Notes under the pieces: generated by a model
What the model was told of the DNA's origin: nothing
Database searches by the model: none
What the model saw: only the letters and a program-made list of their open reading frames with translations
Source: a candidate division WS1 bacterium
Lineage (GTDB): Bacteria; Armatimonadota; Zipacnadia; Zipacnadales; UBA11051
DNA length: 36,777 nt
Assembly: GCA_012518355.1 (NCBI GenBank)
Contig: JAAYSP010000230.1
Span: forward strand, 1 to 36,777
Direction of reading: 5' to 3'
Shown: in pieces, positions 1 to 36,777 of the stretch
How the letters are laid out: every line of letters starts with the position of its first letter
How positions within the stretch are numbered: position 1 is the first letter of the stretch
Translations under genes and position numbers: made by a program

Positions 1-2368
1 AGCCTGACCAGTTGTTGACGTGGCTGCCACCGACTCCGGCCCAGGCGTCTCCTGCGACAGGGCTGCTGGCTTCCCCACTCGCCGTGAAGCCATATCCGCC
101 AGCCGCGTCAGACTGGTACTGAGCGCGCAAGTAGTTGCTCAGGAAAGCATTTGAGGATCGCCCACCCATAGTTAGAGCCCAGGCAAGGTCGTCTCCGCTG
201 ATAAACAGTCTTCCGCCCTGGTCCAGGTAGTTGGCCAGCCTGGATTGGGTGGCGGCGTCCATGATAGTCCCGTTAGCGACCCAAAGGTTGCCGGTCTTCG
301 GTGCCGCCCAGATTACCGCACGCTTGGCAACCTGCACAGCCCGTGTTGCTTTGGCGTTAGTTGGGCTGGCCAGAGCCTCTGCCGGGTCAAGCTGGTACTC
401 GACAGTTGGCAGGTAGTTACGCAGCACCTGGGCGGGTACAGGGCCGCGACAGATGATGCGCCAGACGTTGTAGTAGCCCTGGTTGCTCGTCGAGAATGGA
501 TTGTTGGGATCGTAGCCAGCAGGGCCGATAATGCTGTCGAAATCTACTGTATGCTGGTAACCAGTGGCGAATCCAGGGTTGCAGCGGTAGTAGCTTTCTA
601 CGGGGAAGGCCGCCGTCCGATCGTTGTTGACGCCAGTCAATCCGATGAAGGTCTGGCCCTCGCAATAGTCATCCACGAATAGCACAGGCGCATCGGGATT
701 GAAAGTGACCGTGGTGAAGCCGTAGATATCGTCATAGGTCATCGAGTTGCCAGCGCGGTCGCTGGTTGCGATGTCGATTATATAGTCACGCGGCGAGGTG
801 AATGTAGTGAAGTCACCAGTATAGATGCCATCACCGGCGACTTCGTCAGGTGCCACACCGTCATCACGCAATTCGACTGTGCCTACGATCTGGCAGTCCA
901 GCTCCAGGGCTTGATTGCCTGCGGGTTGGTTGTCGCTGGTGATACCGCTATCGAACAGTCGTCCTGATCGCCAGCTGAAGATTTTGATGTCCGGATCTTT
1001 CAGTAACGCCGTCACTGAACCGACGCCACTGTCTTTGTCGTATACTTTTACCTTGATGGTTACGTCTGCGCCGGGAGTGACGTGACGGTCATCTCTTATC
1101 TCAACCTGGTTGATCTCGAGCCAGGGCAGAGCGTTTTCGCGCCCTTCGGCTGTCTCCAGTACCGGCGGCAGGACGTCTTGGAGAGAAGTGGCCCAAATAT
1201 TCCAGTCGTCTGCTTCCGCAGCATTGCCAGGCCGGTTCGAGCTGAAAACAATTCGCGCACGTGCCCGCTGATCCAGATCAGGTGTCCACGTAGGCTGCGT
1301 GCTGTCGTAAGTATCGTTCTCGTCACGGCTGGTGATCAAGGTGGTATGGGCACCGTTGACCTCGCCGACAATACCCATGGTCCAGATGTTGAAGTTCGGC
1401 GTAGTGTCAGTTGGACTGGTCAGTCGCGAAGAGGAGAAGACCAAACTCTGCCCCTGTGGATGCCAGGCAGGATCAATGTCATCGGCCTGCGGATCGCCAC
1501 CGCCGTCGCTGACAGGCGTGGCGTTGCCACCCTCGGAATCCATAACATAGATCCGACTGCGGCCTGTTCCTTCGGTGACCTGATAAGCTATGTAGGGTGC
1601 CGTTGGCGACCACACCGGATTTTGTTCATCAGCACTGCTGATGGCAAGAGGCACTTCTGATCCGGCGCCGTCGGAGCGAATCTTGAAAATGTCCCAGTTA
1701 CCGTTCCGATCGCACTGGAAGGCAATCCAATTACTGTCAGATGACCAGGTTGGATTGCGCTTGTTGCCAGGGGTTGTGGTGATTTGCCATATGACACCAC
1801 TACGGATGTCCATGGTATATATTTGATATGTGCCGGTTTCATTTGACGCGTAGGCAAGCAGACGTCCGCCGAGGTCAAATGCCGGTTCGCGTTGATTGCC
1901 AGGTAGCTCCACCAAACGCTGCTGGTGACTGCCATCAGGACGCATCAGCCACAAACCAAAGGTAGGCTGCTCGGGCAGCTCCGGATCAATCAGACCGTCG
2001 CCATCGAGGTCATGACCGGTGCTGACGAAGGCTATGCGGTTCTGGCCGGTAACGAACGAAGCGCACGGCTCCACCTCAGTTGTGGCGGTGGCTGTACGTG
2101 TGAGGTTGTCGTCCGGATCAGGACCGGACTGGGCTGTGCTGACCGCGGAGGCGTTCTCGAAGCACTCGCTGCAGAAAAAGTCCGGCGTTTGGCCTGGAAG
2201 CAGTGGTGCCGGTCGCGCCCCTGAAAGCTGTACCAGCGGACCTGCCGCTCGCAATCGTGAAGACGCTGAAGACTGCGTCGAGGCGACGGAGGATACGATG
2301 AGTACTATGGCGGCCAATGCACAGAAGAGCATGAGTGAAGCCAGGGGTCTGGTGTGGCCCTTCTGCAA
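1..2368 (-). CDS. Secreted PD40/TolB-type propeller protein with GATase-like region (partial)
   Basis: The frame stays open from a TTG at 2368 to the window edge (789 codons), so the C-terminus is missing. The N-terminus has a basic start and a long hydrophobic stretch (about residues 10-30), which reads as a Sec signal peptide, so the protein is probably exported. From about residue 75 to 370 there are five or so PD40/TolB-like blades, each with an NPxWSPD-like strand, then IAY/IAF and an IYxMD or IWxM strand. An Ig-like region follows (DVTIKVKVYDKDSGVG). Near residues 715-730 the sequence GGRLFISGDDLAW resembles secreted proteins with a glutamine-amidotransferase-like fold. The TTG start is chosen because AGGAG lies 8 bases upstream; an in-frame GTG at 2377 would sit directly on that site. 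Substrate and role are unknown. Confidence 0.8.
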   Translation of the reverse strand, partial: MQKGHTRPLASLMLFCALAAIVLIVSSVASTQSSASSRLRAAGPLVQLSGARPAPLLPGQTPDFFCSECFENASAVSTAQSGPDPDDNLTRTATATTEVEPCASFVTGQNRIAFVSTGHDLDGDGLIDPELPEQPTFGLWLMRPDGSHQQRLVELPGNQREPAFDLGGRLLAYASNETGTYQIYTMDIRSGVIWQITTTPGNKRNPTWSSDSNWIAFQCDRNGNWDIFKIRSDGAGSEVPLAISSADEQNPVWSPTAPYIAYQVTEGTGRSRIYVMDSEGGNATPVSDGGGDPQADDIDPAWHPQGQSLVFSSSRLTSPTDTTPNFNIWTMGIVGEVNGAHTTLITSRDENDTYDSTQPTWTPDLDQRARARIVFSSNRPGNAAEADDWNIWATSLQDVLPPVLETAEGRENALPWLEINQVEIRDDRHVTPGADVTIKVKVYDKDSGVGSVTALLKDPDIKIFSWRSGRLFDSGITSDNQPAGNQALELDCQIVGTVELRDDGVAPDEVAGDGIYTGDFTTFTSPRDYIIDIATSDRAGNSMTYDDIYGFTTVTFNPDAPVLFVDDYCEGQTFIGLTGVNNDRTAAFPVESYYRCNPGFATGYQHTVDFDSIIGPAGYDPNNPFSTSNQGYYNVWRIICRGPVPAQVLRNYLPTVEYQLDPAEALASPTNAKATRAVQVAKRAVIWAAPKTGNLWVANGTIMDAATQSRLANYLDQGGRLFISGDDLAWALTMGGRSSNAFLSNYLRAQYQSDAAGGYGFTASGEASSPVAGDAWAGVGGSHVNNWSG

Positions 2369-2459
2369 AACGATCACTCCTCAGCGAATGCTTGGGTGTT
2401 TTCTATATTGACTGGCCCACGCCAACCGCGATACCTCATCATCGGTCTTGACCTTGAAA

Positions 2460-2504
2460 CGCTCAGCCCGATCTCTGCTTAACTTCTACTTACAAGGCTG
2501 AGCG
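2460..2504 (-). promoter_or_regulatory. Leader stem-loop of the PD40 gene
   Basis: CGCTCAGCC (2460-2468) pairs perfectly with GGCTGAGCG (2496-2504) around a 27-base loop. It lies inside the predicted 5' leader, roughly 30 bases after the predicted transcription start. It is followed by no T-run, so it is more likely a leader structure than a terminator. The loop contains GAAGTTAAGC, a sequence also found in 5S rRNA, but the rest does not fold like 5S. Confidence 0.45.
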
Positions 2505-2541
2505 ATCTATCCCGTCTATGTGGTACCGCCAAGGTGGGCGC

Positions 2542-2571
2542 ATTATATCACAGCAGATTGCGGCTTGCCAA
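2542..2571 (-). promoter_or_regulatory. Sigma-70 type promoter for the PD40 gene
   Basis: Read on the minus strand there is TTGGCA (2566-2571), an 18-base spacer and TATAAT (2542-2547). The -10 is preceded by TGA, giving an extended -10 TGnTATAAT. Transcription would begin near 2535 and leave a leader of about 165 bases. Confidence 0.7.
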
Positions 2572-2755
2572 GAGGGGGCTTGCAGGTGCATAGTTAATTG
2601 CCATCCCAGACGACCTGATTCCTGCAATTGACATGGCCCCATTATCGTATTGACTGGAGAGTGTCTGTTCCCCGAATTCTTACCCCGTCCGTTCAGATAG
2701 CAAACCACATCGCGAAGTCTTGGTGGACAGTACCAGTTAGACGACTGCCATGATT

Positions 2756-3370
2756 TCAAGTCTCCACCGCACAGCCGACCAGGACTCGGTACAACCGCTG
2801 CACGTCTTCCTGCAACTGCGCTACAGGCTTGTCAGAGTTGAGTTCATAATTCGCCGGACTGGCATCCATACCTGCAGCAATATGAGAGTCTAGCCGTTTT
2901 TGAGCTTCGTCAACGCTCAACTCGTCACGCGCCTGTATCCGCCGCAGTCGCACCTGGGAGGGTGCAGTAACTCTAAGCACGTGGTCCACCAGGCGTGCGC
3001 CACCCATTTCGTGCAGATTGGCCGCTTCCACCGCTACCATCACAGGCTTGTGTGAACAGCGGCCAATCTCGCATAGCTTTCCTTCAAGCAGTGACACCAT
3101 CGCCGGATACATGATAGCATTGAGCCGGCTCCGTGCGCTTTCAGACGTGAAAATTGCGGCAGCCAACTTACCTCGCAGCAGGTTCCCGCCCGAGTCAAAA
3201 TACTCGTCTCCAAACTCCGCCCTAACCTGCCGGGTAATCGCAGAGTCCGGTATCAGCAACTCGCGCGACAGATCATCAGCGCGGATAGTGGCTGCACCCA
3301 GCACGCCAAACATCTCCAGCACCAGAGTCTTGCCAGAACCCATCGCGCCGACTACACCAAGGACAATCAT
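2756..3370 (-). CDS. coaE: Dephospho-CoA kinase
   Basis: Catalyses the last step of coenzyme A synthesis, ATP-dependent phosphorylation of dephospho-CoA, in the cytoplasm. The 204-residue product is the normal family length. The P-loop GAMGSGKT is at residues 8-15, close to the family's usual GxIGSGKS. The RADDLSREL stretch follows at the place of the family's conserved Asp-containing substrate region, and VDHVLRVTAPSQVRLRRIQAR matches the lid region. The ATG at 3370 has GGAGG 10 bases upstream. It is the last gene of the sppA-polA-rpsA-coaE run, separated from rpsA by 160 bases that hold a large inverted repeat. Confidence 0.93.
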   Translation of the reverse strand: MIVLGVVGAMGSGKTLVLEMFGVLGAATIRADDLSRELLIPDSAITRQVRAEFGDEYFDSGGNLLRGKLAAAIFTSESARSRLNAIMYPAMVSLLEGKLCEIGRCSHKPVMVAVEAANLHEMGGARLVDHVLRVTAPSQVRLRRIQARDELSVDEAQKRLDSHIAAGMDASPANYELNSDKPVAQLQEDVQRLYRVLVGCAVET

Positions 3371-3439
3371 CCTGGCTTAGCCTCCGAAGCTCGAATGCAT
3401 CGATGCAGCACAAGTGCCCGGACTGATGCGGCACTCGCC

Positions 3440-3505
3440 GGAGCCAATCTGCACAACATACAATCTATCATGTGCAATCCACCGGCTAATTCTCCGATTG
3501 GCTCC
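3440..3505 (-). repeat. Nested inverted repeat between rpsA and coaE
   Basis: GGAGCCAATC (3440-3449) and GATTGGCTCC (3496-3505) are perfect 10-base inverted arms. Inside them TGCACA and TGTGCA form a second stem directly next to one outer arm. The transcript could fold into a long stem with a side bulge of about 19 bases. No T-run follows on the minus strand, so this may be an mRNA processing or regulatory structure instead of a terminator. Confidence 0.5.
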
Positions 3506-3530
3506 CGTTCTCCTCCACAGTTGGCGCAAT

Positions 3531-4973
3531 CTACTCTTCCCCGCCATCGGCCTGTGCAGCTTCCGATTCGCTACCGGATGCTTCGGCCACCGTCTCCGGT
3601 GACGTCTCGGTGTCGTCAGCAGCAGAGTCTGCGGGCTCGGGCTTAGATTGCTCAGTCTGGTCAGTGGACGTATCCTCAGGCACAGACGCCGGCTGTTCGG
3701 CGACAGCTGGCACTTCGGGATCGGCTGCCACAGCCGCCTGCTTAAGTATGTCACCAAACTGGTCGCCCAGGGTAACACGTGCAGTCTCCTGCCCCGCCAT
3801 GTACTCGCGGTACTCTGCCCGCTCTCTATCCTGCTCAGCAGCCACCAGACTGAGGGTCATGCGTCTGGCTTTAGGGCGCATCTCAGTTATCTTCAGCTCC
3901 AATTCCTGACCGGCTCGCACCACTTCTGAGGCCTCAGCAATTCTCTTGCTGCTCATCTCGCCGATAGGTATGAAGCCCTCGATGTCATGCTCAATCAACT
4001 GGGCGAAGGCACCGGTGCGCACCACGCGGCTGATACGAACCTTGACCGTATTGCCGACACGCAACTTGCGGCCGATTTCTTTCCATGGATCAGGCAAAAT
4101 GCGGCACCGTGAGAGCGAGATGCGATCGGTTTCGGGGTCCACCTCCAGCACCACCACGCGGACAGTATCACCCACGCTGACTACTTCTGACGGGTGCTTG
4201 ACACGGGTCCAGGCCATCTCCGACACGTGTAGCAGCCCGTCCACGCCGCCGAGATCTATAAACGCACCGTAGTTGGTCAAATTCCGCACCTTGCCCTCGC
4301 ACTCGACACCTTCCTGCAGCCGTCCCAGGGTTTCCTGACGACGCTTTTCGCGCTCTGCTTCTACCACAGCCCGGTGCGACAGGATAACCTTTTTGGATTT
4401 GCGGTCTACTTCCAGTACGCGCAAGCGTAGAGACTGGCCTACATAGCGCTCAAGATTACGCAGATTTCTGGAGGCGACCTGCGAGCCAGGCACGAAACCG
4501 GGTACACCGACGTCCACTCGCAGCCCACCCTTGACCCGCTCTGTCACCAACGCCTCCACCACTTGCTGGCTTTCCGCAGCTTCGGCAAGCCGATTCCATA
4601 CCCGTTCCCAATCGGCCCGACGCTTGGACAGCCGCACCTGGCCCTTGTCTTCGTCAATTCGCACAACCGCCACTTCCAGCTCATCGTCAACTGCCGGCAA
4701 CTCATCCGCAGAGGGGAACTCGGAAATCGGCACAATGCCCTCGTCCTTGCTGCCGATATCTACCGATACCCACTGGCTGTCGACGCCAGCAACTATGCCC
4801 TTGACTATGTCGCCAACTTCGACCTGGACAGGCATGGCCTGCTCCAGTGCATCTTGAAGCGACGTATGCTGATCTGTCTGGTCATCAGCATCACCTGACT
4901 GAGAACTACCCTCGGACGCAGCTTGAACATGATCTTCGTGTTGCTTCTTAGAGTCTTCGACATCCCAAGACAT
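3531..4973 (-). CDS. rpsA: 30S ribosomal protein S1 (four S1 domains, acidic tail)
   Basis: S1 binds mRNA on the 30S platform and helps start translation on weakly led messages. The 480-residue product has four S1 OB-fold repeats: VEVGDIVKGIVAGVDSQWV, then the weaker EALVTERVKGGLRVDV, then GKVRNLTNYGAFIDLGGVDG, then VKVRISRVVRTGAFAQL. Repeat three has the classic YGAFIDLGGVDGLLHVSEM signature. Four domains are fewer than the six of E. coli, as in many non-proteobacteria. The last 70 or so residues are an acidic, low-complexity Glu/Asp/Ala/Ser tail. The ATG at 4973 has GGAGG 10 bases upstream. The 135 bases before it, after polA, hold no clear promoter or terminator. Confidence 0.93.
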   Translation of the reverse strand: MSWDVEDSKKQHEDHVQAASEGSSQSGDADDQTDQHTSLQDALEQAMPVQVEVGDIVKGIVAGVDSQWVSVDIGSKDEGIVPISEFPSADELPAVDDELEVAVVRIDEDKGQVRLSKRRADWERVWNRLAEAAESQQVVEALVTERVKGGLRVDVGVPGFVPGSQVASRNLRNLERYVGQSLRLRVLEVDRKSKKVILSHRAVVEAEREKRRQETLGRLQEGVECEGKVRNLTNYGAFIDLGGVDGLLHVSEMAWTRVKHPSEVVSVGDTVRVVVLEVDPETDRISLSRCRILPDPWKEIGRKLRVGNTVKVRISRVVRTGAFAQLIEHDIEGFIPIGEMSSKRIAEASEVVRAGQELELKITEMRPKARRMTLSLVAAEQDRERAEYREYMAGQETARVTLGDQFGDILKQAAVAADPEVPAVAEQPASVPEDTSTDQTEQSKPEPADSAADDTETSPETVAEASGSESEAAQADGGEE

Positions 4974-5108
4974 GGTCAGACTTCCTCCCGGGCCTCCCGC
5001 ACAATCACGGGCGACGCGCACAGTAATCGAAAATCACAGTTTGATGTTTTCACGTTGTCTCATTTGCAGCTCAAAAGAGAACACAAGCAGTCGGCAAATC
5101 TCAAATCA

Positions 5109-7793
5109 TCATGCAGTTCCGCTGTCAGCCAGCGCCTCAAGGTCGCGCCAATTGTGGCCCACAGACACGTCCACAGTCAACGGCACTTTCAGAGTGCAGG
5201 CGCTTTCCATCACCTCCCTGATCAGCCGGGCAGCAGGCTCAAGCACATCCTCGGGAGCTCGCAAGACGATTTCATCGTGAACCTGCAGCAGCATCTCGAC
5301 TTGCGGATATGTGTCGCGTAAGGCTTGATCCACTCGCAGCATCGCGAGTTTGACGATGTCTGCGGCACTGCCCTGCATGGGCGCATTTGTGGCGGCCCGC
5401 TCTGCATATGCGCGCTCACCACCGGCACCTGAATTGAGCCCGGGCGTGGGACGACGCCTGCCCATAATTGTCCCCACATATCCGGTTTTCCGCGCCTGAG
5501 CCACAATTCCTTCTAGATACTCGCTAACTTTTGGCAATCGCTTATGGTAATTCTCGATAAACTGCCCTGCTTGCTCAACACTGATGTCCAGCGAGCCGGC
5601 CAGTGCCCTGGGGCCCATCCCATACAGCAGAGCATAGTTGACCATCTTAGCAGCGCTGCGCATCTGGTGGTCCACCTGCTCCGGCGGGCAGTCGAAAATC
5701 AGAGTGGCGGTGTGAACGTGGATATCTTCATGGTCGCTGAAGGCCTGAAGCAGCACAGGCTCTTCCGACAGATGAGCCAGAATTCGCAGCTCTATCTGCG
5801 AGTAATCGGCGCAGATCAGCCGATAGCCGGGGACGCCACTGTGGAAACAACTGCGAATCTGTCTACCCCACTCGGTACGCACCGGGATATTCTGCAGGTT
5901 CGGGCTGCGACTGGCCAGGCGGCCGGTGGCCGTTGCGGTCTGCTCAAAGCTGGTATGAACAAGACCTGTCTGATGGTCAGCCTCGCGCGCCAGACCATCC
6001 ACGTAAGTCCCTCGCAGCTTGGCATACTCCCGGTACTCCAAAATCAACGCCACGATACGGTGCTCGGCTGCAAGGTCGTCCAGTACCCCGGCCGCAGTGG
6101 ACCAGCCGGTCTTGGTTTTACGCCCATGCGGCAACTGAAGCCTGTCGAAAAGTACCTCGCCAACCTGCTTGGGTGAGTCGATGTTGAACTGCTCACCGGC
6201 AAGCTCATAGATCTCGGCAGCAAGCTTGTCCATCATCTCGGACAGCTCGTCACCCATCCGCTCCAGTTGCTGCAAATCAAGACCGATGCCTGCCCGCTCC
6301 ATCCTCGCCAGCAGTCGTACCAACGGCATCTCTATGTCGTGAAACAGTGCCATCTGGTCCTGCTGCTCGAGGTCCCTTTCGAGACGCGACTGCAACTGGA
6401 CTACCGCCAGCGCTTCCAAACAGCCACGGGCACGCCATGCCTCAAGGCCATCCACCGGTTCGGCATCGGCCTGAGGTAGCTGCCATCCCAGACACTGTGC
6501 CGCCCAGACAGCGATCCCGTGGTCCGAGCGTAGTGGTGACAGCAAGTACGATGCTACCTCGGCGTCGAAGGCCAGATTCCCCGCAGCTATCTCCTGGCCA
6601 TGCAGCAGATGATCCAGTTGTTTGAGCCGACAGCCTGATATGGCCACCTGTTCGTCAGCCAGTAGCTCAGCCAACTGTTCGGGTAGCTGAACCGTCTGCT
6701 CATCAGCAGCAAACAGGTCCTGCTGAGTGCCTGTCGAGCCATCTACACCGGGCAGCAGTACGCTTACCGCCAGGTCGGCCCCCGCAGCGATCGCCAACGC
6801 GGCCGACTGTCCCTTCGCAGTCGGCACCGCATACAGTTTGCCCCGGCGCCGGGCCTCCTCACAGATAGCGGCGATTGTCTGCTCATCGGCTCCGGCAATG
6901 CGCCCTCGCTCCTCGTCCACATCAGCATCTTCAGACTGTGGCAGGCGCTCCAGCAGACTGGTGAACTCCAACCCGGCTAGCAGTCTACGCAAAGCCGGTA
7001 TGTCCGGGCCCGGCCAGCTCAAATCGTCGCTGTCGGCTTCCAGTGGCACATCTCGGTCTATCTGTGCCAGCCGTTTGTATAGAAGTGCATCCTCTTCGCG
7101 GCCAGCCAGCTTGTCCCGCGCCCTGGCCGGCAGTTGCTCCAGATCCTCCAGTATCGCCTCAACGCTATCGTGGTCGGCCAGCAGGCTCTGCGCAGTCTTC
7201 TGCCCGATGCCCGGTATGCCGGGGATGTTATCGGAACTGTCGCCCATCAGCGCCTTGAGGTCCACAAGCTGCCGGGGTGTGATGCCGTATCGGTCACCAA
7301 AGCGTTCCTGATCATACTCAGTAGTCTGGGTGATGCCGCGAGTAGTGACCAGAACTGTGACCCCGTCACCGAGCAACTGCAGCAGGTCGCCATCACCGGT
7401 GACGATGACCACCTCGCAGCCCTCTCTGGCCCCGCGATCTGCCAGCGTGCCGATGATGTCGTCGGCCTCATAGCCCGGTTTTTCGAGCATCTTCAGGCCA
7501 AGCGTCTCTACTATCTGGTGGATTATCGGGTACTGTGAGGCCAACTCCTCATCCATCTCCGGACGATTGGCCTTGTATTTCTCATACCACTCATGGCGGA
7601 ACGTACCACCCGGAGCATCGAAAACCATAGCCACTTCATCAGGTTTTTGCTCCTCCAGCAAGAGGAGGAGCATCTGAGTCAGCCCAAACGCGGCCCCGGT
7701 GGACCGGCCATCAGAGGAGGTCAGTCGGGGCAGAGCATGAAATGCCCGATGTATCAGGCTGTTAGCATCTACCAGCAGTAGCTTTCGTGCCAA
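5109..7793 (-). CDS. polA: DNA polymerase I
   Basis: Fills gaps during repair and Okazaki fragment maturation. The 894-residue protein has three parts. The 5'-nuclease (about 1-290) keeps its acidic metal ligands in VDAN, VFDAPG, YEADDIIG, TGDGDLLQ and GDSSDNIPG. The middle exonuclease-like domain has lost its first DxE motif (it reads YAVPTAKG), so proofreading is probably absent. The polymerase domain has motif A DYSQIELR, motif B RSAAKMVNYALLYG and motif C VHDE. Tyr720 in motif B replaces the Phe of E. coli (F762) and Taq (F667). The start is TTG at 7793, with AGGAG 7 bases upstream. sppA lies upstream and rpsA downstream on the same strand. Confidence 0.95.
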   Translation of the reverse strand: MARKLLLVDANSLIHRAFHALPRLTSSDGRSTGAAFGLTQMLLLLLEEQKPDEVAMVFDAPGGTFRHEWYEKYKANRPEMDEELASQYPIIHQIVETLGLKMLEKPGYEADDIIGTLADRGAREGCEVVIVTGDGDLLQLLGDGVTVLVTTRGITQTTEYDQERFGDRYGITPRQLVDLKALMGDSSDNIPGIPGIGQKTAQSLLADHDSVEAILEDLEQLPARARDKLAGREEDALLYKRLAQIDRDVPLEADSDDLSWPGPDIPALRRLLAGLEFTSLLERLPQSEDADVDEERGRIAGADEQTIAAICEEARRRGKLYAVPTAKGQSAALAIAAGADLAVSVLLPGVDGSTGTQQDLFAADEQTVQLPEQLAELLADEQVAISGCRLKQLDHLLHGQEIAAGNLAFDAEVASYLLSPLRSDHGIAVWAAQCLGWQLPQADAEPVDGLEAWRARGCLEALAVVQLQSRLERDLEQQDQMALFHDIEMPLVRLLARMERAGIGLDLQQLERMGDELSEMMDKLAAEIYELAGEQFNIDSPKQVGEVLFDRLQLPHGRKTKTGWSTAAGVLDDLAAEHRIVALILEYREYAKLRGTYVDGLAREADHQTGLVHTSFEQTATATGRLASRSPNLQNIPVRTEWGRQIRSCFHSGVPGYRLICADYSQIELRILAHLSEEPVLLQAFSDHEDIHVHTATLIFDCPPEQVDHQMRSAAKMVNYALLYGMGPRALAGSLDISVEQAGQFIENYHKRLPKVSEYLEGIVAQARKTGYVGTIMGRRRPTPGLNSGAGGERAYAERAATNAPMQGSAADIVKLAMLRVDQALRDTYPQVEMLLQVHDEIVLRAPEDVLEPAARLIREVMESACTLKVPLTVDVSVGHNWRDLEALADSGTA

Positions 7794-7813
7794 AAGGACA
7801 CTCCTATATCAGT

Positions 7814-8899
7814 TCACCAACGCGGTAGAGACTGTAGCATCATCGTATGGTAGGTGTGAGGTTCGATCAGCAGTGGACCGCTAAGATCCATGTCCAACTG
7901 TCGCCACGGCAAGGGGAGCAGCGCCCGACTACCGACCATCTGCCCAAACAGACCGCCGCTGCCTCCGATTATCTTGGTCTTCGGCTCCCCTTCTATCCCC
8001 GCCTCTTTAGCCGCCATCGCTACCGCATCATAGTACGAACCCAACTCGTCGATCAGCCCCAGCTCCAGTGCCTGTCGACCGGTGAAAACGCGCCCATCGG
8101 CTACCTTCAGCACCTGCTCACGCTCCATGTCGCGCCCCTGTGTCACGGCATCCACAAACTGGTCGTATACATCGCCAACCAGGCTCTCGAAAAGTTGCCT
8201 TTCGTCAGGCCGAAGCGGACGCCATGCCGAGCCGGTATCCTTGTAGCGGCCGCTGGTGACCGTGAAGTCCTCCACACCCAACTTGTTCATGAGCTCATAA
8301 AACGTGATGCCTGACCATATCACTCCGATACTGCCAGTGAGCGTGGAGCCGTTGGCCACAATCTTGTCCGCTGCACAGGCCACATAGTAGCCTCCCGAAG
8401 CGGCTACATCATCCATCACTGCGATGAGCGGCTTCTTTTCGGCGAGCTTCATGGCCTCCTGGTAGATGCTTTGCGAGGCAGCAGCGGAGCCGCCCGGGCT
8501 GTTGATATACAGCACCACCGCCTTCACTTCGCGGTCACGGGCGGCAGCGCGAAGATCCTCCATCACCGCGCGCGAACCGGAAGGGCCTCCGAACAGCGGG
8601 GAAGCGCGCCCGCCGGCCATGATGACCCCGTCTACCATCACCACGCCCACCTTGTCGCCGAGTGCCAAACCTGGGGTCGAGCTAGAAGGTGACATCACGC
8701 TGACCAGAAAACCCAGTCCGGCGATGCTCACCAGTGCAAGACCAGCCAGCACAGCGACGATGATTACCACCGTCATCATGTTGCGCCTTCCAGGCCGTTG
8801 CGGTTGCGGCTGCGGCTGCACAGGCATCCCCTGCTGTTGACTGCCCGATGGTGGCGAAGCACCCGACGCTTGTCCAGTATAGTGGTATTGATCCGTCAT
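7814..8899 (-). CDS. sppA: Signal peptide peptidase SppA (S49 family)
   Basis: A membrane-bound serine protease that degrades cleaved signal peptides. The 361-residue protein has a Gln/Pro-rich cytoplasmic N-terminus, one membrane segment (about residues 40-68, IIVAVLAGLALVSIAGLGFL), then the S49 domain. AASGGYYVA carries the expected catalytic Ser and SGRYKDTGS the expected Lys; VVLYINSPGGS is also typical. The size fits the short single-domain type found in Gram-positives and many other phyla, not the two-domain E. coli form. The ATG at 8899 fits best, with AGGTG 6 bases upstream; an in-frame GTG at 8908 would add three residues. It is 20 bases upstream of polA and probably co-transcribed. 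Confidence 0.92.
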   Translation of the reverse strand: MTDQYHYTGQASGASPPSGSQQQGMPVQPQPQPQRPGRRNMMTVVIIVAVLAGLALVSIAGLGFLVSVMSPSSSTPGLALGDKVGVVMVDGVIMAGGRASPLFGGPSGSRAVMEDLRAAARDREVKAVVLYINSPGGSAAASQSIYQEAMKLAEKKPLIAVMDDVAASGGYYVACAADKIVANGSTLTGSIGVIWSGITFYELMNKLGVEDFTVTSGRYKDTGSAWRPLRPDERQLFESLVGDVYDQFVDAVTQGRDMEREQVLKVADGRVFTGRQALELGLIDELGSYYDAVAMAAKEAGIEGEPKTKIIGGSGGLFGQMVGSRALLPLPWRQLDMDLSGPLLIEPHTYHTMMLQSLPRW

Positions 8900-8924
8900 C
8901 GTGTTCACCTATCTGTGAAAACGT

Positions 8925-8953
8925 ATTATGTCTATCTACTTGCTTCTCGCCAG
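8925..8953 (-). promoter_or_regulatory. Possible promoter of the sppA operon
   Basis: On the minus strand CATAAT (8925-8930) stands 17 bases from CTGGCG (8948-8953). The -10 is good but the -35 is poor, so this is tentative. It would give a leader of about 20 bases. Confidence 0.35.
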
Positions 8954-9186
8954 TGTGACATCACTCATCGCCGTCATGGACGCGCAAACTCAACTCGTGT
9001 CCGGTTGACCATCGTACCAGCAGACTGTCCTGCACATACCGTCCGTCCGCCCGCCACTCGCTGCTCACTCGTAACGCCGGAGACATCCCATAGATGCTCG
9101 GCTAGTCTGTGTTTGCAGTTTTCTCTCATCTGCCAAATCAGATGCCCCACAGTCGGCTGATACTGACCGTATCGGCTGGTCACATC

Positions 9187-9216
9187 TTGACAACTGGCCT
9201 GCCTGCTCCATATACT
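9187..9216 (+). promoter_or_regulatory. Near-consensus promoter of tRNA-Leu
   Basis: A perfect -35 TTGACA (9187-9192), an 18-base spacer and TATACT (9211-9216). Transcription would start near 9223, about 25 bases before the mature tRNA 5' end. This is the strongest promoter seen in the window, as expected for a stable RNA. Confidence 0.82.
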
Positions 9217-9248
9217 GTGGCAGTGCTGCGCATGCCGCAGTATCTGTT

Positions 9249-9337
9249 GCCGGAGTGGCGGAATAGGCAGACGCGTTGGACTCAAAATCCAGCGGGGATC
9301 ACACCCCGTGTCGGTTCGAATCCGACCTCCGGCACCA
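9249..9337 (+). tRNA. tRNA-Leu (anticodon CAA)
   Basis: A type II tRNA of 89 bases including an encoded CCA. The acceptor stem GCCGGAG pairs with CTCCGGC. The anticodon loop CTCAAAA sits between TTGGA and TCCAG, with anticodon CAA at 9283-9285, so it reads UUG. The long variable arm CGGGG-ATCACA-CCCCG is typical of Leu. The T arm is TCGGTTCGAATCCGA. It is alone on the plus strand between sppA and accA, with its own promoter. Confidence 0.97.
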
Positions 9338-9352
9338 AACGGATTTTCTCAA

Positions 9353-9395
9353 CAATCAGGTTGCGGCCTACCCCCCCAGGGTCGCAGCCTGATTG
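9353..9395 (+). terminator. Stem-loop after tRNA-Leu
   Basis: CAATCAGGTTGCG (9353-9365) pairs with CGCAGCCTGATTG (9383-9395), a 13-bp stem with one G-U pair and a 17-base loop rich in C. It starts 16 bases after the tRNA CCA. There is no T-run, so it may act as a processing or protective structure or as a two-way terminator with accA on the other strand. Confidence 0.5.
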
Positions 9396-9444
9396 CTGTC
9401 TCAGCTATGGCTACCCTTCGCGCACAGTTACTGGCATCTGCGGC

Positions 9445-9463
9445 ACGCACAAGGGTGCGTTTT
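9445..9463 (+). terminator. Possible intrinsic terminator after tRNA-Leu
   Basis: ACGCAC (9445-9450) and GTGCGT (9455-9460) form a 6-bp stem with a 4-base loop, followed at once by three Ts with a fourth partly in the stem. It is short, so confidence is limited. Another weaker hairpin (9472-9495) lies between it and the end of accA. Confidence 0.42.
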
Positions 9464-9500
9464 GCCACCAGACCACCTATGGGCCGGTAGGTAGTCCCGA

Positions 9501-10478
9501 TCAGTGGTCTCTCCTCAACTCAGCGGGCATCCCCATGTGCCGAAACTTGTCGTAGCGGTCAGCCATCAGTTGCTCGGGTGGCACCGCCTGCAGTGTCTCG
9601 AGCTCCTGCAGCAGAGCGGTCTTGAGGTTGTCTGCGGTGGCCTGTGGATCGCGATGCGCCCCTCCGTTAGGCTCATCCACAATGCGATCTATCACACCGA
9701 GCCCCACTGCATCCTGGGCGGTCAGTTTCAGTGTGCGTGCGGCTTCTTCGCGCCTGGACGGGTCTCGCCACAGGATAGCGGCACACGCCTCAGGCGTGAT
9801 GACCGAGTAGTAGGCGTGCTCCATCATCAGAAGCCGGTCACCTACACCGATCCCGATTGCCCCACCGCTGCCGCCTTCACCGATGACCACACATACCACC
9901 GGCACTGGCAGGCCGAACATATCTCGCTGATTGGTGGCGATTGCCTCAGAAATGCCACGCCCCTCAGAGGCCTCCAGACAGTCAGCACCGGGGGTGTCTA
10001 TCAGCGTGACGATAGGCCGCCCCATCCGTGCAGCCAGTTGCATCACGCGCATGGCCTTGCGGTAGCCCTCCGGACGTGACATGCCGAAGTTGTGCTCTCT
10101 GCGCTCAGATGCAGTACGCCCCTTCTGTTGGCCGATCACCGCTACCGGACGGTCGCCGAGGAAGCCCAGCCCGGCAATCATCGCCCGATCCTCGCCGAAG
10201 CGACGGTCGCCGTGAAGCTCGACAAATTCGTCGAAAATCGCTGCCAGATAGTCGGAGGACTGCGGGCGCCGCTCATGTCGCGCCAGCATCACCTTGTCCC
10301 AGGCGCTCAAGTCGGAGCAGACCTCCTGCGCCAGATGGTTCGCCTTATCCTCCAGTTGGATCAGCTCATCACGATATGCCTCGCCACCGTCAACTACCAG
10401 GCGTCGGAGCTCGGAGATGCGGCTATCCAATTCATCAAGCGACTTACCGAAACGTTCGAGTTTACTCTGTGTCATCAT
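9501..10478 (-). CDS. accA: Acetyl-CoA carboxylase carboxyltransferase subunit alpha
   Basis: The alpha half of the carboxyltransferase, which moves CO2 from carboxybiotin to acetyl-CoA to make malonyl-CoA for fatty-acid synthesis. The 325-residue length is normal. Family signatures include DEFVELHGDRRFGEDRAMI, PGADCLEASEGRGISEAIA and VCVVIGEGGSGGAIGIGVGDR. The start is ATG at 10478, directly followed by a second ATG; no convincing ribosome binding site is visible. It follows accD by 54 bases, in the order accD-accA, so both subunits should be made together. The gap contains a GC-rich inverted repeat built on GGGCC and GGCCC. Confidence 0.95.
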   Translation of the reverse strand: MMTQSKLERFGKSLDELDSRISELRRLVVDGGEAYRDELIQLEDKANHLAQEVCSDLSAWDKVMLARHERRPQSSDYLAAIFDEFVELHGDRRFGEDRAMIAGLGFLGDRPVAVIGQQKGRTASERREHNFGMSRPEGYRKAMRVMQLAARMGRPIVTLIDTPGADCLEASEGRGISEAIATNQRDMFGLPVPVVCVVIGEGGSGGAIGIGVGDRLLMMEHAYYSVITPEACAAILWRDPSRREEAARTLKLTAQDAVGLGVIDRIVDEPNGGAHRDPQATADNLKTALLQELETLQAVPPEQLMADRYDKFRHMGMPAELRRDH

Positions 10479-10532
10479 ATATACGCATCCGGGCCTTCAC
10501 TGGCCTGGCCCGGGCCCTTTTCTGGTGAGTTT

Positions 10533-11357
10533 TCAGGCGGTACACCAACGCAGGATGGAGTGCAGCTCCGACCGAATCTGACTGCGTTTCAGTAGCATGT
10601 CAATCATCCCGTGTTCATGCTGGAACTCGGCTGTCTGCACCCCCGCGGGCATCTTGAGACCGGTAAGCTCGACCACTCGAGGCCCGGCAAATCCCATCGC
10701 CGCACCGGCTTCGGCGATGATTATATCCCCGAGAAACGCGAAGCTGGCAGTCACCCCGCCATAGGTTGGATCCGTCAGGACGGTTATGTAGGGCAAACCG
10801 GCCTGGGCGAGCTTTCCTGCGGCGCCACTGGTCTTGGGCATCTGCATCAGCGCGATCAAGCTCTCTTGCATTCGGGCTCCACCGGATGCGCAAAACATCA
10901 CCACCGGCAAACGCAGCTTTACGGCCCGCTCCATCAGTCGTGCCACGCGCTCGCCCACCGTCCAGCCCATGCTGCCGCCTATGAAGCTCAAGTCCATCAG
11001 ACCGATGCCGAATGGGATGCCCTCAAGCTTCGCTCGACCCGTCAACACCGCTTCGGTCATACCGGTTTTCTCGCGGGCCTGCTCCGCCTTCTGCAGATAC
11101 TCAGGGAAGCTTAGCGGATCGTTTAGCGGCAGTTCATGATCCCATTCTTCGAAGCTGTCGGCGTCTACTGTTATCTGCAGACGCTGCCAGACCGTCAGTC
11201 GCATATGGTGCCCGCACTTGCTGCACACCCACAGCTCTACAGCCAGCTCCGGGGCATATATGAGATGGCTGCACTGCGGGCAGGCTTGCCACAAATCGGG
11301 GGGAATGTCGTCGGCTGTGATGCCCGACGGTAAGTTGTCGCTCGGCTGCTGGGCCAT
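10533..11357 (-). CDS. accD: Acetyl-CoA carboxylase carboxyltransferase subunit beta
   Basis: The beta half of the carboxyltransferase that partners AccA. The 274-residue protein begins with the four-cysteine zinc ribbon CPQC...CSKC (about residues 26-47) that is diagnostic for AccD, followed by the crotonase-like core with FCASGGARMQES and LTDPTYGGVTASFA. The ATG at 11357 is preferred to an upstream in-frame start because GAGGAG stands about 5 bases ahead of it. Upstream lies a 570-base divergent region shared with pheA. I could not find a convincing accD promoter there. Confidence 0.95.
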   Translation of the reverse strand: MAQQPSDNLPSGITADDIPPDLWQACPQCSHLIYAPELAVELWVCSKCGHHMRLTVWQRLQITVDADSFEEWDHELPLNDPLSFPEYLQKAEQAREKTGMTEAVLTGRAKLEGIPFGIGLMDLSFIGGSMGWTVGERVARLMERAVKLRLPVVMFCASGGARMQESLIALMQMPKTSGAAGKLAQAGLPYITVLTDPTYGGVTASFAFLGDIIIAEAGAAMGFAGPRVVELTGLKMPAGVQTAEFQHEHGMIDMLLKRSQIRSELHSILRWCTA

Positions 11358-11580
11358 AGATCTCCTCTCAACGTCCCGAAACGGCACCTGCCGTCAATCT
11401 CAAACGGTACCCCATGCCGGGGTCAGGCAGCAGCTATGACGCCACCACCGCGGTCACTATCTTACTCAGGCTTGCGGTCAAAAGCAAGCGCGTTGCCCAC
11501 TGGCGCTCCTATGTGTTACCATTCCACAGTCGGCACTGCGGATGTGACGGTGGTGCAGCTCCAGTGGATGTTTTGCTGCA

Positions 11581-11613
11581 CTGGCTACAGGTTGGCTACA
11601 GGCTGACTACAGT
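11581..11613 (+). repeat. Three tandem 11-bp repeats
   Basis: CTGGCTACAGG, TTGGCTACAGG and CTGACTACAGT follow each other with no gap. The core is TGRCTACAG. An 11-bp period is close to one helical turn, so the copies face the same side of the DNA, as binding sites for a cooperative regulator often do. They lie 224 bases from accD and 315 from pheA. Confidence 0.6.
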
Positions 11614-11750
11614 CGGAGGCCTACATCTGCAGGCTTCACGAGATAGAGCAAAACATAGGTTATGCCGAAGGCTGTGAACCCAAAACAGCCACCCAGGATG
11701 CACCGTCTGTGCCCTGTGATCAAGCTACGAGGCCCCCATGTCACTGATGT

Positions 11751-11762
11751 CATGGTACCATG
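11751..11762. promoter_or_regulatory. 12-bp palindrome upstream of pheA
   Basis: CATGGTACCATG is a perfect palindrome 165 bases ahead of the pheA start. It could be an operator half-site pair, but a 12-bp palindrome can occur by chance. Confidence 0.25.
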
Positions 11763-11927
11763 TGGTATGCATCATGTGGCTTGGCATCATCTGCCAAATC
11801 ACAAGCATCCGTCTGTCGGGCCAGGCTGGAGTATCGGGTACAGTTTCGACCGCCGGCACCAGCCTTCAAGCCTACAACATCATACCGTCTCGTACAACGC
11901 CACCAAACGCGGCCAAGGAGAACCCGG

Positions 11928-12992
11928 ATGTCGCTGGAAAAAACACGTGAGCAGATTGACCGAATAGACGGCCAGATTGTGGACCTGCTTCGCCAACGCG
12001 GGCTGGTTGCACAGGAAATCGGTCGCATCAAGGGCGCCACCGGCCAGGCGGTGCACGACCCCGCCCGCGAAGCCCAACTACTGGATCGGCTCACACGGGG
12101 TGATCTGTCGCCACTGGACAAGACAGCTATTGTGGCTATCTACCGCCAGATCATCGCCGCCAGCCGCAATCTGCAGCGCCCACTTCAAGTGGCCTTCCTC
12201 GGCCCGGAGTACACGTTCAGCCATGTGGCCGCACTGCAGTACTTTGGCCCGACCTCCAGGCTGTCGGCGGTGTCGGCCATCGAGGAAGTATTCACCGCGG
12301 TAGAACAGCAAAACGCCGACTATGGCATCGTGCCTATAGAAAACTCAATTCAGGGCGTGGAGGCGCGGACCATCGATTGCCTCTATGAGACGGACCTGTC
12401 AATCTGCGCAGAGAGCTACGTCCCCATCCACCTACACCTGCTGGCCAATTGTGAACTGGACCAGATCGAGGCTCTCCATTCCCATCCCCAGCCTCTGGGC
12501 CAGTGCCGACGGTGGCTGCGGGCTAACCTGCCTGGCGCGCAGCTCATAAACGAATCCAGCACGGCTGCCGCAGCCCGGGCGATTGTGGACGCGCCATATC
12601 ATGCGGCCATTGCTGCTGCAGAGGCTGCCAGTGCCTACGGACTACAAATCCTGGCGTCCAATATCGAGGACGATCCGAACAACCGGACCCGCTTTCTGGT
12701 CATCGGTCATCATACCGCAGCGCCCAGCGGCGCTGACAAGACCTCCATCGTCTTCACCACCGAGCACCGCGCCGGAGCACTCTATCGCGCCCTGGCTTCG
12801 TTCAGTGCCCACGGGCTGAACATGACGCTCATCCAGTCACGACCTGCTCGAGGAGCGGTATCAGGCCCCTACTACTTCTACGTTGATCTACAGGGCCATG
12901 CTGACAACATAGAAGTGTCCGAAGCGGTGGACGCCTTGCGCACCCACTGTTCGTTTGTCAAGATACTTGGCAGCTACCCTTCGGCCGACTGA
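11928..12992 (+). CDS. pheA: Bifunctional chorismate mutase / prephenate dehydratase
   Basis: Converts chorismate to prephenate and then to phenylpyruvate, the branch to phenylalanine. The 354-residue protein has an AroQ-type mutase domain (about 1-90, SLEKTREQIDRIDGQIVDLLRQR), a dehydratase domain (about 95-270, with FLGPEYTFSH, YGIVPIENSIQG and the catalytic NRTRFLVIG) and a C-terminal ACT domain. The ACT domain has GALYRAL, and its ESRP phenylalanine-binding motif reads QSRP (Gln303). The ATG at 11928 is set by AAGGAG 7 bases upstream; the frame is open further upstream without homology. It is the only plus-strand protein gene here and overlaps the opposing M48-like gene by 19 bases. Confidence 0.95.
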   Translation: MSLEKTREQIDRIDGQIVDLLRQRGLVAQEIGRIKGATGQAVHDPAREAQLLDRLTRGDLSPLDKTAIVAIYRQIIAASRNLQRPLQVAFLGPEYTFSHVAALQYFGPTSRLSAVSAIEEVFTAVEQQNADYGIVPIENSIQGVEARTIDCLYETDLSICAESYVPIHLHLLANCELDQIEALHSHPQPLGQCRRWLRANLPGAQLINESSTAAAARAIVDAPYHAAIAAAEAASAYGLQILASNIEDDPNNRTRFLVIGHHTAAPSGADKTSIVFTTEHRAGALYRALASFSAHGLNMTLIQSRPARGAVSGPYYFYVDLQGHADNIEVSEAVDALRTHCSFVKILGSYPSAD

Positions 12993-13990
12993 GCTGCACC
13001 AGCCTTACGACGCAATTGCTCCATCTTCTCCATAGCCTGGATATATTCATCACTGCCCAGATAATCGCTGATCTGGGTGATGCGTTCCTGCAGATTCGGT
13101 TGACTGCCGATAAAGCTCCCGATCCGAAAACGGCGCTCCATTTGCTTGGAATCGCCGGCCATGTCACCGGGACTTGCCAGGAACGCCTCAAGGTCTTCAA
13201 CCGTGATGTCGGCCTGTTTATCGGCCAGCACTGCCTGGCGCACCAGTGCCAGATTCAATGCTTCCGCATTGTTAGTTACAAGTACTGCAAACCGATCCGC
13301 TGAAAAATCCGTCAGATCCGCCCAGCCTCCGGAAAAAAGCTTGATGATCAGAATTGGGAAGAACAGTACCTTGAAGACGGGGTTGGCGTTGGTCATGTAT
13401 TTGATTGCCAGACTGGTGCGGACATGATGGGAGTTGATGTGCCCCAGCTCACGGGCTATGAGAGCTCCTAACTCATCGTCATTCAGCCCCTCTTGCAGCC
13501 CGCTGGAAAGCACTATCGTGCCCCGCCCACCCGGTATAGTGTAGATGTAGGGCATCTCCGCACGCAAAAGATACATGTTCGGCAAGTTCATGCCACTTAT
13601 GCGTGTCTGATTGGCGAGTAGACGGTGCAGATCTGGGTAGTTGTTGGGCATCACTTTGGCCTGACGGCCGGCCTTCTTGATGGCGGCAGCGGAGTGCCTG
13701 GTCGCCAGCAGATTGGCAAATGCAATCACTACCCACGGATATGCGAGCAGATTGAGCATCCACCACGCCGGCCCCTTGGGCAAGCCGATTACTGGCAACG
13801 GATCCAGCTGATGGGGAGCAAACATTTGGCCTCTCAGAACCCAAACCATGAATGCCAGCCACACAAATAGCCCGATGGTCACGCCCATAGCCACCCAATA
13901 TCCGTTCTTTTCGCCCGGAAACTGGTAATCGCCGGGCACGAGCTTCAACTGCTCTTGCTTAGCCGGTCGGCGTCTGGTTTTTCTGGCCAT
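12974..13990 (-). CDS. M48 (HtpX-like) membrane protein with altered zinc motif
   Basis: The 338-residue protein has a basic, charged N-terminus, two membrane segments (about 32-52 and 75-97), then an M48 peptidase-like domain and another hydrophobic stretch near 203-220. The region DDELGALIARELGHINSHH aligns with the M48 zinc-binding site, normally AHELGH; here the first His is Arg180 (codon CGT, 13451-13453). Further on, TDFSADRFA stands where the family usually has ExxAD-type ligands, with Asp in place of Glu. It may therefore be an inactive pseudo-protease. The ATG overlaps the stop of the CBS-domain gene (TGATG), so the two are translationally coupled. Its end overlaps pheA. Confidence 0.8.
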   Translation of the reverse strand: MARKTRRRPAKQEQLKLVPGDYQFPGEKNGYWVAMGVTIGLFVWLAFMVWVLRGQMFAPHQLDPLPVIGLPKGPAWWMLNLLAYPWVVIAFANLLATRHSAAAIKKAGRQAKVMPNNYPDLHRLLANQTRISGMNLPNMYLLRAEMPYIYTIPGGRGTIVLSSGLQEGLNDDELGALIARELGHINSHHVRTSLAIKYMTNANPVFKVLFFPILIIKLFSGGWADLTDFSADRFAVLVTNNAEALNLALVRQAVLADKQADITVEDLEAFLASPGDMAGDSKQMERRFRIGSFIGSQPNLQERITQISDYLGSDEYIQAMEKMEQLRRKAGAAQSAEG

Positions 13991-15273
13991 CAGCTTTCGC
14001 CACCATCTCTGTGTGTAACCGTAATTCGGACCCGTTCGATGTTCCGGTCGTCGCCTTCCTCCACTGTTAGAGCCACCCCATCTGTCTCATACACTTCGCC
14101 GATCTGCGGGATGCGGTTGGCAAGCCCGGTAATCAGTCCACCTACTGTGTCGTATTGGTCGTTGGGCAAGTTCACCACGAGCTGATCGTTTACTTCTTCA
14201 ATCCGTTCCTTGGCCCCTACCACAGCCTCGTCAGGGCCAAGCAATACCATGTCTTCAGTTACTGTATCATGTTCATCCTCGATCTCGCCAACCAACTCTT
14301 CGAGGATGTCTTCTATGCTGACCAGACCCTCGGTACCGCCAAATTCATCCACTACTATGGCAAGATGCACGGCCCGGTCCCGCATTTCGGCCAGCAATTC
14401 GTCCAGTAGTTTGCTTTCTGGTACATATACCGGTGCACGGGCGATGGCCTTCAGATCTATTTCTGAAGCACCACTGCTGAGCACACTGAGCAGGTCGTTT
14501 ACATACAAGATACCGGTGATGCTATCTAGAGTAGCTTGATATATCGGGATTCGCGAGTAACCGCTTTCGATGACTACCTGGAGAACTCGATCCAACAGAT
14601 CGTTTTCCTCCAGCGCCACGATATCCACACGCGGCACCATCACCTCGCTCACACGCGCCACACTCAACTCCAAAACGCTGTCGAGCATCTCTCCTTCTTC
14701 GGGCTCCAAAGCGCCCTCTTCCTCGCTGACATCAGCCGCGACACGGATTTCGTCACGTGTGACGAAGCGAAACTCGCGCCCTGCCTTCACACCTACCAGC
14801 CTCAACAGACCGTTTACGGCCACTATCACCCCTGACAAAACCGGCCCAGTGATCCGCGCCAGGATGCTGATGGGACGGGCCACACGCAATGCAACCCTTT
14901 CGGCATACATCGCACCGTAAATCTTGGGGGCGATTTCCGCTACCACCAGCATGAAAAACAGCATGCCCAGATGTATGGCTTCCTCGCGCCAGTTGCCTTG
15001 CACGCTAGTTGCGCGCGATACCAGTACCGTCACAGTGGTTGAGATCACGATGATGCAGGCATTTACTCCAACGATTATCACGGTCAGAAAGTCGTTATTT
15101 TGCAGCAATTCCTGCAGCAGGCGTGATCTGGCATCTCCGCTTCTGCACAAGGCACGCAGCCTGATATCACTGATCCCCAGCAGTGCGGCCTCAGACAGTG
15201 ACAGAAACGCAAGGGCGAATACACAGGCACCTACTATCAGGCACCCGACAACCAATAGTAGTGGGTCTGACAA
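13990..15273 (-). CDS. CNNM/CorC-type CBS-domain membrane protein (second copy)
   Basis: A 427-residue protein of the DUF21-CBS-CorC_HlyC family, often annotated as hemolysin-like and linked to Mg2+/Co2+ efflux in characterised members. The DUF21 membrane domain (about 1-190) has about four hydrophobic segments and keeps VVAEIAPK, the family's conserved acidic-P-K signature. Two CBS domains follow (VMVPRVDIVALEEND and LDELLAEMRDRAVHLAIVVDEFGGTEGLVSIEDILEELVGEI), then a C-terminal CorC_HlyC domain. The start is TTG at 15273, 3 bases after the upstream paralogue, with AGGAGG 12-14 bases ahead. Transported ion is not known. Confidence 0.88.
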   Translation of the reverse strand: MSDPLLLVVGCLIVGACVFALAFLSLSEAALLGISDIRLRALCRSGDARSRLLQELLQNNDFLTVIIVGVNACIIVISTTVTVLVSRATSVQGNWREEAIHLGMLFFMLVVAEIAPKIYGAMYAERVALRVARPISILARITGPVLSGVIVAVNGLLRLVGVKAGREFRFVTRDEIRVAADVSEEEGALEPEEGEMLDSVLELSVARVSEVMVPRVDIVALEENDLLDRVLQVVIESGYSRIPIYQATLDSITGILYVNDLLSVLSSGASEIDLKAIARAPVYVPESKLLDELLAEMRDRAVHLAIVVDEFGGTEGLVSIEDILEELVGEIEDEHDTVTEDMVLLGPDEAVVGAKERIEEVNDQLVVNLPNDQYDTVGGLITGLANRIPQIGEVYETDGVALTVEEGDDRNIERVRITVTHRDGGES

Positions 15274-15276
15274 AAG

Positions 15277-16569
15277 TTAGTGACTACCTCCTGGCTGCGG
15301 ACCTGAACTCTGACCAGGTCGCTCCACCACTCTCACCTTTTGTATATGGGTCTCGCTGACCTTCTCGATAGTCATTTCCAGAGCTCCCACCTGAAAGCTC
15401 TCATGTGCCGACGGGATGCGCCCCGCGAGATCCAGCAGCCACCCTCCCAGTGAATCGAACTCTTCGATCGGCAGCGGCTGGCTTATGTAGTTGCTCAGCA
15501 TCCGCAGACTGACCCGAGCATCACAAAGATACTCATGGGGGGCGATCTCCACCACTTCAGGCTCCTCCTGGTCGTACTCATCGAGGATATCGCCCACGAT
15601 CTCCTCAAGTAGGTCCTCAACCGTCACCAACCCCGCCGTGCCACCGTATTCGTCACGCACAATTGCCATGAGTTGGCGCGCACTCTGGAGCTGCTTGAGC
15701 GCGAGGTCGGCTAGCAGTGTCTCTAGCACATAGTAGGCGGGCCGTGCCGCCAGCCGACACGGCTTGTCCATCTCCCCGGCGGCCAGATACGGCAGCAAAT
15801 CCTTGAGCGAGACCACTCCCACTATGTCATCAGGCGTGCGATCATACACTGGCAGCCGCGAGTGGCGTGATTGGATGCCCACTTCCAGGGCATGCTGCAT
15901 GGTGTCATTCTGCTCCAGGCACACCATATCCCGCCTCGGCGTCATCACCTCGGAGACCTTCTGGTCACCGAACTCCAGAACTCCCCGCAGCATCCTCTTC
16001 TCGGATGCCTCCAGATGGCCCTGCTCCTGGCTGGTCTCGATCATCGCCTTGAGCACTTCTTCGCTCACACTTGGCAACACGGATCCGGTATGCACACCGA
16101 ACAGTCGGAGAAGTCCGCGCGCTGCACCGGAGAGGATGACAACCACCGGGGTGAGGATGACGGAGAGTAGGAAGACTGGGACGCCGACCGCCCGAACTGT
16201 GCGCTCCGGGATGGAGGCAGCCAGATGCATAGGGGTAGTCTCAGCGAAGACTATGATGAGGATGGTCATGACTGCCATCGCTACGGCCGGGCCCAGAGTG
16301 GCACCTAGCCACACCGTGCCAAGCCCGACGGCAATGCGTTCAGCCATGTAGTTGCAGCAGGTGATGCTAACCAGCAGAACCGACAGCAGCAAGGCACGAC
16401 GCGCGTGCAGATACGATATGGCCCGAGACGCCCACAATCCCCGCTCACGCCAGTGCTCCACCCGACTTCGCGAGATCGTGAGAAACCCGATCTCTGATGC
16501 CGTGAAGAAGGCTGAAGCGAAAATCAGCACCAGGATGATGACTACTTGGCCCGTAATCGTCAGTGTCAA
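15277..16569 (-). CDS. CNNM/CorC-type CBS-domain membrane protein (first copy)
   Basis: A 430-residue paralogue of the next gene with the same plan: DUF21 membrane domain (about 1-190), a CBS pair ([46 protein letters not shown]) and a CorC_HlyC domain. In the membrane domain the conserved acidic-xx-P-K signature reads AETTPMH, so the Lys present in the sister copy is Met. This suggests the two paralogues have diverged, perhaps as a heterodimer or with different ion preference. The start is TTG at 16569 with a GGAGGGGG purine tract about 10 bases upstream. It is the first gene of a three-gene operon with a strong promoter at 16648-16675. Confidence 0.88.
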
Positions 16570-16604
16570 CCGCGTCCGGCCCCCTCCGCTGGACCGACGG
16601 CGCT

Positions 16605-16642
16605 ACAGTTCCGGCAAGCGCCCAGCGAGCGGCTGGAACTGT
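16605..16642 (-). promoter_or_regulatory. Leader inverted repeat at the transcription start
   Basis: ACAGTTCC (16605-16612) and GGAACTGT (16635-16642) are perfect 8-base inverted arms with a 22-base GC-rich loop. The first arm to be transcribed starts about where the promoter predicts +1, so it could form a 5' hairpin on the mRNA or an operator covering the start site. Confidence 0.45.
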
Positions 16643-16647
16643 GGGCA

Positions 16648-16675
16648 ATTATAGCATACACCAACGAGTATTCAA
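16648..16675 (-). promoter_or_regulatory. Extended -10 promoter of the CBS/M48 operon
   Basis: On the minus strand TTGAAT (16670-16675), a 16-base spacer, then TATAAT (16648-16653) preceded by TGC, which makes an extended -10. Transcription would start near 16641, about 70 bases before the TTG start codon. Confidence 0.75.
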
Positions 16676-16846
16676 AGCCCATATGTCGGTCACAAGAGTA
16701 TCTCCGTATTAGGCTGCTGCATGTGCAAGCAGAGACGCCTGTCGTGAGCACATGGCGCGACTCACTCGGTGCCGGTGGCCGGCACGCGACGATTTTCGAG
16801 CGCCCGCCAGTCATACTTCACGCGCCAATCATCCATGCCCGAAAGG

Positions 16847-16873
16847 CAACACCGCGCTCATGGCGCGGTGTTG
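16847..16873 (-). terminator. Hairpin ending the ribosomal protein operon
   Basis: CAACACCGCGC (16847-16857) pairs perfectly with GCGCGGTGTTG (16863-16873) around a 5-base loop. This 11-bp stem lies 71 bases after the rpsI stop. On the minus strand the bases after it are CCTTTC, a poor T-run, so termination might need a factor or be partial. Confidence 0.7.
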
Positions 16874-16943
16874 ACTGCCGGAATCCTCTGGCTGATCTAT
16901 AGCACACATGCTCGAGCCTGACGGCTCCGGCACGGTAGCTCTC

Positions 16944-17339
16944 TTATCGCTTCGAGAACTGCTTGCGGCGTCGTGCACCGCGGCAAAACGGCTTCTTACG
17001 CTCTTTCGCCCTCGGATCGCGGGTCAGCAAACCCTGTGGCCCAAGCACTCCGCGATAGGTATCATCCATATCCGCCAGGGCGTTAGAGATGGCGTGTCGC
17101 AATGCGTCAGCCTGCCCAGCAATGCCCCCGCCCCGTACGTAAGCTTTCACGTTGACCTGGCCATCGAGCTGCGTTGCGACCAGCGGTCGCATGGCCAGTT
17201 CGCTCAGCATGTGCCTGGCGAAGTACTCCTTCATGGGCATATCGTTGACGATGAACTGCCCGTCGCCAGGGCTGAGCCATGTTCGTGCGATTGAGCTTTT
17301 ACGACGACCGGTGCCGTAAGCTGCGATAGTATCCAGCAA
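16944..17339 (-). CDS. rpsI: 30S ribosomal protein S9
   Basis: S9 sits in the 30S head and its C-terminal tail touches P-site tRNA. The 131-residue product has the family start YGTGRRKSSIART, the central VNVKAYVRGGGIAGQADALRHAISNAL and the C-terminal ARRRKQFSKR tail with its final Lys-Arg. The usual KPGLRKAR before the tail reads KPFCRGAR. The start is a TTG at 17339 with AGGAGG 7 bases upstream. It follows rplM, the usual partner, and ends the long operon ahead of a strong hairpin. Confidence 0.95.
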   Translation of the reverse strand: MLDTIAAYGTGRRKSSIARTWLSPGDGQFIVNDMPMKEYFARHMLSELAMRPLVATQLDGQVNVKAYVRGGGIAGQADALRHAISNALADMDDTYRGVLGPQGLLTRDPRAKERKKPFCRGARRRKQFSKR

Positions 17340-17442
17340 AATTGCGCCTCCTCAAAATGCGTTACTCTCCGGTTGCACGTCCCACCGCTGTCATTAGTGG
17401 CAACTGTGGCCTCACCTGCACCGGCATGTCAATTGTCTGCAT

Positions 17443-17880
17443 TTACAGAGCCAGTGGTTTGGCCTGCTGCGCCTCGTGTGGATGCTCTGTGTCGGCATAC
17501 ACTTTCAGTTTACTTAGCATCTGGCGCCCCAGGGCGTTGTGTGGCAACATACCCTTGACCGCCTTGATGATAACCTTCTCCGGTTGGCGAGCCAGGAAAT
17601 GGCGATACTCTTGCTGCTTGAGATGTCCGGGGCGTGTGCTGGCCCGATAGTATATCTTCTGGCGCAGCTTATCTCCGGTGAGCATGACTTTAGCAGCATC
17701 GGTAACGATGACGAAATCACCCGTGTCAACATGTGGGGTATACGTCGGTTTGTGCTTGCCTCGAAGAACCGAGGCTACTTTCGCGGCCAGCCGGCCCAAC
17801 GGGACACCCTGGGCACTTACTATCCACCAGTCCCGAACAACCTCAGGCTGTTTTGCCATTTTTGTCTTCGTGCCATTCAT
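17443..17880 (-). CDS. rplM: 50S ribosomal protein L13
   Basis: An early-binding 50S protein. The 145-residue product contains WWIVSAQGVPLGRLAAKVASVLRGKHKPTYTPHVDTGDFVIV, GHLKQQEYRHFLARQPEKVI and AVKGMLPHNALGRQMLSKLKVY, all typical of L13. The ATG at 17880 is chosen because GGAGG lies 8 bases upstream; a further in-frame ATG at 17904 precedes that site. The rplM-rpsI pair follows truA, an arrangement also known from other bacteria. Confidence 0.95.
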   Translation of the reverse strand: MNGTKTKMAKQPEVVRDWWIVSAQGVPLGRLAAKVASVLRGKHKPTYTPHVDTGDFVIVTDAAKVMLTGDKLRQKIYYRASTRPGHLKQQEYRHFLARQPEKVIIKAVKGMLPHNALGRQMLSKLKVYADTEHPHEAQQAKPLAL

Positions 17881-17951
17881 CACAAAAGCCTCCACTAGGC
17901 TCATATCACGTGCGGAGCATTCACTCTATTTTTACGGCCCTGTCTAGGTGG

Positions 17952-18686
17952 TCAGTACTCCACCCTGACCAGGCATAGGCCCTGCGGTGGCGCTGGCGGC
18001 GGTGCGGCCGCTCGGTCAAGATCATGCAGGATCTTCTCGATATCATCTGCACTGATCCGCCCTCTGCCGGCCTCTACCAACGCCCCCATGATGTTACGGA
18101 CCATCATGTATAGAAAACCGCTACCGGCCACTCGCGTTTCGATCAGTTCGCTTTCGGTCTCAACGTCCAGTCGCCAGATCTGCCGTACCGTAGTCCGGGC
18201 ACTGCTTCCCGCTGATGCAAATGCGGCGAAGTCGTGTTCGCCTTTGAGCCGCACTGCCACCTGACGCATGGCCTCCACATCTAGCGGCTCAGACACATGC
18301 CACGCGAACCGCTCGATGAACGGTGATGGCAGCGATCGGTTCAGTATCCGGTACGAATACAGCTTTCCACTAGCGCTGTAGCAGGGATGAAACTGGTCCG
18401 GCACCTGTCTGCACTCAACGGCCGATATCGCGGGTCCAAGCAGCGCGTTTAGTGCCCTCAGCAGGTTTTCTTCAGGAATTGGGTTGCCTGTACGCAAGGC
18501 AATCACTTGCCCGATTGCGTGAACTCCTGCGTCAGTACGGCCAGCACCGGTCACCTTCACCGGGTGCTGAAGCAGTTCGGTCAGCGCCCGTTCCAGTTCA
18601 TCTTGAATTGTGTTCCCCTGCGGCTGGGACTGGAACCCCCGATAGTCTGTACCGTCATACTGCACTGTCAAAGCCAGGTGGCGCAT
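17952..18686 (-). CDS. truA: tRNA pseudouridine synthase A
   Basis: Makes pseudouridine at positions 38-40 in the anticodon arm of tRNAs. The 244-residue protein has LTVQYDGTDYRGFQSQ at the N-terminus and the catalytic Asp in GAGRTDAGVHA. The C-terminal half carries FLYMMVRNIMGALVEAGRGRI, also characteristic. The ATG at 18686 aligns with the usual MR-x-LT-x-YDGT start of the family; an in-frame GTG at 18698 would add four residues. It lies 15 bases after rplQ, in the alpha operon, and upstream of rplM. Confidence 0.94.
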   Translation of the reverse strand: MRHLALTVQYDGTDYRGFQSQPQGNTIQDELERALTELLQHPVKVTGAGRTDAGVHAIGQVIALRTGNPIPEENLLRALNALLGPAISAVECRQVPDQFHPCYSASGKLYSYRILNRSLPSPFIERFAWHVSEPLDVEAMRQVAVRLKGEHDFAAFASAGSSARTTVRQIWRLDVETESELIETRVAGSGFLYMMVRNIMGALVEAGRGRISADDIEKILHDLDRAAAPPPAPPQGLCLVRVEY

Positions 18687-18701
18687 CTGCCACGTCACAC
18701 T

Positions 18702-19055
18702 CTACTCGGTAAGCTCGACAATCGCCATTTGCGTGCCGTCACCGCGTTGGATACCGGCACGGATAACTCGGGTGTAGCCCCCTTCACGGTCGGCAAAACG
18801 CCGGGCCACGTCGTCAAACATGTGGCCAACCAGGTCAGGGTCGTTGATGTCGGCAAGCACCCGTCGACGGGCTGCCAGATCGCCACGCTTGGCAAGAGTA
18901 ACCAGTCGATCGGCGAAGCGGCTGACCTCCTTGGCCTTGGGAAGCGTGGTGCGTATCTGGTCGTGCTTGAATAGAGCTATGGCCTCGGCGCGAAGCAGCG
19001 CACGTCGCTGCGAGGAAGACCGATTCAGTTTGCGGTAATTCTTGCGATGTCTCAT
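18702..19055 (-). CDS. rplQ: 50S ribosomal protein L17
   Basis: A 50S protein near the exit tunnel. The 117-residue product begins MRHRKNYRKLNRSSSQRRALL, the L17 signature, and ends with YTRVIRAGIQRGDGTQMAIVEL. Its ATG overlaps the rpoA stop by four bases (ATGA), which couples their translation. The middle RFADRLVTLAKRGDLAARRRVLADI is also typical. Confidence 0.96.
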   Translation of the reverse strand: MRHRKNYRKLNRSSSQRRALLRAEAIALFKHDQIRTTLPKAKEVSRFADRLVTLAKRGDLAARRRVLADINDPDLVGHMFDDVARRFADREGGYTRVIRAGIQRGDGTQMAIVELTE

Positions 19056-20032
19056 ATGTCGCCGCCTCTATCCTCAGGAGCTTGAGCTTCGGCAAGCTCA
19101 AGGTCATAGTGCCCAAGTCGTTCGAGCACCTCTTCAAGTGATTTCTTACCGAAGTTGCGGATGGTCAGCAACTCTTCCTCAGTCCTACGTACCAACTCAC
19201 CAAGAGTGTTGATGTTTTCCTTTTTCAGGCAGTTGAAGGTGCGCACACCGAAGTCCACATCCTCAATCGGAGTATCGTAGTGTTCGTGCACTACGGGGGC
19301 TCCGAGGGTGGCCTCCACCGCTTCTTCCATGGCTTCCTCGGCCTCTTCCATGAAGAGCTTTACGTACGAGTCTAGCTCACGAGCAGCTATCTGCAACGCC
19401 TCGTCGGGCCGCACCGCACCGTCTCCCCAGAGTTCCAGGATTAGCCGGTCCAGGTCCGTGCGACTGCCTAATCGAACCGGTTCGACGCTGTAGTTGACAC
19501 GTCGGATAGGCGAAAAAACCGTGTCTATTGGCAGCACGTCCACACCGTGTTTGTCGCGCCCATGCTCAGCAGCGGGGACGTAGCCCACACTGCGCTCCAC
19601 CCACACATCAATCTCTAACTCCACACCGTCTTCAGCCAGGTTCGCAATATGCAACTCAGGATTAACTATCTCCACACCCGGAGGGGTCTGGATGTCACCA
19701 GCGACCACTTCAGAAGGCCCGATGGCGTTGATCTGCAGTACGATCTCTTCGTCACCGGCCTGTTCAGGATCGATGCGCACCGCAATCTCTTTGAGATTTA
19801 GCATGATCTCAGTTGTGCTCTCGACCACGCCCGGAATCGTGCCGAAATCATGTAGCTTGCCATTGATGCGCATGTTGGTGACGGCAGCACCCGGAATGTG
19901 TGCTAGCAGAATCCGTCGAAAAGCGTTGCCTAGTGTGTGGCCATAGCCTCGCTCTAACGGCTCTACGGTGAATTTGCCGTACTTGTCGTCTAGATATAAA
20001 GCTCGTAGTTTAGGGGCGATATCGTCGTGCAT
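19052..20032 (-). CDS. rpoA: RNA polymerase subunit alpha
   Basis: The alpha subunit starts RNA polymerase assembly. The 326-residue length is normal. The N-terminal domain has FTVEPLERGYGHTLGNAFRRILL (dimer and beta-binding face) and the C-terminal domain has TFNCLKKENINTLGELVRRTEEELLTIRNFGKKSLEEV, the helix-hairpin-helix that contacts promoter DNA and activators. A Glu-rich linker (FMEEAEEAMEEAVEA) joins them. The ATG at 20032 has GGGAG 7 bases upstream; the frame is open back to the end of rpsD without homology. Confidence 0.97.
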   Translation of the reverse strand: MHDDIAPKLRALYLDDKYGKFTVEPLERGYGHTLGNAFRRILLAHIPGAAVTNMRINGKLHDFGTIPGVVESTTEIMLNLKEIAVRIDPEQAGDEEIVLQINAIGPSEVVAGDIQTPPGVEIVNPELHIANLAEDGVELEIDVWVERSVGYVPAAEHGRDKHGVDVLPIDTVFSPIRRVNYSVEPVRLGSRTDLDRLILELWGDGAVRPDEALQIAARELDSYVKLFMEEAEEAMEEAVEATLGAPVVHEHYDTPIEDVDFGVRTFNCLKKENINTLGELVRRTEEELLTIRNFGKKSLEEVLERLGHYDLELAEAQAPEDRGGDI

Positions 20033-20103
20033 TCGCACACTCCCTTGCCAGCGATTCTTACATCCCCATTTTGACGTAGCGTCCGCAGCCGAAGATAGGG
20101 ACA

Positions 20104-20736
20104 CTAGCGGGAGTAGAACTCGATGACCTGTTGTTCGTCAGCGCCGGTTTCAACTTCTGCCGGATCGGGCATGTCCACAACGGTGACCATGGCATTGCTC
20201 AAGTCAGCTTGCAACCATTTAGGGGCGGCAACTGCGCCTGCGTTGGCCAGCGCTGCTGCAATCAGCCCGAGCTGACGACTTCTTTCCTTCACTTTGATAA
20301 CATCACCGACGCGCACGGAGAAGGAAGGCACGTTGACAGTGCGGTCGTTGACCATGATATGACGATGTGACACAAACTGGCGCGCTTGCGAGCGACTGGC
20401 GGCCAGTCCCGCACGATAGACGACGTTGTCAAGTCGTCTCTCGAGCGATATGACTAGCAAATCGGCTGTGACGCCGTCGCGACGCTGGGCCTGGCGCACA
20501 TGGCGACGAAACTGCCGCTCCAGCACTCCATAGGTGGTGCGCATTCGCTGCTTTTCGCGCAACTGCTGGCCATAGTCGCTGGCACGGCGCCGTCGTCGAT
20601 CTTCCCCGAACATCCCCGGCGCATAGCCGCGCTTTTCAAACGTACACTTTGGCGAGGTGCACTTGTGCCCTTTTAGAAACAGCTTCTTTCCTTCTCTACG
20701 ACAGAGACGACATACAGCCCCTCGGTATTTGGCCAT
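20104..20736 (-). CDS. rpsD: 30S ribosomal protein S4 (zinc-binding form)
   Basis: S4 nucleates 30S body assembly. The 210-residue product starts MAKYRGAVCRLCRREGKKLFLKG and has four cysteines (CRLC ... KCTSPKC), the zinc-binding form of S4. The S4 RNA-binding domain is clear: LERRLDNVVYRAGLAASRSQARQFVSHRHIMVNDRTV. The ATG at 20736 has GGAGGT about 10 bases upstream. It lies between rpsK and rpoA, the standard alpha-operon place where S4 is the repressor in E. coli. I saw no recognisable pseudoknot in this region. Confidence 0.96.
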   Translation of the reverse strand: MAKYRGAVCRLCRREGKKLFLKGHKCTSPKCTFEKRGYAPGMFGEDRRRRRASDYGQQLREKQRMRTTYGVLERQFRRHVRQAQRRDGVTADLLVISLERRLDNVVYRAGLAASRSQARQFVSHRHIMVNDRTVNVPSFSVRVGDVIKVKERSRQLGLIAAALANAGAVAAPKWLQADLSNAMVTVVDMPDPAEVETGADEQQVIEFYSR

Positions 20737-20783
20737 TCGATTGGCTCACCTCCAGAGGCCCACGAGGGCCTCTACTATATAGC

Positions 20784-21179
20784 TCATACCCGGCGACGCT
20801 TGGGCGGCCGGCACCCGTTATGCGGAATCGGTGTTACGTCCCTGATGTTACCGACCGACAAGCCCACCGCTTCAAGGGCTCTAATTGCTGTCTCTCGGCC
20901 AGAGCCGGGACCCCGAACAAAGCAGTCCACACGCTGGACACCGTACTCCTGAGCCCTGCGTGCCACGTTCTCGGCGGCCAGCTGAGCTGCAAATGGAGTG
21001 TTCTTTTTAGTGCCTGAAAAGCCGATGGTGCCAGCACTTGCCCAGCACAGAGCGTTGCCTTGCTGGTCTGTAATTGAGATGATCGTGTTATTGAAAGTGG
21101 ATTTGATATACGCACGCCCGTACGGCACTTGCCGTTTGGCTCTCCTGCCACTTTCGCCTTGGGAACTACGTCTTGCCAT
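20784..21179 (-). CDS. rpsK: 30S ribosomal protein S11
   Basis: S11 lies on the 30S platform beside the mRNA exit. The 131-residue product has [40 protein letters not shown] and ends [17 protein letters not shown], all diagnostic. The ATG at 21179 has GGAGG 7 bases upstream. It sits between rpsM and rpsD as in most bacteria. Confidence 0.97.
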
Positions 21180-21227
21180 TGGAGTACCTCCAGATATGCC
21201 TTGCGGAAAGCATCAGCATTCCGACGA

Positions 21228-21608
21228 CTACTTTTTGAGAGTGCGCCGATGCACAGCCACTGTCTTGCGGCGACCCTTGCGCGATCGAGCGTTAGTCCGG
21301 GTACGCTGCCCACGAACTGGCAGCCCCCGCCGATGTCTCATGCCGCGATAGGTGCCTATCTCGACCAGCCGCTGGATGTTGCTTTGCACCTCGCGCCGCT
21401 TGTCACCTTCGATGACGTAATCGCGGTCGATGATCTCTCGTAGACGCGCCACTTCTTCCTCAGTGATATCGCGCATTCGTGTTTCGGGCGCGATCCCGGC
21501 GTTCTGACAGATCTTTTGCGCCGTAGAGCGGCCTATACCGTATAGGTAGGTAAGGGCGATCTCCACACGTTTGTCGCGAGGGAGGTCCACACCTGCTATT
21601 CTGGGCAC
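21228..21608 (-). CDS. rpsM: 30S ribosomal protein S13
   Basis: S13 forms intersubunit bridges from the 30S head. The 126-residue product starts [25 protein letters not shown] and ends with the conserved [18 protein letters not shown] and a basic tail. The start is GTG at 21608, set by AGGAGG 7 bases upstream. It follows rpmJ and precedes rpsK. Confidence 0.97.
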
Positions 21609-21665
21609 TGCAATTCCTCCTTAGATGCTAACCGCAAGGGCACATCGCTGACAATCCGTATCCGC

Positions 21666-21779
21666 TCAACCCTGCCGCTGCTTATGACGCGGATTTTCAC
21701 AGATCACGCGCACTACGCCTTCTCGGCGAACGATTTTACACTTGTCACAGCGTTTCTTTACAGATGCTTGTACTTTCAC
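21666..21779 (-). CDS. rpmJ: 50S ribosomal protein L36 (zinc form)
   Basis: A 37-residue zinc-binding 50S protein. The sequence [20 protein letters not shown] continues to [13 protein letters not shown], with Cys11, Cys14, Cys27 and His32 as zinc ligands. The start is judged to be GTG at 21779: AGGAG stands 8 bases ahead of it but only 2 bases ahead of an ATG at 21785, and the GTG gives the standard length of 37. It lies between infA and rpsM, its usual place. Confidence 0.95.
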
Positions 21780-21848
21780 ATTCATCACTCCTGCCTCTTC
21801 GAAACAGCACGCCTTGAAGAGGACCGAATTGCCCGACCTGCAGCACGA

Positions 21849-22073
21849 CTACTTATGCAGCCAGGTGATACGTCCGCGAGTCAGGTCATACGGTGAAAGC
21901 TCAACTGTCACTTTATCACCGGCCATAATTCGGATGAAACGCATCCGAATCTTGCCTGACACATGGGTCAGTACCTCGTGGCCGTTCTCCAACTCCACAC
22001 GGAAGTTGGCGTTCGGCAACTTTTCCTTCACCGTGCCCAGGACTTTGATCACGTTCTTGTCTTTTGCCGCCAT
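21849..22073 (-). CDS. infA: Translation initiation factor IF-1
   Basis: IF-1 blocks the A site during initiation. The 74-residue OB-fold protein has [43 protein letters not shown] and [15 protein letters not shown], matching the family end to end. The ATG at 22073 has an AGAGGA tract about 12 bases upstream. It starts 17 bases after map. Confidence 0.97.
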
Positions 22074-22090
22074 CGGCTTGAGAGTTCCTC

Positions 22091-22879
22091 TCAGTCGCGC
22101 GCAGTAAGTATTCGTGGCCCATCTTTTGTCACTGCTATAGTATGCTCGAAGTGAGCACTGAGGCTGCCGTCGGCAGTACGGGTCGTCCAGCCGTCACTGT
22201 CAACCGTAACTGCGACGCCGCCGACATTGACCATCGGCTCGATCGCCAGCACGATACCGGGCCGCAACTGCAATTCGTAGTCGGGAAATTCTCCCGGACT
22301 ATAGTAGTTCGGCACCTGCGGCGGTTCGTGCATTTGTCGACCGATACCGTGGCCCAGGAGTTGACGCACTACGCTAAAGCCTGCTGCCTCAACACACTCC
22401 TGAATCGCCATCGGGATAGCTTTGAGCCGGTTGCCCGCCTGCGCGGCATCTATACCTGCCCGCAGGCTAGCTTCGGTCACGCTAATCAGGTCACGAGCCT
22501 CATCTGATACGTCTCCGATTGCAAGCGTTGCAGCTGTGTCACCGTGAAATCCCTCGAAATACGCCCCGACATCCACCCCAACGATGTCGCCTTCCTCAAC
22601 CACCACATCCTCGCTTGGGATGCCATGCACCACCACATCGTTAATTTCGATACATGTGGAGGCGGGGTAGCCTCGGAAACCCTTGAAACTCGGCACGGCT
22701 CCTGCGTCACGTATCACTTGCTCGGCGATCTTATCCACCTCGGCGGTGGTAACTCCGGGGCGCAGTGCGTCCAGTGTGGCCTGCAATGCCGCTCCTGTAA
22801 TCGCTCCGGCTTGTGCCATCAGTTCAATTTCTTTGTCGCTTTTACGCATCACCACAATGCGTTTTCTATATTCGCGCAT
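22091..22879 (-). CDS. map: Methionine aminopeptidase
   Basis: Removes the first methionine from new proteins. The 262-residue type I enzyme carries all metal ligands: the two Asp in [17 protein letters not shown], the His in [10 protein letters not shown], the Glu in LAIEPM and the Glu in AHFEHT. The start is uncertain. ATG at 22879, ATG at 22849 and a TTG at 22903 are all in frame, and none has a clear ribosome binding site. The family's usual beginning aligns with [11 protein letters not shown] (22849). It lies between adk and infA, the standard order. Confidence 0.93.
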
Positions 22880-22911
22880 CCCATTTGCGCCAAGTCGGCG
22901 CAAGGCCTCTC

Positions 22912-23568
22912 TTAGTCAAGATTTGCGGTCATCCTCTGATAGACCGGGTCCTCGGCGTCATTGCCGTCAACATCGATCAGCAAACCGCGCTGTGCGTAAT
23001 ACTCGATGAGCGGCGCGCTCTTCTCGCGGTACGTGACCAGGCGTTGGGCTATAGCCTCTTCACGGTCATCGCTGCGCTGGTACAGCTCTCCTTTTCCGCA
23101 CGATGGACAGGACTGCCCTGTCTCTACACCATCGCGATAGACGTTGAAGATGCCACCACAGCTCTCACACATTCTCCGCCCTGAGAGTCTGCGTATCAGT
23201 ACTTCATCGCGCACTGATAGATTTATGACCACCAGATTTGTCAGCTTGAGCTGCTCCATGACGCCTTCGAGCGCTTCTGCCTGTGCAAGCGTGCGCGGAA
23301 AGCCGTCCAACAGCGCACCATGCTGCTGGATATCGTCTTCGGCAAGTCGCTCTCGCACTATACCGATGACGAGTTCGTCAGGCACCAGCTGGCCAGCGTC
23401 CATATATGTCTTGGCCTGGGTCCCCAATTCAGTGCCCGCTGCCACAGCTTCACGCAGGATATTGCCTGTGGACAGGTGCACCAGGCCATAATCGGCTACC
23501 AATCGTTCGGCATGGGTGCCTTTGCCCGCCCCAGGTGGCCCTAATAGAATGATATTTCGAGTTGCCAC
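22912..23568 (-). CDS. adk: Adenylate kinase (zinc lid)
   Basis: Interconverts ATP plus AMP and two ADP. The 218-residue protein has the P-loop GPPGAGKGT (residues 10-18), the AMP site DGFPRTLAQAEAL and a long lid with four Cys (CESCGG ... CPSC), so it binds zinc as in Gram-positives and several other phyla. The start is GTG at 23568 with AGGAG about 12 bases upstream. It follows secY by 20 bases. Confidence 0.96.
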   Translation of the reverse strand: MATRNIILLGPPGAGKGTHAERLVADYGLVHLSTGNILREAVAAGTELGTQAKTYMDAGQLVPDELVIGIVRERLAEDDIQQHGALLDGFPRTLAQAEALEGVMEQLKLTNLVVINLSVRDEVLIRRLSGRRMCESCGGIFNVYRDGVETGQSCPSCGKGELYQRSDDREEAIAQRLVTYREKSAPLIEYYAQRGLLIDVDGNDAEDPVYQRMTANLD

Positions 23569-23588
23569 GACTATAACACACTCCTCGC

Positions 23589-24920
23589 TTACGACAGGAA
23601 GCCACGGTAGTGGCGCATGAGCAGATGTGCCTCGATCTGCTGCATGGTATCGAGCGCCACACCAACCACAATCAGCAGCGATGTACCGCCCACCAGGTCG
23701 AAGGTCGTGACACCAGTAAGGGGGCCGACATAATACTGCATCAAAGCGACTATGCCAAGGAAAAGAGCGCCCGCCAGCGTAATTCTGTACAGAATCCGGT
23801 CGAGATAGTCGCGGGTTTTGGCTCCCGGACGTATCCCACGGATGGCGCCACCATTTTTCTGCAGGTTCTCAGCAATCTGCTCCGGGTTGAAAGTGACCGC
23901 AGTGTAAAAGTAGGTGAAGATCACCACGAGCACAAAGTACAGAAACGATGCGAAAGCGTTATGCCCGGGGGTAGTGAACTCAACTACGGAGAAGATAGTT
24001 CCATGAATAGCCTCTTCACTCAACCCGAATGTGCGGTGCAGAAAGCCGACGACCGCCTCGCCCCGCATAAGATTGGCTATGGTGGCAGGAAACAGCGCCA
24101 CCGAGATGGCGAAAATGATTGGGATAACGCCCGCCTGGTTGACACGTAACGGCAGGTGAGCCGTCTGTCCGCCCCACACACGATTGCCTTTGACCCGCTT
24201 GGCGTAGTGTACCGGGATCTCGCGTTGGGCCTGCTGTACCTTGACAATGCCATATATCGTGGCGACAAATATGATCGTCAGGAACAGGATGTTAGCAAGC
24301 CCGATCTCGCCGCCCTTCCACAGCGTCACGGTCTGGATGAGCTGCTGCGGCATGACAGTCATGATGCCTGCGAAAATGATGAGCGATATGCCCTGTCCGA
24401 TACCTTTGTCAGTGATTTGGTCACCAAGCCACATCAAGAACGCGGTGCCCGACATCATCATCAGCACGGCAAAGAACATGTCTATCCGGGTGCCAGTGAA
24501 CGCTTCCACACCGCTGAACCATCCGATCATGCCCATGCCCTGCAGGAAAGCCAGAGCCATGGTGAGGTAGCGGGTCCAACGGTTGATTTTTTTCTGCCCG
24601 TACTCGCCCTCTTTCTGCAACTCTTCGAGCTGTGGGATGGCCATCACGAGCAGCTGGAAGATAATTGAGGCGTTGATATACGGCATGATGCCCAGTGCCA
24701 GCACAGAAAAGCGCTTGAGCGACCCACCCACAAACATATTCAGGAAGTCACCCAGGCCACCGCCTGTGAACAGGCGATCCAAAGCTGCCTTATCCACTCC
24801 AGGCATTGGCACGTGTGCGCAGGCCACGTAGACAGCAAACATCATCATCACGAAGGTGATGCGTTTGCGAACATCAGGTAGCTTCAGCGCTTGGCTGAGG
24901 GCAGCAAGCCGCTCTTTCAT
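23589..24920 (-). CDS. secY: Protein translocase subunit SecY
   Basis: The channel of the Sec translocon in the inner membrane. The 443-residue protein has about ten hydrophobic segments, the plug region ([39 protein letters not shown]) and the cytoplasmic loop motifs [11 protein letters not shown] and [15 protein letters not shown]. The ATG overlaps the rplO stop by four bases. This is the normal end of the spc operon before adk and map. Confidence 0.97.
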
Positions 24921-25381
24921 GTGTCAATCACCTCGACGCTGCCACCGGCGGCTTCGATCTTGGCTCGTGCCGACTCGCTGAAGGCATGGGCGCGCACTGT
25001 AAGTGCATGCTGTAGTTCGCCATTACCAAGTACCTTGAGCCCCTTGGCCTCCAGCTTGTTGACCATACCAACTTCCACGACCAGCTCGGGTGTCACCGCG
25101 GTGCCAGCCTCGAATCTCTGCAGATCATCGAGGTTGATAGTGCTGTGGCGCTTACGGAAGATCCCGATGTTGTGGGCCTTGTTGCTCTGGCCGCGCAGCT
25201 TCGGCAGACGCTTGTGAAGCGGGGTCTGGCCGCCTTCCAATCCCGGAGGGATCGAGTAGCGTGCCTTCTGCCCCTTCTGTCCGCGGCCGGAGGTCTTGCC
25301 CCATCCGCTGCCGTGGCCGCGTCCGACCCGCTTGCGACCGGCCTTATTCGTTCGTTTTGGTCTGAGATCAGTAAGGTCCAT
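24917..25381 (-). CDS. rplO: 50S ribosomal protein L15
   Basis: A late-assembly 50S protein. The 154-residue product has the glycine-rich start [25 protein letters not shown] and FEGGQTPL-like [18 protein letters not shown], both diagnostic. The ATG at 25381 has AGGAG 8 bases upstream and is preferred to an in-frame start at 25405. It overlaps secY by four bases. Confidence 0.96.
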
Positions 25382-25424
25382 GAGTGCTGCTCCTAGTGAC
25401 ACCAACCGGTTACTGTACGGCGTC

Positions 25425-25637
25425 TTACTCTGCTGGCTCTAACTCAACCAGATGAGACACCTGGTTGATCATGCCTCGCACCGCATCAGTGTCCTCATGT
25501 ACTACACTTTGTCGTACCCTATGCAGGCCAAGTGCCCGCAGTGTGGCCCGCTGGGAAGGCTTGCATCCTGTATGTGAGCGGGCAAGTGTGACTCGAATTA
25601 CGTCTGGGGCCTTCCTCTGAGCGTTCTGATCAGTCAT
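25425..25637 (-). CDS. rpmD: 50S ribosomal protein L30
   Basis: A small 50S protein of 70 residues. [25 protein letters not shown] and [23 protein letters not shown]-like [10 protein letters not shown] match the family. The ATG at 25637 has AGGAGG about 10 bases upstream. Normally rpsE comes directly before it; here rplR does, with only 81 bases between the two genes. Confidence 0.94.
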
Positions 25638-25722
25638 CGGGCTTTCCCCTCCTACTTTTCAGATCTGGCCGCTCGTTGCGCCCTCGGTTTGCATCCGCGA
25701 CCCGTTGAAGTGCCGGGCTCAA
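25630..25722 (-). other. Short basic frame at the place where rpsE (S5) should be
   Basis: A 30-codon frame runs from a TTG overlapping the rplR stop to a TGA overlapping the rpmD start. It encodes an Arg-rich peptide containing NRGRNERPDLK and ending SRRGKPDD. Many S5 proteins have an Arg-rich N-terminus and a C-terminus like RGKxxEE, so this could be a scar of an in-frame deletion that joined the two ends of rpsE. The similarity is short and unproven, and it may be chance. No other trace of S5 is in the window. Confidence 0.25.
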
Positions 25723-26087
25723 AAGTCCAGGCCGGCCTCCCGTGCTGCATCGGCAAGAGCGGCCAGTTTGCCATGCGCTGGCCAACCGCCCCGGTCAAAT
25801 GCAACCTTCGTGATACCTGCATCCACCGCTCGCTTCCCGATAGCTAGCCCCACAGCCCGCGCAGCGGCTATATTGCAGGCGTCGCCTGCTTCTCGTGCCA
25901 CTTCAGGCTCCAGGGTTGAGGCCGCAACTAGCGTGTGATGCGACCAGTCGTCTATCACCTGAGCACTGATATGCTTGAGCGACTTATACACCGACAATCT
26001 CGGGCGCTCAGGTGTACCTTCTACCTTGCGGCGAACCCGCAAGTGCCGCTTGCGTCTCTGGATAACTTTGCTACTTGTCTTCGCCAT
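25719..26087 (-). CDS. rplR: 50S ribosomal protein L18
   Basis: Binds 5S rRNA in the central protuberance. The 122-residue product has [37 protein letters not shown] and ends [27 protein letters not shown], as in L18. The ATG at 26087 aligns with the family start, although no clear ribosome binding site precedes it; an in-frame GTG at 26159 would add 24 unrelated residues. It lies between rplF and rpmD, with rpsE missing after it. Confidence 0.94.
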
Positions 26088-26165
26088 AATACAGCGCCGT
26101 CCCACTTTGTTGATGCTCGACTCGTACTCGTACGTACCTTCTTCCAGCCTGGGCGTCACAAGCTA

Positions 26166-26714
26166 CTAGCTGTCGCCAGCACGTGCTTTGCCAGCTTTGC
26201 GGCGGACTCGCTCATCTGAGTAACGAATGCCGCGTCCTTGATAGGGCTCAACAGGCCGGACACTGCGAATGTCGGCTGCAATCTGACCAACCAACTGCTT
26301 GTCACTACCCTTGACAACCACACTCGTAGCGTCAGGCACCTCAAAGCTGATGCCCGCAGGTGGCTCTATACGGACCGGATGCGAAAAGCCGACACGCAGT
26401 GTCAAGGCTTCTCCAGTCATCTCGGCACGGTAGCCGACCCCGTTCAGTTGCAGGCGCTTGGAGAAACCGTTAGTCACGCCTTCAACCATGTTCGCCAGCA
26501 AAGAGCGTGTCAATCCGTGGATGGACCGCTGTTCTCGAGCGTCCCCAGGACGGTCAACAGTAAGCACACCATCTGCTAACTTGACAGTCAATTTAGGATG
26601 GCACGCAAAACTCAGCTCTCCCAGAGGGCCTTTCACGGTCACGGTATTGTCGCTGGCGACTTGCGCCTTCACCGAGTCCGGAAGCTGTATCGGCTGTCTT
26701 CCAATTCTAGACAT
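26166..26714 (-). CDS. rplF: 50S ribosomal protein L6
   Basis: A 50S protein near the factor-binding site. The 182-residue product starts MSRIGRQPIQLPDSVKAQV and carries the C-terminal signature EPYQGRGIRYSDERVRRKAGKA. The ATG at 26714 has AGGAG 7 bases upstream. It is 33 bases after rpsH. Confidence 0.97.
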   Translation of the reverse strand: MSRIGRQPIQLPDSVKAQVASDNTVTVKGPLGELSFACHPKLTVKLADGVLTVDRPGDAREQRSIHGLTRSLLANMVEGVTNGFSKRLQLNGVGYRAEMTGEALTLRVGFSHPVRIEPPAGISFEVPDATSVVVKGSDKQLVGQIAADIRSVRPVEPYQGRGIRYSDERVRRKAGKARAGDS

Positions 26715-26747
26715 AATGGATCTCCTGTGTGTAGGGGCCAGTGGCGG

Positions 26748-27143
26748 CTACCACACGTAGCCGAGGACCTCTCCGCCGACTCCGCGTTTGCGGGCCTCGC
26801 GAGCAGTCATCACACCCCGGCTGGTTGAAACAATGGCAACACCCAACCCGCCGAGTACGCGAGGCAGCTCTGCTTTGCCCACATAGACTCTCCGGCCCGG
26901 CTTGCTTACGCGCTTCAGACCATGGATTACCGGCTCACGGTACTCATCGTACTTGAGCCGAATGCGCAAGCTGCTACCTCGGTCCACTAACTGGAACCCT
27001 CGTATGTAGCCCTCGTTGTGCAGTATACTTGCTATCTGCCGCTTAGTGTTCGAAACCGGAACGTCCACACTAGCGTGGCGCGCTTCCACGGCATTTCGTA
27101 TTCTAGTCAGCATGTCAGCTATTCCGTCTGTTACGACACCCAT
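26748..27143 (-). CDS. rpsH: 30S ribosomal protein S8
   Basis: S8 binds helix 21 of 16S rRNA, and represses the spc operon in E. coli. The 131-residue product has [26 protein letters not shown] and the C-terminal [34 protein letters not shown], the conserved S8 end. The ATG at 27143 has AGGAGG 7 bases upstream. The 108-base gap from rpsN is one of the longest inside the operon and carries a short stem-loop. Confidence 0.97.
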
Positions 27144-27231
27144 GCCTTAACCTCCTGGTGGATCAAGACCTACTGGTAAGGGACCCGCCTAGCTCGTCCG
27201 ACCGGCAGGCCTGCCCCCGCTGACGGCGGCA

Positions 27232-27252
27232 ACCGAGTCGGGCGCACTCGGT
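27232..27252 (-). promoter_or_regulatory. Hairpin at the rpsN stop
   Basis: ACCGAGT (27232-27238) and ACTCGGT (27246-27252) are perfect 7-base inverted arms with a 7-base loop, touching the rpsN stop codon. It may attenuate transcription or protect the mRNA in the long rpsN-rpsH gap. No T-run follows. Confidence 0.35.
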
Positions 27253-27437
27253 CACCAACTCGCTTTCCCGACTCCGGGAATGTTGCCGTGCAAGGCGTTC
27301 TCACGAAAACAGATCCGGCAGATACCAAAGGCGCGCATGTAGCCGCGCCGACGGCCGCATAGGTGGCAGCGGTTGACCCGCCGGGTTGCAAACTTCACGT
27401 CTTTGGACTGCCTGGCTATCCACGATGTTCTTGCCAC
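27252..27437 (-). CDS. rpsN: 30S ribosomal protein S14 type Z
   Basis: A 61-residue S14 of the short zinc-binding type. The ligands are in [24 protein letters not shown] (CxxC ... CxxC), and it ends with the conserved [16 protein letters not shown]. The start is GTG at 27437; only a weak GGGTGAT sequence precedes it. It lies between rplE and rpsH as usual. Confidence 0.96.
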
Positions 27438-27460
27438 AGTGCTATCACCCGAGCAATTAT

Positions 27461-28048
27461 TTAGTTGACGGTCGCTTCTTGTTCCTGCTGAACCTCATCC
27501 GCCGCGGGCCGCTCCAGGGGAAGGCCAAGCAACTCAAGCAAAGCCCGAGCCTCTTCGTCGGTGGTCGCGGAGGTGACGATCGCGATGTCCATACCCCGTG
27601 CCTGTTCGATATCATCGTAGCCCAGTTCAGGAAATACCAACTGGTCAGTGAGCCCAACGCTGTAGTTGCCCCGGCCGTCGAAAGAGTTGGCCGAAAGGCC
27701 ACGGAAGTCCCGTATGCGCGGCATGGCTACGTTGAGCAGTCTGTCGAGAAACTCCCACATTCGGGCCCTGCGTAGCGTCACTCGGCAGCCAATCGCCTGA
27801 CCCGCCCGGATTCCGAAGGACGCAACGGATTTGCGGGCCCGCGTGATGGCCGGCCGCTGGCCAGTGATCATGGCCAGCTCCTTCATGGCGCTTTCCAGGC
27901 TATCAAAACTCTCCTTGGCGCCCTCTACTCCCATGTTCACCGATACCTTGAGCACTCGCGGCGCCTGCCACACGTTTGTGTAGCCGAACCGCTCGATCAA
28001 GGCTGGCCGGACTTCCTGCTCGTATCGCTCTTTTAGTCGCGGTATCAT
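27461..28048 (-). CDS. rplE: 50S ribosomal protein L5
   Basis: Binds 5S rRNA and P-site tRNA. The 195-residue product has [45 protein letters not shown] and [23 protein letters not shown], all diagnostic. It ends with about 15 extra polar, acidic residues ([12 protein letters not shown]) beyond the usual family end. The ATG at 28048 has only a weak AAGGA about 13 bases upstream. Confidence 0.96.
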
Positions 28049-28112
28049 CTGTCCACAAACATCCTTACATTACATTCTGACCCTGTTGGCCGGCAGCGGA
28101 GCCGACAACCGC

Positions 28113-28457
28113 CTATTCGTCTACGTCTTTGCCGCATTTCTTGCACACGCGGACCTTACGGCCATTGCTGCGAACCCGATGACCGACACGGGTAGGCGCA
28201 TCACAGTTGGGGCACACTAACATCACGTTGGAAACATGGATCGGCCCTGGCGATTCCACTATGCCGGCCTGTCGGATACGCTGTGTCTGGCGCACCGCAC
28301 GCCGCATGGTGTTGATGCCATCAACTATGATCCGATCGCTGTCAGCGCGAACCTCTAGCACGCGCCCACGTCGTGGCCGACCGCGTGTAGACCTATCCTT
28401 GCCAGCGATCACCATAACTTCGTCATTTTTCTTTACATTCATCTTTTTGCTGGGCAT
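28113..28457 (-). CDS. rplX: 50S ribosomal protein L24
   Basis: An assembly initiator of the 50S subunit. The 114-residue product has the KOW motif (VKKNDEVMVIAGKDRSTRGRPRRGRVLEV) and GIVESPGPIHVSNVMLVCPNC. It ends in a zinc-ribbon-like Cys pair set (CPNC ... CKKC). The ATG at 28457 is the likely start; an in-frame GTG at 28475 and ATG at 28442 are alternatives, with no decisive ribosome binding site. Confidence 0.94.
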   Translation of the reverse strand: MPSKKMNVKKNDEVMVIAGKDRSTRGRPRRGRVLEVRADSDRIIVDGINTMRRAVRQTQRIRQAGIVESPGPIHVSNVMLVCPNCDAPTRVGHRVRSNGRKVRVCKKCGKDVDE

Positions 28458-28483
28458 ATGCCGCACCACTCTCACGGTTGCTA

Positions 28484-28852
28484 TTACACGACCTCGGGGG
28501 CCAGCGAAATTATTCGCATGAAACCGCGATCGCGGAGTTCACGAGCCACTGGCCCGAAGACACGTGTGGCGCGCGGGTTTCGCTGGTCATCAACGATCAC
28601 TGCGGCGTTGTCATCGAAGTGGATGAAGCTGCCGTCAGGCCGGGCCGTCGGTGATTTGCACCTGACTACCACAGCCCGGATGACGCTTCCCTTGGCGATG
28701 GCGCTATCGGGTGTGACCGATTTGGCGGAGGCCACGATTTCATCACCGAGCCCCGCATAGCGGCTAGCTCCTCGGCGGATGACGTCAATACAGCCGATTT
28801 CATGGACCCCACTATTGTCCGTCACTCGCAACCTTGTCTCTTTTTGTATCAT
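28484..28852 (-). CDS. rplN: 50S ribosomal protein L14
   Basis: A 50S interface protein and the normal first gene of the spc operon. The 122-residue product starts [22 protein letters not shown] and contains [38 protein letters not shown], matching the whole family. The ATG at 28852 has GAGGA 9 bases upstream. In most bacteria rpsQ is directly upstream; here the EF-G-like gene separates them, ending 34 bases before rplN. Confidence 0.97.
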
Positions 28853-28886
28853 GATGAAGCGTCCTCTACAGCCAGAATTGCGCTTT

Positions 28887-30968
28887 CTACTCTTCGGTCT
28901 CCCGCTCGTACTCAGCGACGATACCAGGTATGAGGTGAGCGGGGACTTCCTCGTAACCGGCCTGGGTCATGGTGTAGGTCGCACGGCCTTGACTGATGGA
29001 GCGAAGGTCTGCCGCATATCGCCGTAGCTCAGCGTACGGAGCCGTACCACGTATGAGCTGCAATCCGCCAGCGATGCCTTCGGTGCCCTGAATGCGGCCC
29101 CGACGGCCTGACAGATCGCTCATCACATCGCCCATCAGCTCTTCCGGAACGGTGACCTCTACATTCATCACCGGCTCCAGCAGAACACAGTTGGCTTCAG
29201 CTAAGGCGTTGCGTACCCCAATCTGTCCGGCCATCTGGAAAGCCTGGTCAGACGAGTCGACAGGATGTGAGCTGCCATCATCGAGGGTGACCTGCACATC
29301 AACCACCGGTGAACCGGTCAGTGTCCCCTTCTCCAGTTGGGCAACCACGCCTTTTTCCACAGCAGGGATATAGTTAGTGGGTACGGAAGCACCCTTGATT
29401 TCGTTGACGAACTCAAAGCCGGCATCTCGTGGCAGTGGAGCCACTCTGATCCACACATCACCAAACTGCCCTCGACCACCGGTCTGCTTCTTGTGACGCC
29501 CCTGCACACGGACAGAGGTCGTAATAGTTTCGCGATACGGCACCTTGGGCTCGTTGAGAGTAACCGACGCCTCATACTTGCGTGCCAGTTTTTCAACAAC
29601 TACGTCCAGGTGAAGAGCGCCCATTCCGCGTACCAACATCTCACCAGTGCTGGGGTCTCGCCCAAATGTGAAGCCTATGTCCTCCTCAGCCAGACGCGCC
29701 AGACCCGTTGACAGCTTATCCTCGTCAGCATGTGAGGCGGCGGAAGCAGCGGCTGCGTGCATCGGCGCTGGCAACTCCGGCGGAGTGAACACCACCGGCG
29801 CCTTGGGGTCACACAGCGTGCCCCCACTCAGAACACCTTCGAGCTTAGTCACACAGCCCAGGTCGCCTGCCGATAGTGCAGGCACCTCGCTCATCTTGTT
29901 GCCCTGGAGAGTTGCAAGACCACTCAGGCGTTCTCTATCACCAGTAGCAGCGTTGATGACGTTGGCATCAGCCACCGCACGTCCGGACACCACACGCATC
30001 AGGCTAATCCGGCCCACGTATGGGTCGCTGAGAGTCTTGAACACGACTGCAGCGAACGGCTCATCATCTTTACATGCTCGCTCTATACTGGTGTCCGGGT
30101 TTTTAGGATCGCTGCCCTGAAGACTTTCGCGCACATCAGGGGCTGGGCACACAGCTGCAATTCCCTGCAGAAGAGCACCGATGCCCAGAGAGTTGTATGC
30201 GTCCGTCATCATGACAGGCACGATTTGCCCTGCGGCAGTGGCGGCGGCCAGGCCCGAAGTCAGCTCTTCCTGGCTAAGAGTACCGGTCTCCAGGTACTTT
30301 TCGATGAGCTGCTCATCCGTGGCGGCTACAGCATCCACCAAAGCTTCTTGAGCGGCTTCGACATCTGCGCGCATTTCATCGCTGATATCGGCCCAGCTCC
30401 CGCCCTTATCCGAGCCAGTGAGCATCTTGCCACTGAGAAGGTCAGCCACACCCTGGAAGCCAGCCTGCTTGCCAACAGTCACCTGGATCGGAACGGCTTC
30501 GGCGCCTTGCAGCATTTCATTGATGCTTGCGACTGCGGCATCAGGATCTGCGTGCTCACCGCTCATCTTGTTGACCACGGCTATCATCGGCAGGCCCATT
30601 TCGGAACTGATCTGGTAGAGCTTGTGAGTGTGCACTTCGACCCCGGCGGCCGCATCTACAACCATGACCGCACAGTCGGCTATCCACAGGCAGTACACCA
30701 CTTCGGCGAAAAACTCGGCATACCCGGGCGTATCGATGATGTTGATCTTCGTATCTTTGTGCATCACGTTGCTCAGGGCTGGTCCGATAGAAATTTTGCG
30801 ATTGCGCTCTTCTGGATCGAAATCGGACACCGCATTGCCGTCGTCTACCCGGCCGAGCCTGTTGGTCGCTCCGCCGGCAAACAGCATTGCTTCAGTAAGG
30901 GTCGTCTTGCCACAACCACGATGCCCTACCAATGCGATGTTTCGAATTTGGGAAGTACTATTGGTCAT
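28887..30968 (-). CDS. fusA2: EF-G-like translational GTPase (EF-G2 type)
   Basis: A 693-residue, five-domain EF-G paralogue. G1 is GHRGCGKT (residues 15-22), where canonical EF-G has AHIDAGKT. The switch I region [17 protein letters not shown] (45-61) is typical of EF-G2-like proteins. G3 is DTPG (79-82). G4 reads NKMS (133-136) instead of NKxD. Domain IV keeps [18 protein letters not shown] and the tip [10 protein letters not shown]; domain V keeps [15 protein letters not shown]. The ATG at 30968 has GGAGG 7 bases upstream. It sits between rpsQ and rplN inside the ribosomal operon. The normal fusA would be expected upstream of tuf, outside the window, so this is probably an extra copy. Confidence 0.9.
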
Positions 30969-31008
30969 GAAGCTTCCTCCCGATGCATGCTCCGCCGGGC
31001 AACACGAA

Positions 31009-31293
31009 CTATTGCGCTCTGGAAACGATCTCTATCACGCGCCAACACTTAGTCTTGCTTAGCGGCCGACACTCTACGATGCGAACTCTGTCACCCGGTC
31101 GGCACTCGTTGCGCTCATCATGGGCGTGGTACTTGGTGCTACGACGCAAAACACGCTCGTAGATGGGGTGCCTTGTCAACCGGGTGACCTGCACCACAAC
31201 CGTCTTGTCCATTCTCGCCTTATCCAGACCGCGGCTAACCACTACGCCTTCACGAGTCCTCAATTGTCTCTGGACGCTGCTGCCGTTGTTCAT
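31009..31293 (-). CDS. rpsQ: 30S ribosomal protein S17
   Basis: A 94-residue OB-fold 30S protein. [33 protein letters not shown] and [24 protein letters not shown] match the family. The N-terminus is a little longer than usual, with an extra charged insertion before MDKTVVV. The ATG at 31293 has AGGT only 3 bases upstream, repeated further up, so the binding site is weak. It normally ends the S10 operon; the EF-G-like gene follows by 40 bases. Confidence 0.95.
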
Positions 31294-31339
31294 AGTACCT
31301 GTAGTACCTGCCTTCCATCGCCTATCCGTAGCGGCGGCG

Positions 31340-31561
31340 CTAGCTGTTCAACTCCCGCTCGCGCTGAATCGTCTTGATACGCGCGATCGCCTTGCGATAC
31401 TTGCGGATCCGCTTGGGATCCTCGATCTGCCCGGATGCTAGGCGAAATCGTAGGTTGAACAGGCTCTCGTGAATGTGGTGCATCCGGTCCTGCAGTTCGG
31501 TGTCAGTAGCTTCGCGCAATTGCTCCACGAAGTCACGTGTACTTTTGGCATTATCCGGCAT
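31340..31561 (-). CDS. rpmC: 50S ribosomal protein L29
   Basis: A small exit-tunnel 50S protein of 73 residues. [55 protein letters not shown] is diagnostic. The ATG at 31561 lies inside the end of rplP (11-base overlap) and has GGAGG 9 bases upstream within the rplP coding region, so translation is coupled. Confidence 0.95.
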
Positions 31562-31976
31562 AGCCTCTGTCCTCCCGTGTGACAAACTTGCAGGCGACAG
31601 GCAGCTTGTGAGCAGCCAGCCGCATAGCCTCTCGCGCCAAATCCTTCTCCACGCCGGCCATCTCGAACATGATGCACCCGGGCTTAATCACCGCAACCCA
31701 TTTTGCCGGAGAACCTTTGCCCTTACCCATCCGGGTCTCAGCAGGCCTTTCAGTAACGGGCTTGTCTGGGAAAATCCGAATCCAGACCTTGCCACCACGT
31801 CGGGCGTGACGAGTCATGGCCACTCGAGCAGCCTCGATCTGCCGTCCGTCAACCCAGCCGCAAGACAGTGCCTGCAGGCCAAACTCGCCCTGGTTGAGCG
31901 AATTGCCCCGGCCGGCCTTGCCCTTCATGCGACCGCGAAAGTGTTTTCGATGCTTCTGTCGTTTTGGGATCAGCAT
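31551..31976 (-). CDS. rplP: 50S ribosomal protein L16
   Basis: L16 helps place tRNA in the A site. The 141-residue product starts [19 protein letters not shown] and includes [32 protein letters not shown] and [17 protein letters not shown]. The ATG at 31976 has GAGGAG 7 bases upstream; those bases also encode the last Glu residues of S3. Confidence 0.97.
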
Positions 31977-31977
31977 C

Positions 31978-32877
31978 CTAGGGCTCCTCGTCCGCTTGTT
32001 CTTCGTCTTCGTCCTGCTGGAGCGCAGCTACCAACGGGTCATCGCTCTTGGCCACAGGAGTGGAAACAGCGTCTCCAGCACTCGTTGCTGCCGGTGCAGC
32101 CGCCGCGGGTGGGCTCTCTACCTGACCTGCCTCAACGCTAGCGTCAGCTGCGCCTGCGGTTTCGGCCACATCCGCGGCCTCCTCGCCTTCATCCTCAACC
32201 AGGGCATCTGCCTCTTCCAGATCGGGACGGCGTACTCGTCGTCTGGCCGGGACGATGTCGCCCTTGTAGATCCACACCTTGCAACCGATGTTGCCATAAC
32301 CGGTGCGGGCTTCGGCAAAGCCATACTCGACATCGGCACGCAGAGTCTGCAGTGGCACCCGACCTTCGGGCCCAGCCGACTCGCTGCGGGCAATTTCGGC
32401 ACCGCCGAGGCGACCCGAAACCATGCAGCGTACTCCCTGAGCGCCCATCCGCATAGCCCGTTCAACCGCCTGGCGCATGGCTCGCCGGAAGGCTACGCGA
32501 CGCTCTATTTGTCGCGCGATGTTCTCAGCGATGAGCTGGGCATTGATGTCGGGATCAGGCGTCTCCTCTACATTTACGCGCACCCGTCCACCAACCAGTC
32601 GCTCGAGGCTCCGGCGCAACCGCTCGACGTCTTGTCCAGCGCGGCCGATGACGATACCCGGCTTCGCTGTGCGGATTGTCACAGTAACGGTCCCTGCTGT
32701 CCGGTCGATGACTACTTCAGCCACCGAGGCGTCGCGCAAGCGATTGCTGATGAACTGCCGGATTTTCATATCCTGGATGAGGAAGTCGCGATACTGTTTG
32801 CCTTCAGCAAACCAGAGACTCTTCGGCTCCCGTATCACACCCAACCTAAAGCCATAAGGGTGTACCTTTTGTCCCAT
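31978..32877 (-). CDS. rpsC: 30S ribosomal protein S3 with long acidic tail
   Basis: S3 lines the mRNA entry channel. [20 protein letters not shown] is the family start, the KH-domain GxxG is [15 protein letters not shown], and the C-terminal core ends [14 protein letters not shown]. At 299 residues it is longer than the usual 210-230: about 75-80 residues are an added low-complexity tail rich in Glu, Asp and Ala. The tail's last Glu codons also supply the rplP ribosome binding site. The ATG at 32877 follows an AT-rich stretch without a clear strong binding site. Confidence 0.96.
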
Positions 32878-32934
32878 TACGAATTCACTCCCGCTCCGAC
32901 GCTGCTATGAGTGTACCGACGTAGGTCGGCCATT

Positions 32935-33273
32935 TCACTCAGCACCATCACTCACTACGATCTTGATATGGCACATGGGCCGGTGCATCCGATCAGCCCG
33001 CCCACGCGCTCGTGGCTTAATCCGCGGTATTCGAACACTCTCGTCGACGATCGCTTCGGCCACGAAAAGCTCATCTGGCGACATACCATGGTTGTTTTCG
33101 GCGTTTGCCATGGCCGAACGTAGACATTTGACAAGAGCTTCGGTGGCCGGGCTTCCGTAAGTGGAAAGCGCTGCCAGGGCGTCATCCACATGCCGGCGCC
33201 TGATTAGCGGCAGAAACTTTCGTATCTTACGCGGACCGACCCTAATATGTTTTGCGATAGCTTGGGCTTCCAT
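32935..33273 (-). CDS. rplV: 50S ribosomal protein L22
   Basis: L22 has a loop that lines the peptide exit tunnel. The 112-residue product has AKHIRVGPRKIRKFLPLIR, LVKCLRSAMANAENNHGMSPDELFVAEAIVDE and the loop RIKPRARGRADRMHRPMCHIKIVV. The ATG at 33273 has AGGAG 7 bases upstream. An 84-base gap separates it from rpsS. Confidence 0.97.
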   Translation of the reverse strand: MEAQAIAKHIRVGPRKIRKFLPLIRRRHVDDALAALSTYGSPATEALVKCLRSAMANAENNHGMSPDELFVAEAIVDESVRIPRIKPRARGRADRMHRPMCHIKIVVSDGAE

Positions 33274-33357
33274 GCTTGTACTCCTTAGCTGTTCCCCTGA
33301 CTACTACAACAGACGCGGTCTCCATCAACCAGCTCGTCTCAGTGGTTGTAGGTCCTG

Positions 33358-33648
33358 TTAGCGTACCCGGCTGGTCGATTCATCACGCCGGCCCGGTCGC
33401 ATACCCCGATAAGTGCGGGTTGGCGCGAACTCTCCAAGCTTGTGGCCAACCATGTTTTCGGTGACGAGAATAGGCACATGCTTGCGGCCGTCGTAGACCG
33501 CAATAGTATGGCCTACCATTTCTGGGAAGATGGTAGAGCGACGCGACCAGGTTTTCACCATTCGCTTCTCGCCCGCAGCATTCATCTTGTCGATTTTGTT
33601 TAGTAGCTTCTGGTCCGCAAACGGACCCTTTTTCATGGATCGGGCCAT
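33358..33648 (-). CDS. rpsS: 30S ribosomal protein S19
   Basis: A 96-residue 30S head protein. [69 protein letters not shown] match the family throughout. It lies 35 bases after rplB and has a GGAGG-type site before the ATG at 33648. Confidence 0.97.
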
Positions 33649-33683
33649 ATGCAGCTCCTCCGGCTATCGCCTGTCAGCCTGAC

Positions 33684-34520
33684 TTACTTACGTCGCCGAT
33701 CGCGTACGATGTACTTGCTCGACAGCTTGCGACGGTTACGGGTCTTCTTGCCAAGGGTCTTTTTACCCCACGGTGAGCGTGGACTATCCAGACCGATTGG
33801 TGCCTTGCCCTCACCGCCGCCGTGCGGATGGTCTACAGGGTTCATAGCGCTACCCCGAACACTAGGACGAATGCCTCGATGTCGCTTACGCCCGGCCTTG
33901 CCGTCCTGCACGTTGATGTGGTCAGGGTTGCCAACTCTGCCGACAGTAGCACGACATCGGGCCGCGACCATGCGCATTTCGCCTGAAGGTAGTCGCAAAG
34001 TTACCAGCTTGCCTTCTTTGGCAACAAGCTGGGCTGCACTACCGGCACTACGTGCCAGCTGGGCGCCGCGACCAGGTACCAGCTCAATACAGTGAACTAC
34101 GGTCCCAACCGGCATTGCCTCCATGGGGAGACAGTTGCCCAGTCGGGCCGGGACTCGTGGTCCCGACAGCACCGTATCATTCTTGTTGAGACCCTGTGGG
34201 GCCAGGATATAGCGCTTCTCGCCATCGGCGTAGTGAAGCAATGCGATGTGAGCGGAGCGATCAGGTGCATACTCGACCGCAGCTACCTTGCCCGGCACGC
34301 CGTCCTTGTTCCGCTTGAAATCTATCTGGCGGATCTGCCTTTTAGCGCCACCACCCTGGTGTCGCACGGTGATCTTGCCACGGAAATTACGTCCAGCAGA
34401 CTTGGACTTGGACTTGAGCAGGCGCTTCTCGGGTTTTTTCTTACGATCTATGTCGCTACGATCGAGCTTGACATAGCCTCGCCTGCCCGCGGTAGTTGGC
34501 CTGTGTTTTATGGTTGGCAT
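33684..34520 (-). CDS. rplB: 50S ribosomal protein L2
   Basis: L2 is needed for subunit joining and peptidyl transfer. The 278-residue product has the [26 protein letters not shown] start and the conserved [21 protein letters not shown] near the catalytic site, including the key His. The ATG at 34520 follows rplW by 66 bases. Confidence 0.97.
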
Positions 34521-34586
34521 GATTATCTCCTGCTTTATCCTACGCTCTGTTCAGCGCCGGCGCGCCCTCGCCGAATCATCGGCGAT

Positions 34587-34895
34587 TTACACTACGTCAA
34601 TACTACTACCAGGCGCCAGCGTAACAATCGCCTTTTTCCACTCTGCTGTCTTGCCTATGCGATGCCGATAGCTACGTCGGCGTGACTTACCCACCACATT
34701 CATTGTGTTGACAGCAGTGACCCGAACATTGAACAGATACTCAATCGCACGCTTGATATCGATCTTAGTGGCATCCGGATGTACACGGAACGTGTATTTA
34801 CGCAACTCGTCAGACTCGCGCATGGACTTCTCGCTGATGACGGGCGCCAGGATTAGCTTTCGATACCGTTCTATCTCTGTATTAGCACTAGGCAT
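34587..34895 (-). CDS. rplW: 50S ribosomal protein L23
   Basis: L23 lies at the tunnel exit and docks trigger factor and SRP. The 102-residue product has ILAPVISEKSMRESDELRKYTFRVHPDATKIDIKRAIEYLFNVRVTAVNTMNVVGK, all typical. It starts with ATG at 34895, 1 base after the rplD stop. Confidence 0.96.
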   Translation of the reverse strand: MPSANTEIERYRKLILAPVISEKSMRESDELRKYTFRVHPDATKIDIKRAIEYLFNVRVTAVNTMNVVGKSRRRSYRHRIGKTAEWKKAIVTLAPGSSIDVV

Positions 34896-34896
34896 T

Positions 34897-35541
34897 CTAG
34901 CGGCCCTCCCCGGCGAGTTGATTGAGCGCGGCCAGGGCTGGCTCAGTGAACAAGATCTGTCGTGCCCACAGCACGTCGCGTGCGTTTAGATGTGGCGATT
35001 GACGAAGATGCAAGGATGGAACGTTGCGGCAACTGCGAACCAGGTTCTGATTTGCGATCTCGTCAGCAGAGAGCATCAACAGCACCCGCTCCTGCGGAGT
35101 CTTCAGTGCGTCAAGCGTCTGGACAATGCTCTTGGTCCGTGGCTGCTCCAGAACAGGGAGGTCGATGACCTTTATCTGTCCCCGTCGGGCGGCCTCTGAT
35201 AGGGCGCTAAAGAGAGCTAGCCGCCGCATTTTGCGCGGCATCTTCTTATTTCCTGGACGCGCCTTGGGAGCGTGAGCCTTACCGCCACCGACGAATATCG
35301 GGGCTCCACGATCGCCGTGGCGGGCCCTACCAAGACCCTTTTGGCGCCACAATTTCGCGCCGGTGACCGCTATCTCATCACGTCGCTTTGCATTGCCGGC
35401 ATGACGTTTACGGTGACTTTCAGCCGAGACCACGGCCTGATGCAAGAGTTCTCTGTGCAGCGGCGCACCGAAAATCTCTTCGCTGACCTCCACCTTGCCG
35501 ACCTTATCCCCGTTTGAATTGCACTTTGCCAATTGCGGCAT
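34897..35541 (-). CDS. rplD: 50S ribosomal protein L4
   Basis: L4 lines the tunnel and, in E. coli, represses the S10 operon. The 214-residue product has the extended loop QKGLGRARHGDRGAPIFVGGGKAHAPKARPGNKKMPRKMRRLAL that is diagnostic. The ATG at 35541 has AAGGA 8 bases upstream and is preferred to an in-frame start at 35565. Confidence 0.96.
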   Translation of the reverse strand: MPQLAKCNSNGDKVGKVEVSEEIFGAPLHRELLHQAVVSAESHRKRHAGNAKRRDEIAVTGAKLWRQKGLGRARHGDRGAPIFVGGGKAHAPKARPGNKKMPRKMRRLALFSALSEAARRGQIKVIDLPVLEQPRTKSIVQTLDALKTPQERVLLMLSADEIANQNLVRSCRNVPSLHLRQSPHLNARDVLWARQILFTEPALAALNQLAGEGR

Positions 35542-35566
35542 CACACTTCGTTCCTTCCGCAACAAC

Positions 35567-36187
35567 TCAGTTGCCTTCGATGATCAATAGACCGCCGCTG
35601 GGGCCCGGTACTGCGCCCTTGAGCACCAGCAGATGGTTCTCGGCGTCAACATCGACCACCTGGAGACCTTTTACCTTGGCGCGTGATGCGCCCATCTGTC
35701 CGGGCATCTTCTGACCAGGGAAGACGCGGGCAGCATTCGTGCCCCCGGCCGATCCAGGCGCGCGATGCACTTTTGATGCGCCGTGACTTGCTGGCCCACC
35801 GCGCGTGCGGTATCGCTTCATCACACCTGCAAAGCCCTTGCCCTTAGTGGTGCCGGCCACGCTAACGGCCTGCCCAAGCTCGAATATCTCTACCGTGACC
35901 TCATCGCCGACTGCGTACTCACCGTCCGCCGCAACCGGAAACTCCCGGAGATATCTCTTCGGCGATAGATTGCGGCTCTCGAAATGGCCGGTGAGTGGGG
36001 AGTTCGTAGCGCGCCTGCTGCGGTCTTCAAAGCCCAGCTGAACGGCTTCGTAGCCGTCGGTTTCAGCCGTCTTGCGCTGCACTACTACACACGGCCCGGC
36101 CTTGATGACAGTCACCGCCACGGCTTGCCCCGCCTCGTCGTAAATGCGGGTCATACCAACTTTTCTGCCTAGAATACCTACCGACAT
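35567..36187 (-). CDS. rplC: 50S ribosomal protein L3
   Basis: L3 begins 50S assembly. The 206-residue product starts MSVGILGRKVGMTRIYDEAG and has KGKGFAGVMKRYRTRGGPASHGASKVHRAPGSAGGTNAARVFPGQKMPGQMGA, the L3 central signature. The ATG at 36187 is preceded by a weak AGGTG about 9 bases upstream. Confidence 0.97.
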   Translation of the reverse strand: MSVGILGRKVGMTRIYDEAGQAVAVTVIKAGPCVVVQRKTAETDGYEAVQLGFEDRSRRATNSPLTGHFESRNLSPKRYLREFPVAADGEYAVGDEVTVEIFELGQAVSVAGTTKGKGFAGVMKRYRTRGGPASHGASKVHRAPGSAGGTNAARVFPGQKMPGQMGASRAKVKGLQVVDVDAENHLLVLKGAVPGPSGGLLIIEGN

Positions 36188-36237
36188 TGTCAGTCACACC
36201 TACTCCGCCGCCAACAGGACTGGACGGCAAACCTTGC

Positions 36238-36564
36238 TTAATTAGCGGAGGTCTTAATTGCGACGTCAACCCCACCGGGCAGGTCCAACTTCATTAACGC
36301 ATCAACAGTCCGTTGAGTCGAGTCAAGAATGTCTATCAGCCGCTTGTGGATGCGCATCTCGAAATGCTCAACCGAGCGCGCACTGCGGCCTAAGGCCGTT
36401 GGTTTGACTACACAGTGGATGTTGCGCTCAGTAGGCAGCGGTACCGGACCCGCAATGCGAGCACCGCTGCGCTCAGCAGTCTCCACTATCTTCTGAACCG
36501 AACGATCCAGGATCTCGTGGTCAAACGCCTTCAGTTTGATGCGTATACTGTTGCTCCTGGCCAT
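36238..36564 (-). CDS. rpsJ: 30S ribosomal protein S10
   Basis: A 30S head protein that also binds NusB in antitermination. The 108-residue product has [41 protein letters not shown] and [15 protein letters not shown], as in the family; the C-terminus is a few residues longer than the usual end. The ATG at 36564 has GGAGA about 10 bases upstream and matches the family start; the frame is open for 17 codons further. It follows tuf by 63 bases. Confidence 0.96.
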
Positions 36565-36627
36565 CTGCCGCCGTTCTCCTTTTGCCGCGCAAATTTCAAG
36601 CGTTAGCGCGGCCAATGGGCCGTCTGG

Positions 36628-36777
36628 TTACTCGAATACTTTTGCCACGTGGCCGGCGCCAACAGTGCGGCCGCCCTCGCGGATTGCAAACGTAACGCCC
36701 TGCTCCATAGCGATCGGGCTGATAAGCTCGGCCGTCACCGTAACACGGTCGCCCGGCATCACCATCTCGGTGCCCTC
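36628..36777 (-). CDS. tuf: Elongation factor Tu (C-terminal end only)
   Basis: Only the last 49 codons are in the window. They encode [20 protein letters not shown] and [18 protein letters not shown], the conserved end of domain 3 of EF-Tu, which delivers aminoacyl-tRNA to the ribosome. The TAA stop is at 36628-36630. Its place directly before rpsJ shows that the str operon joins the S10 operon here, as in many bacteria. Confidence 0.96.

What the first reader, a model, noticed from the sequence alone, without database searches (positions are those of the whole stretch)
25630..25722. rpsE (ribosomal protein S5) is missing from the spc operon
The order L6-L18-S5-L30-L15 is near universal, and S5 is found in all known cellular life. 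Here rplR and rpmD are intact, but only 81 bases lie between them and S5 appears nowhere else in the window. The residue is a 30-codon Arg-rich frame with ends that overlap the rplR stop and rpmD start. Its start (NRGRNERPDLK) and end (RRGKPDD) look a little like the two ends of an S5 protein, so it might be the scar of an in-frame deletion after rpsE moved elsewhere. An assembly error or strain collapse is the main alternative.
Basis: partly seen in the sequence, partly recalled or inferred. Interest (0 to 1): 0.75.

Follow-up and report, generated by a model that had tools for sequence, protein, structure and literature searches.

The report
Ribosomal gene rpsE left its operon
In a class of uncultured bacteria the essential ribosomal gene rpsE no longer sits in the gene cluster where related bacteria keep it, and appears to stand alone with its own start signal, a hairpin at the start of its message and, in most genomes looked at, its own stop signal.

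Summary
Between rplR (stop 25719) and rpmD (start 25637) lie 81 bases and no S5. It is neither assembly error nor loss: the same genome holds one intact rpsE (268 aa) on another contig, between hrcA and groEL. In the window's class (Armatimonadota; 'Ca. Zipacnadia' by matching records) 44 of 44 spc junctions lack S5, and S5 and L18 are on different contigs in 38 of 38 genomes with both. In the sampled other classes 134 of 135 genomes with both keep S5 beside L18; the other is cut by a contig end. Class S5s form one clade (99/98), so one old displacement is likely. The 'scar' reading fails. New: relocated rpsE looks like a self-contained unit with a conserved promoter, a stem-loop at the predicted mRNA 5' end (34 of 38 loci examined) and usually a terminator (28 of 37). 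A promoter-hairpin model recovers rpsE, and nothing else as strongly, in 22 genomes, all in its training set. Inferred mechanism: independent expression, with the stem-loop stabilising or regulating the mRNA.

The parts
25638..25718 (-). rplR-rpmD intergenic junction (81 bases), where rpsE sits in the other Armatimonadota classes
   Evidence: sequence; S5-free in 44 of 44 class spc loci
25630..25722 (-). 30-codon frame proposed as a scar; reads as ordinary intergenic DNA
   Evidence: no own start codon; similarity to S5 within shuffles; no NCBIfam match for the 51-aa ORF that contains it
25719..26087 (-). rplR, 50S ribosomal protein L18 (upstream flank of the junction)
   Evidence: TIGR00060 117.8 bits on ORF 25719-26159; ATG at 26087 chosen by me
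25425..25637 (-). rpmD, 50S ribosomal protein L30 (downstream flank of the junction)
   Evidence: TIGR01308 80.4 bits
24917..25405 (-). rplO, 50S ribosomal protein L15 (true start probably ATG at 25381)
   Evidence: TIGR01071 139.8 bits
26166..26714 (-). rplF, 50S ribosomal protein L6
   Evidence: TIGR03654 235.9 bits
26748..27143 (-). rpsH, 30S ribosomal protein S8, whose E. coli counterpart represses the spc operon (PMC10931766, passages)
   Evidence: NF001109 176.9 bits
23589..24920 (-). secY, downstream gene of the spc cluster
   Evidence: TIGR00967 395.1 bits

Best explanation
rpsE was displaced, most simply once, from the spc cluster in the ancestor of this Armatimonadota class ('Ca. Zipacnadia'), and the old site closed without a recognisable trace. 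The gene now works as a free-standing transcription unit: a near-consensus extended -10 promoter, a leader that begins with a stem-loop at the predicted 5' end, a ribosome binding site, the S5 gene, and in most genomes an intrinsic terminator of its own. Because the unit carries its own signals it does not depend on fixed neighbours, and its neighbours differ between families. Shown by computation: the displacement, its extent in the class, single copy. Predicted: promoter, mRNA start, hairpin, terminator. Inferred: that S5 output is set by promoter strength plus the 5' stem-loop (most likely by protecting the mRNA end from decay, less likely by autogenous control) instead of by co-transcription and S8-mediated control of spc.
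For: One intact rpsE in the own genome, TIGR01021 180.3 bits against a cut-off of 164.05. Exactly one S5 match in each of the 40 class genomes that have one, of 46 searched. S5 and L18 on different contigs in 38 of 38 class genomes with both; no S5 in 44 of 44 class spc loci, while 18 of 18 control spc loci from other classes give a hit. S5 beside L18 in 134 of 135 sampled genomes of other classes with both genes (132 by position; G079 and G110 by loci); the last, G097, is cut by a contig end with S5 followed by L30 and L15. The 40 class S5s are one clade, 99/98. Promoter plus hairpin in 34 of 38 loci examined, four set aside as ambiguous. Hairpin region mean -16.0 kcal/mol against -8.0 (sd 3.7) for 3400 random windows and -7.5 (sd 5.1) for 53 promoters of the same type, 3 of them rpsE. 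Model R1 over 46 class genomes: 22 sites at 43-62 bits, all rpsE and all in training; best other site 30.9 bits. On held loci it also marks the rpsE upstream region in 7 of 18 class loci not in training (17-25 bits). Terminator score of 20 or more after rpsE in 28 of 37 loci, against 4 of 164 other gene ends and 4 of 296 random windows.
Against: All genomes are drafts (the named relatives are metagenome-assembled) and no transcript data exist here. The promoter finder always returns its best site and the stem finder always returns a stem, so single loci can be chance; several rpsE start codons were set by hand. R1 is limited to its training families: genome-wide it found no rpsE in the other 18 S5-bearing genomes, and in G034 and G042 its only hits (28-30 bits) are not at rpsE; the non-training hits (17-25 bits) are no stronger than one hit away from rpsE (L056, 19.4 bits). 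In 6 of 46 class genomes no S5 was found, presumably assembly gaps. Genus g1, the window's own, has leaders of 114-287 bases against 44-66 in most others, with 79, 87 and 117 in f8, f5g17 and f7. Of six hairpins folded alone, four beat shuffles clearly (z -2.3 to -5.9) and two weakly (z -1.5, -1.6). Covariation is modest: 2 of 7 pairs have changes on both sides, which 103 of 500 shuffles match, on sequences I chose for their like hairpins. S5 could have been replaced from outside the phylum rather than moved.
Confidence: 0.85

Rival explanations
1. The 5' stem-loop leader is an autogenous operator: S5, or another ribosomal protein, binds the rpsE mRNA leader and represses its own translation, replacing the S8 control that the gene lost. 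(A variant of the best explanation, so the odds overlap.)
For: In the families of its training set the promoter-hairpin is specific to rpsE; arms differ between families while a stem is kept; free-standing ribosomal protein genes with autogenous control are known (bL25, PMC10931766, passages). In families f1, f3 and f6 the 5' arm CCUCCC could also pair with the ribosome binding site (read from the sequences).
Against: Loop sequences and lengths vary widely and f5, f7 and f8 have other stems, unlike a sequence-specific protein site; the alternative pairing with the ribosome binding site is not evident in f5; no Rfam family matches in the four loci scanned; the main text of PMC7247131 names no uS5 or rpsE leader (find).
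Confidence: 0.25
2. Xenologous replacement: the free-standing rpsE came by horizontal transfer from another phylum, and the native spc copy was then deleted.
For: In the tree the class S5s fall with the outgroups, apart from 18 of 19 other Armatimonadota S5s, at a weak fork (62/92), on a stem branch of 0.64. The own S5 core is as close to outgroups (mean 45.5%) as to other Armatimonadota (46.1%), whereas L18, L15 and SecY are closer to the phylum (52.8 against 47.2, 52.9 against 44.4, 49.2 against 39.6).
Against: Holding class and phylum together is not rejected (p-AU 0.327). S8, L6 and L30, which stayed in the operon, also show no clear phylum signal in plain identity (54.9 against 54.9, 49.5 against 48.2, 43.5 against 46.9). 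No donor was seen among nine outgroup sequences.
Confidence: 0.2
3. Assembly or binning error: rpsE was dropped at the junction and the C166 copy is a contaminant contig.
For: Draft assembly of 243 contigs with 4.03% contamination.
Against: 44 of 44 class junctions agree; two congeners (G001, G003) carry rpsE between hrcA and groEL in the same order and a third (G004) beside hrcA near a contig end; G+C of C166 is 0.588 and of the window 0.578.
Confidence: 0.01
4. The 30-codon frame is the scar of an in-frame deletion of rpsE, or a small gene.
For: The frame overlaps the rplR stop and the rpmD start.
Against: No S5 similarity above shuffles; junction length not conserved.
Confidence: 0.02

Closest known systems
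Single-gene departures from the S10-spc-alpha cluster in Gammaproteobacteria and Bacilli (rpmJ, rpsN, secY; PMC8046335, passages read)
   Same: One gene leaves the cluster, the operon order stays, and a copy exists elsewhere in the chromosome.
   Different: In the passages seen these are single species or small clades, and rpmJ (and apparently rpsN) had a second copy beforehand. Here rpsE is displaced in a whole class, as a single copy, with a conserved promoter-hairpin leader. The word 'rpsE' does not occur in that paper's main text.
5'-terminal stem-loop mRNA stabilisers of the ompA/papA type (recalled; titles seen in the reference list of PMC3997798)
   Same: A stable stem-loop within a few bases of the predicted mRNA 5' end.
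   Different: Effect not tested; the gene is ribosomal; mRNA start only predicted.
Ribosomal protein leaders with autogenous control (S8 on spc, bL25; PMC10931766, passages; leader survey PMC7247131, find)
   Same: Structured leader in front of a ribosomal protein gene.
   Different: No conserved loop seen; no S5 leader named in what I saw of those papers.

Membership tests
Displaced ribosomal protein gene (single-gene departure from the spc cluster) | Gene absent from its usual place while the flanking order is kept | tested here: met
   44 of 44 class spc loci
Displaced ribosomal protein gene (single-gene departure from the spc cluster) | Intact copy elsewhere in the same genome | tested here: met
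   own genome C166, 268 aa, TIGR01021 above cut-off; an S5 match in 40 of 46 class genomes
Displaced ribosomal protein gene (single-gene departure from the spc cluster) | Canonical place in relatives outside the group | tested here: met
   134 of 135 sampled genomes with both genes, the other cut by a contig end
5'-terminal stem-loop mRNA stabiliser | Stable stem-loop within a few bases of the mRNA 5' end | tested here: inconclusive
   best stem starts 2-12 bases after the predicted -10 box in 33 of 34 loci (25 of them 6-11), 17 in the other; mRNA start not measured
5'-terminal stem-loop mRNA stabiliser | Disrupting the stem shortens mRNA life | not testable with these tools
   needs an experiment
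Autogenous ribosomal protein leader | Leader specific to the gene and conserved in structure | tested here: inconclusive
   R1: 22 rpsE sites at 43-62 bits, all in training, nothing else above 31 bits, but rpsE not found genome-wide in the 18 other S5-bearing genomes; 98.7% of cells paired, modest covariation
Autogenous ribosomal protein leader | Conserved protein-binding motif that mimics rRNA | tested here: inconclusive
   loops differ widely between families; no comparison with 16S rRNA was run
Autogenous ribosomal protein leader | Protein represses expression through the leader | not testable with these tools
   needs an experiment

The most novel reading that the evidence does not exclude
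When rpsE left the spc operon it gained a leader RNA of its own that lets S5 (or the ribosome's state) control S5 synthesis: a first rpsE-specific ribosomal leader, evolved to replace S8-mediated operon control and kept across a bacterial class while the gene's neighbours changed.
Probability: 0.22. Interest if true: 0.7.

Novelty: new variant of a known kind. Interest (0 to 1): 0.52.

Why it matters
S5 is universal, and its place between L18 and L30 held in 134 of 135 sampled genomes of the other classes of this phylum. A whole class in which this one gene is free, apparently since the class began, with its own conserved promoter, leader hairpin and terminator, is a natural experiment on a standing question: why ribosomal protein genes stay together, and what must replace co-transcription and S8 control when one of them leaves. 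It also gives a synteny marker for the class.

Tried and rejected
Scar of an in-frame deletion: not supported. Assembly error or contaminant contig: rejected by congeners and class. Second rpsE copy: none at E 1e-3, one match per genome where found. A fixed new home for rpsE: not found. hrcA and groEL flank it in G000, G001 and G003 and hrcA lies beside it in G004; ilvD and ilvB homologues (named by me from the printed sequences, not by a family search) lie within 7 kb in G005, G030, G037 and G041 in different orientations; other genes elsewhere. By a rough count of mine such a triple coincidence has a chance of a few percent, so an ilv-linked ancestral site is only a hint. HGT origin of S5: neither shown nor excluded. 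The quick concatenated tree put families f9 and f10 beside f14, f31 and f34 (support 92), which would have meant two displacements or a return; a tree with the class held together scored higher (6.84 log units, p-AU 0.66), so this was dropped. The first promoter pattern was off by three bases in spacing; it was repeated with the right spacing, and loci of both calls were used (53 promoters with a locus; the two calls list 26 and 143 matches, partly the same). Alternative pairing of the 5' arm with the ribosome binding site: possible in some families, not evident in f5. Rfam: no match in four loci. Paper searches: 'Zipacnadia'; rpsE, Armatimonadota, ribosomal protein S5; spc operon, ribosomal protein, gene order, rpsE, relocat; ribosomal protein operon, spc operon, S10 operon, rearrange, gene cluster; rpsE, spc operon, autoregulat, leader; Armatimonadota, ribosomal protein, operon, gene order; stem-loop, mRNA stability, ompA, RppH, RNase E; rpsE, outside, ribosomal protein cluster, spc, gene order conservation. 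Their listings showed no title or abstract start that reports this displacement; full texts were not read, only passages of five papers. The class paper PMC10290634 holds no 'rpsE', 'ribosomal protein' or 'synteny' in its main text.

Rows dropped before counts. Of 40 class S5 loci, L055 and L061 had no start candidate and were not entered in the promoter table; of the 38 entered, L118, L119, L046 and L040 were set aside as ambiguous, leaving 34 (by eye L046 and L040 do carry a stem after a promoter-like site, and L118 and L119 a weaker promoter). R1 was trained on 22 of the 34. The terminator count uses 37 loci: L055 and L061 not entered, L058 ends before its stop. The gap statistics use 39 of 44 loci, five having no start call. 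The phylum sample is 161 genomes of at least 80% completeness drawn evenly from a larger group, 136 of them outside the class. An earlier count said the stem starts 6-10 bases after the -10 box in all 34 loci and gives 1-6 for the reversed-pattern control; the figures in this report (2-12 in 33 and 17 in one; 1-4) are the right ones.

Full report
1. The observation. The window's minus strand carries S17, an EF-G, L14, L24, L5, S14, S8, L6, L18, L30, L15 and SecY (S14 is named by eye from the 61-aa ORF 27252-27437). Between the L18 stop (25719) and the L30 start (25637) are 81 bases. No S5 lies in the window.

2. Where S5 went. PF00333 finds exactly one S5 gene in the own genome (G000, 3.09 Mb in 243 contigs, 93.7% complete, 4.03% contamination), at C166:2599-2790. 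The gene (L002:2551-3357, 268 aa) passes the TIGR01021 cut-off (180.3 against 164.05 bits), and residues 11-188 align with the best solved S5 chain. It lies between hrcA and groEL/groES, all three on the other strand. Two congeners, G001 and G003, show the same order; G004 has hrcA beside rpsE near a contig end; the 5-kb contig of G002 shows none of these neighbours.

3. How widespread it is. The class is therefore most likely 'Ca. Zipacnadia' of the Armatimonadota (name proposed in PMC10290634, passages). Of 46 class genomes held, 40 have an S5 match and 44 an L18 match; in all 38 with both, the two are on different contigs. The spc junction was read in 44 genomes and none has S5, while 18 of 18 control loci from other classes do. 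Of 136 sampled genomes of other classes (completeness 80% or more), both genes were found in 135; G156 has neither. In 132 they lie within 800 bases, in G079 and G110 the loci show L18-S5-L30, and in G097 a contig end falls between L18 and S5, with S5 still followed by L30 and L15. The displacement marks the class.

4. One event, of unsettled source. The 40 class S5s form one clade (99/98), and a tree of four proteins that stayed in the operon (S8, L6, L18, L15) is compatible with the class as one clade, although the quick free search had placed three other-class genomes inside it. A single displacement at the base of the class is the simplest account. Whether the native gene moved or was replaced from outside is open. 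The class S5s do not join the other Armatimonadota S5s (weak fork, 62/92), and S5 lacks the closeness to the phylum that L18, L15 and SecY show in plain identity; but S8, L6 and L30 lack it too, and holding class and phylum together is not rejected (p-AU 0.327).

5. The relocated gene looks like a self-contained unit. Upstream of rpsE a script that takes the best-scoring site found, in the 34 loci kept out of 38, TTGAC(A/T/C) with a spacer of 17-18 and an extended -10; in their alignment TTGAC and GnTAnnnT are invariant. This promoter type is common in the four class genomes tested (24-57 matches each against 1-4 for the reversed pattern). Close behind it begins a stem: 2-12 bases after the -10 box in 33 of 34 loci, 25 of them 6-11, and 17 in the other. 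The 35-base energy averages -16.0 kcal/mol, against -8.0 (sd 3.7) for 3400 random windows of the same loci and -7.5 (sd 5.1) for 53 promoters of the same kind, 3 of which are rpsE itself. Arms differ between families: GCCTCCC/GGGAGGC or close to it in f1, f6 and most of f3, GCCCCCG/CGGGGGC in f5, others in f2, f7 and f8. On the alignment of 22 sequences of the first kind 98.7% of cells pair, with five doubly changed cells against 1.1 in shuffles; but only two pairs show changes on both sides, which 103 of 500 shuffles match. Six hairpins folded alone gave z from -1.5 to -5.9.

6. Specificity. A covariance model of promoter plus hairpin (R1, 22 sequences) was run on all 46 class genomes: 22 hits at 43-62 bits, all upstream of rpsE and all in training; the best of the other hits had 30.9 bits. 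So in those families (f1, f6 and most of f3) no other gene has a leader as close. The limit is plain: genome-wide R1 did not find rpsE in the 18 other S5-bearing genomes, and in two of them (G034, G042) its only hits, at 28-30 bits, lie elsewhere. On held loci it marks the rpsE upstream region in 7 of 18 class loci not in training (L051, L053, L055, L057, L059, L061, L116; 17-25 bits), gives one hit away from rpsE (L056, 19.4 bits) and none in the 12 canonical spc loci of other classes included. No Rfam family matched the four loci scanned.

7. The 3' end. A terminator-like inverted repeat with a T tract and a score of 20 or more follows rpsE within 130 bases in 28 of 37 loci, against 4 of 164 other gene ends and 4 of 296 random windows. 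In the own genome it is a stem of 11 with a loop of 10. Neighbours of rpsE differ from family to family.

8. Mechanism. The anatomy says that rpsE has its own promoter and in most genomes its own terminator. In E. coli, S5 is made from the spc mRNA under S8 control (PMC10931766, passages); here that link is cut. The constant addition is a stem-loop near the predicted mRNA end with changing sequence and loop. That fits a structural role such as protection of the 5' end from decay better than a protein site with fixed letters, but the rpsE specificity in three families keeps autogenous control alive. I put about 50% on a stability role, 22-25% on autogenous control, the rest on other uses or none. 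None of this was measured.

9. The scar. The 30-codon frame scores no better against S5 than shuffles (246 of 1000 as high against the own S5; 150 of 200 as high against any of 68), and the junction length varies across the class. It is ordinary spacer.

10. Known and new. Departure of single genes (rpmJ, rpsN, secY) from this cluster is documented in Gammaproteobacteria and Bacilli (PMC8046335, passages). The searches named under Tried and rejected showed no report of an rpsE displacement or of this leader; the library holds open-licence papers only, and how often rpsE is displaced in other phyla was not surveyed here. I rate it a new variant of a known kind.

Noticed in passing
L067-L069, L071-L074, L076, L080, L083, L087 (family f3, genera g5, g16, g19): rpmD (L30) is also gone: no L30 between L18 and L15, and PF00327 finds none in 11 of 11 such genomes searched, while 3 of 3 genomes of genus g10 of the same family keep it. 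Here the gene seems lost, not moved.
   Followed up: yes
window 28887-30968 (-): An EF-G gene (NF009381 819 bits, over its cut-off; TIGR00484 604 bits, under its cut-off) lies inside the ribosomal cluster between S17 and L14; in several loci of other Armatimonadota classes an EF-G lies upstream of S8 at a shorter distance.
   Followed up: partly
L002:3067-3354 and the other class S5 loci: Class S5 proteins carry C-terminal tails of 23-129 aa past the aligned core in 39 of 40 loci (one cut by a contig end), mostly rich in D and E; the exception is G043 of family f9 with 3 aa. Some other Armatimonadota have acidic tails too.
   Followed up: partly
L002:3411-3559 and 3586-3734: A 149-base direct repeat (96%) lies right after rpsE in the own genome, in its terminator region.
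   Followed up: no
L002:2388-2551 and L032-L035 upstream of rpsE: In genus g1 the predicted leader is 114-287 bases long instead of 44-66 as in most other genera, and poorly conserved past the hairpin.
   Followed up: no
L036, L058, L063, L115: ilvD and ilvB homologues (named from sequence by eye) lie within 7 kb of rpsE in three families, in different orientations: a possible trace of an ancestral insertion site.
   Followed up: partly
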